DNA of 57,983 nt from an uncultured Flavobacteriales bacterium (GTDB taxonomy: Bacteria; Bacteroidota; Bacteroidia; Flavobacteriales_D; Sanyastnellaceae): contig CAJWIF010000003.1 in assembly GCA_913041135.1 (NCBI GenBank), positions 1 to 57,983 of the forward strand, given 5' to 3'. Position numbers and translations under genes: made by a program. Of this stretch, positions 1-57,983 are shown piece by piece. Position 1 is the stretch's first letter, and each line of letters opens with the position of its first letter. The notes beneath the pieces were generated by a model that was not told the origin of the DNA, did not search any database, and worked only from the letters and a program-made list of their open reading frames with translations.

Positions 1-1
1 G

Positions 2-709
2 GGTCTCGGTGAAGCGGGCCAGCTCAATATCCCATCTTCGGAACAAGCCGATAAGGCGTATCCGTGGTTGTTGCAATTCCTGCCCACGGGATTGAAAGGC
101 TTGGCTTTCGCGGCATTGGCTGCAGCCATAGTTTCGTCATTGGCGTCCATGCTCAACTCGACCGCAACCATTTTCACAATGGACATTTACAAGCAATACA
201 TCAACCCCAATGCGGATGACCGGGCTACTGTGCGCATGGGGCGGATCAGCGCGGTGGTCGCCTTGGTCATTGCGAGTGTGATGGCACCGCTTTTGGGAGG
301 GATTGACCAAGCGTTTCAATTCATTCAGGAATACACGGGAGTCGTAAGCCCAGGAATCTTGGCGGTATTCATTCTGGGATTGTTCTGGAAGAAAACGACC
401 AATAAAGGAGCCATTACCGGCGCTTTGGTGTCCATTCCCATTGCGATGTATTTCAAAGTTGCTCCAAAGGGCTGGTCAGAGAGCGCTGTATTTGTTGACC
501 TGCCATTTTTGCATCAGATGGGCTATACCACGTTGTTGACGATGTTGGTCATTGCCGTCGTGAGCTGGTCGCAAAACAAAGGGGCGGACAACGAGAAGGG
601 CATTGCCATATCCAAGGAAACATTCAAGACAGGTAGCATTTACAACGTAGGGGCCTTCGCTGTGATGATCGTACTGGTGGTGTTGTATGGACTGTTCTGG
701 AGCGAATAG
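2..709 (+). CDS. Sodium:solute symporter family protein, C-terminal part (partial)
   Basis: This is the C-terminal ~235 residues of a sodium/solute symporter (SSS, SGLT-like), an inner-membrane protein that uses the sodium gradient to import a sugar or similar small solute. The frame is open from the first bases of the window, so the start lies outside. The stretch SSLASMLNSTATIFTMDIYK is a family hallmark. It is followed by hydrophobic segments (VVALVIASVMAPLLGG, SPGILAVFILGLFW, a TTLLTMLVIAVV segment and a final AVMIVLVVLYGLFW) typical of the last transmembrane helices. The substrate cannot be told from this part. The gene is convergent with the secreted propeller gene, with only six bases between the stops and no clear terminator. 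Confidence 0.85.
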   Translation, partial: GLGEAGQLNIPSSEQADKAYPWLLQFLPTGLKGLAFAALAAAIVSSLASMLNSTATIFTMDIYKQYINPNADDRATVRMGRISAVVALVIASVMAPLLGGIDQAFQFIQEYTGVVSPGILAVFILGLFWKKTTNKGAITGALVSIPIAMYFKVAPKGWSESAVFVDLPFLHQMGYTTLLTMLVIAVVSWSQNKGADNEKGIAISKETFKTGSIYNVGAFAVMIVLVVLYGLFWSE

Positions 710-715
710 AGCAGG

Positions 716-2239
716 TTACTGTGGCTTGACGACTTGATGAGACCAACGGTTGCCGTTGGAATTGACCACGGAGACGATCCAATTCCCAGCAGATGGCACA
801 TCGATGAAAATCTGATTTTGCCGGCTGCACGGGCCATGTGAAACGTGTCGGCCTTGAACATCCCAAAGGGTCCAATTCCCTGTAGACCATGATTCTGGAA
901 GATTTAAGAGAACGCCGGTGGCGGTGGTCTTACAGACTGGTTGCGTCAAAGCGTGAGGTTCACGCACGTCAAAAGGAATTTCTATGCCGCCTTTGAGGTA
1001 CTTGACCGTTCCATCACTGCTGTTTTGCCAAACCAGGTGGAGGGTTGGCATGTCGTCTGTTCCGGTAAACGCCAATTGAGGGCGGCGGTGTTGTCCAGAC
1101 CACTCCCCAGTGAGGTTGACGGCGATATCTGTTAACGTTGTGCCATTGCTCACGGCCAATTGCACATCATACCCGCCGGAATTTTGTTCCCAGGCCAATG
1201 CGATGATCGGGTCGCCATTTTGGGGGCTCCATAAATCCATGGTGGGATTGTTTTGCGTCGCATTCTCGAACTGGTTGACGGTGACGGGTACGGTCCCTAG
1301 GAGAGCGCCTGCTCCGTTGTTGGCCTCCAAATCCATCGAGCTGACGTAGACGCGGCTTTGGCCGGTAACGCCTCCGCCGTTCATGAACGCAGCACGCCAT
1401 GACCCGTCGGGAAGCGGTCCGCAAACCGTCGGTCCAGATGCGGGACAACTGTTGATGACCCAATCGATTGGATCCATATCGACCGCCGTGTCCCAATTGA
1501 CGCCATCGTCGGAACCGAGAAGCCAGAAATCCCGCACATTATTGTTGTTGTTCCGCACCAAATCATAATACCGACCATTGCCCCAAAAAGGAAGTGATGG
1601 GCAGCATTCGCAGACCGCATCGCCGTTTACGGCTTCACTGGCATTGACTGCAGGCAACCAGGATGTGCCTCCATCATTGGATTTTAAGATGCCCTCATAG
1701 ACCGAGTTGGTTCCAACCTTCACCCCGGCAAAGGGATCGCCGTCGGGGTCCATCCCAACGCAAGGCATGAAGTGATCTGTGGTTGCTTCAGGCACCATGG
1801 AAACCGGGGCTCCCCAGGTGACACCTCCATCATGAGAGGATACCGAACGTGCACCGGTGTCCCAATCACCACTGAGCATGTAGGTCAGGGTAATGTCGTC
1901 TCCATACGCTGCCATTTGCGGCCCTTCGGAGTCAGACATGAAGATGTTTTCTTCGGGATCAATTGCGGTGGGTTCGGTGAATGCTTGGCTTGTGTTGTCC
2001 CACTTGCACACATACAAATGGCCACTACCACCAAAGCAAAGCACCAACTCATCGGAACTGTTGGTGACCAACCCAATGGACTTGTTGCCGAAATCGCTCG
2101 ACGCTACATCCATTGGTTCCCCAACTGGAAAAAAGCCAAGAGACCCTTGTGCTATGAGCGTTGGCGATGGGAGCAAAACGATGGCAGTGACCAAAGCGAA
2201 AGCGAACAACAATCCGGAGGGAAGTTTATTTGAAATCAT
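716..2239 (-). CDS. Secreted sialidase-like beta-propeller protein with Asp-boxes and T9SS-like C-terminal domain
   Basis: A predicted secreted protein of about 507 residues. I chose the ATG at 2239 because it opens directly into a signal peptide (LLFAFALVTAIVLLP, ending near ALIAQ-like residues 29-32); an ATG four codons upstream is also possible. Three Asp-box motifs (SxDxGxxW type) lie near residues 135-142, 187-194 and 243-249, as in BNR/sialidase-fold propellers. Between the second and third is an unusual C-x-C-C cluster (CECCP, residues 210-214). The last ~65 residues resemble a T9SS type A sorting domain (WTLWDVQGRHV, then GNWIVSVVNSNG), suggesting export and surface anchoring or release. 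Sialidase activity is not shown: the catalytic Arg triad was not identified, so the protein may bind or cleave another glycan, or only share the fold. Confidence 0.72.
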   Translation of the reverse strand: MISNKLPSGLLFAFALVTAIVLLPSPTLIAQGSLGFFPVGEPMDVASSDFGNKSIGLVTNSSDELVLCFGGSGHLYVCKWDNTSQAFTEPTAIDPEENIFMSDSEGPQMAAYGDDITLTYMLSGDWDTGARSVSSHDGGVTWGAPVSMVPEATTDHFMPCVGMDPDGDPFAGVKVGTNSVYEGILKSNDGGTSWLPAVNASEAVNGDAVCECCPSLPFWGNGRYYDLVRNNNNNVRDFWLLGSDDGVNWDTAVDMDPIDWVINSCPASGPTVCGPLPDGSWRAAFMNGGGVTGQSRVYVSSMDLEANNGAGALLGTVPVTVNQFENATQNNPTMDLWSPQNGDPIIALAWEQNSGGYDVQLAVSNGTTLTDIAVNLTGEWSGQHRRPQLAFTGTDDMPTLHLVWQNSSDGTVKYLKGGIEIPFDVREPHALTQPVCKTTATGVLLNLPESWSTGNWTLWDVQGRHVSHGPCSRQNQIFIDVPSAGNWIVSVVNSNGNRWSHQVVKPQ

Positions 2240-2284
2240 TCTAAATACCATAAATAGGTGAGGTGGTGCCAAGGTACATCGGCT

Positions 2285-2292
2285 TAATTTTG
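2285..2292 (+). promoter_or_regulatory. -7 promoter element TAATTTTG of feoA
   Basis: An exact match to the Bacteroidota -7 consensus TAnnTTTG lies six bases before the ATG at 2298. Transcription would begin at or within a few bases of the start codon, so the mRNA would be leaderless or nearly so. No convincing -33 TTG was found at ideal spacing. Confidence 0.5.
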
Positions 2293-2297
2293 TGGAT

Positions 2298-2573
2298 ATG
2301 TTGGGAAAACGCCTTTCTGAAATGAAGCCCTTTGAAAAAGGAATCATCGATCGCATCGAATGCGAGGATGGAGCCATGGCTTTGATCGAAATGGGATGCT
2401 GTCCTGGAGAAGAAGTAGAAGTCGCTCACGTGGCTCCACGACGCGGACCCATGGCCATTGTGTCGGGTGGACGGAAGGTGGCATTGCGACGATCAGCAGC
2501 GGCTTTGCTTTGGGTTCGACCAGTGCTGATTGCAAGTGAATCGTTGCTTTCCAAGGAGCACGTCTGGGCCTAA
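2298..2573 (+). CDS. feoA: FeoA family ferrous iron transport accessory protein
   Basis: A small SH3-like FeoA-domain protein of about 91 residues, expected to work in the cytoplasm with the FeoB iron permease. Family features are the opening LSEMKPFEKGIIDRIE, the central IEMGCCPGEEVEVAHVAPRRGPMA and the final VALRRSAAALLWV strand pattern. The frame could also start at a GTG six bases upstream, but the ATG at 2298 fits the promoter element that ends at 2292. The gene is convergent with feoB, with the two ends about 35 bases apart, instead of lying upstream of it in one operon as is common. Confidence 0.85.
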   Translation: MLGKRLSEMKPFEKGIIDRIECEDGAMALIEMGCCPGEEVEVAHVAPRRGPMAIVSGGRKVALRRSAAALLWVRPVLIASESLLSKEHVWA

Positions 2574-2592
2574 CGTCAACTTCCGTAGGCTC

Positions 2593-2609
2593 CCCGTCAT
2601 ACGGGTTTT
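2593..2609 (+). terminator. Short hairpin with T-run after feoA
   Basis: CCCGT-CAT-ACGGG is followed by TTTT. This is a five-base-pair stem with a three-base loop, placed just after the feoA stop and touching the feoB stop. It fits a weak intrinsic terminator for feoA; in the feoB direction no T-run follows. Confidence 0.5.
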
Positions 2610-4695
2610 ACAGGCTCATCACTTGATACACGAGTAAGGCCAACCCATACGCCAAGAGTGTGAATCCAAGGGCTTGTCCCAAAGCCCAAGGCCAGCTGTT
2701 CAATTCCTTCCGTACGATGACAACGGTGCTCATGCATTGCATCGCGAACATATAGAAAACCAAAAGCGACGCTGCAGAGGCTGGATTCAGTAATGGTTTT
2801 CCTGTAGTCGGGTGAACTTCTGTTCCCAGACGTCGTTGCAACGATCGGATGCTGCCTTCCTCGAGTTGTTCGCCTGGAAACAGGGTGGACATGGTTCCGA
2901 CAAAGACTTCCCGCGCTGCAAAAGAACTCAGGATGGCGATGCCAATGCGGCCATCGTAACCCAACGGTCTGACCGCTGGCTCAATAAAATGACCGAGTTG
3001 CCCCAGCCAAGAGGCCTCCATGAGGGCAGCCTCCCCTTCAGAGATCGCTTCAGGAGAGACGGCATCGGCATGGGCTGCTTTGGCCTCATCCATGGCTCCT
3101 GATGGCCCCACTTTTCCCAATACCCAAAGAACGAGCGAGACGGCGAGAATGACTTTTCCTGCACTCCGTATGAAGTCCCATCCTTTCGACGCCATTTCCT
3201 GAACCACCTCCAAGAGCTTCGGCCAGCGATAGGCAGGCCACTCCATCGTGAAGGACCCCTCTTGCCGCTTGGGTAAACTGCGGTGCAATAGCCACGCTAA
3301 GCCGAGAGCCGACAAGGAGCTGACGGCGTACAGGCCAAATAAGAAGATGCCTTGTTGATTGAATAAGCCGCCAATCACATGTTTGTCTGGAACGAGAAAT
3401 CCAATGAGGAATGCATAGACAGGGAGTCGTGCACTGCATGTCATCAGCGGCGTAATCAAAATGGTGAGCAAGCGCTCCCGTTTCCCGGAGATTGAACGTG
3501 CCGCCATCACTGCAGGGACCGCACAAGCGAGGCCTCCAACGAGGGGTACAATGGAGCGACCATTCAATCCAATGCGCTGTAAAAACTGATCTCCTAAGAA
3601 CCCCACGCGTGCCATGTATCCTGTGGCCTCCATAGCGCTGATGAGACCGAATAAAACCATGATTTGCGGCACGAAGATGACGATGCCACCCAATCCATTG
3701 AGCAAGCCGTCTAGAAGCAGACTCCTCCACCACGTGGCAGGCATCATCTCCATAGCGGTCCGATGGACCCAACTGAACCCTGCGTCCACCACATCCATGG
3801 GGTACGCAGACCATGCATAGACCGCCTGGAACAAGGCGAAGAAAACTCCCGCCAAGATGACATGTCCCCAAAAAGGATGGGTGAAAACCCGATCCATCGA
3901 AGTCGTCCGCATGCTGGAATCTTTCCAATCGGACGGAGTTTCATTCGCATCTTTTGACCAGCGTGCAGTCCATTGCCGGATGCGTTCCATTCGCCACCCG
4001 GTTTCTTCCAGTTGAAGCGCTGCGCGCGACGTTGGAATTTCATCATGGGCTAGGGAAAGAGCGGCTTTCTGAGGAGCCGTTAACCATGTTGGAATGCTCT
4101 GCAGACGCAGATACCAAGAAAGACGTTGACGCGATTCTCCGGGGAAGGCCCCTTCCAAAATTTCAAAGGCTCCCGCCCAATTCGCAGGCGTCAAACGCGG
4201 CTCCTCTATGGTGCTTTCACGCAACGCACTGCTCATTAAAGATTTTTTCAAATCAACCGTGGAATCGTCGATTGCATTGATGGTGACGACATCAATGCCT
4301 GTGAGCTTGACCCAATCAGGAACATCGATTGGCGTGTCGTCTGTTCGGTTGATGACAATCGCGGCCTTGAACTGTAGTTCCAAGACTTGCAGTACCAGAA
4401 ACAAACTGCTCCGCAATTGAGCACTATCGATAACAAGCCAAATTGCATCGGGACGTGTAGCCGGATTCGAATCAAAGAGGATGCGTTGGGTCACCCGCTC
4501 ATCCTCTGATTGCGCATAGAGGCTATAGGTACCCGGTAAGTCGACGAGAGTCAAATGCGCATCTCCACGGATTGTGCCTTCGAGCGCATCAACGGTAATG
4601 CCGGGCATGTTGCCGACTTTACCTCGCGCATTTGTCAACCGGTTAAAAACGGTTGTTTTGCCACAGTTTGGATTGCCGATCAGCGCAATTTTCAC
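2608..4695 (-). CDS. feoB: Ferrous iron transporter FeoB
   Basis: A 695-residue GTP-dependent Fe2+ permease of the inner membrane. The N-terminal G domain shows G1 GNPNCGKT (residues 7-14), a G2/G3 region with NMPGITVD and DLPGTYSLYA, and G4 NRTD. A helical spacer leads to the membrane part, where the first gate region (GRSIVPLVGGLACAVPAVMA, then PLMTCSARLPVYAF with its conserved Cys) is intact. A second repeat follows with AAREVFVGTMSTLFP. Length and order are normal for the family. It is the last gene of a long minus-strand run, 70 bases after the EnvC-like gene; its usual partner feoA lies on the opposite strand just beyond its stop. Confidence 0.95.
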   Translation of the reverse strand: MKIALIGNPNCGKTTVFNRLTNARGKVGNMPGITVDALEGTIRGDAHLTLVDLPGTYSLYAQSEDERVTQRILFDSNPATRPDAIWLVIDSAQLRSSLFLVLQVLELQFKAAIVINRTDDTPIDVPDWVKLTGIDVVTINAIDDSTVDLKKSLMSSALRESTIEEPRLTPANWAGAFEILEGAFPGESRQRLSWYLRLQSIPTWLTAPQKAALSLAHDEIPTSRAALQLEETGWRMERIRQWTARWSKDANETPSDWKDSSMRTTSMDRVFTHPFWGHVILAGVFFALFQAVYAWSAYPMDVVDAGFSWVHRTAMEMMPATWWRSLLLDGLLNGLGGIVIFVPQIMVLFGLISAMEATGYMARVGFLGDQFLQRIGLNGRSIVPLVGGLACAVPAVMAARSISGKRERLLTILITPLMTCSARLPVYAFLIGFLVPDKHVIGGLFNQQGIFLFGLYAVSSLSALGLAWLLHRSLPKRQEGSFTMEWPAYRWPKLLEVVQEMASKGWDFIRSAGKVILAVSLVLWVLGKVGPSGAMDEAKAAHADAVSPEAISEGEAALMEASWLGQLGHFIEPAVRPLGYDGRIGIAILSSFAAREVFVGTMSTLFPGEQLEEGSIRSLQRRLGTEVHPTTGKPLLNPASAASLLVFYMFAMQCMSTVVIVRKELNSWPWALGQALGFTLLAYGLALLVYQVMSL

Positions 4696-4765
4696 GAGAC
4701 GAAATTCGCGGTTGACCTGCCGGGATACAATCCCATGAACAGGGGACTTTTCACTTCGGTAGGCG

Positions 4766-5980
4766 TCAGTTTTTCACCAACCATGAGGTGGGATTTTGCG
4801 GTGTTTGTTTCGCACCTTGAATTGCCCAGACCTCGAAATGCAATGCAGACCGGCTGGCCGAAGCCTTCACTTGACCGATACGCTCACCCCCCTCGATCCG
4901 ATCTCCTTTTTTCAGAGCAACCTGTTCCAAATTGCTGTAAACCGTGCGGAACGCACCGTGCGATAAAATCAGGGTTTGACCAGCGCCGGGAATGGTGAAC
5001 AAACTGCTTACCGTTCCGCTGAAAACCGCCACGACTGAACTACCGGCATCCGTTGTAATGTCGATTCCATTGTTGTCAATGGTAATCCCCGGTATTGTGG
5101 GATGCGGCTGCCGTCCGAATTTACCCGTGACGATACCGCGTAGAACCGGCCACCGCAAAGCGTTTTTATTTCGTTCGAATTCTGCAGACACCATTTTTCC
5201 TTCGGGGGTCAAGGCAAATTCTCCCTTTGATGAGGCGCGTTCAGCGGCTAACTCCTCTTCGATGATTCTCCGAATGGCTCCATTGAGTCGCTCTTGTTCC
5301 GCTTGGGCTTTTTTGACTTGTTTGCGCAATCGGGACTCTTCACCGCGCAAGCTTGAAACCAGATTAGCGCGCTCTGCGCGGTCATTTTTGAGTCGATCGC
5401 GTTCAGTTTCAATGTCCGCTAAGACATCCTCCAACGATACACGCTCTGCTTCAAGTGAGAGTTGATTGGAGTGCAGTTTGTTTTGAGCCAACTCGATTTC
5501 CAGTACATGCTCTTTCCGCAGCGTGGTATACGATTGAAGCAATTGGAAACGCAATGAAGCTTGTGCGAAGTCAGCGGCGGAAAAGAGATAAAGCCACGGA
5601 TTTTGTGCGAGTGAGATCCGATAGGCACTTCGAATCATGTGTGAATACTCGTCTTTCATCGCTCCGATGTGTCCTTGGAGCGCCCTGATTTCGCCGTCGG
5701 TACTCCGCATAGAGCGCTCTGTAGCTCGAATTTCAGATTGGTGATGCCGGACCAGTTTCTCACGCAGCGCCACCCGCTTTTCAATCAATCGCAGGGAGCC
5801 AACGGCATCATTTCGGTTGGAAGAAGCGTCTTTTAGCAAACGCTCGGTTGTCGCAATTTGAGCGTTGATGGCATCACGCTGTCGTTGCAAGCTGGCCTTG
5901 TCTTGGGGCCAAGCGATGAGTGCACTGCCACAGAGGGTCAGGAGCAGAAAGAAGGATTTAAAATCCGGTACGACGCTCAT
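4766..5980 (-). CDS. EnvC-like murein hydrolase activator with degenerate LytM (M23) domain
   Basis: A 404-residue exported protein from the ATG at 5980, chosen because it gives a clean signal peptide (FFLLLTLCGSALIAWPQ); it overlaps the end of the upstream lipoprotein gene by 23 bases. Residues ~28-250 form long coiled coils rich in Arg, Glu and Gln. Residues ~285-400 are an M23/LytM domain. Most zinc and catalytic positions are changed: the first His of HxxxD is Asn303 (D307 kept), the middle His is Asn350 in YSNL, and the first His of the final HxH is Ala379 (H381 kept). This matches EnvC/NlpD-type proteins, which do not cleave but activate amidases that split septal peptidoglycan. It is therefore probably a cell-division amidase activator, not an endopeptidase. 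Confidence 0.85.
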   Translation of the reverse strand: MSVVPDFKSFFLLLTLCGSALIAWPQDKASLQRQRDAINAQIATTERLLKDASSNRNDAVGSLRLIEKRVALREKLVRHHQSEIRATERSMRSTDGEIRALQGHIGAMKDEYSHMIRSAYRISLAQNPWLYLFSAADFAQASLRFQLLQSYTTLRKEHVLEIELAQNKLHSNQLSLEAERVSLEDVLADIETERDRLKNDRAERANLVSSLRGEESRLRKQVKKAQAEQERLNGAIRRIIEEELAAERASSKGEFALTPEGKMVSAEFERNKNALRWPVLRGIVTGKFGRQPHPTIPGITIDNNGIDITTDAGSSVVAVFSGTVSSLFTIPGAGQTLILSHGAFRTVYSNLEQVALKKGDRIEGGERIGQVKASASRSALHFEVWAIQGAKQTPQNPTSWLVKN

Positions 5981-6869
5981 AATTGTCCGGAATTTCAAAA
6001 GGAAAATCATAGGCCCTTCCAAAGCGAATACGCATAATTTCCCACTCCATATTCAGTCCGCCTTCTGGCGTTGTCACGGTCAAACGGGTTTCTTGAGGCC
6101 AGCGACCTTCTTCGCGGTCAGTGAATTCACTGCGTTCGATGGTCATGGATCGTTGGTAGTACAAGTCGTCGAAGCGATCTTGTAGCGGATCAAAAGTTAA
6201 CCCATCGAACCAATGCCGCTTCACCAATAAGTCGCCGTCGTCCGTCCGGTTTCGAACTCGTTCGTAGCGACGATCGGTCGCTTGTATGCCCAAAGAATCT
6301 TGAGGAGATAGCGCATTCTTGTCAACTCCAACCAATCGTTTGATTCGGCTGCTGTATTTGCTGATGAGGGCATAGGAAAAGCCATCAATACGGCTGTTGA
6401 ATTTATCCAATTCGGGGTCGATTGCCATGGGACGGCCGGTCAGGATATCCTGGATATCTGCGAAGGACAGTTCGGTGTCTGCCCATTCGCTGAGGGAGAC
6501 ATAATTGCCGGCATAATGAAAGCGATTTCCGGGAATCTTACTGAGCAGGCGAACGGAATCGGGCTCCAACAAAATCCGCGCGACTTCTACACCCAATGCC
6601 GGTGAAATACTGATCCAAATGGCACTGTCCTTCGCCATGCGAATGGAAGCTTTGAAGGAATCCACGCCATTGGCCGTTTCCACGGAAGCGTCAATTTTCA
6701 TTCCCAACCATTCCCATGGAATTTGATTGGCTTCGAATCCCTCGAGCACTTGGTTCGGATTGATATTGCGCAGTGGTTTACCTCGAGCAAGTCGCTGTTC
6801 GTTGGAGCAACTCGTCGAAAAGACGAGGATGCACACAAACAGAGCGAGGGAGTGGAGGCGGCTGAGCAT
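5958..6869 (-). CDS. DUF4292 family lipoprotein
   Basis: A 303-residue predicted lipoprotein. The N-terminus is a signal sequence ending in a lipobox-like STSC, with the lipidated Cys at residue 21. The rest, with an IRMAKDSAIWISISPALGVE strand pattern and a SWSF-less LolA-like beta fold, matches my memory of the Bacteroidota DUF4292 family. It may act in lipoprotein or outer-membrane biogenesis, but no function is established from sequence. Its start overlaps the stop of the TPR lipoprotein by one base (TGATG) and its end overlaps the EnvC-like gene, so these three envelope genes are almost certainly co-translated. No catalytic residues are recognised. Confidence 0.8.
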   Translation of the reverse strand: MLSRLHSLALFVCILVFSTSCSNEQRLARGKPLRNINPNQVLEGFEANQIPWEWLGMKIDASVETANGVDSFKASIRMAKDSAIWISISPALGVEVARILLEPDSVRLLSKIPGNRFHYAGNYVSLSEWADTELSFADIQDILTGRPMAIDPELDKFNSRIDGFSYALISKYSSRIKRLVGVDKNALSPQDSLGIQATDRRYERVRNRTDDGDLLVKRHWFDGLTFDPLQDRFDDLYYQRSMTIERSEFTDREEGRWPQETRLTVTTPEGGLNMEWEIMRIRFGRAYDFPFEIPDNYERRTGF

Positions 6870-8587
6870 CAGGATCCTTCTTCAATTTTACGTTTCAACG
6901 ACTCAGAGTTTCCTCCGCGTTCCAAAGCCGTATTCCAAGAATTCAGAGCGCCTTCAGGGTCTCCCATAGCCGATCGGATATCTCCATCGTGTTCCCAAAA
7001 CGTCCCATCGTTGCCGTTTGCTAAGAAAAGGGCCTGGGTGATGTAGTCCAAAGCTTCGGGGTAGCGCTCCATTTGGTACAACACCCATGCATGTGTGTCC
7101 AAAAAATTGGCTTCATCCGGTGCGAGCTCGATGGCCATGCTACTGCACGCAAAGGCGCGGTCTAAACGGCGCTTGTTTTGTGCCAAACGGTACGCATGGT
7201 TGTTCAAGAATGTTGGGTTGGTCGGGACTTTGGACAAGCTCCTTTCATAGGCCGCTTCTGCCGGCTCAACGTCGCCTTGCATGTGGAGAACGTCTCCAAG
7301 CAATCCCGCCAACTGCCCTTCAATCAATGGCGCATCCAAAACAACACCCAACCCTCCGTTGAAATAGCCAATGGCTTCTTCAAGCTCACCCTTTACCATG
7401 GATCCGATTCCTGCCAGGAGATAAAATTCGGCCTCCAAGGGAAACCGATCCATGGCTTCTTGAGCGTGCTGTATCATGGCCTCATATTCGTCCAGTTCAG
7501 CATCCAACGCGATGAGGTTGGTCCAAGCGGAAGGGATATGCGGTATGGCCACAACAGCCTTCTCCATGTGTTCTTTTGCCAATGCGGGTTGGCCAAGCAT
7601 TTGCGCCAAATCCGACGCGAGCATGAGGATGTTGCCATCCTCCTCATGGAGTTCAACGGCACGATCCATCAAGTTTACCAAAGGTCCTAAGAGCGCAGGA
7701 TTATGGGAAGCAAGCTGCAGGTACTGCACCAAGATGTCGTGCTTTTCTTCAACCAAAACATCTTCGGAATCAAAGGCAATCCACAGCGATTGCTGTGCCT
7801 TTTCGAGTTCGTTCCGGCTAGACCAGAGTTCGGCAAGTTCCAATTGAACCAATCCATTTCTTGGGTCGAGGCGTTGCAGCTGGAGTAAAACATCCAACGC
7901 AGCAGCCTCTTGTTCCGTTGCCAAAAGCATTTGAGCCCATTGAAGCTTGAAATCAAACTGATCGGGGTGTGCAATGACGGCCGCCTCTAAGGTTCGATAG
8001 ATGCCCAAATAATCTTGGCCTAACTCCATCAAATAGAGTTTCTGTAGCAGGACGTCGGGGTCGTTGGGGACGGCTTTTTCATAGGCTTTGCAAAGCGCAA
8101 GCGCTGCGTCGAGACCTCCTGCGTCAGCGAGCCGAAGCGTCCATTCCATGGTCCATTCAAAATCACCGGGACGCCGTTCCAAGATCCAAAGCAGATCGGC
8201 ATTGGCATCGTCATAACGGTCTAAACGCATATTGGTTTGCGCTCGAAACTCCCTGTACCACCGGTTTTCAGGATCGAGTTTGTTTGCGGCGTCGAAGTGC
8301 ATGAGAGCCGCGTTCCAACGTTCAAACTCCAAGTCGATTTTTCCCAAGTCGAAATGCAAGGAGCTTTCGTTGGGCTCCTGTTCTAAACACTCCATAAAGC
8401 CGGCATAAGCAGATTCAGGATCTCCTTTGGCCAAATGATTTTGGGCTTCGAAATACGACCGCTGAAACGCTTCTGAGTAGACCGGAAGTTGAGACAATTC
8501 GCTCGGTCCTTTGCACCCAAAGATTGCACCCGTCAATAGAATGAGGCTGATGCGGGTGTAGGTGCAGAAGGAGCGAGAGTAGAACAT
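6869..8587 (-). CDS. Tetratricopeptide-repeat lipoprotein
   Basis: About 572 residues from the ATG at 8587, which opens a signal peptide ending in a lipobox (IFGC, Cys25). Starts further upstream would overlap the nucleotidyltransferase and lengthen the leader, so I reject them. The mature part is built of TPR-like helical pairs throughout, for example SSLHFDLGKIDLEFERWNAA near residues 70-90, and a canonical C-terminal group with NHAYRLAQNKRRLDRAFACS, then DTHAWVLYQMERYPEALDYI. It is probably a periplasm-facing scaffold of the inner face of the outer membrane; the partner is unknown. It is coupled to DUF4292 by a one-base overlap and starts four bases after the upstream stop. Confidence 0.85.
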   Translation of the reverse strand: MFYSRSFCTYTRISLILLTGAIFGCKGPSELSQLPVYSEAFQRSYFEAQNHLAKGDPESAYAGFMECLEQEPNESSLHFDLGKIDLEFERWNAALMHFDAANKLDPENRWYREFRAQTNMRLDRYDDANADLLWILERRPGDFEWTMEWTLRLADAGGLDAALALCKAYEKAVPNDPDVLLQKLYLMELGQDYLGIYRTLEAAVIAHPDQFDFKLQWAQMLLATEQEAAALDVLLQLQRLDPRNGLVQLELAELWSSRNELEKAQQSLWIAFDSEDVLVEEKHDILVQYLQLASHNPALLGPLVNLMDRAVELHEEDGNILMLASDLAQMLGQPALAKEHMEKAVVAIPHIPSAWTNLIALDAELDEYEAMIQHAQEAMDRFPLEAEFYLLAGIGSMVKGELEEAIGYFNGGLGVVLDAPLIEGQLAGLLGDVLHMQGDVEPAEAAYERSLSKVPTNPTFLNNHAYRLAQNKRRLDRAFACSSMAIELAPDEANFLDTHAWVLYQMERYPEALDYITQALFLANGNDGTFWEHDGDIRSAMGDPEGALNSWNTALERGGNSESLKRKIEEGS

Positions 8588-8591
8588 GTTT

Positions 8592-9593
8592 CTAATCAAT
8601 AACGTTGTAATCGCCAACGCTGATATCTTGAGAGCGACCGAGCAGCTTCGCGTAATTGCCGACCATCGACCCGGAGAGCACTTTGTTTTCAATGGTCGAG
8701 TCGTTTTGGATCAACGTGTTTTGAATCCGGCTGTCAGCTACGGTGGTCCCTTCACCGATGCTAACATGCGGTCCGATGACGCTTCTTTCGATGCGGACAT
8801 GCTCTCCAATGAAGCAAGGAGGGAGGATAACGCTTTCCGAGATGTTGGCTGAAGCAGGAATGCTTACCTGGTCAGCCGTCAGCGTCAAGATCCGTTGATT
8901 CGTCTCGACGGTTGCGACTTTGTTTCCGCAGTCCATCCATTCTGTCACGCGGCCGGTTTCGAACTTGAGTCCCAACTGGGTCATGTTGCGCAACGCATCC
9001 GGCAATTGGTATTCTCCTCCTTTGATGATGTTGTGATCGATCAATTTCTGCAATTCTGTTTGAAGGCGCTCGCCGTCTTTGAAAGCATAGATTCCAATCA
9101 TGGCCAAATCACTGACAAATTCGCTCGGCTTCTCTACGTAATCTTCAATAGCGCCATGGGCATCCGTGACAACGACTCCGAAAGCACTGGGGTCTTCGAC
9201 CTGCTTGACAAATAAAACTCCATCGGCATCGGGATTGATGGTGAAGTCTGCTCGGAAAAGGGTGTCTGCAAAAGCAACGACAACCGGGCCCTTGAGATAG
9301 GCCTTTCCACACAAGATGGCATGCGCAGTGCCGAGCGGTTCTTCTTGATGGCAAATGTGGCCTTTGGCGCCCAATCGCTCGGCCATGGCCAGCAATTGCG
9401 CTTCGGTTTCGGCTCCGAAATCACCAATGACAAACGCAATTTCCTCCACCGGTTCTGCACTCATTGCAACGATATCCTCGACCAAGCGCTCCACGATGGG
9501 CTTACCTCCGACGGGAAGCAACGGCTTGGGAATGGTCAAGGTGTGTGGTCGTAGCCGGCTCCCTCTGCCAGCCATGGGGACAATGATATTCAT
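8592..9593 (-). CDS. Sugar-phosphate nucleotidyltransferase with left-handed beta-helix tail
   Basis: A 333-residue NTP-transferase. The nucleotide-binding signature MAGRGSRLRPHTLTIPKPLL (residues 7-26) and the lysine-containing GGKP follow the glucose-1-phosphate thymidylyltransferase/uridylyltransferase pattern. A second conserved region carries VEKPSEFVSDLAMIGIYAF. From about residue 235, hexapeptide-like repeats (ANISESVILPPCFIGEHVRI, then VIGPHVSIGEGTTVADS) form a left-handed beta-helix. The protein should make an activated sugar nucleotide for polysaccharide or cell-wall synthesis, but the exact sugar and nucleotide cannot be told. It lies 20 bases downstream of dut and 4 bases before the TPR lipoprotein. 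Confidence 0.85.
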   Translation of the reverse strand: MNIIVPMAGRGSRLRPHTLTIPKPLLPVGGKPIVERLVEDIVAMSAEPVEEIAFVIGDFGAETEAQLLAMAERLGAKGHICHQEEPLGTAHAILCGKAYLKGPVVVAFADTLFRADFTINPDADGVLFVKQVEDPSAFGVVVTDAHGAIEDYVEKPSEFVSDLAMIGIYAFKDGERLQTELQKLIDHNIIKGGEYQLPDALRNMTQLGLKFETGRVTEWMDCGNKVATVETNQRILTLTADQVSIPASANISESVILPPCFIGEHVRIERSVIGPHVSIGEGTTVADSRIQNTLIQNDSTIENKVLSGSMVGNYAKLLGRSQDISVGDYNVID

Positions 9594-9613
9594 CTTTTGA
9601 TTCTAAACGTATG

Positions 9614-10060
9614 TTATGCTGTACCCGTACTCCCAAAACCGCCCTCACCTCTTTGGGTGTTGGGCAATGTATCCGCTTCTGTCCAAACAACGCGCTCGTA
9701 CCGGGCCAAAACTAACTGGGCAATACGTTCTCCATTTTCAATGGTGAATGACGTGCTGCCGTGATTGATCAATAAAACACCGATGCCGCCACGGTAGTCC
9801 GCATCAATGGTTCCCGGAGCATTCAACACGGTGATCCCATGCTTGAACGCCAACCCACTCCGAGGCCGCACTTGCAATTCAGTTCCTTCAGGCAGGGCGA
9901 CAAAGAGGCCTGTTGGGATCAATTGATATGCGCCCGGTTCGAGAACGACGGGTTCGGAGAGGTGCGCCCGAACGTCTAGCCCTGCACTCAGTGCAGTCGC
10001 ATATTCTGGAAGGGCGTTGGCGCTTTCGTTGCGAATGATGACAGAAGATTGATTGCTCAT
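9614..10060 (-). CDS. dut: Deoxyuridine 5'-triphosphate nucleotidohydrolase (dUTPase)
   Basis: A trimeric-type dUTPase of 148 residues that hydrolyses dUTP to dUMP and pyrophosphate, preventing uracil misincorporation and supplying dTMP synthesis. All five motifs are visible: SAGLDVRA (25-32), [11 protein letters not shown] (65-75), the uracil/active-site loop [12 protein letters not shown] with the catalytic Asp near 85-88, GERIAQLV (110-117) and the C-terminal [10 protein letters not shown] (137-146). Length is normal. The start codon overlaps the enoyl-CoA hydratase stop by four bases, implying translational coupling. Confidence 0.95.
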
Positions 10061-10839
10061 TTTCCTGTGAAATCGGGTTTTCTTTTGGCGATAAAAGCTT
10101 GCGTTCCTTCCCGGAAATCTTCCGTGTCAAAGGAGGCGCCAAAGCATTCAATTTCTGCTTCGAAGCCATTTACACTGTCTTCATACCCCGCCAAAACCGC
10201 TTGAATTGCCGTGTCGACGGCTGTGGGTGAGTTCTTCAAAATGCGGTTGGCCATTTTTTCAGCAGCGGCCAAAAGTTCGTTTGCAGGAACCACTTGATTG
10301 ACCAAGCCGCAGAGCAGTGCTTCTTCGGCTCCAACCATGCGCGCTGTCAGGATCATCTCCATGGCCTTTCCCTTTCCGACGATTTGTGGCAAACGTTGTG
10401 TTCCGCCGTAACCGGGAATCACGCCCAATGAAACTTCCGGTAAGCCCATGCGGGCGCTATCGGAGGCAATGCGCATGTGACAGGCCAAAGCCAACTCCAA
10501 TCCACCCCCGAGAGCGAATCCATTGATTGCCGCGATGATGGGTTTTCCGCTGCGCTCGATCCGGTTGAACAACAATTCCTGGCCGTAATTGGCCAAATGC
10601 CGTCCTTTTTCAGCGTCGAAGTCTGCGAATTCTTTGATGTCTGCTCCTGCCACAAAAGCCTTGTCTCCGCTCCCCGTTAAGATGATGATCCCTACTTCGG
10701 TATCTGCTTGTGCGGCTTGTATGGCGTCGGCCAATTGACCAATCACCTCTGCGTTCAATGCGTTGAGGGATTCTGGACGCTGAATGGTCAACGTGCAGAT
10801 GCGGGCTTTTTTATCTTGAAGAATCAGCGAATGAGTCAT
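10057..10839 (-). CDS. Enoyl-CoA hydratase/isomerase family protein
   Basis: A 260-residue crotonase-fold enzyme. Both acid/base glutamates of true hydratases are present: E115 in [10 protein letters not shown] and E135 in [12 protein letters not shown]. The oxyanion-hole segment AFVAGADI (61-68) is also present. It probably hydrates short-chain enoyl-CoA (crotonyl-CoA type) in fatty-acid or amino-acid degradation. Fifty bases separate it from the ABC ATPase upstream. That gap holds TAATTTGC, close to a -7 element but one base short, so it may have its own promoter in addition to read-through. Confidence 0.9.
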
Positions 10840-10889
10840 GGGATGAAGGCGAGGGGTTCAAGGGGCAAATTACGAAATGAGGGGGTCCG

Positions 10890-12521
10890 TCAGGCGTTGT
10901 TTTCAAGAGCTTCCAACGAACGTTTTCCCGCACGACTTGAAAGCAGCTCTTGGGTATACGGATGTTGCGGATTATTCATGATTTCTGACGTGTCTCCAGT
11001 TTCAACCAACTGCCCATGCTGCATCACCAACAGGCGATTGCAAAAGGACTGTACGACCCCGAGGTCGTGGGATATAAAAAGAAAAGTCAATTGACGTTCG
11101 TCTCCGATGGTGGCGAGTAAATCCAAAATGGAACGTTGTATTTGAACGTCTAAGGCCGCAACACTTTCATCCAAGACTAAAAACTCGGGTTCCATAGCGA
11201 GCGCTCGCGCGATGACGATGCGCTGTCGCTGTCCGCCGCTGAAACTTTGTGGATAGCGCTTGGCGTCTTCTGCGCTCAGCCCTACTTCTTCAAGCAAGGC
11301 GATGGCCCTCTTTTTTGCCATCAAGCGCTTGTTTCCCAAGTGCATTAGCACCTCTTCCAAGGCGGTTCCGATGCGCATGTGCGGATTCAGGGCGCTATAG
11401 GGATCTTGAAAGACCAACTGGGCCAAACGTCGCGTTCGCTTCATGGATTTTCGGTCGTCCGACAAAACGGGTTGACCATCCAGCATGATAGAACCTGCCG
11501 AAGCAGCAGTAAGGCCCAAGATCAAACGGCCTAAGGTAGATTTCCCACTGCCACTTTCTCCGACCAAACCAACCCTTTCCCCACGGTATATCGTGGTATT
11601 GACTTGTCGAACGGCCGAAAAGGCATCGGTCACTTGACCGAAGAGGTTGCGGCTGACAGGAAATGACTTGGAGACCCCTTGCACTTGGATGTATGCCTCT
11701 TTTTCGGGTGCTTTGAAGATGCGCTGCGGCCGAGCTTGTGCTTCAAGGAGCGCCGATGTGTATGGATGCTCGGGGTGAAGGAAGACTTTCCAGATTGGGC
11801 CTTGTTCTACGATGCCCCCGTCTTTCAGTACCAAAACAGTATCAGCGATGTCGCGAACAACATCGAGGTCATGCGTAATGAAGAGAATGGCCAAGCCACG
11901 TTGGACTTGGAGCTTTTTGAGCAACGCAAGGATGGATTGTTGCACGGTGACATCCAAGGCCGTGGTGGGTTCATCGGCGATGAGCACTTCAGGTTCTGCG
12001 GCAAGCGCGATGGCCAACATGATGCGCTGCTTTTGCCCTCCGCTTAATTCGTGGGGGTACTTATTGAATGTGAGGGCTGGATCGGGCAATTCCACCTCTT
12101 CAAACAAATGTTCGACGCGGATACGAGACTCGCTTTTGGAGCGTTCTTGATGCAACATCAGGACTTCAGTAACCTGCAGCCCCACCCGCATCGACGGATT
12201 CAATGAGGACATGGGGTCTTGGAAAACCATGCTCAAGCCTTGACCTAAAGGGGCCTGGTTAACGCCGTTAGGAGCGATCCAACACTGTCCAGAAGGGAGG
12301 TGTGTTACCGTTCCTTCGACCACTTCACCTCCTTTGGGCAACAGTCCCATGATGGCTGAAGATGTGATGCTTTTTCCAGATCCACTCTCACCAAGTAAAG
12401 CCGTCGTGGTTCCTTTAAACAAGTCAAATGTTACCCCCCGAGTGACGGGTTCAGCTCCGTTGAATGCAACGGAGAGGTTCCGAATTTGCAGGAGAGGGGT
12501 TTCAGTCAACGATTTTCCCAT
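10890..12521 (-). CDS. Fused double ATPase of a peptide/nickel-type ABC transporter (OppD-OppF-like)
   Basis: A 543-residue protein with two complete ABC ATPase domains in tandem. The first has Walker A GESGSGKS (44-51), signature LSGGQKQR (159-166) and Walker B ADEP. The second has Walker A GESGSGKS (321-328), signature FSGGQRQR (427-434) and Walker B LVLDES. Each is followed by the oligopeptide-transporter C-terminal extension (HPEHPYTSALL, NPQHPYTQELL). Such fusions power import or export of oligopeptides, nickel or related solutes, but no permease or binding-protein gene is next to it. The start overlaps the hppD stop by one base (TGATG), which ties expression to tyrosine catabolism genes. 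Confidence 0.92.
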   Translation of the reverse strand: MGKSLTETPLLQIRNLSVAFNGAEPVTRGVTFDLFKGTTTALLGESGSGKSITSSAIMGLLPKGGEVVEGTVTHLPSGQCWIAPNGVNQAPLGQGLSMVFQDPMSSLNPSMRVGLQVTEVLMLHQERSKSESRIRVEHLFEEVELPDPALTFNKYPHELSGGQKQRIMLAIALAAEPEVLIADEPTTALDVTVQQSILALLKKLQVQRGLAILFITHDLDVVRDIADTVLVLKDGGIVEQGPIWKVFLHPEHPYTSALLEAQARPQRIFKAPEKEAYIQVQGVSKSFPVSRNLFGQVTDAFSAVRQVNTTIYRGERVGLVGESGSGKSTLGRLILGLTAASAGSIMLDGQPVLSDDRKSMKRTRRLAQLVFQDPYSALNPHMRIGTALEEVLMHLGNKRLMAKKRAIALLEEVGLSAEDAKRYPQSFSGGQRQRIVIARALAMEPEFLVLDESVAALDVQIQRSILDLLATIGDERQLTFLFISHDLGVVQSFCNRLLVMQHGQLVETGDTSEIMNNPQHPYTQELLSSRAGKRSLEALENNA

Positions 12522-13654
12522 CAGAGGGTTCCTCGTGTTTCTTGCTCGCGTTCAATGGCTTCGAAGAGTGCTTTGAAATTCCCTTTTCCGAAGGATTTGG
12601 CTCCTTTTCGCTGGATGATTTCAAAAAACATTGTCGGACGATCCACGACAGGTTTGGTGAAAATCTGAAGCAAATAGCCTTCATCATCACGATCGATTAG
12701 GATGCCGAGTTCACGCAAAGGCGCCAGGTCCTCGTCTATGCTTCCAACGCGATCTAAGACGGTGTCATAATAAGAACTCGGGACTTTTAGAAATTCGATT
12801 CCTCGATCTCTCAAGGCCGTGACGGTTTCAATGATGTTGGATGTGGCAACGGCGATATGCTGCACGCCCGCTCCCTGGTAGAAATCGATGTACTCTTCAA
12901 TCTGAGATTTTTTCCGACCTTCTGCAGGCTCATTGATAGGGAATTTGATCCGGCCATTGCCATTGGACATCACCTTGGACATCAGGGCGGTGTATTCCGT
13001 TGAGATGTCCTTGTCATCAAAAGAGATCAATTGAGCAAAGCCCATGACCTGCGCGTAAAATGCGGTCCAGGTATCCATTTCACCCCAACCAACATTTCCC
13101 ACCATGTGGTCAACAAATTGCAACCCGAGAGGTTGACTGACTTGAACAGGGTTCCAGGCTTGATACCCTGGCATGAAAATGCCTTCATAGTTTTTACGCT
13201 CTACAAAGGTGTGAACGGTATCACCGTACGTTTTGATACCGCTCAACACCACTTGGCCATCTTTGTCAGATCGTTCTGTGGGTTCAAGCACACTTTCTGC
13301 TCCTCGAGAAGTGGTTTCTTTCCAGCTTTTCGTGGCATCGTCGACCCAAAGTGCAATGGCCTTCACGCCATCCCCATGCCGGTTGATGTGATCATTAATC
13401 GGGCCGTCAGCCACCAAAGGTGAAGTCAGCACCAAAGTGATTTTATCTTGGCGCAGCACGTAAGATACACGATCGCGTATGCCGGTTTCTAAACCGCAAA
13501 AAGCGAGCGGCTGAAACCCCCAGGCGGCCATGTAGTAATACGCGCTCTGTTTGGCGTTTCCACAATACAATTCGATGTGGTCGGTGCCGAGCAAGGGTAA
13601 GAAATCGTCCGCTTCTGCAACGACTTTTTTTAATTCAGGAGAGGTGTTACTCAT
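12521..13654 (-). CDS. hppD: 4-hydroxyphenylpyruvate dioxygenase
   Basis: A 377-residue Fe(II) dioxygenase that turns 4-hydroxyphenylpyruvate into homogentisate in tyrosine degradation. The three iron ligands are visible: H183 in QFVDHMVGNV, H266 in VQHIAVAT and E345 in FFEIIQRKG. The C-terminal helix with GNFKALFEAIEREQ is typical of genuine HPPD and not of other vicinal-oxygen-chelate proteins. The gene sits four bases after hmgA, which codes for the next pathway step, and overlaps the ABC ATPase start. Confidence 0.96.
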   Translation of the reverse strand: MSNTSPELKKVVAEADDFLPLLGTDHIELYCGNAKQSAYYYMAAWGFQPLAFCGLETGIRDRVSYVLRQDKITLVLTSPLVADGPINDHINRHGDGVKAIALWVDDATKSWKETTSRGAESVLEPTERSDKDGQVVLSGIKTYGDTVHTFVERKNYEGIFMPGYQAWNPVQVSQPLGLQFVDHMVGNVGWGEMDTWTAFYAQVMGFAQLISFDDKDISTEYTALMSKVMSNGNGRIKFPINEPAEGRKKSQIEEYIDFYQGAGVQHIAVATSNIIETVTALRDRGIEFLKVPSSYYDTVLDRVGSIDEDLAPLRELGILIDRDDEGYLLQIFTKPVVDRPTMFFEIIQRKGAKSFGKGNFKALFEAIEREQETRGTL

Positions 13655-13657
13655 GGG

Positions 13658-14839
13658 TTAGTCTTCGGGGTTCATTCCAGGTTCAAGCCAAGAACTGTGG
13701 TAGTCCGGGTGTTCAATGGCCAAGGCTTGCGCAGTGACTTGCAATGGCCTGAATGTATCAACCATGACAGCCAATTCTTCTGTTTTGGTTTTTCCAATGC
13801 TGCCTTCATACGTCCCGGGATGTGGACCATGTGGTATACCTGCAGGATGCAAGGAGATGTATCCACGATCGATGCCGGTACGGCTCATGAAGTCGCCTTC
13901 TACGTAGTACAAAACTTCGTCAGAATCGATGTTCGAATGGTTGTATGGCGCCGGAATGGATAGGGGATGATAATCATACATGCGGGGTACAAAACTGCAA
14001 ATAACAAACGCATCCGTTTCGAATGTCTGATGCACGGGAGGCGGTTGGTGTACGCGACCGGTGATGGGCTCAAAATCGTGAATGGATAAGGCGTACGGGA
14101 AGTGATACCCGTCCCATCCGACAACATCAAAGGGATGCGACGCATAGACGTAGTCGTGCAGCTGACCTTGTTTCTTGATCCGAATGGTGAATGATCCGAG
14201 GGCGTCGTGTGTCTCCAACTTCGAAGGCGGACGTAGGTCACGCTCGCAATATGGACTGTGCTCCAACAGTTGCCCGAAGTGGTTGCGGTAACGCTTCGGA
14301 GAATAGACAGGATGTGCAGATTCGGTTATAAACAAGCGGTTTTCGCTTGAATCAAAAGCGAACCGGTGGATGATTCCCCGCGGAATGACCAAATAATCTC
14401 CCGCACTGAAGGGGATTTGACCCAACATCGTGTGCAGTGTTCCAGCACCCTCATGAACAAAAACCACTTCATCACCATCGGAATTCTTGTAGAAGGCGTC
14501 TTCCGCCATGCTTTTGGATGGTGCAGAAAGTAAAATGGTGACGTCGCTATTGAAGAGCACGGGAACGCGACTTTTCAAATAGTCCTCGTTTGGCTTCACC
14601 TGAAACCCCTCGAGCTTTCGACTCAAAAGATTGTTCTCAACGGCAGCTTGGGGTCGCACATCGACGGATTGACCGACACGTTTGACCATGGTTGGTCGAT
14701 GCAAGTGATAGAGCAACGAACTCATTCCGACAAACCCGATGGTTCCGAATAACTGCTCGTAATGCAGCGTGCCGTCTTCCTTGCGAAACTGTGTGTGTCG
14801 CTTAGGGGGGATCTTTCCGAGTTGATGGTAGAAGGGCAT
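13658..14839 (-). CDS. hmgA: Homogentisate 1,2-dioxygenase
   Basis: About 393 residues from the ATG at 14839 (MPFYHQLGKIPPKRHTQF), which matches the usual N-terminus of the short bacterial form; the upstream in-frame start is not credible. It opens the homogentisate ring to maleylacetoacetate. The iron-site regions are visible as APYNHSNIDSDEVLYYVEGD and IPHGPHPGTYEG. It is directly upstream of hppD, so two consecutive steps of tyrosine catabolism are co-transcribed. Fumarylacetoacetase and maleylacetoacetate isomerase are not in the window. The 126-base leader carries nested inverted repeats that may be an operator. Confidence 0.94.
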   Translation of the reverse strand: MPFYHQLGKIPPKRHTQFRKEDGTLHYEQLFGTIGFVGMSSLLYHLHRPTMVKRVGQSVDVRPQAAVENNLLSRKLEGFQVKPNEDYLKSRVPVLFNSDVTILLSAPSKSMAEDAFYKNSDGDEVVFVHEGAGTLHTMLGQIPFSAGDYLVIPRGIIHRFAFDSSENRLFITESAHPVYSPKRYRNHFGQLLEHSPYCERDLRPPSKLETHDALGSFTIRIKKQGQLHDYVYASHPFDVVGWDGYHFPYALSIHDFEPITGRVHQPPPVHQTFETDAFVICSFVPRMYDYHPLSIPAPYNHSNIDSDEVLYYVEGDFMSRTGIDRGYISLHPAGIPHGPHPGTYEGSIGKTKTEELAVMVDTFRPLQVTAQALAIEHPDYHSSWLEPGMNPED

Positions 14840-14863
14840 GGCAGTGGTTTTGCAAGACCTAAA

Positions 14864-14903
14864 AACCCACATGGGTTCCTAGCGCGTTGCGCTAAGTTAG
14901 GAA
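14864..14903 (-). promoter_or_regulatory. Cluster of inverted repeats upstream of hmgA-hppD
   Basis: Two inverted repeats stand side by side 25-65 bases before the hmgA start. AACCCA-CA-TGGGTT lies at 14864-14877 and TAGCGC-GTT-GCGCTA at 14880-14894. The second is enclosed by a wider pair TTCCTA/TAGGAA at 14876-14903. They could be an operator for a regulator of the tyrosine genes or an RNA hairpin in the leader. No T-run follows, so they are not an obvious terminator of the glucosaminidase gene upstream. Confidence 0.4.
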
Positions 14904-14965
14904 GGTGGGAGTCCTTTTGAAAAGAGAGCCCCTCAATTTCAAAACAAAACGCATATTGGGAATTG

Positions 14966-16006
14966 TCACCCCGAGGAACCCCCCCACATGCGGACGTATC
15001 CCGGGAGCTTTCCATTGTCATCGATGCGCCATTGTAAGGAGAGTTTCACACCAGTCTCCAAAGGACTTCCTGGAGTTAGCCGATTTTTCCGAATCAAGGA
15101 TGCCATTTTTACGCCACATCGTTGGGAGACCTCCCAAAGTGTTTCTCTTTCTTGCGTTTCAATCCACAGTTCAATTCCGCGGGTTCGCTTCGGTTGCAAA
15201 TAGATGACTTCCCCCACTTTCGGTGAATAGGACGTTTCACCACGCTTTTGTTCAATCTCATTGTACCGGTACAATTGCCACGGCATCAAATCCAATTCAA
15301 GTGCCAGGTCATCGTAACGGTCTCCGGATTGCGCAAGGATGAATTGAATGTGGTTTTCACTCAATTGCAAAGCCCGATCACCTCGGCTGTCATCCGATGG
15401 CTTGGGAGTCAAGCGCTTTTCATTTTCAGAGGCGTCAGCCAGATTGTCTGAGAATGCCGTGCGTTCTGCGATGAGCGCCAACCCCTCCTGGTCGAAAGCG
15501 ACCAAATCATTCTGCTCAATGAGTTCAATCAGGAGGCGATCGTATTTGGGATTGGTGGCATAACCGCATTTCTTGAGCCCCTTAGCCCACCCCTTATAAT
15601 CGGTGATGTCCAGCTCAAATAATCCTGCATAGCGGGTCTTTTTGAGAAATGTACTGTGGTCTTCAAAGCTTTGCGAAGCATCGTCGTACGCGCGAAAGCA
15701 CTCCCCTTTGCGGTCGTCATCGTGCCTGACTGTAGCACCTTTCCAGTCGCTATGGCACTTGATGCCAAAATGATTATTGGAGCGCGCGGCCAGCTGACTC
15801 TTCCCGTCGCCGCTTTCTAAAATACCTTGTGCCAATGTGATACTTGCTGGAATGCCATGAATGGCCATTTGATAGACGGCCTCGTCTTTCCATTGCTCCA
15901 AGTAGGCGGCGCGATTGCCTTCTCTAACCTGTTGTGCGGAGAGGGAAAAGGAGCACCCCAGAATCATCCAAATCACCATCCACCCCAAAAGCAAGGGGAA
16001 TAGCAT
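14966..16006 (-). CDS. Exported glucosaminidase (GH73-like) with two LysM domains
   Basis: A secreted peptidoglycan hydrolase of about 346 residues. From the ATG at 16006 the signal peptide is LFPLLLGWMVIWMILGCSFSLSAQ. A GTG at 16048 in the same frame would add a more basic N-region, so the start is not certain. Residues ~25-170 are a FlgJ/GH73-type glucosaminidase domain with the catalytic Glu in QGILESGDGKSQLA and the conserved SNNHFGIKCHSDWKG. Two LysM-like modules follow (the first with LALELDLMPWQLYRYNEI, the second with ETLWEVSQRCGVKMASLIRK) and should bind peptidoglycan. Promoter TAATTTTG lies about 60 bases upstream of 16006. Confidence 0.9.
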   Translation of the reverse strand: MLFPLLLGWMVIWMILGCSFSLSAQQVREGNRAAYLEQWKDEAVYQMAIHGIPASITLAQGILESGDGKSQLAARSNNHFGIKCHSDWKGATVRHDDDRKGECFRAYDDASQSFEDHSTFLKKTRYAGLFELDITDYKGWAKGLKKCGYATNPKYDRLLIELIEQNDLVAFDQEGLALIAERTAFSDNLADASENEKRLTPKPSDDSRGDRALQLSENHIQFILAQSGDRYDDLALELDLMPWQLYRYNEIEQKRGETSYSPKVGEVIYLQPKRTRGIELWIETQERETLWEVSQRCGVKMASLIRKNRLTPGSPLETGVKLSLQWRIDDNGKLPGYVRMWGGSSG

Positions 16007-16069
16007 GGACTTGCAATGCTGTGGGATATCAATGTGATGGAGAGAATACACCGGCGTTGAGGATGGCCT

Positions 16070-16077
16070 CAAAATTA
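16070..16077 (-). promoter_or_regulatory. -7 promoter element TAATTTTG of the glucosaminidase gene
   Basis: An exact TAnnTTTG match on the minus strand in the 142-base gap after the YwqK-like gene. It implies a leader of about 60 bases to the ATG at 16006, or about 17 bases to the alternative GTG at 16048. A 13-base palindrome, CACCAA-A-TTGGTG, lies about 45 bases further upstream at 16121-16133. Confidence 0.45.
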
Positions 16078-16148
16078 GGGAGGTCCTTAGGAGGTGCGAT
16101 GGGGTTGGTCAGAGACTATTCACCAAATTGGTGTGAACAGCTTTTGCA

Positions 16149-16574
16149 TTAGGGATTCAAAGCTTCCCCTTCTATCGAGCGCATGATATTCCCTTGCTCA
16201 TTTTTGAAGATCCAGGTCCCTGAAGGGGCTCCTTCGTCATTGTAGCTTCCCTCGATGAAGAGTTGACCATTGGGATGCCACGTGCGGTATAGCCCAACCT
16301 GGATGTCCTGGTCGTAGTGGTGTTCCGACCAAGGAAGTCCATCTTCATAAAAGGCGCTCCAGGTTCCTGTTTTTTGTCCGGCGTCATAGAACCCTGTTTT
16401 CTCCACGGTTCCGTTTTGGTAGAATGTACGGACGGCTGTGCTGTCGCCATGCGCGAGCGTTACTTCCCGCTTTGCTGATCCATCGGCCCATACCGAGGTG
16501 ATGACCTGTTCAGGCTGTTGGGCGCAATGGATGAAAGCGGACAACATCAGAACGAGCAGTGGAAATCGCATCAT
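16149..16574 (-). CDS. Exported YwqK/MORN-type repeat protein
   Basis: A 141-residue protein with an N-terminal signal sequence (FPLLVLMLSAFIHC). The residue before the Cys is His, so a canonical lipobox is doubtful and it may be a plain secreted protein. The body consists of MORN-like repeats of the YwqK type: a strand ending in a Tyr/Phe-x-x-Gly turn followed by GxxTGxW, as in FYDAGQKTGTWSAFYEDGLP, then WHPNGQLFIEGSYNDEGAPS. Function is unknown; such repeats often sit in Bacteroidota surface lipoproteins. It begins seven bases after the polyprenyl synthase stop and probably shares its transcript. A second ATG lies immediately after the first. Confidence 0.75.
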   Translation of the reverse strand: MMRFPLLVLMLSAFIHCAQQPEQVITSVWADGSAKREVTLAHGDSTAVRTFYQNGTVEKTGFYDAGQKTGTWSAFYEDGLPWSEHHYDQDIQVGLYRTWHPNGQLFIEGSYNDEGAPSGTWIFKNEQGNIMRSIEGEALNP

Positions 16575-16580
16575 AGTAGA

Positions 16581-17573
16581 CTATTTTTTTCGTTCGATGG
16601 TATAGTCCACCAGTCCAATCAGGGCTTCTTTGGTCGTGCTGTTTGGCACATCGTTCAAAAGATCAACCGCTTGGTTTCGCAATGCAGTCATCTGTTGATG
16701 GGCATACGCCATGCCTGGACCCTCTACAATGGCACGCATGACTTCAGCGACTGCTTCAGGTTTGTCGTGGTGACGCTTGACCAAGGTGATGAGTCGTCGC
16801 CGTTCCTTCGCAGTAGCATTGTTCAATGTGTGAATCAAGGGCAGGGTCATTTTGCGCTCTCGGATGTCCCCACCGGTCGGCTTTCCCGTACGTTCACCCT
16901 CTCCCAAATCGAGGAGGTCATCCTTGATTTGAAATGCCAACCCCACGAGCTCTCCAAAGGATCGCATCCGCTCGACCGTCTCAGAATCAGCTGCAGCAGA
17001 CGCAGTTCCACAGGCGCAACAGGCAGCAATCAACGACGCTGTTTTCCTTCGAATGATATCAAAATAAACGGCTTCGGTGATGTCCAAGCGGCGGGCTTTT
17101 TCAAGTTGGAGCAATTCACCTTCACTCATTTGGCGAACAGCTTCAGAGGTGATTTTGAGCAAATCAAACGCCTCTTGGTCTACGGCCATGAGCAAGCCGC
17201 GAGATAGCAAATAGTCCCCTACGAGTACAGCGACCTTCTTTTTCCAAAGGGCTTGAATGGAGAAAAAACCACGGCGCATGGGACTTTCGTCGACGACGTC
17301 ATCGTGCACCAAAGTGGCCGTGTGAAGCAGTTCAATCAACGACGCAGCAACATGTGCTCTTTCATTGAGCGGCTGATTGTCGGCTTGTTCGTTTTGAAGT
17401 CGAGCGCATAAGAAGACAAACAATGGCCGCATCTGCTTCCCCTTCCGTCGGATGATATACCGCAGAACAGTATCCAATAAGGCGACATCCGTTCGCATGG
17501 CCGATTTGAAATGAACGGCGAAAGTGGCCATGTCATTAGAGACGGGGGACTGAATTTGCTTGAGCGTCATCAT
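16581..17573 (-). CDS. Long-chain all-trans polyprenyl diphosphate synthase
   Basis: About 331 residues. The first aspartate-rich motif DDVVDE (91-96) and second motif KDDLLD (217-222) bind the Mg-diphosphates; GKQMRPLFVFL, and RRKTASLIAACCACGTA before the second motif, are typical of octaprenyl/solanesyl-type synthases. It should make the isoprenoid tail of menaquinone by adding isopentenyl units to farnesyl diphosphate at the membrane surface. Two ATGs lie in tandem at 17573 and 17570. A TACCTTTG promoter element ends only nine bases upstream, which rules out the longer in-frame start at 17603. It is divergent from yicC. Confidence 0.9.
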   Translation of the reverse strand: MMTLKQIQSPVSNDMATFAVHFKSAMRTDVALLDTVLRYIIRRKGKQMRPLFVFLCARLQNEQADNQPLNERAHVAASLIELLHTATLVHDDVVDESPMRRGFFSIQALWKKKVAVLVGDYLLSRGLLMAVDQEAFDLLKITSEAVRQMSEGELLQLEKARRLDITEAVYFDIIRRKTASLIAACCACGTASAAADSETVERMRSFGELVGLAFQIKDDLLDLGEGERTGKPTGGDIRERKMTLPLIHTLNNATAKERRRLITLVKRHHDKPEAVAEVMRAIVEGPGMAYAHQQMTALRNQAVDLLNDVPNSTTKEALIGLVDYTIERKK

Positions 17574-17581
17574 AGAGAAAG

Positions 17582-17589
17582 CAAAGGTA
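17582..17589 (-). promoter_or_regulatory. -7 promoter element TACCTTTG of the polyprenyl synthase gene
   Basis: An exact TAnnTTTG match on the minus strand, ending nine bases before the ATG at 17573, giving a leader of only a few bases. It is back to back with the yicC promoter, with 28 bases between the two elements, so the upstream parts of both promoters must overlap. Confidence 0.55.
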
Positions 17590-17617
17590 CGTTCGGCTGC
17601 CACTCGGCCGAGAACCC

Positions 17618-17625
17618 TATCTTTG
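17618..17625 (+). promoter_or_regulatory. -7 promoter element TATCTTTG of yicC-gmk-nadD
   Basis: An exact match to the commonest Bacteroidota -7 form. It lies 16 bases before the yicC ATG and supports that start over the longer upstream frame. Confidence 0.6.
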
Positions 17626-17640
17626 CCAAAAATCCCTCCA

Positions 17641-18513
17641 ATGATTCAATCCATGACAGGATACGGCAAATCAACTGCGACCTTGGGTTCGCGGCGCTAT
17701 GTTGCTGAGGTACGATCTCTGAACGGAAAACAATTGGACCTGAACATTCGGATGCCACAGGCATTTCGGGAGAAAGAAATGGATTTAAGGAAGTCCTTGG
17801 CTTCATCCATTGTTCGCGGGAAGAGTGATCTAACGCTTTTTTACGAGTCTGATTCTGCAGACCAGCGAGAATTGAATGGCCCATTGATTCGGCATTACTT
17901 GGACCAGTTGGAGGCGATATCGGATGAACGGGGATTCGAAAAAGACGGAAAAATGCTCGCTGCTGCGATGCGCATGCCGGATACAATTCAGCAATCCAAA
18001 GAAGAATTTGAAGAGTCGGAATGGACGGCTTTGGCTCAATTGATTGCTTCAGCAACAGAACAATTCATCGCTTACCGCAATCACGAAGGCGCCTCCATGG
18101 AGGTGGATTTTCGTCAGCGTGTTGAGCGCATTTTGGCGTTGGAGTCGGATTTAGACCCGTTACTCACGGCACGGATTGAAAGAGTTCGTAGTCGGATCCA
18201 ATCGAATTTTGATGAGATCAAAGATCGGGGACGATTGGACGAGAATCGATTTGAGCAGGAGGTGCTTTTTTACATTGAAAAGATGGATGTTTCTGAAGAG
18301 CGCGTGCGCTTGAAAGCACACAGCCTGTACTTCTTGGACATGCTGGATGCGGAGGTTGGTCAAGGAAAAAAACTAGGGTTTATTGCCCAAGAGATGGGAC
18401 GCGAAATCAACACGCTAGGGAGCAAAGCCAATGATGCCGAGATTCAGCGTTTCGTTGTTCAGATGAAAGACGAGCTCGAGAAAATAAAGGAGCAGGTGCT
18501 CAATGTGCTTTAA
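17641..18513 (+). CDS. yicC: YicC family endoribonuclease
   Basis: A 290-residue YicC protein starting at the typical MIQSMTGYGKS. Family landmarks are EVRSLNGKQLDLNIRMP (N-terminal half), the central long helices, and the DUF1732 C-terminus, where LGFIAQEMGREINTLGSKAN and the conserved DELEKIKEQVLNV end are intact. YicC proteins are reported RNases acting on small RNAs. The gene lies directly upstream of gmk with two bases between them, an arrangement common in many bacteria. Candidate starts further upstream are inside or before the promoter and are rejected. Confidence 0.93.
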   Translation: MIQSMTGYGKSTATLGSRRYVAEVRSLNGKQLDLNIRMPQAFREKEMDLRKSLASSIVRGKSDLTLFYESDSADQRELNGPLIRHYLDQLEAISDERGFEKDGKMLAAAMRMPDTIQQSKEEFEESEWTALAQLIASATEQFIAYRNHEGASMEVDFRQRVERILALESDLDPLLTARIERVRSRIQSNFDEIKDRGRLDENRFEQEVLFYIEKMDVSEERVRLKAHSLYFLDMLDAEVGQGKKLGFIAQEMGREINTLGSKANDAEIQRFVVQMKDELEKIKEQVLNVL

Positions 18514-18515
18514 CC

Positions 18516-19115
18516 ATGAGTGGAAAGGCTGTCATATTTTCCGCCCCTTCAGGCTCAGGTAAGACCACGATCGTGCGGTATTTACTTGGAAAAACGAATC
18601 TACCTCTGGGTTTTTCAATTAGCGCGACAACGCGTGTGTCTCGGGGGAAAGAGGAGCATGGAAAGGATTATTTCTTTTTGGAGGTACCTGCCTTCAATGA
18701 GTGCATTTCAAAGGGTGAATTGGTCGAATGGGAGGAGGTATATGAAGGTGTTTTTTACGGCACGTTAAGAACGGAATTGGAGCGGTTGTGGTCAGAAGGA
18801 AAAACAGTATTGTTCGATGTCGATGTCGTTGGTGGTCTGAAGTTGCGCGAAGCATTAGGCGATCGAGCATTGTCTGTATTTGTGCAGCCCCCCTCATTGG
18901 AGGAGCTTCGGAATCGCCTTGAAGGCCGTGGCACGGATTCGAAAGAACGCATCGACGAGCGGATGGAAAAGGCAGAATGGGAATGGAAGCAAAACATCCA
19001 TTTTGATCGAATTCTGATCAACACCAATTTGGATGAAGCGTTTAAAGAAGCTGCGGATTTGGTCACAAACCATCTGGGCTTGACGCTGGACCACTTAACG
19101 ACTCCCGAAGAATAG
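18516..19115 (+). CDS. gmk: Guanylate kinase
   Basis: A 199-residue kinase that phosphorylates GMP to GDP with ATP. The P-loop SAPSGSGKTT (9-18) is followed by the GMP-binding SATTRVSRGKEEHGKDYFF region and by VEWEEVYEGVFYGT. The Asp-rich FDVDVVGG supplies the Mg site, and a lid Arg pair occurs in the TDSKERIDER segment. Length is standard. It is part of the yicC-gmk-nadD operon, with gaps of two and five bases. Confidence 0.96.
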   Translation: MSGKAVIFSAPSGSGKTTIVRYLLGKTNLPLGFSISATTRVSRGKEEHGKDYFFLEVPAFNECISKGELVEWEEVYEGVFYGTLRTELERLWSEGKTVLFDVDVVGGLKLREALGDRALSVFVQPPSLEELRNRLEGRGTDSKERIDERMEKAEWEWKQNIHFDRILINTNLDEAFKEAADLVTNHLGLTLDHLTTPEE

Positions 19116-19120
19116 CGACC

Positions 19121-19762
19121 ATGTCCAATCCTCAGCAAGCACGTCGAAAAATCGGGCTCTACTTCGGGACGTTTAACCCCATTCACATGGGGCATTTGGT
19201 GATTGCAAATCACATGGCAACGCACACGGATTTAGATGAAGTTTGGTTGGTCGTTACCCCGCTGAATCCACAAAAGGATTCCGTTGAATTGATGGCGCAA
19301 GAACACCGATTGCAGATGGTCCATTTAGCGACTGCAGAGAATGAACTATTGCAAGGAAGTGACGTAGAGTTTGCGTTGCCTTCTCCCAATTACACAGCAG
19401 CCACTATGCGCTTCATTCGTGGAGAGTATCCCGAAGTTAATTTCAGCATTATCATTGGTGAAGACAACTTTCACAATTTGCATACCTGGAAAGACCATTG
19501 GGAATTGGTAACACACCATCGAATTTTGGTCTATCCGAGACGAAGTGTTGGGGCCGAACAGCGCACTCCCACAAAGCAAGAAGGCGATCAGGATCGAATC
19601 CCCGTCGACCATGCGCATGTTGTTTGGTGCGACGCTCCAATGATCAGTATTTCTTCGACGTACCTGCGCAAAGCGATACAGGAACACAAAGACATTCGGT
19701 ATTTGTTGCCAGACACCGTTCTGAATTACATCAGCAACAATATGTTGTACGAACAGCCCTAA
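19121..19762 (+). CDS. nadD: Nicotinate-nucleotide adenylyltransferase
   Basis: A 213-residue nucleotidyltransferase of NAD synthesis, joining ATP and nicotinate mononucleotide. The adenylyl-transfer signature GTFNPIHMGHL (16-26) contains the HxGH pair, and the second ATP motif ISSTYLRK is near residue 180. VVTPLNPQKD and the IIGEDNFHNLHTWKD region bind the nicotinate moiety in family members. It closes the yicC-gmk-nadD operon and converges on pth, with six bases between the stops and no visible terminator. Confidence 0.95.
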   Translation: MSNPQQARRKIGLYFGTFNPIHMGHLVIANHMATHTDLDEVWLVVTPLNPQKDSVELMAQEHRLQMVHLATAENELLQGSDVEFALPSPNYTAATMRFIRGEYPEVNFSIIIGEDNFHNLHTWKDHWELVTHHRILVYPRRSVGAEQRTPTKQEGDQDRIPVDHAHVVWCDAPMISISSTYLRKAIQEHKDIRYLLPDTVLNYISNNMLYEQP

Positions 19763-19768
19763 AGCGGT

Positions 19769-20332
19769 TCAGGTGTTGTTGAACGTGTTCATTGTACGCT
19801 CCAATCCAGCAGTCGTAAAACTGCAGACCAACTCATCGCAACGTATCAATCGTTCTATGAGGGCTTCAGACTCTATTCTACCCCATTTTCCGAGTACATA
19901 ATCAACTTGTTGACCTTGTGGAAAATCGGAGCCAATTCCGAATCGCAGTCGGGAATAGCTCGGGGTCTGCAACGTGGTCTCAATATTTTCTAACCCGTTG
20001 TGGCCTCCCGCTCCTCCTTTTCCGCGCAGCCTAAGAGACCCGAAGGGCATAGCGAGGTCATCGGTAACAATCAAGACCCGCTCCAAGGGGATCTTCTCAG
20101 CTTCCATCCAATACCGGACAGCCTTTCCACTGAGGTTCATAAAGGTCGATGGCTTGAGAAGCACCAGTGTCCGTCCCTTAAATCTTACGGAAGCAACATC
20201 GCCCAGTCGGGAAACCTCAAAAGAAGTTTCCCGTTTCTGGGCGATGGCATCCAAAACATTGAACCCAATGTTGTGTCGGGTGTCCTCATATTCTTTACCG
20301 GGGTTACCGAGACCGACGATGAGGTATTTCAT
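19769..20332 (-). CDS. pth: Peptidyl-tRNA hydrolase
   Basis: A 187-residue enzyme that frees tRNA from stalled peptidyl-tRNA. The N-terminal signature VGLGNPGKEYEDTRHNIGF (6-24) holds the conserved N10 and catalytic H20. FMNLSGKAV and IVTDDLAMPFG supply the other active-site Asn and Asp residues, and KGGAGGHNGLENIE is intact. It is third in prs-rplY-pth, with 41 bases after rplY. This neighbourhood (prs, ctc/rplY, pth) recurs in many bacteria. Confidence 0.96.
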   Translation of the reverse strand: MKYLIVGLGNPGKEYEDTRHNIGFNVLDAIAQKRETSFEVSRLGDVASVRFKGRTLVLLKPSTFMNLSGKAVRYWMEAEKIPLERVLIVTDDLAMPFGSLRLRGKGGAGGHNGLENIETTLQTPSYSRLRFGIGSDFPQGQQVDYVLGKWGRIESEALIERLIRCDELVCSFTTAGLERTMNTFNNT

Positions 20333-20373
20333 GCTTTTCTCTTCAATGGCAATAGCATTGCCCTTGAACGGTA

Positions 20374-20985
20374 TTATGCAGCAGAATCGTCACTTGCAGC
20401 GGCCTGACCCTCCTCTTCAACCTCCGCATCAGCGGACATTGCAGCACGAGTGCGCTTAACAGCAACCAACAAAGCAGAGTCGTTTAAAAGAACTTCGCAA
20501 TTGGGAACATCAATGTCTCCAACACGAGCGTTGTCGCCGATATCCAAGCTATCGATGTTGACAAGAATCTCTTCAGGCAAATCAACAGCAAGACCGCGTA
20601 CAGGGATGCGGCGGAACAACATTTGAATACGACCACCATTCATCACTCCTGGAGAAACTCCAGTGGTGCGCAATGGCAATTCAACACGCATCGGCTTGCC
20701 TTCAACGACCTGGAGTAAATCCAAGTGGATCACACGGTCAGTAACCGGGTGAAATTGAATTTCTTGAATCACACAATCATGTGTTTTTCCGTTGAATTCG
20801 AATTTGATTTGGAAGACATCAGGATTGACAACCAACTTGGTGATTTCCAATTCTGGAATGGAAAAATGCTCTTGCGAACCAGTGCCGTACATGACTCCGG
20901 GTACCCGGTAGTTCTGACGCAGTTGACTCGCATCTTTTTTTCCTACGCTCTCTCTTGGAGAGCCGCTCAATGATGCAATTTTCAT
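20374..20985 (-). CDS. rplY: 50S ribosomal protein L25/general stress protein Ctc
   Basis: A 203-residue long-form L25 (Ctc type) that binds 5S rRNA. The N-terminal L25 domain runs from RESVGKKDASQLRQNYRVPG through IQEIQFHPVTDRVIHLDLLQ, and the C-terminal TL5-like beta domain follows with RTTGVSPGVMNGG. The tail after ~185 is acidic and Ala-rich (VEEEGQAAASDDS), common in this family. The start is two bases after the prs stop, so the two are translationally linked. Confidence 0.95.
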   Translation of the reverse strand: MKIASLSGSPRESVGKKDASQLRQNYRVPGVMYGTGSQEHFSIPELEITKLVVNPDVFQIKFEFNGKTHDCVIQEIQFHPVTDRVIHLDLLQVVEGKPMRVELPLRTTGVSPGVMNGGRIQMLFRRIPVRGLAVDLPEEILVNIDSLDIGDNARVGDIDVPNCEVLLNDSALLVAVKRTRAAMSADAEVEEEGQAAASDDSAA

Positions 20986-20987
20986 AA

Positions 20988-21929
20988 TTAATGAATAAGT
21001 AAAGAAGAGCTGATGGAACGATTTTCCATCAGACAGATTAACGTTTGAGCAAACATATCTTCGGCCGAAATGACCTTGATTTTGTTTGTTTGTTTTGTCG
21101 TATTCAAAGGAATACTATCGGATACGACCAATTCAGTAAGCACACTTTCTTGGATGCGCTCATAAGCAGGGCCACTCAAGACAGCGTGTGTACACATGGC
21201 TCGCACAGAGCGTGCGCCGTGTTCCATCATGAGTGCCGCAGCTTTGGTGAGCGTGCCAGCGGTATCGCACATGTCGTCTACGATGACAACATCTTTTCCA
21301 GCAACCTCACCAATGACAGTCATTTTGTCAACTTCATTGGCAACTTTACGTTGCTTGTAACAAATGGCCATATCCACACCAAGCAATTTCGCATACGAAT
21401 TTGCTCGTTTTGTTCCGCCTGTATCCGGTGTTGCAATGCACAAGTTGTCTTGATCCAATGCGCGGAGGTATGGGATAAAGAGTGTGCTGGCAAACAAGTG
21501 GTCAACGGGGATTTCGAAAAACCCCTGGATTTGATCCGCATGAAGATCCATCGTGATGAGACGGTCAATGCCCGCAGCGGTAAGCAAATTGGCAACCAAC
21601 TTGGCTCCAATGGCAACACGTGGCTTGTCTTTTCTGTCTTGTCGGGCAAATCCAAAATATGGCATGACCGCAATAATGCGTTTGGCACTTGCGCGCTTGG
21701 CCGCATCAATTAGGAGCAATAGCTCCATCAAATTGTCCGTAGGTGGATAGGTTGATTGCACGATCGCAACCTCCTGTCCACGGATGGTTTCTTCGATACT
21801 TACTGTGAACTCACCATCACTAAAACGCGTTGTTTTAACGGGGACTAATTGTGTCCCCAATGATTGCGCGACCAATTCTCCAAAAACTTTGGAAGTCGAA
21901 CCGGCGAGTATTTTGAGCGTATTGGCCAC
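20988..21929 (-). CDS. prs: Ribose-phosphate pyrophosphokinase
   Basis: A 313-residue PRPP synthetase that makes phosphoribosyl pyrophosphate from ribose 5-phosphate and ATP for nucleotide, His, Trp and NAD synthesis. The flexible-loop region MPYFGFARQDRKDKPR, the Mg-binding MDLHADQIQGFF and the PRPP-binding VVIVDDMCDTAGTL are all clear. The start codon is GTG at 21929; no better ATG lies in frame, and a TACCTTTG promoter element ends 25 bases upstream. It leads the prs-rplY-pth operon. Confidence 0.96.
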   Translation of the reverse strand: MANTLKILAGSTSKVFGELVAQSLGTQLVPVKTTRFSDGEFTVSIEETIRGQEVAIVQSTYPPTDNLMELLLLIDAAKRASAKRIIAVMPYFGFARQDRKDKPRVAIGAKLVANLLTAAGIDRLITMDLHADQIQGFFEIPVDHLFASTLFIPYLRALDQDNLCIATPDTGGTKRANSYAKLLGVDMAICYKQRKVANEVDKMTVIGEVAGKDVVIVDDMCDTAGTLTKAAALMMEHGARSVRAMCTHAVLSGPAYERIQESVLTELVVSDSIPLNTTKQTNKIKVISAEDMFAQTLICLMENRSISSSLLIH

Positions 21930-21953
21930 GAATGCAGTGCTTTAAAAGGCACG

Positions 21954-21961
21954 CAAAGGTA
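21954..21961 (-). promoter_or_regulatory. -7 promoter element TACCTTTG of prs-rplY-pth
   Basis: An exact TAnnTTTG match, minus strand. A TTG 20 bases further upstream, in GTTGGGTTTG, is a plausible -33 element. The predicted leader is about 20 bases. Confidence 0.55.
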
Positions 21962-22010
21962 GGGAATACAAGCCGCAAACCCAACGGATTTTGCAAGTGC
22001 ATTCGAGGAG

Positions 22011-22709
22011 TCAACGGACGGTAAATCGCACGGGAATCGTGTAGGTTACTCGAACCGGTTTTCCATGTTGTGTTCCTGCGATCATTTGAGGAAGGCAATT
22101 CAAGGCTTCAAGGGCTGATTGGTCCAAATCTGGATGAGCACTTTTTAAAATGGATGGACTGGAAACGTCACCGAATTCATCCACGTTGAATTGAAGAAAA
22201 ACCACACCTCCAACCCCCGCGTCCACTAGTATTCTCGGGAAAATCGCACACGATTGAATCAGTCGGATCATCTCTGCCTCCGTGCAAAATCGCTCTTGAT
22301 CCTGATTCAAAACATTGGTGCAGAAGGCAAATCGCGGCATGTGTTCTGCGAGCAGAACGGTCTCGATTTCAAACTCTTCGGTGCCGTCACCATTTCCGTC
22401 ACCGTACGAACTGAAGTCGTGCAATGGACCCAGTTGGATGTCGGAATTCGGATCGGGCAGTGGAGCCGCAGAATTGGGCTCAGTGAGTTGAGAGACCACG
22501 CGCGGGTTGATGAAAGGCCTGGGTGGTGGAACAGGTTTGGTTGGTACGGAAACAGGGGCAACTTCACTTTCCAGCAAACTCGTTGCTTGGTAACTCCATC
22601 CAGCTGGTTCACTCCATTCCATTGTGGTCCATTCAAAAGAGGCTAGCGTGATGGACAATGCGGCAATGAACCCAAGGGGAAACAATCGCGGTGTTTTTGG
22701 CTCATTCAT
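22011..22709 (-). CDS. TonB-like energy transducer protein
   Basis: A 232-residue protein with a single N-terminal membrane segment (LFPLGFIAALSITLASF), a Pro-rich periplasmic stretch (PTKPVPPPRPFINP) and a C-terminal TonB domain, with GGVVFLQFNVDEFGDVSSPS followed by LDQSALEALNCLPQMIAGTQ and GKPVRVTYTIPVRF. It likely couples the proton motive force to an outer-membrane receptor, or acts as a TonB paralogue with another partner; no ExbBD or receptor gene is near. A perfect palindrome AGGGGT-T-ACCCCT lies 16 bases upstream of the start. It is downstream of the response regulator in the same direction. Confidence 0.85.
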   Translation of the reverse strand: MNEPKTPRLFPLGFIAALSITLASFEWTTMEWSEPAGWSYQATSLLESEVAPVSVPTKPVPPPRPFINPRVVSQLTEPNSAAPLPDPNSDIQLGPLHDFSSYGDGNGDGTEEFEIETVLLAEHMPRFAFCTNVLNQDQERFCTEAEMIRLIQSCAIFPRILVDAGVGGVVFLQFNVDEFGDVSSPSILKSAHPDLDQSALEALNCLPQMIAGTQHGKPVRVTYTIPVRFTVR

Positions 22710-22775
22710 AGCAGAAATAGTTGAAGGGGTTACCCCTCCAAACGTTCCAATACCGTGCCAGATCGCTCAATGGCG

Positions 22776-23480
22776 TTATTCGGGGCAGATCATTTTGAAT
22801 CCTTTTCCGTGCACGTTGATGATTTGGATGGAGTCATCTGGTTTGAGATGCCTGCGCAACTTTGCGATGTAGACATCCATTGAACGACCATTGAAGTAGT
22901 TTGGATCACCCCAGATACTCTTTAACGCAAAGTTGCGCTCGAGTAGGCTGTTTTTGTGCTTGGCAAGGAGAAAGAGCAGCTCGTTTTCCTTGGTGGTCAG
23001 CCGCTGTTCAGTCCCTTCTAATCGCAGTTTCTGCGTATTGTAGTCAAAATCGAAAGACCCGATGTTCAGCGCTCCGACGGTCTCGTCATTTTCCGGAAGA
23101 GCGGCAGAGCGTCGCAAAATAGCATGAATGCGAAGCAGCAACTCTTCCATGCTAAACGGCTTGGTCATGTAGTCGTCCGCTCCCACTTTGAATCCTTCCA
23201 GGGTGTCTTCTTTTGTCGAGCGTGCGGTCAAAAACAGAATCGGTAAATGACGACTTTCTCTCCGAATTTCTTCGGCCACCTCAAATCCATCCTTTCGGGG
23301 CATCATCACATCGAGAATCACAAAGTCAAAAGCCGACCGATGAAACTCCTTCAATCCTTCAACGCCATCTTTTGCCCAGGTCGTATCAAAGCCTTTAGCC
23401 TTCAAATAATCATGGAGCAATCGGCCGAGATTGGGATCGTCTTCACACAGCAGAATACTTGGGTTGGGTTTAAGACTCAT
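22776..23480 (-). CDS. OmpR-family response regulator (RprY-like)
   Basis: A 234-residue DNA-binding response regulator. The receiver domain has the acidic pair CEDD (12-15), phosphoacceptor D57 in FVILDVMMPRKDGFE, and FLTARS plus DDYMTKPFSMEELLLRI completing the switch residues. The C-terminal winged helix contains RLTTKENELLFLLAKHKNSL and VYIAKLRRHLKPD. The receiver resembles RprY of Bacteroides. It is 114 bases downstream of the histidine kinase, so the two are a likely pair. Targets are not visible in the window. Confidence 0.92.
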   Translation of the reverse strand: MSLKPNPSILLCEDDPNLGRLLHDYLKAKGFDTTWAKDGVEGLKEFHRSAFDFVILDVMMPRKDGFEVAEEIRRESRHLPILFLTARSTKEDTLEGFKVGADDYMTKPFSMEELLLRIHAILRRSAALPENDETVGALNIGSFDFDYNTQKLRLEGTEQRLTTKENELLFLLAKHKNSLLERNFALKSIWGDPNYFNGRSMDVYIAKLRRHLKPDDSIQIINVHGKGFKMICPE

Positions 23481-23594
23481 GGGTGTTCGTGATTAGCAGG
23501 TTTAAGACGCCTCAATTTCGGGTTGGACACATCACAATAACAATACACTAGTACTTCTGATTTGGTTGCACGACAGAGGAAAAGCACCGCAAGA

Positions 23595-24917
23595 CTATTG
23601 AGGCAAAAGAAGAACGAACGTGCTTCCTTGCTCAAGTTCACTTTCAACGCGAATCGTTCCGTTATGGCGATCAACAACGGTTTTAACGTAACTGAGACCA
23701 AGACCGAATCCTTTGACATCATGAACGTTTCCTGTCGGTACACGATACAGTCTATCAAAGACCTTGCCTAAATGTTCTTTACCGATTCCAATTCCGTTGT
23801 CTTGAAAACGCAATTCCAACCCATCTGTTGCTTGAACTGTGGAAATTGTTAGCATGGGGTCGCCTGAAGAGTATTTCAAAGCGTTGTCAACAAGATTGAA
23901 AATGACATTGGTGAAATGGATGCGGTCCGCCTCAATGAGGGGATTCGAAGCGTCCAAGTGCAGCTCAACCTTCCCTCCGCGTTTGCGGATTTGAATCGCC
24001 AAATTCCGCAGAACTTCTTTGATCAAGTCATGGGCGTTGACGGGTTGCAAGAAGAGCTGCATTTTTCCTGAATCGGCCAGACTTGCTTGAAGCACATTTT
24101 CAACCAGAACGGCCAAGCGTTTATTTTCCTCCTTAATGAGTGCGATGTAGTGCTTTGTGCCGTCTGGATCCTTGAGCATGTCTGGATCCCCCAAAGCCTC
24201 TGATGCGAGACCAATCGTACTGATGGGGGTTTTCAATTCATGGGTCAGGTTGTTCATGAGATCGCGCCGGATGCGGTCGATGCGTTTGCCACGAGCCGCG
24301 CCAACAACAGCAGAGAAAAATCCCCATGCGATGATGGAAAGCATCAGGCCGGTCAAAGCAAACTGACCCAAGAGGCTGTATAACAAATGACGGGGCAAGG
24401 AAGGGAAATGAAGCCGAATACTCAGTGTTTCGGCTGCCGTTTGGAACGCGGTGATCTCCAAATTTGGGCGGTATTTCTCGTCGGTTTCTGCCAATCGAAC
24501 GGGTTGTCCATAGCGGTCGAAAACACCCATTACCCAAGGAATATCAATGCCGTGTTGTTCCAAACTCTTTCCGATGAGACTGTCAAGATGGAAGGCATCG
24601 AAGCGTCGCAACATGCGCGCGTCGACCTCGTCCAATCCTCCTCCAATTGTTGCATTTCCTTGTTGAACCAAAGATGAATTGGACTGAGCTTGTTCTTGAG
24701 AAAGAGCCTCTAATTCTAGCTGCAGAATGCCGGTTGTTGGTCGCGTTGCGATATCGCCTACTTGACTCAAACTATGAAAAACATTGTCTGTAAAAATCTG
24801 CTTCTTCATCTGAATGGAAGAGCGCAGCCAAATGATTTGGACTGTACTCATGGTGATGAAGGCCATGATCATGGCCAAAACGAACCAGGGGATGGGATGT
24901 TTTCGAGCGCGTGGCAT
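23595..24917 (-). CDS. Membrane sensor histidine kinase (RprX-like)
   Basis: A 440-residue sensor kinase. Membrane segments lie at about 11-31 (WFVLAMIMAFITMS) and 179-205 (LLYSLLGQFALTGLMLSIIA), enclosing a ~145-residue periplasmic sensor region. The phosphoacceptor is H226 in NNLTHELKTPISTIG. The ATPase domain has the N box NVIFNLVDNALKYS, G1 DNGIGIG and G2 GFGLGLSYVK. The likely partner is the response regulator just downstream. A near-consensus promoter TATCTTTA lies at 24930-24937. It is divergent from dnaG. Confidence 0.93.
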   Translation of the reverse strand: MPRARKHPIPWFVLAMIMAFITMSTVQIIWLRSSIQMKKQIFTDNVFHSLSQVGDIATRPTTGILQLELEALSQEQAQSNSSLVQQGNATIGGGLDEVDARMLRRFDAFHLDSLIGKSLEQHGIDIPWVMGVFDRYGQPVRLAETDEKYRPNLEITAFQTAAETLSIRLHFPSLPRHLLYSLLGQFALTGLMLSIIAWGFFSAVVGAARGKRIDRIRRDLMNNLTHELKTPISTIGLASEALGDPDMLKDPDGTKHYIALIKEENKRLAVLVENVLQASLADSGKMQLFLQPVNAHDLIKEVLRNLAIQIRKRGGKVELHLDASNPLIEADRIHFTNVIFNLVDNALKYSSGDPMLTISTVQATDGLELRFQDNGIGIGKEHLGKVFDRLYRVPTGNVHDVKGFGLGLSYVKTVVDRHNGTIRVESELEQGSTFVLLLPQ

Positions 24918-25047
24918 AAGATGGTGGAGTAAAGATAACCCCCACGGCGACGGACCAATATTTCTTCAACAACCATTAACATCTAGCGCGAATTCTGCGA
25001 TGTCAAGGCGATGAGACTTCTGATTTTCTTGCTAGCGTTGCTATCCT

Positions 25048-25055
25048 TACATTTG
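25048..25055 (+). promoter_or_regulatory. -7 promoter element TACATTTG of dnaG
   Basis: An exact TAnnTTTG match 22 bases before the ATG at 25077. It lies downstream of the first in-frame start at 25011, which therefore cannot be used from this promoter. Confidence 0.5.
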
Positions 25056-25076
25056 AAGTTCACTTGTTGTAAAACC

Positions 25077-27176
25077 ATGATTCCCCCGCACCTCGTAGAC
25101 CAGGTCATTCAAACCGCCGTCATTGAAGACGTCGTGGGGGATTATGTTGAGTTGAAGAAGTCGGGCAGTTCGTTCCGAGGACTCAGTCCATTTACGAACG
25201 AGAAGACCCCGTCCTTTTATGTTTTACCGGAAAAGGGCATCTTCAAATGCTTTTCAAGCGGGAAGGGCGGAAGTGTCGTGAACTTCCTCATGGAACTTGA
25301 GAAATATTCATTTCCAGAAGCGATCAAGCAGCTTGCACAGCGTTACGGCATTGAAATAGAGGAGGAGGAAATTTCTCCAGAACAAAGAGCAGCGTCAACG
25401 GAACGTGAAAGTCTCATTGCCCTCAATGCTTGGGCACAGCAATGGTTCACCAAGGAGCTGCACGAGTCAAAGGAAGGCAAGGCCATCGCACTGACCTATT
25501 TCGAAAGCCGGGGATTCCGCCCCGATATTCTCAAGAAATTCAATGTTGGCTATTGTCCTGATCAATGGGAATCCATGAGCGTCGCAGCTCAGAATGCGGG
25601 ATATTCGAAAGAGCGTTTGCTGGCTTTGGGACTTTCAAAAGACAAGGACGGAAGGCTTTGGGACTTTTTTAAAGGCCGGGTCATGTTCCCCATTCGGGAT
25701 GTCACCGGAAGGTTCATTGCCTTTGGCGGAAGAACCCTGCGCAACGACAAGCAATCAGCAAAGTATTTCAATAGTCCGGAGAGTATTCTTTATCACAAAG
25801 GGGATGTTTTGTTTGGCATCCACTTGGCAAAGCCAGCCATTGCCAAGGAGGACCGGGTGCTCTTGGTAGAAGGATATACGGATGTGATGGCCATGCACCA
25901 GGCAGGCATTGAGCATGTGGTCTCTTCCAGTGGAACGGCTCTGACAGATGGGCAAATCAAATTGGTCCGTCGCTACACCAAGAACGTTACGGTTCTTTTT
26001 GATGGCGATGAAGCGGGAATTCGAGCGTCTTTAAGGGGAGTGGACTTGCTGTTGGCGGAGGGAATGAACGTACAGGTCGTTTTGTTCCCTGACGGCGACG
26101 ATCCAGATAGTTTTAGCAAGAAGGTCAGCTCCGAAGAACTCAAGCGACATATTGCGGAAGAAGCCAAGGACTTTGTTGCATTTAAAATGGAGTTGCTATC
26201 TCAGCAAGCGGGCCAAGACCCGGTAAAACGTGCTGAGATGATTCATAGTGTGATGGAATCCATTGCGGCCATTCCCGATGGCATTCAGCAAGGCGTTTAT
26301 TTGAAGTTGGCTTCGGAGGAATTGGGGATGTCCGAGGAGAAGTTGCAGCTCGAGATCAATAAAATCCAGCGCTTAAAGCTGGTGCAGGAGCAAAAAGCAG
26401 CGAAGCGCGATGCCTTCAGGGCGCGCCAGTCGGGGGTTCAGTCGGCACCGCCGCAAGGGGTTCAGGTACCTCAGAACTGGGGTGATCAAAGCGCGCCGCC
26501 TCCTATAGAATTAGGGGGATCAGATCACGAGATGGCCATCGACCATCGCACCTTGTTGGAACGTGACCTCATTCGTCTGTTGATCACCTATGGCAAGGAA
26601 ACATTGTTTGTAGATGTTGAGCCGGAGGCGGATGATGCAGAAGAGGTGCAAGCTGAACAACCGGACACGACCGCAGTCCCAAAACCTGAAAAACTGGAGG
26701 TGTCTTTCGCTGAATTGATGCTGCATCAATTGGAAGAGAATGACTTGCCTATGCAGGACCCCGTTTGCAAAAAAATACATGCGCTGTTCTTAGAAGCCTT
26801 GGAAAAAGGGCAAGTGCCATCAAGTTTGGATCTCCTCTCGCATCAGGATACTTCCATTCATCAACTGGTGACAGATTCTACGATTGTAAAGAACCACGTA
26901 AGTGAACGGTGGGGGGAAGTGCATCAGATTTATCCAGCGCGTGAGTTGGATCAGTTAAACAAGGCGATGATGGACTCCATGCACCAGCTGAAAATGAATG
27001 AAAACAGACAAGAAATATTGCGTGTTCAAGAGGGTTTGATTGCGTTGTCAGCTGAGGTGGATGCCGGTGATGAGACGGCCATTCATGGAATGCGTGATTT
27101 GCTTGAAAAACGAAAGCTATTGGATGCACAAAAGCGCGAAATAGCGCGTTACTTTGGGTCAATTATCCTCCCGTAG
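25077..27176 (+). CDS. dnaG: DNA primase with degenerate zinc-binding domain
   Basis: About 699 residues. It makes RNA primers at the replication fork together with the DnaB helicase. From MIPPHLVDQV, the CHC2 domain covers residues ~1-100. Its zinc ligands are mostly lost: positions 37, 40, 58 and 61 are Ser, Thr, Cys, Ser in place of Cys, His, Cys, Cys. The surrounding NEKTPSFYV and SGKGGSVVNF remain conserved. The TOPRIM catalytic core is intact (LLVEGYTDVMA; VLFDGDEAGIRAS; GDDPDSF). A Gln/Pro-rich linker leads to a divergent C-terminal helicase-binding region. The gene is divergent from the histidine kinase and 31 bases upstream of the mechanosensitive channel gene. Confidence 0.95.
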   Translation: MIPPHLVDQVIQTAVIEDVVGDYVELKKSGSSFRGLSPFTNEKTPSFYVLPEKGIFKCFSSGKGGSVVNFLMELEKYSFPEAIKQLAQRYGIEIEEEEISPEQRAASTERESLIALNAWAQQWFTKELHESKEGKAIALTYFESRGFRPDILKKFNVGYCPDQWESMSVAAQNAGYSKERLLALGLSKDKDGRLWDFFKGRVMFPIRDVTGRFIAFGGRTLRNDKQSAKYFNSPESILYHKGDVLFGIHLAKPAIAKEDRVLLVEGYTDVMAMHQAGIEHVVSSSGTALTDGQIKLVRRYTKNVTVLFDGDEAGIRASLRGVDLLLAEGMNVQVVLFPDGDDPDSFSKKVSSEELKRHIAEEAKDFVAFKMELLSQQAGQDPVKRAEMIHSVMESIAAIPDGIQQGVYLKLASEELGMSEEKLQLEINKIQRLKLVQEQKAAKRDAFRARQSGVQSAPPQGVQVPQNWGDQSAPPPIELGGSDHEMAIDHRTLLERDLIRLLITYGKETLFVDVEPEADDAEEVQAEQPDTTAVPKPEKLEVSFAELMLHQLEENDLPMQDPVCKKIHALFLEALEKGQVPSSLDLLSHQDTSIHQLVTDSTIVKNHVSERWGEVHQIYPARELDQLNKAMMDSMHQLKMNENRQEILRVQEGLIALSAEVDAGDETAIHGMRDLLEKRKLLDAQKREIARYFGSIILP

Positions 27177-27207
27177 TCTATCAGGAGGTCGGAAGTAAAA
27201 GGACGCA

Positions 27208-28035
27208 ATGAAGGAATTGATTCAGTCGGGCATTCAGTGGGGTAATGTGGATTTCACACTCAGTGATATTCTGATCGTGATTTTGGTGATTGCGATCGCC
27301 CAACTTTTGATCTGGTTTTTGAGGGTCCTCTTGGGACGTGTCTTCCGTAAAACCAATATTGAAGAGGGCAAGCGCTTCATGATATTGCGCTTGCTTCGGA
27401 CCCTGATTTACGCCATCTCTTCTGCGATAGCGCTTGAAACGATTGGGGTTGATTTGACCTTGTTGTGGGCGAGTTCAGCGGCGTTGTTGGTCGGTGTAGG
27501 TATCGGCCTTCAAAACTTCTTCAATGATGTGATTTCGGGATTTGTATTGTTGTTCGAAGGAGGTGTTCGCGTCGGAGATGAATTGGAAGTCGATGGCATG
27601 TTGGTGCGCGTTGAACGCATCGACTTGAGATCGACCCGGGTGATCACACGTTATGGCAATCTGATTGTGATGCCCAACGGTCTGATCTCAGGCCAGACGG
27701 TGCGTAATTTTACGCAAGGTGATACGGCGTCTATGTTGGAAGTCAAAGTGGGAGTGGCCTATGGAAGTGAAGCCAAGATGGTCGAACGGATTTTAATTGA
27801 GTGCGCGAATGCTGAGTCTCTTGTCATTCGGCGCAAGGAAACGGCCGCTTTATTTCAAGATTTTGGCGACTCCTCCTTGAATTTCAGTGTGTATTTCTGG
27901 GTGAACCAGCCGTGGTCGCGTCGTGTGATTTCGAGCAACATCCGCTTTCGCATTGATGAAGCATTCCGAAAAGAGGGAATCCGCATTCCTTTCCCGCAAC
28001 GCGATATTCATGTGATCGCACCCGAGGCGGAATAG
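27208..28035 (+). CDS. mscS: Small-conductance mechanosensitive ion channel (MscS family)
   Basis: A 275-residue inner-membrane channel that opens under tension to release solutes after osmotic downshock. Three membrane segments fit the family: ~21-43 (ILIVILVIAIAQLLIWF), ~63-85 and the pore helix region ~92-115 with ALLVGVGIGLQNFFNDVISG. The beta domain (VGDELEVDGMLVRVERIDLR, then NLIVMPNGLISG) and the C-terminal alpha/beta domain ending FPQRDIHVI follow. Its start has an AAGGA motif six bases upstream, a rare Shine-Dalgarno-like site in this window. It probably follows dnaG on one transcript. Confidence 0.93.
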   Translation: MKELIQSGIQWGNVDFTLSDILIVILVIAIAQLLIWFLRVLLGRVFRKTNIEEGKRFMILRLLRTLIYAISSAIALETIGVDLTLLWASSAALLVGVGIGLQNFFNDVISGFVLLFEGGVRVGDELEVDGMLVRVERIDLRSTRVITRYGNLIVMPNGLISGQTVRNFTQGDTASMLEVKVGVAYGSEAKMVERILIECANAESLVIRRKETAALFQDFGDSSLNFSVYFWVNQPWSRRVISSNIRFRIDEAFRKEGIRIPFPQRDIHVIAPEAE

Positions 28036-28071
28036 AGCAGCCGAGACGTGTGGGTTTATGTTGATAGAACC

Positions 28072-29817
28072 TTATTGGCCCTCCCACGTCCCCGTTTCTC
28101 GGACTGATCGCAAGTGTAAATTCAACTCCGTCCGGTTTTCCCATCCTCGTGGCTTCCAGGTGTTTTTAACCAGCGTAAAAGCAAGGTCGAGACGGTTCCA
28201 TTTCTTAATATCAGAGGCGAGAAGCCCCATGTTCCATCCGATGGCATCAATGGACTGCTGCTCATTTTCAGGATGACCAATCGTGATTTTCAAATGTTTC
28301 CCTTGAACACCGATGGTCCGAGGTGGACGAAGACATTGAACATTCTTTAAAATAAAAACGGGGGTGGGGTTTCCTGGCCCAAAGGGTTCCAATTGTTGCA
28401 GTTCCCGGAATGCCTCTAAAGTCAGGTCTGAGAGCTGAACCTCCTGATCACAATGCACTTTTCGTTGTGGCGGAACCTGTCCCAGTTGTTTTTTGACAGC
28501 GGCTTCTAGCAGTTCCTTGAAGGCATCTAAATTTTCTGTTGGCAAACTCAAACCAGCGGCCATGGTATGGCCTCCGAACTGGGAGAGTAAACTAGCGCAC
28601 TCTTCCAAGGCACTGTGGATGTCAACGCCATCTACCGACCGGGCGCTTCCGATCAGAATACCGTCTTCCTCGGATAGGACGATACTGGGGCGAAAGCGCT
28701 TCTCAATCAATCGACTAGCTACAATTCCGACCACACCTCGATGCCAGTCTTTTCCGGATACAACCGTGCAGAATGCCTTTGGATTTGATTTTTCGAGCTG
28801 AGCAAAGGCTTGTTCGGTTGTGGCTTCATCCACTTCTCGACGCTTCAAGTTCATCTCTTCGATTTCGCGGGCCACTTCTGTAGCCCGATGTTCGCTTTTC
28901 TCCATCAGTAGATCGACAACACGCTGGGCATGGTCCATTCTGCCTGCGGCGTTGATTCGCGGGCCAAGCGTGAAGCTAATGTCGCGAACACTTTGCGGTG
29001 CTTGCTGGATTCCTGCGGCACGCATCAAAGCGAAAATCCCGGGCCGCTGGCGTTTTTTCAATTGCTTAAGTCCTTGTGACGCCATGATCCTGTTTTCGTC
29101 CGTGAGTTCTACAAGGTCAGCACCGATGCTGATGGCGACCAGATCCAATTCCTCTAGAACACCCCCCTCCGGAAGATCCATCGTGTGAGCGAGGCCTTGA
29201 AGCAATTTAAACGCGACGCCACAGCCAGAAAGTTCTTTAAAGGGATAGTCGCAATCGGATTGCTTGGGATTCAGGATGGCGTAGGCCTCAGGAAGCGTTG
29301 ATTCGGGAAGGTGGTGGTCGCAGATGATCACATCGATGCCTTGCTCCTTGGCTTGTTGGATGGAGCTGAAATCCTTTGTGCCGCAGTCTAGGGTAATCAT
29401 CAAGGAATAGCCATTGTCAGTGGCCCACTGGACCCCTTCAGCGCTGACGCCATACCCTTCGTCGTAGCGATGGGGAATGTACGTTTTGATTTGTGCTCCA
29501 ACACCTTCCAAGTAGCTCGCCATCATAGCAACAGCAGTCGTTCCGTCGACGTCGTAGTCACCATAAATCAAAATACGTTCTTCATCCTCGATGGCCTCAT
29601 GCAGGCGATTGACCGCCTTGCGCATGTCTTTCATGAGCAATGGATGGTGCAGCGCTGTGAAGCCCGGGTTTAAGAAATCAACGACGTCTTTTACTTGACT
29701 CAATCCCCGTTGTAAAAGAAGAGACGCAACCAATTGGGTGAGGCCTGCGTCTTCCATGAGACGTTCAATTTCACCTTGACCCGGCTTCGTTTTTACGATC
29801 CAATTGCTGTTTTCCAT
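28072..29817 (-). CDS. recJ: Single-stranded-DNA-specific exonuclease RecJ
   Basis: A 581-residue 5'-3' ssDNA exonuclease of recombination and mismatch repair. The DHH phosphoesterase motifs are visible: GDYDVDGTTA (86-95), DCGT, and CDHHLPES (166-173). DHHA1 follows with RPSIVLSEEDG and SARSVDGVDIHSALE, and then the OB-fold with QLEPFGPGNPTPVF. The ATG at 29817 (MENSNWIVKTKP) fits the family N-terminus; an in-frame start 17 codons upstream adds a Pro/His-rich stretch without family support. Convergent with mscS and divergent from the Cys-rich lipoprotein gene. Confidence 0.94.
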   Translation of the reverse strand: MENSNWIVKTKPGQGEIERLMEDAGLTQLVASLLLQRGLSQVKDVVDFLNPGFTALHHPLLMKDMRKAVNRLHEAIEDEERILIYGDYDVDGTTAVAMMASYLEGVGAQIKTYIPHRYDEGYGVSAEGVQWATDNGYSLMITLDCGTKDFSSIQQAKEQGIDVIICDHHLPESTLPEAYAILNPKQSDCDYPFKELSGCGVAFKLLQGLAHTMDLPEGGVLEELDLVAISIGADLVELTDENRIMASQGLKQLKKRQRPGIFALMRAAGIQQAPQSVRDISFTLGPRINAAGRMDHAQRVVDLLMEKSEHRATEVAREIEEMNLKRREVDEATTEQAFAQLEKSNPKAFCTVVSGKDWHRGVVGIVASRLIEKRFRPSIVLSEEDGILIGSARSVDGVDIHSALEECASLLSQFGGHTMAAGLSLPTENLDAFKELLEAAVKKQLGQVPPQRKVHCDQEVQLSDLTLEAFRELQQLEPFGPGNPTPVFILKNVQCLRPPRTIGVQGKHLKITIGHPENEQQSIDAIGWNMGLLASDIKKWNRLDLAFTLVKNTWKPRGWENRTELNLHLRSVRETGTWEGQ

Positions 29818-29897
29818 TGATTTGTAATGCCAAGTTGGTTGAAAAGGATGCGGAGTTGACGCCTTCAACTTATCTTGGCCCTGCCTAATTTAGGACA

Positions 29898-30932
29898 ATG
29901 AACTTGCAAACGCCTTCATTAAATCGATTCCTGATGCCACAAATTCGTTCCATCACACTGTTTTTCTCTTTGTTCGCCTTGACAGCTTTGTTCAGCGCGT
30001 GTTTAAATGACGACAATAAAATCCCCGAAAATTGCTATGATGGCATTTTAAATAACGGAGAGGAATTGGTGGACTGTGGAGGGTCCATTTGCCCTCCATG
30101 TGATCCTTGCGAGAACAGTCAATACGACGTTTTGCTTGGAGAGCAGTGGGTTGATTGCGGTGGAGAGTGTGATCCATGTGACCCCAGTTTCAATGGTCAA
30201 TTGGATCCAGGCGAAGATGGAATTGATTGCGGAGGATCTACAGGCGTCGCCTGTGGTGAGCTGTGTGATGATGGTCTGTTGAATGGCTACGAAGCTGCAG
30301 TGGATTGCGGTGATGGCTGCGAAGATGCGTGTCCGACATGCTGTGACGGAATCATGAATGGAGACGAAGTCGCTGTTGATTGCGGAGGAGACTACCTCAA
30401 TGGTCTTTTCGTCGCTTGCTCTGATGGAACTCCTCTAGATCAATGTCCAACATGTCCTCCTGGAGTGAACTGTGGAAACGGCCTGTTGGATGGTGACGAG
30501 CAATACATTGATTGTGGTGGAGACTTTTGTCCTGAATGCATGGCCATGATGACTTGGAAAGTCAATGGAACAACGATGTTGGCTGAAGGGCCTCTAGTGG
30601 TTGGAACCTTAACAGGTGGATCCATTGGAATATTGGGAACCCCGCTTTCGGGAGGTGAAATGGGACTGTTCTTGGACGAGCCTGCTTTAGGATGGCAAAA
30701 TGGAATCACCATTCAATGTAACCCGACTTCCATGCCTACAGCCGCAGCTTATACGGACGCAGCAGGCACGTCTTACGCGACTTCGTTTGGTGGTGGAGTT
30801 ACCGTTGACATTACTTACGTTGATACGAATCCAGGCGGAATCATTGTCGGCACGTTCATGGGAACGGTGGTGGCAGGAACGGGAGCTAGCGTCAACTTAG
30901 CGCAAGGAACCTTTATGGTTCCATTGCCTTAA
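29898..30932 (+). CDS. Cysteine-rich repeat lipoprotein
   Basis: A predicted lipoprotein of 344 residues; the alternative ATG at 29934 gives a shorter, better-placed signal peptide. The lipobox FSAC puts the lipidated Cys at residue 35. Residues ~46-215 contain about six imperfect copies of a unit of the form DGxxNGxExxxDCGGxxCxxC, rich in Asp, Gly and Cys. The pairing of acidic loops with Cys suggests disulfide-locked calcium-binding turns. The last ~125 residues form a Gly/Thr-rich beta domain without recognised homologues (starting MTWKVNGTTMLAEG, ending GASVNLAQGTFMVP). Function unknown; probably surface exposed. A promoter-like TATCTTGG lies at 29871-29878. Confidence 0.75.
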   Translation: MNLQTPSLNRFLMPQIRSITLFFSLFALTALFSACLNDDNKIPENCYDGILNNGEELVDCGGSICPPCDPCENSQYDVLLGEQWVDCGGECDPCDPSFNGQLDPGEDGIDCGGSTGVACGELCDDGLLNGYEAAVDCGDGCEDACPTCCDGIMNGDEVAVDCGGDYLNGLFVACSDGTPLDQCPTCPPGVNCGNGLLDGDEQYIDCGGDFCPECMAMMTWKVNGTTMLAEGPLVVGTLTGGSIGILGTPLSGGEMGLFLDEPALGWQNGITIQCNPTSMPTAAAYTDAAGTSYATSFGGGVTVDITYVDTNPGGIIVGTFMGTVVAGTGASVNLAQGTFMVPLP

Positions 30933-30995
30933 TGACGGGCCTTCTGACCGGGCAGGCCTAATTAGTACAGTACAATCCAAGGTGCATTGAACGGC

Positions 30996-31970
30996 TCATT
31001 CCGGTAATCGGATGAGGTCGAACAGCGGGTCCAAGTTCGGTGCAATGATGATTTCAATGCGGCGATTGCGGGCCTTGTCTGTTTCATCCAACGGGTGGTA
31101 TTCACTTCGACCAGATGCTGCAAGAGCATTTGGGCTGACACCTGACACAGTCAGGATCTCAATAACAGCCGTGGAACGCAAGACGCTCAACTCCCAGTTG
31201 TTCTTTGGTATCGAAGTCGATGAGAGTTGATCCGTGTCTGTATGACCTTCTACAATGATCTCCAGTTGTTCCTGGCTGCTGATTACCGCAGCGAGGTCTC
31301 GGAGAGCCTGCTGACCGTCGGTGTTGATTCGAGTGCTTCCTGAGGGAAAGAGAAGCTGTGCTTCTAAACTAACATAGACTTTTCCGTTGCGTTGTTCTAC
31401 GCTCAATCCGCGGTCTGCGAAACCCAATAAAGCTTGGGCAAGTTGACTTCTCAATGCTTCTGCTGCGGCATCACGTGCGGCAAGAAGTCCTTCCAATTCT
31501 TGAACGCGTTTGGAGCGCTCAGCCAATTGTGATTGACGCAATTCGAGACTACGGCTCAACTCGTTCAACGCATCTTCTTGGGATTGAAGTTCTTGACGAA
31601 CGCGACTTAGATCTGCGAGCAATGCCCGATTTTCCTCATTGATGGCGGCCATCTTGGAGGAACTTTCGGATGTCAATACATCGTTCAATTCACGCAGTCG
31701 TTCAATGTCAGCCTCTACCCTCGTTACCTCACGACCCAATCGAGCTGTATCAAGAGCCAGTTGTTGTTGTGCTTTGGTAAGTACATTGACACGGCCACTG
31801 AGTTCCCGACGGTCGATTTCGCCATCTTGACTCGCCAATGTGAGCATCTGACTTTTTCGCTCCAGTGTGTCGAAGTCAGATTGTAAGGCATCGAATTGCT
31901 TCATTGAAACGCATCCAGAGAATGCCGTCAGAAGAATTAGTGCGGAAAGAATAGCCGAAGAGAGTCGCAT
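30996..31970 (-). CDS. OmpA-family lipoprotein with coiled-coil stalk
   Basis: A 324-residue lipoprotein: signal peptide ALILLTAFSGC with Cys20 as lipidation site. Residues ~22-185 are a long coiled coil with heptads of Leu, Glu and Arg, and residues ~190-315 are an OmpA/MotB-like peptidoglycan-binding domain (IIVEGHTDTD, then RSEYHPLDETDKARNRRIEI). It should anchor the outer membrane to peptidoglycan, with the coiled coil as spacer. It has the largest intergenic region of the window upstream, about 290 bases, with an inverted repeat. It is convergent with the Cys-rich lipoprotein. Confidence 0.92.
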   Translation of the reverse strand: MRLSSAILSALILLTAFSGCVSMKQFDALQSDFDTLERKSQMLTLASQDGEIDRRELSGRVNVLTKAQQQLALDTARLGREVTRVEADIERLRELNDVLTSESSSKMAAINEENRALLADLSRVRQELQSQEDALNELSRSLELRQSQLAERSKRVQELEGLLAARDAAAEALRSQLAQALLGFADRGLSVEQRNGKVYVSLEAQLLFPSGSTRINTDGQQALRDLAAVISSQEQLEIIVEGHTDTDQLSSTSIPKNNWELSVLRSTAVIEILTVSGVSPNALAASGRSEYHPLDETDKARNRRIEIIIAPNLDPLFDLIRLPE

Positions 31971-32262
31971 GATCTGAAATTGGTATAACCCCCCAATTTC
32001 ATCAGGCGGTAAATAAGTTTAGTCTTCAGAGGACAATTTTATTAAGAACGAAATGTTCATATAGTGTCATTGTGACATAAATTTGACTATTAACGTAATC
32101 ATTGCATCCATGGTTTACAATAAACTACGCGCGCTTTCACATTGGATTGACCATACACTCGGATGGTTTTTTACGAACGGCCAAAAATCCAATATGGACA
32201 AAGGCGGTGAGTATATGTGGTGAAAATCCTACGTGTAACGAGTTCAATCTTTTTCCACCCTG
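31971..32262. other. AT-rich intergenic region upstream of the OmpA-family gene
   Basis: This 292-base stretch holds no credible gene. It is visibly richer in A/T than its neighbours. Because the dehydrogenase gene on its right ends here, the region can serve only the OmpA-family gene as regulatory space. It contains the perfect inverted repeat TGTCA-TTG-TGACA at 32065-32077. No exact TAnnTTTG is present on the minus strand; TAAAATTG, one mismatch, is the closest. Confidence 0.5.
32065..32077. promoter_or_regulatory. Inverted repeat TGTCA-TTG-TGACA
   Basis: A perfect 13-base inverted repeat about 95 bases upstream of the OmpA-family start. It looks like a site for a dimeric regulator. No regulator gene is adjacent, and a chance palindrome cannot be excluded. 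Confidence 0.3.
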
Positions 32263-33714
32263 TCAGGTGATAGAAACGCAGACGTTTTGAGGTTCAGTAA
32301 AGAACTGCAAAGCGTTCCAACCGCCCTCTCGACCGACTCCAGAGTCTTTCACTCCACCAAAAGGAGTTCTTAGGTCGCGGACCAACCAGCAGTTGATCCA
32401 TGCGATGCCACTTTCAACACCGGCTGCAACGCGGTGAGCTTTCCCAATATGTTGAGTCCAAATGGTACAAGCCAATCCAAAAGGACTGGAATTGGCAAGT
32501 TGAACGGCCTCATTCTCTGTGTGGAATCGTTGCAGTGTGATGACCGGTCCGAAAACTTCTTCTTGGTTGATTCTACACTCGGGACCGGCATCTTCAAAGA
32601 CGGTTGGTTGAACGAAATACCCCCCTTCGCAGCGCGCGTTCGGAGCATCGGCGATGCTTCCACCGCATAGCAATGTTGCTCCTTCTGCTTGAGCAGATTG
32701 GATATGCTCCATTATTTTATCCCGATGGGCAAGAGATACCACGGCGCCCATTTTGGTTCCCGGAATCATGGGATCATTGGGCTGCATCCGTCCCACTTTT
32801 TCAATCAAGGCATCTCGGAAGCGATCGTAAATGGAATCTTCAATGAGGATCCGCGATGAGCAAAGGCAAATCTGTCCTTGATTCGCAAACGAAGAACGAA
32901 TGGTCGTTTGCAATGCTTTTTCGAAATCGCAATCGGCGAAGATGATTGCCGGGTTTTTGCCTCCAAGCTCAAGACTCATCTTTTTGAACATGGGACCTGC
33001 AGTGCGGGCAATGTGAGCTCCGGTGACTGTGCCTCCCGTGAATGAGATGGCTTTGATGGAAGGGTGCGAAACAATGGCTTGCCCGACTTCTGGGCCAAGG
33101 CCGTGAACAATGTTGAGCACGCCAGGAGGGAATCCGGCCTCAAGCACCCATTGCGATAGCATCCAGGCTGTCACGGGCGTAATTTCGGAAGGTTTGGCAA
33201 TGACGCAATTGCCTGCGGCGAGTGCAGGTGCGATCTTCCAGGTGAAGAGGTAGAGAGGAAGGTTCCAAGGTGAGATGCACCCCACGACTCCGATCGGTTT
33301 TCGATGGGTGTAGTTGATGTGGGAAGGTCCTGCTGGAATGTGTGCTTCCGATGGAAACTGTTCGATGGCACTTGCGAAAAATGCGAGATTTTGTTCTGCT
33401 CGAGGGATATCCACGCTTTGGGCCAACGAAATGGGCTTTCCATTGTCGCGAGATTCCGCTTCTGCAAGCTGTGCACTGTTGTGCGAAATGAGCTGCGCCA
33501 ACTTCCTCAAACAGGCTGCACGGCCTTCAACAGGGGTGGTACTCCACGTTGGAAAGGCTTGGGCAGCAGCGGCATACGCCTGGTCAACATCAGATGCTTT
33601 TGATCGAGGCAATCGTCCCGTAATTTCTCCCGTAGCCGGTTCTATTTGGTCAAGCCATTCCCCGTCATTCGCAGGTTTTAATTCCGATCCGATCAAGTTC
33701 AATAATTGCAGCAT
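32263..33714 (-). CDS. Aldehyde dehydrogenase, ALDH8/2-aminomuconic semialdehyde dehydrogenase-like
   Basis: About 483 residues from the ATG at 33714. NAD(P)-dependent oxidation of an aldehyde to an acid. Catalytic positions are present: N151 (SPWNLPLY), E249 (SLELGGKNP) and C283 (FANQGQICLCSSR). The NQGQICLCSSRILIE segment is close to the ALDH8 family (NQGEICLCTSR in human ALDH8A1), which oxidises 2-aminomuconic semialdehyde in the kynurenine pathway; related enzymes act on 2-hydroxymuconic semialdehyde. No other kynurenine gene is in the window, so the substrate is inferred. A TATCTTGG promoter-like element ends five bases upstream of the ATG. Confidence 0.88.
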   Translation of the reverse strand: MLQLLNLIGSELKPANDGEWLDQIEPATGEITGRLPRSKASDVDQAYAAAAQAFPTWSTTPVEGRAACLRKLAQLISHNSAQLAEAESRDNGKPISLAQSVDIPRAEQNLAFFASAIEQFPSEAHIPAGPSHINYTHRKPIGVVGCISPWNLPLYLFTWKIAPALAAGNCVIAKPSEITPVTAWMLSQWVLEAGFPPGVLNIVHGLGPEVGQAIVSHPSIKAISFTGGTVTGAHIARTAGPMFKKMSLELGGKNPAIIFADCDFEKALQTTIRSSFANQGQICLCSSRILIEDSIYDRFRDALIEKVGRMQPNDPMIPGTKMGAVVSLAHRDKIMEHIQSAQAEGATLLCGGSIADAPNARCEGGYFVQPTVFEDAGPECRINQEEVFGPVITLQRFHTENEAVQLANSSPFGLACTIWTQHIGKAHRVAAGVESGIAWINCWLVRDLRTPFGGVKDSGVGREGGWNALQFFTEPQNVCVSIT

Positions 33715-33718
33715 GCCA

Positions 33719-33726
33719 CCAAGATA
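33719..33726 (-). promoter_or_regulatory. Promoter-like TATCTTGG of the aldehyde dehydrogenase gene
   Basis: One mismatch to TAnnTTTG, five bases before the ATG at 33714. The same variant precedes the Cys-rich lipoprotein gene at 29871-29878. Confidence 0.35.
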
Positions 33727-33768
33727 AAGGAAGTGTAACGTTTGGCTTTTTCTTAAGGGAAACCTTTT

Positions 33769-33776
33769 TATCTTTG
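33769..33776 (+). promoter_or_regulatory. -7 promoter element TATCTTTG of tRNA-Gln
   Basis: An exact match 36 bases before the tRNA, leaving a short 5' leader for RNase P to remove. A TTTG at 33741-33744 is a possible -33 element, at somewhat long spacing. Confidence 0.6.
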
Positions 33777-33811
33777 CCGTCGCTTGGGACCTAAAATTGG
33801 CCGATGCACAT

Positions 33812-33882
33812 TCCCCGATGGTGTAATGGTAACACACCGGTTTTTGGTGCCGTTATTCCAGGTTCGAGTCCTGGTCGGGGAA
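33812..33882 (+). tRNA. tRNA-Gln (UUG anticodon)
   Basis: A cloverleaf of 71 bases. The seven-base-pair acceptor stem is TCCCCGA/TCGGGGA. The D arm is GTG-TAATGGTAA-CAC. The anticodon stem CCGGT/GCCGT has a loop TTTTGGT with anticodon TTG at 33844-33846. The T arm is CCAGG-TTCGAGT-CCTGG, with discriminator A. The first anticodon-stem pair is C-T, a mismatch, and the last is T-G. The CCA end is not encoded and must be added by the nucleotidyltransferase. The gene is a single-tRNA unit with its own promoter and terminator. Confidence 0.95.
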
Positions 33883-33889
33883 CGTAGAG

Positions 33890-33921
33890 AAAATCCTCAG
33901 CCTTTGGTTGGGGATTTTTTT
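33890..33921 (+). terminator. Strong intrinsic terminator after tRNA-Gln, probably bidirectional
   Basis: AAAATCCTCAGCC-TTT-GGTTGGGGATTTT forms a stem of about 12 base pairs (two G-T pairs) with a three-base loop, followed by seven T. On the minus strand the stem is followed by TTTTC, so it may also end the transcript of the repeat protein gene that stops at 33948. Confidence 0.85.
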
Positions 33922-33947
33922 ATGCGTTGTTTTTCATTCTTACGAGC

Positions 33948-35177
33948 TTATTCACCGCCGGTTAAGGCCTCAATTTGAGCTTGTAAAGATATGATTGTCA
34001 GTTGCATAGATGAGATTGAACTCGTCAATGAATCGAGAGTAGCACGAACGGCAACATCTCCGACGAACACCTCCCCGACAACCTCAGCATTGCCTTGAAG
34101 GCGCATGGTTCCGTCTGCCTGAATGTCCATGGCATTGGAACGTGCGCTGTCATGTGAGCCATTTCCAATCGCAAAAAGGACGTCGGTAGCGCCGCTTAAA
34201 TTGAATTGTCCCAGGACCATGGAATTTTCCTGATCGGCTATGGTTGAGTTGCCAAAAGCAGAGGAGGCCGTTGCCGTTGAGACGGTTGAACGACCCGTAG
34301 CTCGGCTATATAGGCCTGTTGCGGTTGAACCATATCCGCCCGCATGACTCGCATATCCATCTGCGATGGATTCGAATCCCTCAGCATGAGACAATTCACC
34401 CGAAGCGATGGTATACTGGCCTTCGCTATGCGCAGCGGTGCCACTTGCGTCGGTTTCACGGCCTTCGGTGTGGCTGTACAATCCGAGGGCATTGGTTTGA
34501 AATCCCTCGGCATGCGCAGCGGTGCTTCCAGCAAGGGTCGCGTACCCTTCAGAGTGGCTGTAATTCGATGTAGCGTCAGTATTGTAGCCCTCCGCGTGGG
34601 CAGCTAATGCACTTGCTTGAGAGAGCATTCCTTCCGAATGTGAAGCGGTGCCACTTGCGGTCGTTCCTTCTCCTTCCGCGCTGGAACAGGTAGCGCTTGC
34701 AATCGTTTGGCGATTTTGAGCATTGGAATACGCCCCCGTGGCACTTGTGTTGGTGCCTGAAGCATGCGCGTATAATCCCGTGGCAGTGATGTTATAGCCT
34801 TGAGCAAATCGCTGCATCACCCGCATGGACCCGTTGGACCAGGTGTAGGTAGAGGCGGGCGAACCCCAAATGGAATCTTTGATTGAGGAGAGACCTAGCG
34901 AATCACGGGCACCTGTGGCATTGGCAGAACCGGTTCCTCCAAATGCAACTGGGATGATGCCATCTGGAATGAATGACTCGCCGTAATACGGCAAGAAAAC
35001 GAGTAGATCACTGACGTCAATCAACCCGTCATTGTTGTTGTCTGGATTGTATGGCAAGCCATCATAACTGGCGTCTTGTGCCATTCCAGCCCATGCAATG
35101 GAGCACAGAAGCAGCGAGGTGAGCACACGAAACGTGACGCGAAAAAAGGCTGAAGCGGATGAATGTGTATGGGTCAT
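33948..35177 (-). CDS. Exported repeat protein with YadA-head-like SHAEG repeats
   Basis: About 409 residues from the ATG at 35177, with a signal peptide (VLTSLLLCSIAWAGMAQ). Residues ~44-58 carry a dockerin/EF-like calcium loop (DNNNDGLIDVSDLL). Residues ~130-315 are 14-residue repeats of the type SHAEGxxTxASGxx, the pattern of trimeric autotransporter (YadA) heads and related left-handed beta-roll domains. The C-terminal ~30 residues are a heptad coiled coil (LDSLTSSISSMQLTIISLQA), which would help trimerise it. No YadA membrane anchor and no clear T9SS domain are present, so localisation is uncertain. It follows the GCMD-repeat gene by 84 bases in the same direction. Confidence 0.75.
   Translation of the reverse strand: MTHTHSSASAFFRVTFRVLTSLLLCSIAWAGMAQDASYDGLPYNPDNNNDGLIDVSDLLVFLPYYGESFIPDGIIPVAFGGTGSANATGARDSLGLSSIKDSIWGSPASTYTWSNGSMRVMQRFAQGYNITATGLYAHASGTNTSATGAYSNAQNRQTIASATCSSAEGEGTTASGTASHSEGMLSQASALAAHAEGYNTDATSNYSHSEGYATLAGSTAAHAEGFQTNALGLYSHTEGRETDASGTAAHSEGQYTIASGELSHAEGFESIADGYASHAGGYGSTATGLYSRATGRSTVSTATASSAFGNSTIADQENSMVLGQFNLSGATDVLFAIGNGSHDSARSNAMDIQADGTMRLQGNAEVVGEVFVGDVAVRATLDSLTSSISSMQLTIISLQAQIEALTGGE
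34278..34682 (-). repeat. In-frame 42-base repeats coding for 14-residue SHAEG units
   Basis: About nine to ten degenerate coding repeats inside the gene above, seen as SHSEGYATLAGSTA, AHAEGFQTNALGLY, SHTEGRETDASGTA, AHSEGQYTIASGEL, SHAEGFESIADGYA and SHAGGYGSTATGLY. The period of 14 residues is exact; the DNA is diverged, so recent slippage is unlikely. Confidence 0.75.
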
Positions 35178-35260
35178 ACCAAATGAATTTACTGAATCAC
35201 AAGGTATGAAAAGCGCTAAGGATAAGGGCATGACTTCGTCACGCGAGCTTCGCAGTGCCT

Positions 35261-37198
35261 TCAGTCAATCACCACCCAGGGAACAACTTGTTTGCCGGCG
35301 CTTGACAGGATGCGAACGAAATAGATGCCCGCAGGCAGAGTGGTTCCAAGCAGCTGAACGCGCTGGTGTTCATTGGAAGTAACCTGAAGTAAGATGGGGC
35401 TTAACGCCATTGAACCATCTGCATGAAAGACTTCAAGGGTCGTTTGCCCGGAGCGTTGACTTGTCCAATTTAACCACGCGGTTCCTTTTGAGGGGTTAGG
35501 ATGAACGAACGGAGCGCTTGAAGGCGCACTTTCAATCATCCAATCAGCGCCCATGGAGGAAACATTGGAACCGAGTGCATTGTGGTTGAAAAAGCCATGG
35601 GTTTCTTGTGCTACGAGGTCTATCTGTTCAGGACACGTTTCGCCAGCGAATGCGATGGTCTGCATAAAGACGCCGGTGTTCCCAGAGCAATCTTCTGCGG
35701 AATACGTCCTCTCAAGGACAAAGGCCCCTCCATCCAACGTATCTCCTGTCACCAACGTTTCTGTGAAGGAAAACAAAAGCGGTTCATTGCAGGCGTCTTC
35801 GAATGCCATTTCACACGGCGATGGGATGGATGGAGAAACGTCGCTTTCATTCGCGCACAGCGTGATTTCAACGGCGCAGTCTCCAGTCCATACAGGTGCC
35901 GACATGTCGAGTCGATTGAAGACCTGAGCGGCTTCGGTCAATTGTCCGCAATCCGGATTGAGCACGGAATAGAAGAGGGCAGTCGATTCTGATCCGCACG
36001 GAACCACGTTGACTCCATCTGAGCTTAGATCGATGACAACATCTCCGGTCATGCCCACAACGGGAGTGTCAAGCACCTGACCTTCCCAAGCAAACCAACC
36101 GCCAAAGCCATACGCACAGTTGCTGCTATTTGCTCCTTGACCCAACTGAAATCGTTTGTTTTCATTGAAGGGCATGTGGCTTAGTTTCAAATAAGAATTG
36201 AGGTAACTGTCCTTGCCGATCAAAAAGCTTTGGTCCGCTTTGAGGCGGTATACCAGGACATTGTCCGGATCCATAGAACATCCATTCGCGGCAACCAATC
36301 CATGTGAAGGGTCAGCATCCAACCACGTACTTGCTGTTTGGGCATCTTCGAAAGTCAGATGCACAGACCACGTTAAAAGCGGGTTTACAGCATTGGCAAC
36401 TTCACCTGTAAGGGTTGCTACACCGTTGGAGAAACGCGTTAGAATGAGAGGAACAGTCTCAATAAAGTAATCACTCTCAGATAATCCCAATGAAGTCAAA
36501 CCCAGGATGCGAATGGCTCCATCTGTTCCGGTTCCGACGCCAGTAAACCCGGCATTGATGACCACATCATCTCGCATATCTGCGGCGAACATGGCATGGG
36601 GCAACGTATCCCCGGTGCAACTTCCTACGGCCACAACGGTATCCAAACTGGTCAGCGGCAATTGCTCGCTGCACTCCACGGCTTCGTCCGTAAAATCAGC
36701 AATGAAAAGCGGCTCACATCCACCGCAGCCAGTGGGGTTTCCTTCGCAATCAAAATCGGGAGTTGCGTAGAAGCACGCTGCGAGATTTGGTAATGTCGCG
36801 TTGGAATCAAAATTACACGCCGTGAAGTCGGAGCATCCGAAGCACGTGTAATCACACGCATTTTCATTCAGAATGGTCGCTGTGTCGTCAAAGTTGCAAG
36901 CGGATATATCCATACATCCGAAGCAGGATTGATATTCACAGGTTCCGTTGTTAGGGTACAATGCCGCGGCATTGAAATTGCACGCCATCGAATCCATGCA
37001 GCCAATTAGGCAAGAGAAGTAGTCGCAAGACCCATCATCTGTTGTCGCAGTCGGGTCGAAGTTGCAAGCGATTTCATCCATGCAGCCATCCACCAAATTC
37101 ATTCGAAGCAATGAGCTGCTGGCTTTAGCCCCAAAAGGGTGTAAGGTCATAGCTGCACCAAGGGTGAGCAACAGAATAATCCGCAACGGAAATTTCAT
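35261..37198 (-). CDS. Secreted GCMD-repeat protein with T9SS type A sorting domain
   Basis: About 645 residues from the ATG at 37198. A signal peptide (PLRIILLLTLGAAMTLHP) is followed by four repeats of the form GCMDxxACNFDxxATxxxxxCxY (residues ~39-145), each with three to four Cys and acidic residues, known from large Bacteroidota surface proteins. Residues ~160-560 are beta-rich with paired Cys (for example VECSEQLPLT, CAVEITLCANESD) and no recognised enzyme motif. The last ~80 residues are a T9SS type A domain (FVHPNPSKGTAWLNWTS, LPAGIYFVRILSS, KQVVPWVV), so it should cross the outer membrane by type IX secretion. Role unknown; adhesion or matrix binding is a guess. Confidence 0.8.
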   Translation of the reverse strand: MKFPLRIILLLTLGAAMTLHPFGAKASSSLLRMNLVDGCMDEIACNFDPTATTDDGSCDYFSCLIGCMDSMACNFNAAALYPNNGTCEYQSCFGCMDISACNFDDTATILNENACDYTCFGCSDFTACNFDSNATLPNLAACFYATPDFDCEGNPTGCGGCEPLFIADFTDEAVECSEQLPLTSLDTVVAVGSCTGDTLPHAMFAADMRDDVVINAGFTGVGTGTDGAIRILGLTSLGLSESDYFIETVPLILTRFSNGVATLTGEVANAVNPLLTWSVHLTFEDAQTASTWLDADPSHGLVAANGCSMDPDNVLVYRLKADQSFLIGKDSYLNSYLKLSHMPFNENKRFQLGQGANSSNCAYGFGGWFAWEGQVLDTPVVGMTGDVVIDLSSDGVNVVPCGSESTALFYSVLNPDCGQLTEAAQVFNRLDMSAPVWTGDCAVEITLCANESDVSPSIPSPCEMAFEDACNEPLLFSFTETLVTGDTLDGGAFVLERTYSAEDCSGNTGVFMQTIAFAGETCPEQIDLVAQETHGFFNHNALGSNVSSMGADWMIESAPSSAPFVHPNPSKGTAWLNWTSQRSGQTTLEVFHADGSMALSPILLQVTSNEHQRVQLLGTTLPAGIYFVRILSSAGKQVVPWVVID

Positions 37199-37318
37199 CA
37201 AGCGAGTTTTGGTTCGGGACTAGGCCCAAGAACGTAATGTCCGATTTTTACCAGAGAAAATCAAGATAAAACCGATAAAATAACGCACCAAACACTTTTA
37301 TGTAACGCTAAATAGGAG

Positions 37319-40129
37319 TTAGTTCGCGACGATGTTGATGATGCGTCCTGGGACAACAATGATTTTTCGGACGACTTTGCCCTCTAATTGTTTTGCCGTA
37401 CGTTCATCCGCTAAGACCTGGGTTTCGACCTCCTGTTTGTCGGCCGAAGTTGCCGCTTCCATTTGAAACCGAACCTTTCCATTGAATGAGACTGGGTAGA
37501 TGACGTGATCGCTGGTCAGCCACTGTTCATCCCATTCTGGCCATTCAGAAGAAACAACAAGTCCAGTACCTCCTGCCATTTGAAACAACTCTTCGGCCAA
37601 GTGCGGAGCTACCGGGCTAACAAGTATAGCAAGTGGTTTGAGGATGGATGCAGATTGGCACCCAGCATCTGTCAGCTCATTAACGCCAATCATTAGCGCG
37701 CTGATGACTGTATTGAATGCATGACGATCCAAGTCCTCTGTTACCTTCCGAACCGTCTTGTTGTAAGCGCGTAGCGCATCGTCTGTGGGCGTATCATCCG
37801 AGACCGTCTGATACAATCGGTTCAGCTTGCGTAGAAAGTTGTGGACCCCACTGATCCCCTGCGTATCCCAAGGTTTATGCTGGGTCAAGGGCCCCAAAAA
37901 CATCTCATAACAGCGCAATGTATCTGCTCCATAGCGCTCGACGAGTTCGTCTGGCGTTTGAACATTGAATTTCGACTTGGACATTTTCTCCACTTCATAC
38001 CCGCAGGTGTAAGAGTCGTCCGCATTTAAAATGAACGTAGCATCAGCGAATTCACTGCGCCATTTTCTGAACCCATCCAGATCCAATTTGTCCGCTTGAA
38101 CAAGTCCAATGTCGACATGAAGACGCTGTGTCTTGTGTTCTTTACGCTGTTCAGCGGTGACAAAGGTTTGTGTTCCCTGAATCCGGTAGACAAAGCTGGA
38201 CCGACCAAGAATCATCCCTTGGTTGATCATTTGCTTGAACGGCTCATTGAAACCGATGAATCCACGATCGAATAAGAACTTCGTCCAAAAGCGTGAATAC
38301 AAGAGGTGACCTGTGGTATGCTCTGCTCCACCAACATACAGATCTACTTGTCCCCAATAGTCTGATTTTTCACGGCTGCAAAAGGCAGAAGCATTCTGCG
38401 GATCCATATACCGGAGGAAGTACCAGCTTGATCCCGCCCATCCTGGCATGGTGTTGTATTCCATGCGGTCCCCTTCGAAGACATTCCAATCCTCCTTATT
38501 CGCTCGAGCCAATGGGGGTTCACCTTCCGAGGTTGGCAAGTATGCGTCCACTGTCGGAAGCGTTACCTGCTTCTCCTGAATCAATTTGGGGACATCGTTT
38601 TCATAATAGATTGGGAACGGTTCTCCCCAATATCGCTGCCGACTGAATACGGCGTCACGGATTCTAAAATTGATCAGTCCCCGGCCTTTCCCTAGCTTCT
38701 CCAAGAGCGCAATTGCCTTTGGAATGGCATCTGCGGCTTGAAGTTCATTGAGCGATTCTGAATTACATAAAATGGCCTTTTTGTCTGTGCAAACGGCTTC
38801 TTGCGAATCGAATCCTTTGAAAATGCTTGCGATGGACAAATGGAAATGCTGTGCAAACTTCCAATCGCGCTCATCTCCGGCAGGAACCGCCATGATCGCA
38901 CCTGTGCCGTACCCCGCCAACACATAATCGGCAATCCAAACGGGCAGCTTTGCACCAGTGAGGGGGTGAATCGCAAACGCTCCTGTGTCGCAGCCAGAGA
39001 TGTCTTTGTCTCCCGCTCCTTGGCGGTCACGTTCAGATTTGCGTGCGGCAGCCTTTTGATAGGCTTTTACTGTTTCCGTTTGTTCCGCTGTAGTGATCAG
39101 ATCAACAAGTGGATGTTCAGGAGCGAGAACCATGAAACTCACGCCGTACATCGTGTCTGGACGTGTTGTGAACACATCAATTTGACTTCCTACATGGCCT
39201 TCAATGCCAAAGGTGACAGACGCACCTTCACTTCTTCCAATCCAATTTCGCTGGGCCTCTTTGATGCTATCGGTCCAATTCAAATCGTCCAAATTTGCGA
39301 CGAGGCGATCAGCATAGGCTGTTATGCGCATGATCCACTGCCGCATGCGTTTGCGAACGACAGGGTGTCCTCCCCGCTCACTCAGCCCGTCCTTCACTTC
39401 ATCATTGGCCAAAACGGTTCCCAATTCAGGGCACCAGTTGACCTCACTGTCGGCGAGATACGCCAACCGAAACTGCATCAGGATGGTCGATTTTTCTTGT
39501 TCTGTGCAGGCCTTCCAAAGACGCGCGTTGAGATTTCCAGAAAACCCCTCTCCCCACTGAGCCAAAAGAGCTGCCGGAAGTGATTCCCACCAATTTGAAG
39601 CTGCTGCAGGAACAAGGGAGCCCCAACGATCTGATTCAATGGCCTCAATCAATTCCTCAATTGGCTGTGCAGACTCCGATTTCGTGTCATACCACGATTC
39701 AAAAAGTTGTCCAAAAATCCATTGAGTCCAACGATAATACGAGGGGTCACTCGTTCGGACTTCGCGATCCCAGTCATAACAAAAGCCCAGTTGTCCGAGC
39801 TGTTCGCGGTAACGGGCAATATTCGTTTCCGTTGTGACGGCAGGGTGCTGACCTGTTTGAATGGCATATTGCTCAGCAGGTAGCCCAAAGCTGTCATAGC
39901 CCATAGGATGCAAGACATTGAAGCCGCGCAGCCGTTTGTACCGTGCGAATATATCGCTTGCGATGTATCCCAATGGATGCCCAACATGCAGTCCGGCTCC
40001 TGAAGGATATGGAAACATATCCAACACGTAGTACTTGGGGCGGTCGCTAGTTTCTGTTACGCGATAGGCCGCTTTGCGGTCCCACGTTTCTTGCCAGCGT
40101 TTCTCGATTGAGCGAAAGTCGTAATCCAT
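37319..40129 (-). CDS. leuS: Leucyl-tRNA synthetase
   Basis: A 936-residue class I synthetase charging tRNA-Leu. The signature HVGH (48-51, in SGAGLHVGHPLGYIASD) and the KMSKS loop (VEKMSKSKFN) are canonical. The CP1 editing domain is present with TTRPDTMYGVSFMVLAPEHP and GTGAIMAVPAGDERD, the latter holding the Asp that blocks mischarged Leu. Length is slightly above average owing to inserts near residues 150-215 and around residue 665-700. Promoter TACCTTTG lies 19 bases upstream; the gene is divergent from the deacetylase. Confidence 0.96.
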   Translation of the reverse strand: MDYDFRSIEKRWQETWDRKAAYRVTETSDRPKYYVLDMFPYPSGAGLHVGHPLGYIASDIFARYKRLRGFNVLHPMGYDSFGLPAEQYAIQTGQHPAVTTETNIARYREQLGQLGFCYDWDREVRTSDPSYYRWTQWIFGQLFESWYDTKSESAQPIEELIEAIESDRWGSLVPAAASNWWESLPAALLAQWGEGFSGNLNARLWKACTEQEKSTILMQFRLAYLADSEVNWCPELGTVLANDEVKDGLSERGGHPVVRKRMRQWIMRITAYADRLVANLDDLNWTDSIKEAQRNWIGRSEGASVTFGIEGHVGSQIDVFTTRPDTMYGVSFMVLAPEHPLVDLITTAEQTETVKAYQKAAARKSERDRQGAGDKDISGCDTGAFAIHPLTGAKLPVWIADYVLAGYGTGAIMAVPAGDERDWKFAQHFHLSIASIFKGFDSQEAVCTDKKAILCNSESLNELQAADAIPKAIALLEKLGKGRGLINFRIRDAVFSRQRYWGEPFPIYYENDVPKLIQEKQVTLPTVDAYLPTSEGEPPLARANKEDWNVFEGDRMEYNTMPGWAGSSWYFLRYMDPQNASAFCSREKSDYWGQVDLYVGGAEHTTGHLLYSRFWTKFLFDRGFIGFNEPFKQMINQGMILGRSSFVYRIQGTQTFVTAEQRKEHKTQRLHVDIGLVQADKLDLDGFRKWRSEFADATFILNADDSYTCGYEVEKMSKSKFNVQTPDELVERYGADTLRCYEMFLGPLTQHKPWDTQGISGVHNFLRKLNRLYQTVSDDTPTDDALRAYNKTVRKVTEDLDRHAFNTVISALMIGVNELTDAGCQSASILKPLAILVSPVAPHLAEELFQMAGGTGLVVSSEWPEWDEQWLTSDHVIYPVSFNGKVRFQMEAATSADKQEVETQVLADERTAKQLEGKVVRKIIVVPGRIINIVAN

Positions 40130-40147
40130 CTTCGTAATCTGATTTCA

Positions 40148-40155
40148 CAAAGGTA
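40148..40155 (-). promoter_or_regulatory. -7 promoter element TACCTTTG of leuS
   Basis: An exact TAnnTTTG match on the minus strand, ending 19 bases before the leuS ATG. It is back to back with the deacetylase promoter, with 35 bases between the elements. Confidence 0.55.
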
Positions 40156-40190
40156 GTTGGATGCGACAAGGTGAAAGCCACGTCCATGGA

Positions 40191-40198
40191 TATCTTTG
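40191..40198 (+). promoter_or_regulatory. -7 promoter element TATCTTTG of the polysaccharide deacetylase gene
   Basis: An exact match ending five bases before a GTG codon at 40203. It lies inside the longer reading frame that begins at 40161 and so argues that this longer start is not used. Confidence 0.55.
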
Positions 40199-40202
40199 CG
40201 AA

Positions 40203-40838
40203 GTGTATTTGCGTCAAACTCCCCCCTTACTCAAGGCCTTGGCTTCCCATCTCATTTGGAATGGGCCCGCACAGATGCATGGAGAGAATGCAGTGTACCT
40301 GACTTTTGATGATGGGCCGCATCCTGAAATCACACGAGAAGTGATGCGAACCTTAGCCGATTTCAGCACGCTAGCTACCTTTTTTTGCGTGGGAGAAAAC
40401 GTGGACCGTTACCCTGAGGTTTTGGATGAACTAAATGCTGCAGGTCACGGAATCGGAAACCACACCCAGCGGCATGAATCCGGATGGGGCACCGGACAAC
40501 GGGCTTACTTACGTAGTTATTTGGAGTGCCAACAGCGTGTTCAGAGTCCGTGGTTTCGGCCGCCTTATGGCCGTATTACCAAAGCACAAGCAGAGGCGCT
40601 TCATCCCCACACGCAAATTGTCATGTGGGATGTATTGAGTGCAGACTTCGACGATAAAAACACCCCAGAATCGTGCTTAGAACAGTTGATGATCAACACA
40701 CGACCCGGATCGATTGTCGTTTTTCACGACTCTCCTCGATCGGCGTCGCGCATGTTGCCTATTCTGAGTCCGTATCTCATCTGGCTGCAGGAACAAGGCT
40801 ATCGATGCGAGCTATTGCCTGCAGAGATGACCTCATGA
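40203..40838 (+). CDS. Polysaccharide deacetylase (NodB homology, CE4)
   Basis: About 211 residues from a GTG start. This start gives VYLRQTPPLLKALASHLIWN before the catalytic domain, which is the usual Bacteroidota N-terminus; the ATG at 40161 lies upstream of the promoter element. The CE4 motifs are intact: TFDDGPHPE (34-42, catalytic D36 and metal ligand D37), HTQRH (H87 and H91) and RPPYGR (119-124), then VMWDVLSADFDD and a final VVFHDS. It removes acetyl groups from a polymer such as peptidoglycan or chitin-like glycan. No signal peptide is visible. It is convergent with the DUF349 gene, with five bases between the stops. Confidence 0.85.
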   Translation: MYLRQTPPLLKALASHLIWNGPAQMHGENAVYLTFDDGPHPEITREVMRTLADFSTLATFFCVGENVDRYPEVLDELNAAGHGIGNHTQRHESGWGTGQRAYLRSYLECQQRVQSPWFRPPYGRITKAQAEALHPHTQIVMWDVLSADFDDKNTPESCLEQLMINTRPGSIVVFHDSPRSASRMLPILSPYLIWLQEQGYRCELLPAEMTS

Positions 40839-40843
40839 TCTCT

Positions 40844-42574
40844 TTAAGATTCCGCGGGGCCTTCAGGTTTCGATTCCTGTTGTGAAGCTTGTCGCAACAG
40901 CGTCAATTTTGTTTTGATATCCTCCATTTCGCGTTTGTCCGCCTCCATGGATTTTTCATATTGATCACGAATGGCTTCTGCTCCTTTCCCCGTAAACCGT
41001 TCTAGATTTTCTTCTGTTTTGGTTACCCGAGACTTCAACCGGTCCATTTTTTCTCTCAAAATGCTTTGCTCGCGTCGGACTTGCTGTGGACTGGAGCTCA
41101 CCAAATGATCGACCCGTTGCTTGTACGTCTCAACAGCACGCTCTGACCGTTGTGCACTCAGTGAGTCGTAGAGCGCGTCCACGGCCGCACGATAGCGATT
41201 CATAATTCCGTCCATGGATTTCCGAGGGACGAAGCCAACGTTGTTCCAGCGCGAGGAAAATTCTTTTAACGCATCCAGATCAGCCTTTCGTTCACCACTT
41301 AAAGAGAAGGCCTCAATTTCCTTGAGTAAGATCTCTTTGGCTTCCAGGTTCTTCTTTTCCTCTGCATCGCGTCCTGCAAACTCTGCTTTTCGTGCAGTGA
41401 AAAATTGGTCTTGTACTTTTCGGAACCGGCGGAACAGCCGCTGTTCCTCACTGGGAGGGCATGGACCAACTTCCTTCCAGGCTTTCTGCAGGGCCATCAT
41501 TTTGGGAACGGCCGTCTTCCAATCGGTACTCGCAGCGGTGGCCTCAGCTTGCTCAAGAAGACTTACTTTCTCAAGTTTATTTTGCTTACCAACACTTTTT
41601 TGGGCGTCGTAAAAAAGCTGTTTCTTCTGAAAGAAAACGTCGGCCAATTCACGAAACTTTCCCCAAAGCACTTCGTTTTGATCTTTTCCAGCGAACCCGG
41701 TAGCCTTCCATGCATTTTGCAATGCAATGATTTTGGCGGTTGCGGCTTGCCAACCGCTGTGACTCGCTTCGACTTCTTCAGCAACAGCTTCCCGCAATTG
41801 CTCAATCAAGCTTTCTTTTTCAGCAGCATGAACGGTAAATGAAGCGCGGATCTCATCGAAATGTGCCTTGACTTCATCGAATATTGGCCGGATAATTCCG
41901 AAAAACTGAGTCGACAACTCTTGGTAATTCTCACGAGGAGAAGGTCCAATGTCCAGCCATTGCTTCTGAATTGCGCGGGCTTGTTTTTCCCTCTCACGGA
42001 TTCCTTCAACACTCGCTAAGGCCTGTGCAGCCAAAAGCAGTGCTTCCTTTTTCTTCAGGTTGACCTTGAGGTCATGGTCTTTAAGCTCCTTGTAGATGTT
42101 GATGTTGTAAAAAAACTCATCTCGAAGGCGGTAATACTGGTCGTGAACCACCTTGAACTGGTCTCCAGGGACATCTCCTGCGGCATCCCACTGTTCGCGC
42201 ACTTCATTGAAAACAGAAAAAGCGGCACTGATATTCTCCTCTTCTTGAATCGTCTGGCGCAGCCGTTCCAACATAGCCAGCTTCTTTTCAAGATTGGCTT
42301 TTTGGGTTTCCGCGACTTGCTTGCGCCACACTTTCTCGCGTTCCTTAAACGTGGTAATGGCCTCTTCAAATGCCAATTCCTCAGCACTGCCTTGGTATTC
42401 GAAAATAGCGTCAGGCTCTTTTTCACTGGCAGCCCAAGTTTCACGTTGCTTGCGCACTTCATCGTTCGTAAGCGCACGGAATTCATCCATGGCAGAGCGA
42501 ACATCTTGACGAATGGCTTCCAAGTCATCTTGCTGAAGCAAGGCTTGGATACGGGTTAGGATCTCGGACCGCAT
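40844..42574 (-). CDS. DUF349 domain-containing coiled-coil protein
   Basis: A 576-residue charged helical protein made of repeated DUF349 units of about 75 residues, each with a Trp-x(2)-hydrophobic-G core: EQWDAAGDVPGDQFKVVHDQ, KQWLDIGPSPRENYQELSTQ, NAWKATGFAGKDQNEVLWGK, KAWKEVGPCPPSEEQRLFRR and SRWNNVGFVPRKSMDGIMNR. The C-terminus (LKSRVTKTEENLERF) is a coiled coil. Function is not established; no signal peptide or membrane segment, so cytoplasmic. It is divergent from recX, and a GATATTTG sequence at 42601-42608 is a possible promoter. Confidence 0.88.
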   Translation of the reverse strand: MRSEILTRIQALLQQDDLEAIRQDVRSAMDEFRALTNDEVRKQRETWAASEKEPDAIFEYQGSAEELAFEEAITTFKEREKVWRKQVAETQKANLEKKLAMLERLRQTIQEEENISAAFSVFNEVREQWDAAGDVPGDQFKVVHDQYYRLRDEFFYNINIYKELKDHDLKVNLKKKEALLLAAQALASVEGIREREKQARAIQKQWLDIGPSPRENYQELSTQFFGIIRPIFDEVKAHFDEIRASFTVHAAEKESLIEQLREAVAEEVEASHSGWQAATAKIIALQNAWKATGFAGKDQNEVLWGKFRELADVFFQKKQLFYDAQKSVGKQNKLEKVSLLEQAEATAASTDWKTAVPKMMALQKAWKEVGPCPPSEEQRLFRRFRKVQDQFFTARKAEFAGRDAEEKKNLEAKEILLKEIEAFSLSGERKADLDALKEFSSRWNNVGFVPRKSMDGIMNRYRAAVDALYDSLSAQRSERAVETYKQRVDHLVSSSPQQVRREQSILREKMDRLKSRVTKTEENLERFTGKGAEAIRDQYEKSMEADKREMEDIKTKLTLLRQASQQESKPEGPAES

Positions 42575-42630
42575 CGGTCAGGTTTTAAAATTTCTAAATG
42601 CAAATATCGGGCAAACCCCTGTTTTCAAGC

Positions 42631-42638
42631 TACTTTCG
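42631..42638 (+). promoter_or_regulatory. -7-like element TACTTTCG of recX
   Basis: It matches TAnnTTYG, with C in place of the third T, 21 bases before the recX ATG. Confidence 0.4.
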
Positions 42639-42658
42639 AGCAAATAGAAACGATTGGG

Positions 42659-43096
42659 ATGGAAGAATGGTTGGATCGATTGAGAAAATGGTGTTCAATG
42701 CAAGAACGTTGCGCGTTGGATGCTCGAAGAAAAATCATTCAATGGGGTGGCTCGGAAGATGAGGCAGAGCAGGCTGTCTGGCGGATGATGAAAGAAGATT
42801 TCATGTCGGAAGAGCGGTACATTCAGGGGTATGTGAGAGCACATGTGGAATACAAAAAATGGGGGCCATATCGTGTTGTCGCAGGGCTGCGTTCCAAAGG
42901 GATTCCCACGTCTCAAGCCCAGACTGCCGTAGATGCGGTGTCACGCGAGGTCGTTCTTGATACCTTGAATGAATTGGTTCAACGTCGGGCTGCTGAATTG
43001 CCTGAACGAAGGGATCGAGTGATCCGATTTTTAATAAATAAGGGATACAATCTGCAGGACATCTTGGCTTCGCTCGCGGCATTGGGCTCCCGCTGA
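42659..43096 (+). CDS. recX: RecX family regulatory protein
   Basis: A 145-residue RecX protein, a modulator that binds RecA filaments. It consists of three-helix repeats typical of RecX: residues 10-50 (CALDARRKIIQWGGSEDEAE), 55-95 (MSEERYIQGYVRAHVEYKKW, then GPYRVVAGLRSKGI) and 100-145 (ERRDRVIRFLINKGYNLQDI). The DFMSEERYIQGYV segment matches the conserved D-x-R-[FY]-A core. recA is not in the window. prfB follows after 15 bases but has its own promoter. Confidence 0.88.
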   Translation: MEEWLDRLRKWCSMQERCALDARRKIIQWGGSEDEAEQAVWRMMKEDFMSEERYIQGYVRAHVEYKKWGPYRVVAGLRSKGIPTSQAQTAVDAVSREVVLDTLNELVQRRAAELPERRDRVIRFLINKGYNLQDILASLAALGSR

Positions 43097-43097
43097 T

Positions 43098-43105
43098 TAC
43101 TTTTG
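43098..43105 (+). promoter_or_regulatory. -7 promoter element TACTTTTG of prfB
   Basis: An exact TAnnTTTG match immediately after the recX stop and seven bases before the prfB ATG at 43112, so the mRNA would have almost no leader. Confidence 0.55.
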
Positions 43106-43111
43106 CCCTGT

Positions 43112-44215
43112 ATGATAACGACTGATCAACTCAACCTCCTACGCAAACGCGTGGAAGCATTGCGGGTATACCTGGACATTGATTCCAAATTGCTTGAAAT
43201 AGCAGAGGAAGAAAAGCGCACACAAGACCCAGATTTTTGGACCAATTCGAAGGAAGCAGAAGCGGTGATGCGCCGTTTGCGAACTTTAAAAACATGGACT
43301 GAAAATCACGCAGCATGTTCGTCGGCCGTAGAAGACATTCAGGTGCTCTTTGAATTTGTCAAGGCAGGAGAAGCTGAAGCTTCTGAAGTTGACGATGCGT
43401 GTAAAATGGCGGTTTCGGCCATTGAAGACTTGGAGTTTAAAAACATGCTGAGCGCAGAAGAGGACAATCTCAATGCGGTCATGCAGATTACTTCAGGGGC
43501 GGGTGGAACAGAAAGCTGCGACTGGGCTTCTATGCTCATGCGCATGTACCGGATGTATGGGGACCGAGCGGGATTCAAGGTAAAGGAATTGGATTTTCAA
43601 GAAGGGGATGTTGCAGGTATTAAGCAAGTGACTTTGGAATTCGAAGGTCCTTTTGCGTTTGGCATGCTGAAGGGAGAAAACGGGGTGCATCGATTGGTTC
43701 GTATCAGCCCGTTTGATAGCCAGGCCAGAAGGCACACTTCATTTGTTTCCGTCTACGTGTACCCGCTCGTCGATGATACCATTGAAATTGAAGTGAGTCC
43801 TGCTGACATCACATGGGAAACATTCCGATCGGGTGGTGCAGGGGGGCAGAACGTAAACAAGGTTGAAACTGGGGTCCGTGTGCGTCACGCGCCAACGGGC
43901 ATTGTGATTGACAACACGGAAACGAGGTCTCAACTTGGAAACAAGGAGAAAGCGATGCAATTGTTGAAGTCGCAGCTCTATGAAATGGAGTTGGCTAAGC
44001 GGCATGAGGCCCGCGCCGAAATTGAAGCCGGGAAGAAGAAAATTGAGTGGGGATCACAGATTCGTTCGTATGTCATGCAGCCATATAAAATGGTCAAGGA
44101 TGTGCGAACAAGTCACGAGACGTCCAATGTGGATGCTGTGATGAACGGAGACATTGATGGATTTTTAAAAGCTTTTTTGATGCAAGCTGGTTCGGGAGCA
44201 AAAGCTTCTGCTTAA
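43112..44215 (+). CDS. prfB: Peptide chain release factor 2, no programmed frameshift
   Basis: A 367-residue class I release factor reading UGA and UAA. The codon-recognition tripeptide SPF (199-201) marks it as RF2, and the GGQ loop (244-246, in [10 protein letters not shown]) triggers peptide release. The gene is one open frame: at the place where many bacteria have the CTT-TGA-C frameshift site, this gene reads TAC CTG GAC (Tyr20-Leu-Asp22), so the autoregulatory frameshift is absent. I use the ATG at 43112 instead of the TTG at 43103, which overlaps the promoter element. fumC follows after 22 bases. Confidence 0.95.
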
Positions 44216-44237
44216 TCGGCCCCAATGTGAAGAAATC

Positions 44238-45635
44238 ATGAACGAATTTCGAATTGAGAAGGACACGATTGGCGATGTAAATGTTCCGATGGATGCTCTC
44301 TGGGGCCCTCAAACGGAGCGTTCTCGGAACAACTTCAAAATTGGTCCGCCAGCCTCCATGCCGATCGAGATTGTACGCGCCTTTGCATTCCTAAAAAAGG
44401 CAGCGGCCTTGACGAATGCAGAGTTGGGAGGTCTTGCGATAGAAAAGCGGGATTTGATCGCTACTGTTTGTGACGAAATCATCGCCGGAAAATGGGACGA
44501 CCAATTTCCGCTTGTGGTCTGGCAGACGGGTTCTGGAACCCAGTCCAATATGAACGTCAACGAAGTGGTTGCCAATCGTTCACACGTTTTAAGCGGAGGA
44601 ACGTTAGGGCAAGGGGAACGCCCGGTTCATCCCAACGATGACGTGAATAAATCGCAATCATCCAATGATACGTACCCCACTGCGATGCACATCGCGGCTT
44701 ACCAGATGGTGGTTGAAACGACTCTTCCTGGAGTGCAAAAATTACGGGACGCGTTGGACCAGAAAGCCCAGGCATTCAGCGATGTAGTCAAAATTGGCAG
44801 AACACATTTAATGGATGCTACGCCGCTCACGCTTGGACAGGAGTTTGGTGGTTATGTGGCGCAGTTGGATTATGGCATGAGTGCACTGCGCAATACGCTC
44901 GGTCATTTGTCAGAATTGGCTTTGGGCGGCACGGCTGTTGGAACGGGGATCAACACCCCGGAGGGCTATGACGTGCGTGTTGCTGAACACATTGCACGGC
45001 TCACGGCTCATCCTTTTGTCACTGCGCCAAACAAATTTGAATCGCTCGCCGCTCATGACGCCATTGTTGAGTCGCACGGTGCGCTGAAACAATTGGCTGT
45101 TTCTCTCAATAAAATCGCGAATGACATCCGAATGATGGCTTCGGGCCCGCGTTCGGGCATCGGAGAGATTCTAATACCGGCCAATGAGCCGGGGTCTTCG
45201 ATTATGCCCGGTAAGGTGAATCCGACGCAATGCGAGGCATTGACGATGGTTTGCGCACAGGTAGTTGGGAACGATGTCGCCATCACATTCGGTGGTGCGC
45301 AAGGCCATTATGAACTCAACGTGTTCAAGCCCATGATGGCGCGTAACATTTTGGAATCAGCGCAGTTGATCGGGGATGCGTGTGAGTCGTTTAGCGCTCA
45401 CTGCGTTGAAGGAATTGAGCCCAATCGTGAGCGAATTGACCAATTGGTTCAGGGAAGCCTGATGCTGGTCACTGCCTTGAATACAAAAATCGGCTACTAC
45501 AAGGCTGCCGAAATTGCGAACAAAGCACACGAAGAGGGGTCAACCTTACGTGAGGCTGCTTTAGCAACGGGTTATTTGACCGCAGAGGAATACGATGCGT
45601 GGGTCATTCCTGCTGAAATGACCGGCCGGAGTTAA
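44238..45635 (+). CDS. fumC: Class II fumarate hydratase
   Basis: A 465-residue tetrameric fumarase, iron-independent, interconverting fumarate and malate in the TCA cycle. Conserved blocks are [33 protein letters not shown] and the superfamily signature [15 protein letters not shown] near residue 317-331. Length is normal. No promoter element was found in the 22-base gap, so it probably shares the prfB transcript. Convergent with the guanylyltransferase gene. Confidence 0.96.
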
Positions 45636-45651
45636 TTAAAAAGCGCACAGT

Positions 45652-46761
45652 CTATCCCTTCTTGGTCTTCATGCTTGTGACCAATTGCTTGATCCACTGT
45701 TCCTCCGACTTGGGGCAAACAAGTAAGGCATCCTCCGTGTCGACGACGATAAAGTTTTCCAATCCACGGAGGGCGATGAGCTTTTTCTGTCCCGCACCCC
45801 GAGCGTTTGAAACGACCACATTGTCTTTGGAATCTACCGCGAGAAGTTCGACTCCAGAGGTTCCATTTCCGTCCGTGTCGAGGTGTAGTTTCTCATGAAG
45901 CGAGCCCCATGTTCCAAGATCACTCCAACCGAAATCGGACAATACCACAGAAACATTCGGAGCCTTTTCCATCAGGCCGTAATCGATTGAGATGTTCTCG
46001 CAGTCGCCATAAATGGATGCAATGGCGGTTTTTTCATCGGGCGTGTTGAACGCTGCGGAATGCTCCACAAATAACTCTTGCATCTCTGGGAGGTGCTTTT
46101 CAAATGCGCGGTTGATGTTTTCAAGGCTCCAAATGAAAATACCCGAGTTCCAATAGAAATCTCCAGAAACTAAAAATTGCTCGGCTAAATCCAGCTGTGG
46201 TTTTTCTGTGAATGTCTTGACAGAACGGATTTTATCATCCATCGAGTTCCCGGCATCTTCAAACTGAATGTAACCGTATCCCGTATCGGGTCTTGACGGG
46301 CGAATCCCGAGCGTTACTAGGTTTTGTGTCGTTGAAGTATGGTGGATTCCAAGTTTTACAATATCCAAGAACCCCGTTTCGTCTAGAATCAAATGATCCG
46401 CAGGAGCGACAATGATGTTCGCTTCAATCGCCGCATCTCCCGCTTTTGCGGCGACCCAATGGTTGGCGTATGCGATGCAGGGAGCCGTGTTGCGCATGAA
46501 CGGCTCACACAAAATATTCTCAGCTGGAATTTGAGTGAGATGCTCTCCAACTAAAGCGCGATAGCGTTCTTGAGTGACCACGAGAATGTTATCCGCAGGA
46601 ACCAAGCGATTCAATCGGTCGAAGGTCATTTGGATGAGCGACTTACCCGTTCCCAGGATATCAAGAAATTGTTTGGGCTGTGTTTCTCGGCTCATTGGCC
46701 AGAAGCGACTTCCGATGCCTCCAGCCATAATCACGGCATATGTTGAATGTGAAGGAATCAT
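45652..46761 (-). CDS. manC: Mannose-1-phosphate guanylyltransferase
   Basis: A 369-residue enzyme making GDP-mannose from mannose 1-phosphate and GTP, for GDP-mannose-derived glycans such as capsule, O-antigen or glycoprotein sugars. The signature GGIGSRFWPMSRETQPKQF (14-32) is that of the ManC/AlgA type; PADHLILD, FTEKP and WNSGIFIW follow in order. It ends after the nucleotidyltransferase domain, so it lacks the phosphomannose isomerase domain of bifunctional AlgA. It begins three bases after the stop of a tiny lipoprotein gene. Confidence 0.93.
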   Translation of the reverse strand: MIPSHSTYAVIMAGGIGSRFWPMSRETQPKQFLDILGTGKSLIQMTFDRLNRLVPADNILVVTQERYRALVGEHLTQIPAENILCEPFMRNTAPCIAYANHWVAAKAGDAAIEANIIVAPADHLILDETGFLDIVKLGIHHTSTTQNLVTLGIRPSRPDTGYGYIQFEDAGNSMDDKIRSVKTFTEKPQLDLAEQFLVSGDFYWNSGIFIWSLENINRAFEKHLPEMQELFVEHSAAFNTPDEKTAIASIYGDCENISIDYGLMEKAPNVSVVLSDFGWSDLGTWGSLHEKLHLDTDGNGTSGVELLAVDSKDNVVVSNARGAGQKKLIALRGLENFIVVDTEDALLVCPKSEEQWIKQLVTSMKTKKG

Positions 46762-46764
46762 CTG

Positions 46765-46929
46765 TCAAGGTTGAGTAAGCAAAGGATGAACATGAGATAC
46801 TTCTCCAGCATCAGACCACTGTGGGCAATTGCAATTGCGGTGAGCTTTGTTTGATTGGCACGAGGAGAGACCTAATGTCATCAACCATCCGAATGCAAAC
46901 GCGATTCGGAGTGTTTTTTGTCGTGCCAT
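46765..46929 (-). CDS. Small lipoprotein of 54 residues
   Basis: A short predicted lipoprotein from the ATG at 46929. The N-terminus MARQKTLRIAFAFGWLMTLG is a signal sequence, followed by the canonical lipobox LSSC (Cys24). The mature part is only about 31 residues, with a CNCPQWS motif. I recall similar tiny Cys-Pro lipoproteins from other Bacteroidota, but no function is known. A promoter-like TATTTTCG ends eight bases upstream of the start, and the guanylyltransferase gene follows after three bases, so this is the first gene of that transcript. The longer upstream frame would overlap the promoter. Confidence 0.7.
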   Translation of the reverse strand: MARQKTLRIAFAFGWLMTLGLSSCQSNKAHRNCNCPQWSDAGEVSHVHPLLTQP

Positions 46930-46936
46930 GCTTTTG

Positions 46937-46944
46937 CGAAAATA
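46937..46944 (-). promoter_or_regulatory. -7-like element TATTTTCG of the small lipoprotein gene
   Basis: It matches TAnnTTYG on the minus strand, eight bases before the ATG at 46929. The mlaE-like gene diverges from the same short region. Confidence 0.4.
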
Positions 46945-46974
46945 CATCGAAAAACATGCAGAGCAGGGACGGTT

Positions 46975-47733
46975 ATGAAAGCTTATCTTCGTGCCATGCG
47001 CTGGTTGTTTCACATCGGAAGGTATATGCAGCTCCTGTCAGCGAGCTTTCGACGTCCTGAAAAAGGCCGGGTGTTTCGGAGCCTGTTGATTCGGGAGCTG
47101 GACGCAATCGGTACGCAGTCAATCGGCATCGTTGCATTGTTGAGTCTGTTCATGGGAGCGGTAATCTGTTTGCAGACGGCGCACCAGATCGGAGGGTGGA
47201 TTCCCGTTTACACGATTGGATTCACGGTGCGACAAACCATGATTTTGGAATTTTCGCCAACCCTAATCCCTGTTATTTTAGCAGGAAAAGTCGGTTCCAA
47301 CATTGCTTCCCAAATTGGAACGATGCGCGTAACGGAGCAAATTGATGCCCTGGAAATCATGGGCGTCAACAGCGCAGGCTATTTGATCTTGCCTAAAATC
47401 ATTGCAGGACTATGCATTGTGCCTTTTCTCGTCATTCTGAGCATGGTCATGGGCGTAGGTGCCGGTGCATGGGTGGGCGTGGCGACGGGGGTGAGTTCAC
47501 TGGCCGATTTTGAATATGGCATGCAAGTGGACTTTCATGTCTTTGATGTGATTTATGCTTTGACCAAGACGGTTGCTTTTGGATTTATCCTCACTAGCGT
47601 ATCTGCTTATCACGGGTATTATGCGGCCGGAGGAGCTTTGGAAGTGGGCCGTTCGAGCACGCGTGCGGTCGTGTGGAGTGTCGTCATCATCATGGTGACC
47701 AATTTGATTTTGACTCAAATGCTGCTCAATTAA
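46975..47733 (+). CDS. mlaE: MlaE/YrbE-type lipid ABC transporter permease
   Basis: A 252-residue inner-membrane permease of the MlaE family, which moves phospholipids between the membranes with an ATPase and an MCE protein. The ATG at 46975 (MKAYLRAMRWLFHIGRYMQL) is chosen over an upstream start. Family hallmarks are GKVGSNIASQIGTMRVTEQI directly followed by DALEIMGV, and VFDVIYALTKTVAFGFILTS. Five membrane segments are likely. The ATPase gene follows after nine bases. The MCE-domain partner is not in the window. Confidence 0.93.
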   Translation: MKAYLRAMRWLFHIGRYMQLLSASFRRPEKGRVFRSLLIRELDAIGTQSIGIVALLSLFMGAVICLQTAHQIGGWIPVYTIGFTVRQTMILEFSPTLIPVILAGKVGSNIASQIGTMRVTEQIDALEIMGVNSAGYLILPKIIAGLCIVPFLVILSMVMGVGAGAWVGVATGVSSLADFEYGMQVDFHVFDVIYALTKTVAFGFILTSVSAYHGYYAAGGALEVGRSSTRAVVWSVVIIMVTNLILTQMLLN

Positions 47734-47742
47734 TCTGGAGTT

Positions 47743-48501
47743 TTGATTGAACTGCACAACATATCCAAGTCGTTCGGAGAACATGACGTCCTCAAGGATA
47801 TCCAGGCTTCTTTTGAGCGTGGGAAAGTCAACTTTGTCATTGGACGAAGTGGGAGTGGCAAAAGTGTGATGACAAAATGCACGGTGGGTTTGATTGAACC
47901 TGACCAAGGTCATGTCTCGTATGATGGCCGAAACTTCACGGCGCTTTCGCGCCGAGACCGCAAAGAAATTCGTCAAGAAATCGGCATGCTTTTTCAAGGA
48001 TCGGCCTTGTTTGACAGCATGACTGTTCAGGAAAATGTAAGCTTTCCATTGAAGATGTTCAGTGGCATGACGGATGCTGAAATTGACAGGAGAGCTTCAG
48101 AATGTTTGGAGCGAGTTGAACTTGCGGATGCCGGTTCACGGTTCCCGGCGGAGTGCAGCGGTGGAATGCAAAAACGCGTGGGCATAGCCCGTGCCATTGC
48201 CATGAACCCGAAGTATTTGTTTTGCGATGAGCCCAATTCAGGGCTGGATCCACAAACGGCCATAGTCATTGATCAATTGATCATGGAAATCACGCGGGAA
48301 TACAACATGACTACGGTTGTGATTTCCCACGATATGAACAGTGTGATGGAGGCAAGCGATACCATTCATTTTGTGCATGAAGGCCGCATTCTTTGGAGGG
48401 GAGACCGTGGCGGTTTGCTTGCAGGAGGTGTGCCAGAGCTGGAAGACTTTGTGTTTGCTTCGGAATTGATGCGGCGAATTCGAAAAGGCGGTCAGGTATG
48501 A
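47743..48501 (+). CDS. mlaF: MlaF-type ABC transporter ATP-binding protein
   Basis: A 252-residue ABC ATPase, partner of the MlaE permease. Walker A is GRSGSGKS near residue 34-41, the signature is CSGGMQKRVGIARA, typical for MlaF with its Met, and Walker B is YLFCDEPNSGLDP. The frame starts with a TTG codon (TTG-ATT-GAA-CTG) and no ATG or GTG is available at the right place; a GGAG sequence five bases upstream may help initiation. The deiodinase-like gene follows after 24 bases. Confidence 0.93.
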   Translation: MIELHNISKSFGEHDVLKDIQASFERGKVNFVIGRSGSGKSVMTKCTVGLIEPDQGHVSYDGRNFTALSRRDRKEIRQEIGMLFQGSALFDSMTVQENVSFPLKMFSGMTDAEIDRRASECLERVELADAGSRFPAECSGGMQKRVGIARAIAMNPKYLFCDEPNSGLDPQTAIVIDQLIMEITREYNMTTVVISHDMNSVMEASDTIHFVHEGRILWRGDRGGLLAGGVPELEDFVFASELMRRIRKGGQV

Positions 48502-48525
48502 CCAGAACAGTATAGAAGCTCAACA

Positions 48526-49206
48526 ATGAAAGATTCTCAACCACCGCATATCCCGCTCATTTTCGAGCGATTGAGCGAGGAAGAGATGCACGAACGTTCT
48601 CAGGCTTTGCTTGAGCGAATGAAGGGCAGGAGGTCTGTGCGTCACTTTGATTCAGCTCCTGTGCCTCTAGAGGTACTCAGACGGTGCATTGAGGTAGCCG
48701 GAACAGCGCCTTCAGGGGCACACAAACAACCTTGGACTTTTTGCCTTGTGACCAATTCCGAAGTCAAGCGGTCAATTCGCGAAGCAGCGGAGAAGGAGGA
48801 ATATGAGAATTATCACGGGCGCATGTCAGAACGATGGTTAGAGGATCTGAAGCCTTTTGATACCAACCACCTGAAACCGCATTTGGAAGAAGCGCCAGCG
48901 TTGATTGTCATTTTTCGTCAATCCTGGACGCCTGTTGAAGATGGATATGGAGGGAAGCAGCAGCATTATTACGTGCAGGAATCCGTGGGCATTGCTTCGG
49001 GGATGTTGCTCAATGCATTGCATGAGTCCGGGCTGGCAACATTGACACATACCCCGAGTCCGATGGGTTTTTTATCGGACATTTTGGGTCGACCGTCCAA
49101 TGAACACGCCTATCTTTTGATTCCCGTAGGGTACCCCGCTTCGAACTGCAGTGTTCCGGACATCGAAAGAAAGAATCTCGAGGAAATAATGGTGGAAATC
49201 CACTGA
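48526..49206 (+). CDS. Nitroreductase-family flavoprotein, iodotyrosine deiodinase-like
   Basis: A 226-residue FMN protein of the nitroreductase fold. The FMN-binding start KGRRSVRHF (33-41) and APSGAHKQPW (61-70) are clear. Residues E92, Y96 and K117 reproduce the E-x3-Y-x20-K lid by which iodotyrosine deiodinases grip the zwitterion of halotyrosine, and the surrounding EEYENYHGRMSERWLEDLK followed by TNHLKPHLEEAPALI closely follows that family. It is therefore likely a reductive dehalogenase of iodo-, bromo- or chlorotyrosine and not a general nitroreductase. Its physiological donor is unknown. It is downstream of mlaEF, in the same direction. Confidence 0.85.
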   Translation: MKDSQPPHIPLIFERLSEEEMHERSQALLERMKGRRSVRHFDSAPVPLEVLRRCIEVAGTAPSGAHKQPWTFCLVTNSEVKRSIREAAEKEEYENYHGRMSERWLEDLKPFDTNHLKPHLEEAPALIVIFRQSWTPVEDGYGGKQQHYYVQESVGIASGMLLNALHESGLATLTHTPSPMGFLSDILGRPSNEHAYLLIPVGYPASNCSVPDIERKNLEEIMVEIH

Positions 49207-49277
49207 TTCAACATGGAATTTTCAATGATTTCGAGAAAAGATGACGAAAACGTTAGATGGTTCAAATTGTAATTGGT

Positions 49278-49284
49278 TACTTTG
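49278..49284 (+). promoter_or_regulatory. Promoter-like TACTTTG of acpP-fabF
   Basis: One spacer base shorter than TAnnTTTG, 22 bases before the acpP ATG, in an otherwise empty 100-base gap. It would give acpP its own promoter. Confidence 0.4.
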
Positions 49285-49306
49285 CGCCCCGAAAAACAGC
49301 TAAGCT

Positions 49307-49543
49307 ATGTCTGAGATTCAAGAAAAAGTAACGGCGATTATCGTCGATAAGTTGGGAGTAGATGCTGGAGAAGTCAACTTGGAAGCAAGTTTCACGAACG
49401 ACCTTGGAGCTGACTCCTTGGATACAGTAGAACTCATCATGGAGTTTGAGAAAGAATTCAACATTGCCATTCCGGACGACCAGGCTGAGAAAATCAGCAC
49501 CGTTGGCCAGGCAGTGGAATACATCTCAGCTACCGTTAAATAA
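49307..49543 (+). CDS. acpP: Acyl carrier protein
   Basis: A 78-residue acidic four-helix carrier for growing fatty acids. The phosphopantetheine site is S37 in [17 protein letters not shown], a perfect ACP signature. Length and charge are standard. fabF, the condensing enzyme that uses it, starts 12 bases later. Confidence 0.97.
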
Positions 49544-49555
49544 ACCCTGCTCTAG

Positions 49556-50815
49556 ATGGAGCTCAAAAGGGTAGTCGTTACAGGTCTAGGGGCAGTTACG
49601 CCCATAGGAAATGATGTACAATCGTTTTGGCAAGGTTTGGTCAATGGCACGAGTGGTGCGGCTGACATTACCAAGTTTGACGCGACCAATTTCAAGACGC
49701 AGTTTGCCTGCGAAGTGAAAGACTTTGACGTTTCGCAGTTTCTGCACCGCAAAGAATCGCGAAAAATGGACTTGTTTGCGCAGTATGCGATTGCATGCTC
49801 CGACGAGGCATTAGCCGATGCTGGACTTGATGGAGAAGAACCCAATGTCGATCACGATCGAGTTGGAGTCATTTGGGGTTCTGGGATTGGAGGTTTCCAA
49901 ACGTTTATGAATGAGGCATTGAACTTCCATGAAAGTGGAGGTGTACCGCGTTTTAGCCCGTTTTTCATCCCCATGATGATTTCGGATATCGCGGCTGGTC
50001 ACATCAGCATACGACACGGATTCCGTGGCCCGAACTTTTGTACAGTTTCTGCTTGTGCTAGTGGTACCAACGCCATGATTGACGCGTTCAATTACATCCG
50101 ATTGGGAAAGGCAGAGGTCATGGTTACAGGAGGTTCCGAGGCAGCGATTACCGAGGGCGGAATTGGAGGCTTCAATGCATTGAAAGCACTTTCGACGCGA
50201 AATGATGATCCGGCTCGTGCATCTCGTCCTTTTGATGCAACACGAGATGGATTCGTTTTAGGCGAAGGGGGTGGAGCGATTATTTTAGAGGAGTATGAGC
50301 ACGCCATTGCCCGAGGCGCTCAGATTTATTGCGAAATGGTTGGCGGTGGAATGAGTGCAGATGCACATCACATCACAGCTCCACATCCACAAGGCCTGGG
50401 CGCAAAGAATGTCATGAAGGCAGCATTGGCTGATGCCGAAATGTCCCCGACTGATGTCGACTATGTGAACGTTCATGGCACGTCTACTCCACTCGGAGAT
50501 ATTGCAGAGACTTTAGCAATTCAAGGAGTCTTTGGCGAACATGCCTATAATCTAAACATTAGTTCTACCAAGTCGATGACAGGCCACCTTTTAGGAGCCG
50601 CAGGTGCTATTGAGGGTATTGCGTGCATCTTGGCGATTAAACACGGGGTCATCCCTCCGACTATCAATTTTGAATTTCCCGACGAGGGCTTGGATCAGAA
50701 ACTTGATTTCACCTTGAACAAGGCGAAGCATCGAAAGGTCCGTGCGGCGCTCTGCAACACATTTGGTTTCGGAGGACACAATGCGTCTGTTTTATTCAAG
50801 GAATACCAACCTTGA
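49556..50815 (+). CDS. fabF: 3-oxoacyl-[acyl-carrier-protein] synthase II
   Basis: A 419-residue elongating condensing enzyme of fatty-acid synthesis. The Cys-His-His triad is visible: C167 in TVSACASGTNAM, one His in YVNVHGTSTPLGD and one in KSMTGHLLGAAGA. Starts VVVTGLGAVTPIGN, as usual for FabF. It lies between acpP and rnc with small gaps, the standard Bacteroidota order. Confidence 0.97.
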   Translation: MELKRVVVTGLGAVTPIGNDVQSFWQGLVNGTSGAADITKFDATNFKTQFACEVKDFDVSQFLHRKESRKMDLFAQYAIACSDEALADAGLDGEEPNVDHDRVGVIWGSGIGGFQTFMNEALNFHESGGVPRFSPFFIPMMISDIAAGHISIRHGFRGPNFCTVSACASGTNAMIDAFNYIRLGKAEVMVTGGSEAAITEGGIGGFNALKALSTRNDDPARASRPFDATRDGFVLGEGGGAIILEEYEHAIARGAQIYCEMVGGGMSADAHHITAPHPQGLGAKNVMKAALADAEMSPTDVDYVNVHGTSTPLGDIAETLAIQGVFGEHAYNLNISSTKSMTGHLLGAAGAIEGIACILAIKHGVIPPTINFEFPDEGLDQKLDFTLNKAKHRKVRAALCNTFGFGGHNASVLFKEYQP

Positions 50816-50818
50816 TGG

Positions 50819-51688
50819 ATGACCAATAGGCCATCCCGTGTACTCGGTCGATTGGTTTTTTGGAAAGAGACCCCTCTGACCATACGTCAATTGGTTCGCA
50901 AGGAGTTTGGCTTGCGGATCCGTAAAATTCAACTGTACGACGAGGCCTTGACACATGCGTCAATGCTCGATGGAGATACCACGGGGTTGCGAAGCAATGA
51001 ACGCATGGAATTTTTGGGTGATACCGCACTTGATCTGGTGGTCGCGAGATTCCTTTATGATGAATTTCCCGACGAGCAAGAAGGAAGCTTAACCCAACGT
51101 AAATCCAAGATGGTCAACCGTGAAACGTTGAACTTGGTGGGTGCAAACATGGAGTTAGGGGCATTGATCCAAAGCAAAATGCGAAGGAACGATGTGCACT
51201 CTTCCGTTGTAGGAAATGCGTTAGAGGCCCTGATCGGCGCGATATATTTGGATCATGGGTATGAAAAAACAAGCCGTGCGGTGATGCGCATGCTCAAAAA
51301 GCATGGTGCGGATCATAAAGTCCACGAAACAGTGGATTTCAAATCGAAATTGCATCACTGGGCGCAAAGGGAAAAAGTGAAGTTGGCATTTGAGGTGAAG
51401 CGAGAATATCACGTGAAGGGCAAGACACGTTACGACGTGGTGGCATTGCTTGACGAGGTCAAACGAGGTTCAGGTACGGGCAGTTCTAAGAAATCTGCAG
51501 AACAGCGTGCTGCTCGCGGTGCTTGGCGATCGGTGTTTGATGCAGAGAAATCAGAGAACCCCGGATTGAAGAAAGATACCCCAGCTCAGGGTGATGAGCA
51601 GGGCGGTGCACTTTCGCCTCAGCGGAAACGTTCGTCCAATCGCCGTCGCCGTCCATCCGGTTCGGACCAATCTTCTCAAAAACAGTAG
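50819..51688 (+). CDS. rnc: Ribonuclease III with basic C-terminal tail
   Basis: A 289-residue dsRNA endonuclease that matures rRNA and controls some mRNAs. The catalytic signature NERMEFLGDTALDLV (60-74) and the second acidic site in VVGNALEALIGAIYLDHGY are intact. The dsRNA-binding domain spans ~165-235 (DFKSKLHHWAQREKVKLAFE). Residues ~240-289 form an extra low-complexity tail rich in Lys, Arg, Ser and Gln (QRKRSSNRRRRPSGSDQ). The start is three bases after the fabF stop. Confidence 0.95.
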   Translation: MTNRPSRVLGRLVFWKETPLTIRQLVRKEFGLRIRKIQLYDEALTHASMLDGDTTGLRSNERMEFLGDTALDLVVARFLYDEFPDEQEGSLTQRKSKMVNRETLNLVGANMELGALIQSKMRRNDVHSSVVGNALEALIGAIYLDHGYEKTSRAVMRMLKKHGADHKVHETVDFKSKLHHWAQREKVKLAFEVKREYHVKGKTRYDVVALLDEVKRGSGTGSSKKSAEQRAARGAWRSVFDAEKSENPGLKKDTPAQGDEQGGALSPQRKRSSNRRRRPSGSDQSSQKQ

Positions 51689-51718
51689 TGTTGGTTGAAG
51701 GAAGTCCGTACCTCGCGG

Positions 51719-51726
51719 TATATTCG
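51719..51726 (+). promoter_or_regulatory. -7-like element TATATTCG before the IPExxxVDY-family gene
   Basis: It matches TAnnTTYG and ends six bases before the ATG at 51732. A second start of transcription for this gene and pyk is possible here. Confidence 0.35.
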
Positions 51727-51731
51727 CGTTG

Positions 51732-52202
51732 ATGCAGTGGCTAGAAGCAGATTTTGCAGATGCATGTGATTTTGAGTTGATTGGGATCGGAAGTCATTTG
51801 CCTCCGCACCGGTTGACGTGGGAGCTAAATGGTCTGTTGGGCTGGCAGTTGCAATTTTTCAAGGTTTTGAATGTTCCTCAACGCAAGGAATCGACGAATC
51901 ACGTGGTATATCGCTATGTGGACGAGTCCCATTCATCTTCTTGCTCGGTAGCATTGATTGAAAACCGGACTCCTTCGGGGGTGCTTGCACGGTTTCAAGG
52001 AGCAGCCCAATTGGATTACTTGCTTCAAATTGGCGAGGGGGGATTGTCGGGAGATGAATGGCTGTCACAGTTAAAAAGCTGTACGGCCGTTGTGTATGCG
52101 CAGATGTTAGACCCGCTTCATTCTGGAGCGATGGAACATCTTGCTTTGCTTGACTTGGCTGAAACGAGCAGCCTGCATTTGGAAGGAAACGAAAAAAAAT
52201 GA
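51732..52202 (+). CDS. IPExxxVDY family protein
   Basis: A 156-residue protein between rnc and pyk, a position typical of the Bacteroidota IPExxxVDY family. The core FELIGIGSHLPPHRLTWELN (residues ~15-34) and WQLQFFKVLNVPQ follow that family. The name-giving motif is weak here, so assignment rests mainly on context and the N-terminal block. No function is established. The ATG at 51732 is preferred over the adjacent TTG. Its stop overlaps the pyk start by the ATGA arrangement, so the two are coupled. Confidence 0.72.
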   Translation: MQWLEADFADACDFELIGIGSHLPPHRLTWELNGLLGWQLQFFKVLNVPQRKESTNHVVYRYVDESHSSSCSVALIENRTPSGVLARFQGAAQLDYLLQIGEGGLSGDEWLSQLKSCTAVVYAQMLDPLHSGAMEHLALLDLAETSSLHLEGNEKK

Positions 52203-53617
52203 AACGAACGAAAATAGTGGCGACCATGGGTCCCGCCTCTTCATCAGAAGCGGTTTTGACGCAGTTAATTCAGGCTGGAATGAACGTGGCGCGTTTGAAC
52301 TTTTCTCATGGAGAATACGCAGTACATGGAGCAACCGTGAAGGCCATTCGTGCTGTCGATGAGAAATTGGGGACCCATACCGCTTTGCTTGCTGACTTGC
52401 AGGGTCCAAAATTACGTGTAGGCGACATCGAGGGAGGAAAAATGGATTTGGTCACCGGTGAAACCGTTACCATTCGTACCGGTAACGGTGTGGGATCAGG
52501 AAATGAAGTGTTTACGAATTACGCGGAATTTGCCCGAGACGTTCAGGCTGGTGAACCCGTGCTGTTGGACGATGGGAAGTTGCGGTTGCATGTGGTGGAG
52601 ACCAATGGAAAGGATGCCGTAACATGTAAAGTCATCCATGGCGGTGTGCTGAAGCCAAGAAAGGGCATTAACCTCCCTTCTACAGTAATTTCATTGCCCT
52701 GCATCACGCCCAAAGACGCAAGCGACTTGGACTTTGCATTGGAACAAGATGTTGATTGGATTGGATTGTCCTTTGTGCGCAATGCCGCTGACATACACGA
52801 GTTGCGTGGCTTGATACAAAAAGCCGGTAAGCATGCTCGGATCATTGCGAAAATAGAGAAGCCAGAAGCGTTGGAAGACTTGGATGCGATCCTAGACGCA
52901 ACGGATGCTGTGATGGTGGCACGTGGAGATCTTGGCGTGGAGATTCCGATGCAAGAAGTGCCCATGGTACAAAAGGACATTATCCGTCGCTGCATGGCCA
53001 TTGGACGTCCTGTAATTGTGGCAACACAGATGATGGAATCCATGATTGAAAGTGCTGTTCCGACAAGGGCTGAGGTCAATGATGTTGCCAACGCTGTATT
53101 GGATGGAGCGGATGCTGTGATGCTCAGTGCTGAGACATCGGTCGGAGCATACCCCGTGGAAGCGGTTTCGGCCATGACGCTGATCTTAGAGTCTATGGAA
53201 GTCCATGACGGCATGTACTACTATGAACGCCCTCCTTTGAGCAAAAGTGATGAACGATTTGTCAGCGATAGCATGTGCTATAATGCATGTCGATTGGCAA
53301 AGCGTGTCGAGGCCAAAGCAATAGTAACCATGACGTTTAGCGGCTATACGGCTATCCAGGTTTCAAGCCAGCGGCCGAAAGCACATATTTACATGTTCAC
53401 AGCGAACAAGAAAATTCTAGGCCAAATGGCTTTGGTTTGGGGTGTTACAGCGTATCCCTATCAGAAAATGGTGAGTACAGATCACACCATCGCAGATATC
53501 AAGTTCGAACTGACAAAGCTGGGGCAGGTTGAAACGGGAGATATGGTTGTCCACTTGGCAAGTATGCCAATTGCCGAGGCAGGCATGACGAACATGGTGA
53601 AATTGAGCCAAGTATAA
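52199..53617 (+). CDS. pyk: Pyruvate kinase
   Basis: A 472-residue glycolytic enzyme that makes pyruvate and ATP from phosphoenolpyruvate and ADP. Opening KRTKIVATMGPASSSEA, the substrate-binding GMNVARLNFSHGEY, the catalytic signature IIAKIEKPEALEDLD with its Lys, and ARGDLGVEIPMQEVP are intact. The C-terminal domain (AIVTMTFSGYTAIQVSSQRP) is complete. It ends the acpP-fabF-rnc cluster; its ATG overlaps the preceding stop. Confidence 0.97.
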   Translation: MKRTKIVATMGPASSSEAVLTQLIQAGMNVARLNFSHGEYAVHGATVKAIRAVDEKLGTHTALLADLQGPKLRVGDIEGGKMDLVTGETVTIRTGNGVGSGNEVFTNYAEFARDVQAGEPVLLDDGKLRLHVVETNGKDAVTCKVIHGGVLKPRKGINLPSTVISLPCITPKDASDLDFALEQDVDWIGLSFVRNAADIHELRGLIQKAGKHARIIAKIEKPEALEDLDAILDATDAVMVARGDLGVEIPMQEVPMVQKDIIRRCMAIGRPVIVATQMMESMIESAVPTRAEVNDVANAVLDGADAVMLSAETSVGAYPVEAVSAMTLILESMEVHDGMYYYERPPLSKSDERFVSDSMCYNACRLAKRVEAKAIVTMTFSGYTAIQVSSQRPKAHIYMFTANKKILGQMALVWGVTAYPYQKMVSTDHTIADIKFELTKLGQVETGDMVVHLASMPIAEAGMTNMVKLSQV

Positions 53618-53653
53618 GCTTAGGACTTCATTCGTTTGCAGCTGTTGCATTGT

Positions 53654-53661
53654 TATCTTCG
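53654..53661 (+). promoter_or_regulatory. -7-like element TATCTTCG of ileS-dksA-lspA
   Basis: It matches TAnnTTYG, 39 bases before the ileS ATG, and is followed by a short leader that can fold into a hairpin. Confidence 0.5.
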
Positions 53662-53664
53662 CGG

Positions 53665-53680
53665 CACCTGAATGCAGGTG
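53665..53680 (+). promoter_or_regulatory. Leader hairpin CACCTG-AATG-CAGGTG before ileS
   Basis: A perfect six-base-pair inverted repeat directly after the promoter, at the expected 5' end of the mRNA. No T-run follows and there is no room for a T-box. It may protect the 5' end or bind a regulator. Confidence 0.35.
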
Positions 53681-53699
53681 TTATCGAATAGCGCATCCC

Positions 53700-56600
53700 A
53701 TGTCCAAGTCACTCCATCCGAATTCATTTCCCGAACGGGGCAGTTTGAACTTGCCTGAAATCGCACAATCAATTTTAAGTGATTGGGAGCGCGAGAATAC
53801 GTTCCAGAAAAGCATCGATTCTCGACCAGCTGATCGGCCCTATGTTTTCTTTGAGGGTCCGCCTTCGGCCAACGGGAAACCCGGCATTCATCATGTTATG
53901 GCCCGTGCAATCAAGGACATTTTCTGTCGATTTCATACCCTCAAAGGATACCGTGTAGAGCGCAAGGCCGGTTGGGACACCCACGGCCTTCCTGTTGAGC
54001 TTGGCGTTGAAAAAGAGCTAGGGATTACCAAGGAAGACATCGGAGTTAAGCTATCTGTTGAAGAATACAATGATGCGTGTCGCAAAGCGGTGATGCGGTA
54101 TACAGACATTTGGAATGACCTCACGCTGAAAATGGGGTATTGGGTGGACATGGAAACGCCGTATGTCACCTATGAGAATAAATACATTGAAAGTGTTTGG
54201 TGGTTAATCAAACAAATGAATGACAAGGGGCTGCTGTATAAGGGTTATACCATTCAGCCTTATAGCCCTGCTGCGGGGACAGGGTTGAGCACACATGAAT
54301 TGAATCAACCCGGCGCATATCAGGACGTGAAGGACACCACTGTGGTGGCTCAATTCAGAGCATTGCCCGAGTCAGCGGCTCGGTTGCGTCAGCATATTGC
54401 ACCAGAAAAACGGACTGCGCTGGCGGAGTTGCCAGTGGATTTTTTGGCTTGGACCACGACTCCTTGGACACTGTCTTCGAATACGGCGTTGACGGTTGGT
54501 CCGAAGATCATGTATGTCCTGGTTTCTACAACCAACCGGTATACCGAAACCAAGGGGTTGGTGGTCTTAGCGGAATCATTGCTTTCCAAGCAGTTTGGCG
54601 GGAAAAACGCCCCAGAACATGAGGTATTGGCTCACGTCGTAGGAGCCGACTTGTGCGGAGAACGCTATGAATCTTTGTTCGATTGGGCTGAGCCGATGGA
54701 CGGCGTAGCCGGTGCCTTCCAGATTATTCCGGGGGACTTTGTAACCACGGAGGATGGAACTGGGATCGTCCATACCGCGCCAACTTTCGGAGCTGACGAT
54801 GCACGTGTTGCTCAAGCCGCTGGAGTTCCACCGATGCTGGTGGACGATGGGATGGGACACGGCGTTCCGTTAGTGGACATGCAGGGCCGAATTCGGGAAG
54901 GGATTGGTCCTTTTGCAGGACGGTATGTAAAACAAGAGTTTTATCCTGAAGGCACCGCTCCTGAACGTTCAGTGGATGTTGAAATTGCCATTCTTTTGAA
55001 AGAGAGGGGACAAGCATTTATAGTCGAGAAGTACGAGCACAACTACCCCCATTGTTGGAGAACAGACAAACCGATTTTGTACTATCCGTTGGACAGTTGG
55101 TTCATTCGGTCGACGGCTGCAAAAGAGCGGATGCAGGAGTTGAATAATACCATTCGCTGGAAGCCAGCAAGTACGGGCTCTGGTCGGTTCGGAAAATGGT
55201 TGGAAAACTTGAACGATTGGAATTTGAGTCGTTCTCGATTTTGGGGGATTCCCATTCCAATTTGGAGCACGGAGGATGGATTGGAGCAAGTGTGTATTGG
55301 CTCTATTGAAGAATTGAAGGCGCGCTGCGATGAGAGTGTTTCTGCTGGTTTGATGGAGCGAAATCCATTGACCGAATTTGTGGTGGGGGATTTTTCGAAA
55401 TCGAACTACGACGTCTTCGATTTACACAAGCACAAGGTGGATGAGGTGGTGTTAAAGAGTGCGGATGGACGACCCATGCGCCGTGAATCTGATTTGATCG
55501 ACGTATGGTTTGATAGTGGATCCATGCCGTATGCGCAGTGGCATTATCCGTTCGAAAACAAAGAGAAAATTGATCAGGGAAGTGCATTCCCGGCTGACTT
55601 TATTGCAGAGGGCGTGGACCAAACGCGTGGCTGGTTTTTTACCCTGCATGCCATTGCTACCATGGTTTTCGATTCCGTGGCGTATAAGAGCGTTGTGAGC
55701 AATGGTCTGGTGTTGGATAAAAATGGACTGAAGATGTCCAAGCGACTGGGCAATGGAGTGGATCCATTTGTCACCTTAGAGAAATACGGAGCGGATGCGA
55801 CCCGCTGGTATATGATCTCCAACGCGCAGCCATGGGACAACTTGAAGTTCGACGAAAATGGGATTGGCGAGGTGCAGCGAAAGTTCTTTGGAACGTTGCA
55901 CAACACGTACAATTTCTTGGTGCTGTACGCCAATATCGACGGCTACAACGGCTCCGAGGGACCAATTGCTCACTCGGACCGTCCGGAAATTGATCGGTGG
56001 GTGCTCTCTCGGTTGCATTCCTTAATCGCTGAAGTCGACCAAGCTTACAAGGATCTCGAGCCAACAAAGGCGGCAAGGGCCATCCAGTCCTTCACCATTG
56101 ATGAATTGTCCAACTGGCATGTTCGGTTGTCACGTCGGCGATTTTGGAAGGGCGAACTGACGGCCGATAAGATGAGTGCGTACCAAACGTTGGTGGAATG
56201 TTTGAAGACGGTCTCCATTCTAGGATCTCCCATTGCACCGTTTTACTTGGATCGTCTATTCCGAGATCTGAATGCGGGATTGGCCAATCCAACAGAAACG
56301 GAATCTGTTCACTTGACCTCATTCCCCGAGGTACGAGAGGCGCGGATTGACTTGGAATTGGAAGCGCGAATGGCTTTGGCTCAGCAGCTCTCCTCACAGG
56401 TTTTATCGCTGCGAAAGCGTGAGAAACTGCGCGTCCGTCAGCCTTTACGAAGGATTTTGGTCCCTGTTTTGAACGACGAAATGGCACGCAGATTGAAAGC
56501 GGTCGAATCGTTGATTTTGAGCGAAGTCAATGTCAAGGAATTGCAGATTTTACGGGATGGAGACGACTCGGATGTCACCATAGTCAAGCGGATCAAACCG

Positions 56601-57116
56601 GATTTTAAAAGCTTGGGGCCTCGATTTGGGAAGCGGATGAAGTCATTGGCAGCGGCAGTTTCAGCGCTGGATGCGGATGGAATTGAGCGGTTAGAGTCGA
56701 TTGGAAGCATTGAGGTTGAACCGGCAGATGGCTTGGGAACAGCAGAGGTGTTGTTGACGGATGTTGAAATTTCAACGGAAGACATCCCGGGCTGGCTGGT
56801 CGCAAGTGCTTCAGGTGTGACGGTGGCGTTGGACATTGTCCTCGACGAATCGTTGCTTTCTGAAGGAATCGCGCGTGAATTGATCAATCGCATCCAAAAC
56901 ATGCGAAAGGATACGGGATTGGAAGTAACGGATCGCATTGTCGTTCAGTTGAAGGCGGAAAACGATATCCAAAAGGCGATTGCATTGAATATGGATTATA
57001 TTCGGGCCGAGACGTTGGCCGATGAGATTCACTGGAGTGAAGTGGACTCGAAGGAAGAGGTGATTTTAGATAATGGTCAGACGATATGGATGACCTTGAA
57101 AAAAGTGAACAGATAA
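53700..57116 (+). CDS. ileS: Isoleucyl-tRNA synthetase, type 2-like with GxHH signature
   Basis: A 1138-residue class I synthetase charging tRNA-Ile. The first signature is unusual: in SANGKPGIHHVMAR the canonical HxGH reads G62-I-H64-H65, i.e. first and third positions are swapped. The second signature is K678-M-S-K-R682 in place of KMSKS. The editing domain is present (LAWTTTPWTLSSNTALTVGP; HTAPTFGADD). The length and KMSKR suggest the eukaryote-like IleRS2 type, which is less sensitive to mupirocin. The long C-terminal domain ends VILDNGQTIWMTL. dksA-like and lspA genes follow with gaps of seven and three bases. Confidence 0.95.
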   Translation: MSKSLHPNSFPERGSLNLPEIAQSILSDWERENTFQKSIDSRPADRPYVFFEGPPSANGKPGIHHVMARAIKDIFCRFHTLKGYRVERKAGWDTHGLPVELGVEKELGITKEDIGVKLSVEEYNDACRKAVMRYTDIWNDLTLKMGYWVDMETPYVTYENKYIESVWWLIKQMNDKGLLYKGYTIQPYSPAAGTGLSTHELNQPGAYQDVKDTTVVAQFRALPESAARLRQHIAPEKRTALAELPVDFLAWTTTPWTLSSNTALTVGPKIMYVLVSTTNRYTETKGLVVLAESLLSKQFGGKNAPEHEVLAHVVGADLCGERYESLFDWAEPMDGVAGAFQIIPGDFVTTEDGTGIVHTAPTFGADDARVAQAAGVPPMLVDDGMGHGVPLVDMQGRIREGIGPFAGRYVKQEFYPEGTAPERSVDVEIAILLKERGQAFIVEKYEHNYPHCWRTDKPILYYPLDSWFIRSTAAKERMQELNNTIRWKPASTGSGRFGKWLENLNDWNLSRSRFWGIPIPIWSTEDGLEQVCIGSIEELKARCDESVSAGLMERNPLTEFVVGDFSKSNYDVFDLHKHKVDEVVLKSADGRPMRRESDLIDVWFDSGSMPYAQWHYPFENKEKIDQGSAFPADFIAEGVDQTRGWFFTLHAIATMVFDSVAYKSVVSNGLVLDKNGLKMSKRLGNGVDPFVTLEKYGADATRWYMISNAQPWDNLKFDENGIGEVQRKFFGTLHNTYNFLVLYANIDGYNGSEGPIAHSDRPEIDRWVLSRLHSLIAEVDQAYKDLEPTKAARAIQSFTIDELSNWHVRLSRRRFWKGELTADKMSAYQTLVECLKTVSILGSPIAPFYLDRLFRDLNAGLANPTETESVHLTSFPEVREARIDLELEARMALAQQLSSQVLSLRKREKLRVRQPLRRILVPVLNDEMARRLKAVESLILSEVNVKELQILRDGDDSDVTIVKRIKPDFKSLGPRFGKRMKSLAAAVSALDADGIERLESIGSIEVEPADGLGTAEVLLTDVEISTEDIPGWLVASASGVTVALDIVLDESLLSEGIARELINRIQNMRKDTGLEVTDRIVVQLKAENDIQKAIALNMDYIRAETLADEIHWSEVDSKEEVILDNGQTIWMTLKKVNR

Positions 57117-57123
57117 TACCGTC

Positions 57124-57495
57124 ATGGCAGAAACACGCTACACGGACAAAGACCTCAAGGAATTTGAGGCTTTGATTCAAGAGAAATTGCAGGTTGCACG
57201 TGATAATTACGGGGAGCTGCAACGTGCGCTTTCGCATCAGGATGACAACACGACGGATGATACCTCACCAACATTCAAGATGATGGAGGATGGTTCGGAG
57301 ACCATGAGTCGGGAAGAGACGGCTCAATTGGCATCACGCCAGGAGAAGTTCATTCGAAACCTCGAAAATGCACAGCTTAGAATCAAGAACAAGACCTACG
57401 GCCTTTGTCGGGTCACAGGGAAGTTGATTCCTAAAGCCCGTTTGCGTTTGGTCCCTCACGCTACGATGTCCATCGAAGCCAAGAACCAGCAGTAA
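57124..57495 (+). CDS. TraR/DksA family transcriptional regulator with reduced zinc finger
   Basis: A 123-residue DksA-like protein that should bind the RNA polymerase secondary channel. Residues ~8-85 form the coiled coil, including the SREETAQLASRQEKFIRNLE segment. The C-terminal zinc-finger region YGLCRVTGKLIPKARLRL keeps only one of the four cysteines: C95 is present, while the other three positions are Thr98, Ser116 and Ala119. The fold is otherwise conserved. It sits between ileS and lspA, the usual Bacteroidota position. Confidence 0.9.
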   Translation: MAETRYTDKDLKEFEALIQEKLQVARDNYGELQRALSHQDDNTTDDTSPTFKMMEDGSETMSREETAQLASRQEKFIRNLENAQLRIKNKTYGLCRVTGKLIPKARLRLVPHATMSIEAKNQQ

Positions 57496-57498
57496 CCC

Positions 57499-57983
57499 TT
57501 GAGACGCATTCAATCATTGGGAGGATGGTTTCTAGCCATCGTATTGCCGGTGTTGGTGGCGGACCAGGTGCTCAAGATTTGGATTAAACTGTCTTTTTCG
57601 ATTGGTCAACAACGGGATTTAATCCCAGGGTTGATTGAATTGCAATTCATTGAAAATGAAGGCATGGCATTTGGGTGGGCACTCCCAGGCATGGCAGGAA
57701 AATTACTTTTAACCTCGTTTCGACTGGTGGCGGCTGTCGGGCTGGGCTTCTATTTAAGGCGTTTGCTGAAAGATGGAGCGCACTTGGGATTGTTGGCATG
57801 CATTTCATTCATTTGGGCGGGGGCCATTGGGAACATCATTGACAGTGCAGTGTATGGTGCTTTGTTTTCACGCAGCTCATGGGGGTTGATTGCGCAATTT
57901 CTAGGTGAAGGAGGAGGGTATGCTCCCATTCTAATGGGCAATGTGGTAGACATGTTCCATTTCACGGCTCGGTGGCCTTCGTG
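57499..57983 (+). CDS. lspA: Lipoprotein signal peptidase (partial, cut by window end)
   Basis: The N-terminal ~161 residues of signal peptidase II, the inner-membrane aspartyl protease that removes lipoprotein signal peptides. It is recognised by VADQVLKIWIK (first Asp motif region), FIENEGMAFGWALPG, GNIIDSAVYG with one catalytic Asp and GNVVDMFHF with the other. The usual Arg after the first catalytic Asp is Ser, and there is an extra loop (GLIAQFLGEGGGYAPILM) between the two Asp sites, as I recall for Bacteroidota. The start is a TTG only three bases after the preceding stop. The many lipoproteins in this window would be its substrates. Confidence 0.9.
   Translation, partial: MRRIQSLGGWFLAIVLPVLVADQVLKIWIKLSFSIGQQRDLIPGLIELQFIENEGMAFGWALPGMAGKLLLTSFRLVAAVGLGFYLRRLLKDGAHLGLLACISFIWAGAIGNIIDSAVYGALFSRSSWGLIAQFLGEGGGYAPILMGNVVDMFHFTARWPS

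Follow-up and report, generated by a model that had tools for sequence, protein, structure and literature searches.

Candidate promoter boxes next to start codons in the window

The window—the whole analysed stretch of 57,983 nt from an uncultured Flavobacteriales bacterium (Sanyastnellaceae; contig CAJWIF010000003.1 of assembly GCA_913041135.1)—carries feoA, a polysaccharide deacetylase gene, prfB, an IPExxxVDY-like gene, an mlaE-type permease gene, a small lipoprotein-like open reading frame (ORF) and an aldehyde dehydrogenase gene, each with a putative -7 promoter element 4-7 nt before its start codon (Table 1; distances are given as gaps, the number of nucleotides between box and start codon). 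Direct reading confirmed the six sites named in an earlier note on this DNA; the site of mlaE is not in that note. The boxes of feoA, the deacetylase gene and prfB match TAHHTTTG exactly; those of the IPExxxVDY-like gene, mlaE and the lipoprotein-like ORF are TTCG variants, and that of the aldehyde dehydrogenase gene has TTGG. The prfB box lies directly 3' of the stop codon of a recX-like gene. The lipoprotein-like ORF and mlaE are divergent (46929-46996), and the 66-nt gap between them holds both boxes, so that both transcripts are predicted to be leaderless or nearly so. Besides the contrasting element of leuS, further leadered elements were seen in the window at gaps of 15, 20, 24 and 38.

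Table 1 Putative -7 elements adjoining start codons in the window, with the genes behind them and one leadered element for contrast
Feature	Sequence	Position	Strand	Gap or predicted leader	Identification
-7 element of feoA	TAATTTTG	2285..2292	+	5 nt to ATG 2298	read directly
feoA		2298..2573	+	predicted leader 0-1 nt	FeoA domain (Pfam, scanned from upstream in-frame GTG)
variant element of aldehyde dehydrogenase gene	TATCTTGG	33726-33719	-	4 nt to ATG 33714	gene by Pfam
leadered -7 element of leuS (contrast)	TACCTTTG	40148..40155	-	18 nt to ATG 40129	
-7 element of deacetylase gene	TATCTTTG	40191..40198	+	4 nt to GTG 40203	
polysaccharide deacetylase		40203..40838	+	GTG start, predicted leader 0 nt	Pfam and NCBIfam
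-7 element of prfB	TACTTTTG	43098..43105	+	6 nt to ATG 43112	
prfB (release factor 2)		43112..44215	+	predicted leader 1-2 nt	TIGR00020 above cut-off; Pfam
small lipoprotein-like ORF		46765-46929	-		no family match (Pfam/NCBIfam)
-7 element of small lipoprotein-like ORF	TATTTTCG	46944-46937	-	7 nt to ATG 46929	
-7 element of mlaE	TATCTTCG	46984..46991	+	4 nt to ATG 46996	motif-blind start
mlaE-type permease gene		46996..47733	+	predicted leader 0 nt	Pfam MlaE (longer frame); TIGR00056 under cut-off
-7 element of IPExxxVDY-like gene	TATATTCG	51719..51726	+	5 nt to ATG 51732	
IPExxxVDY-like gene		51732..52202	+	predicted leader 0-1 nt	NF033205 37.6 bits, slightly under cut-off 40

The region of feoA holds a further feature: a ATTTGAATTCATTCTAAATACC-like box at about 2228-2256, some 45-70 nt upstream of the ATG and conserved in the genus loci (L181-L191), which resembles the operator of an iron regulator and may be one.

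Position of the box relative to start codons

The unusual feature is the position of the motif, not its abundance. TANNTTYG is not enriched in the window (34 observed versus 42.7 expected), and yet it stands at gap 4-8 in 3 of the 50 window genes (feoA, mlaE and the IPExxxVDY-like gene) when starts are chosen blind to the motif, versus 0.07 expected. An earlier run with a smaller training sample also called GTG 40203 of the deacetylase gene as a motif-blind start; the starts of prfB and the lipoprotein-like ORF were not among the motif-blind starts in either run. For the genome-wide analysis we sampled 856 kb of the 2,295-kb genome, in which a simple gene caller, choosing starts by dicodon score and blind to upstream sequence, found 694 genes (658 with sufficient upstream sequence).

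The histogram of distances peaks sharply at gap 4. Counted without gene calls over the 856 kb, TAHHTTYG lay 4 nt before ATG at 44 sites versus a mean of 8.1 per gap (k = 12-39), and before GTG at 6 versus 3.9; the peak was missing for TTG (4 versus 8.2), CTG (4 versus 4.7) and ATT (3 versus 9.3). The TTCG variant gave the same gap-4 peak (24 sites versus a mean of 3.6). Before the motif-blind starts of the 658 genes, TAHHTTTG occurred 12 times at gap 4, 3 times at gap 5, 4 times at gap 6, once each at gaps 8 and 9 and never at gaps 0-3 or 7; TAHHTTCG occurred 7 times at gap 4 and once each at gaps 5, 6 and 7. The earlier note had expected a genome-wide peak 5-8 bases after the element, which corresponds to gaps 4-7 here; the peak is there, on the near edge of that range. 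That a short, AT-rich motif should lie next to start codons in this way by chance is highly improbable: TANNTTYG is indeed short and unenriched in the window as a whole, but control motifs (reversed, complementary and permuted) gave no site at gap 4 in this genome, a whole-genome count of TAHHTTTG gave 66 sites at gap 4 versus 4 at gap 1, which shares its codon phase, and the sites are conserved in relatives, as described below. Before the 658 motif-blind starts, the reversed motif appeared once in gaps 0-9 and the complementary motif four times, always at gaps 5-8, neither at gap 4.

Counting a gene when the box preceded its called start or an alternative one (an in-frame ATG no more than 70 codons upstream or 50 codons downstream of the called start), TAHHTTYG stood at gap 4-6 in 54 of 694 genes, 27 at the called and 27 at an alternative start. 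Under the same rule none of the 694 genes had it at gaps 1-3, and the genome sample likewise had none at gap 0. The background, a mean of 2.93 per gap over gaps 12-39, amounts to about 9 for three gaps, which leaves about 45 of the 54 genes in excess (6-7% of genes); part of that background will be real leadered promoters. We estimate that a predicted promoter adjoins the start codon in at least about 6-8% of genes, roughly one in fifteen. Twenty of the 54 proteins were scanned with Pfam, and the families found include class II (D, K, N) and class I (W, Y) aminoacyl-tRNA synthetases, single-strand binding protein, the small chain of carbamoyl-phosphate synthase, CinA, RecR, a tRNA methyl transferase HUP-domain protein and a protein with an RlmN N-terminal domain.

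The element at gap 4-6 occurs in 25 of 178 divergent genes (6 at control gaps 20-22) and 25 of 296 co-directional genes spaced by 20 nt or more (control, 4), and is nearly absent from tightly packed co-directional (operon) genes (1 of 173; control, 2). This near absence points to a promoter rather than a translation signal. That the box might instead act in translation, within a longer leader transcribed from further upstream, is worth considering because in Flavobacterium johnsoniae translation is tuned by the bases ahead of the start codon, according to the parts consulted of a study of that species (PMC6847099); against it stand the 1 of 173 packed genes versus 25 of 178 divergent ones, the identity of TAHHTTTG with the promoter-box consensus and the edge of the distance distribution at 4 nt, and we regard it as quite unlikely. 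Read as promoters, the 54 genes (about 45 after local background) and the 25 of 178 divergent genes bear out the earlier claim of a notable share of leaderless or short-leader transcripts.

Shine-Dalgarno sites are scarce, as the earlier note had said of the window: the 4-mers occur at -20..-5 in 5.9% of the 630 starts other than the candidates, versus 9.5% and 11.4% at two control distances. The predicted leaderless share holds up, but not as an account of this general scarcity. Most consensus elements lie at gaps 10-99 (98 of 126 elements within 100 nt, background included), and a leaderless minority therefore cannot explain it.

Conservation among relatives and across genomes

Spacing between box and start codon is conserved while the flanks diverge, in near relatives for feoA, the IPExxxVDY-like gene, mlaE and the GTG-start deacetylase gene, and in 49 of 79 Flavobacteriales loci for prfB; in these five footprints the gaps vary by steps not divisible by 3. 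Of the 12 feoA loci of the genus, including the window's own, 10 have an exact TANNTTYG at gap 4-5 and two a one-mismatch box at gap 5, and alignments begin at residue 1 or 2; two order-level loci, aligned only from residue 5, have no such site before a start. The IPExxxVDY-like gene has TANNTTYG at gap 4-6 in 18 of 19 genus loci including its own (all matching from residue 1, with protein identity down to 47%) and TATCTTAG at gap 5 in the remaining one; three order-level loci, the ones examined of eight fetched, show no such site. Relatives of the next four genes were matches of at least 40% identity beginning within 8 residues. For mlaE, all 17 relatives listed have TANNTTNG at gap 4 (16) or gap 5 (1), nine of them as TTAG. 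The deacetylase gene keeps GTG with a box at gap 4 in 10 of the 11 relatives listed (7 exact, 3 with one mismatch), and the eleventh, aligned only from residue 5, has no such site; the match starts at residue 1 in 24 of 29 rows including its own, and the open frames of several relatives exceed it by just 0-2 codons. The gap of 7 of the lipoprotein-like ORF is kept in both relatives found (L021 and L023), and the site of the aldehyde dehydrogenase gene in one of two: the same-genus locus L127 has TATCTTCG at gap 5 and the family locus L166 none.

For prfB, whose closest named records come from uncultured Flavobacteriales or Bacteroidetes assemblies (95-100% identity), we collected 80 loci and counted 79, no start being found in the other. 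The nearest element lies at gap 4-7 in 49 of these 79 Flavobacteriales loci (14, 9, 18 and 8 for gaps 4, 5, 6 and 7), at a gap of at least 11 in 23, and is absent within 100 nt in 7; four of the seven carry a one-mismatch box near the ATG, and in another case among the seven (L043) the wrong start was assigned automatically and the true box lies at gap 5. In Brumimicrobium aurantiacum, B. salinarum and B. oceani the prfB element stands at gap 5. More generally, orthologues of candidate genes keep the gap 4-7 arrangement in 12 of 25 cases, and other genes show it in 13 of 249 (counting matches with 35% identity or more that begin within the first 12 residues, with 60 nt of upstream sequence required); the exact site is not kept in the other 13 of the 25. 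The predicted promoter arrangement is thus regular and conserved in the lineage, core genes such as prfB included.

The same alignments bear on whether the true start codons lie further downstream, in which case the codons next to the boxes would be spurious and the promoters would make ordinary leaders. Such a displacement would fit the 27 of 54 candidate starts that the dicodon score did not prefer, prfB among them, but it is hard to square with the other 27, which are motif-blind starts, with a peak specific to ATG, or with homologues that align from residue 1 for prfB, feoA, the IPExxxVDY-like gene, mlaE and the deacetylase gene; we consider it quite unlikely.

By one method, genes with the element at gap 4-6 number 54 of 694 in this genome, 18 of 263 in a genome of the same genus (G004) and 32 of 331 in one of the same family (G003), versus 12 of 348 in Chryseobacterium daecheongense (G188) and 10 of 286 in Brumimicrobium aurantiacum (G184). 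As a share of the elements up to 100 nt from motif-blind starts (gaps 4-6 and 10-99 only, background included), the counts are 28 of 126, 12 of 54 and 18 of 75 versus 9 of 81 and 8 of 67 in the same order. The pooled difference between family and outgroups is about twofold (Fisher p 0.005 for elements, 8e-5 for genes); the predicted leaderless share is thus about twice that of two other Flavobacteriales genera. Sites at gaps 1-3, both motifs together, number 3 in G004, 1 in G003, 2 in G188 and 3 in G184, and 0 in this genome. Another Chryseobacterium, sp. E1 (G187, CP078104.1, the record of L094), was left out in favour of G188 because its sample had very few long open frames—21 of at least 1,200 nt in 400 kb, as in an assembly with many small indels. 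Across 37 genomes of the class, including this one, gap-4 sites exceed gap-1 sites in all, and this genome ranks second in gap-4 excess per megabase (27.0) after a member of the same order (G071; 38.2). Among other families, f22, which lies outside the class, has a gap-4 excess of TAHHTTTG (202 versus 32 at gap 1; 8 genomes); no such excess was found in f14 (679 versus 749 at gap 1; 13 genomes) or in 10 of the 18 genomes of f21 (350 versus 389 at gap 1).

Predicted leaderless transcripts and the Shine-Dalgarno machinery

Very probably, these elements are housekeeping sigma-factor promoters of Bacteroidota that, standing 4-7 nt before start codons, give rise to leaderless or nearly leaderless mRNAs, and the sequence evidence supports the interpretation offered in the earlier note. 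In F. johnsoniae the -7 box TAHHTTTG was measured to end 4-5 nt before the transcription start (PMC6847099, in the parts consulted). With TAHHTTTG or a near variant 4-7 nt upstream of the start codon, transcription would begin 4-5 nt past the box, at the A of AUG or 1-3 nt upstream: gap 4 predicts a start at the A of ATG, and gaps 5-7 predict a leader of 0-3 nt. The sharp lower edge of the distribution at 4 nt is expected if the AUG must fall inside the transcript. Should the promoter reading hold, a leader of at most 3 nt leaves no room for a Shine-Dalgarno site in the transcript; the ribosome would then initiate on a terminal or near-terminal AUG, with neither such a site nor a 5' leader, a mode of entry that we infer here, as we do the transcription start, by likeness to leaderless initiation elsewhere. 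Transcription from further upstream may also run into prfB and other genes that follow a co-directional neighbour.

Two further features bear on the predicted transcription start. The base before the ATG at gap-4 sites is C in 30 of 36 cases and a pyrimidine (C or T) in 32, consistent with an initiator of the pyrimidine-purine type at the A of ATG. This supports such a start but does not decide it, because C is generally raised at ATG starts (0.45, versus 0.27 before any ATG) and at the expected -1 position of leadered promoters pyrimidines are only weakly favoured. Across 54 aligned sites, base frequencies show no clear -33 element (TTTG), nor is this element evident in F. johnsoniae as described in the parts consulted of PMC6847099.

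Leaderless mRNAs prefer AUG over other start codons. The gap-4 peak has the same preference (ATG, 44 against the mean of 8.1), to which the conserved GTG of the deacetylase gene is an exception, being kept in 10 of the 11 relatives listed.

Minorities of short or missing leaders have been measured in species of the same phylum that share the -7 box and in which Shine-Dalgarno sites are likewise generally scarce: 5.5% leaderless in F. psychrophilum and 3.7% under 10 nt in Bacteroides thetaiotaomicron, and for F. johnsoniae 13% of leaders up to 10 nt follows from its published figures, as far as these sources were consulted. The element share of our outgroups (11-12%) is close to the last value. 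Here the share is predicted from sequence, with gene-by-gene conservation in addition. A comparable arrangement is that of the TA-led genes of Actinobacteria and Deinococcus-Thermus, for which a survey gives mean leaderless shares of 19.2% and 39.4% (Zheng and others 2011, PMC3160421, in part): there, too, leaderless genes form a sizeable minority and are recognised by a promoter box some 12 nt ahead of the start codon, but the box is the Pribnow-like TANNNT, another promoter box. The same survey, in the parts consulted, reports leaderless genes for 1 of 37 Bacteroidetes/Chlorobi genomes; its Pribnow-like model is a limitation that the authors themselves point out. A later analysis, likewise consulted in part, connects nucleotide biases upstream of Bacteroidetes starts with leaderless mRNA or protein S1, citing reports that the leaderless fraction is high in the group. 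In the titles and abstract beginnings of the papers listed, we found no account of gene-by-gene conservation of promoters touching the start codon in Flavobacteriales, and by title none of the papers found on leaderless mRNA and prfB concerned Bacteroidota. The case is well supported and of a known kind; its predicted share is higher and its conservation deeper than the published figures consulted would suggest.

The Shine-Dalgarno machinery of the genus has some peculiarities of its own. An Rfam search of 22 genus genomes recovered one complete 16S gene and one partial; a pattern search for the 16S 3' end matched 24 places, and none of the 20 fetched was 16S. The complete gene (L281, from the same-genus genome G024) ends GGATTATCTCCTTT and its tail reads GGCTGGATTATCTCCTTTTT, with UCUCC in place of CCUCC as the anti-Shine-Dalgarno core, on the thin evidence of this one 16S gene. 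In three genus members (L286, L287 and L288), no AGGAG, GGAGA or AAGGAG was found within 60 nt upstream of rpsU (match at 1501), but there is a -7 element about 18-21 nt ahead of the probable ATG; of the five rpsU loci, two were left out, one for not reading as bS21 at the expected offset (L285) and one as a second, different copy in its genome (L284). This is unlike rpsU as reported for Flavobacteriales, where it is the one ribosomal gene with a Shine-Dalgarno site, and a strong one (PMC8710568, in the parts consulted).

The prfB gene of the window (43112-43200) and its nearest relatives are without the programmed frameshift. Eighteen of the 80 prfB loci (L021-L100) match only from residue 21 and appear to have it, most of those listed showing AGGGGGTAYCTTTGAC or a close form. 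This frameshift site itself contains TAYCTTTG, a perfect -7 box. In the Weeksellaceae, an altered core (UCUCA) likewise goes with a prfB that has no frameshift, according to the parts consulted of PMC8710568. In the genus studied here, the UCUCC core, rpsU without its site and the missing frameshift may belong together.

The predicted prfB promoter is kept 4-7 nt from the start codon through several lineages. On this ground we raise, tentatively, the possibility that selection has long maintained leaderless initiation as a way of expressing genes in those Flavobacteriales that lie outside the best-studied families. The window's genus might have gone further, leaderless starts partly replacing the remaining use of Shine-Dalgarno sites, a reading suggested by the UCUCC core (one complete 16S gene), rpsU without a site (three members), prfB without a frameshift and the conserved, predicted leaderless GUG start.

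Work continues on how Bacteroidota ribosomes locate start codons in the absence of Shine-Dalgarno pairing. The conserved genes with predicted leaders of 0-3 nt, including prfB in cultured Brumimicrobium species, make up a defined set for tests of leaderless initiation, and the box 4 nt before ATG gives a simple rule for checking the annotation of start codons. The results also suggest that leaderless genes of this class are undercounted by surveys that rely on the Pribnow box.
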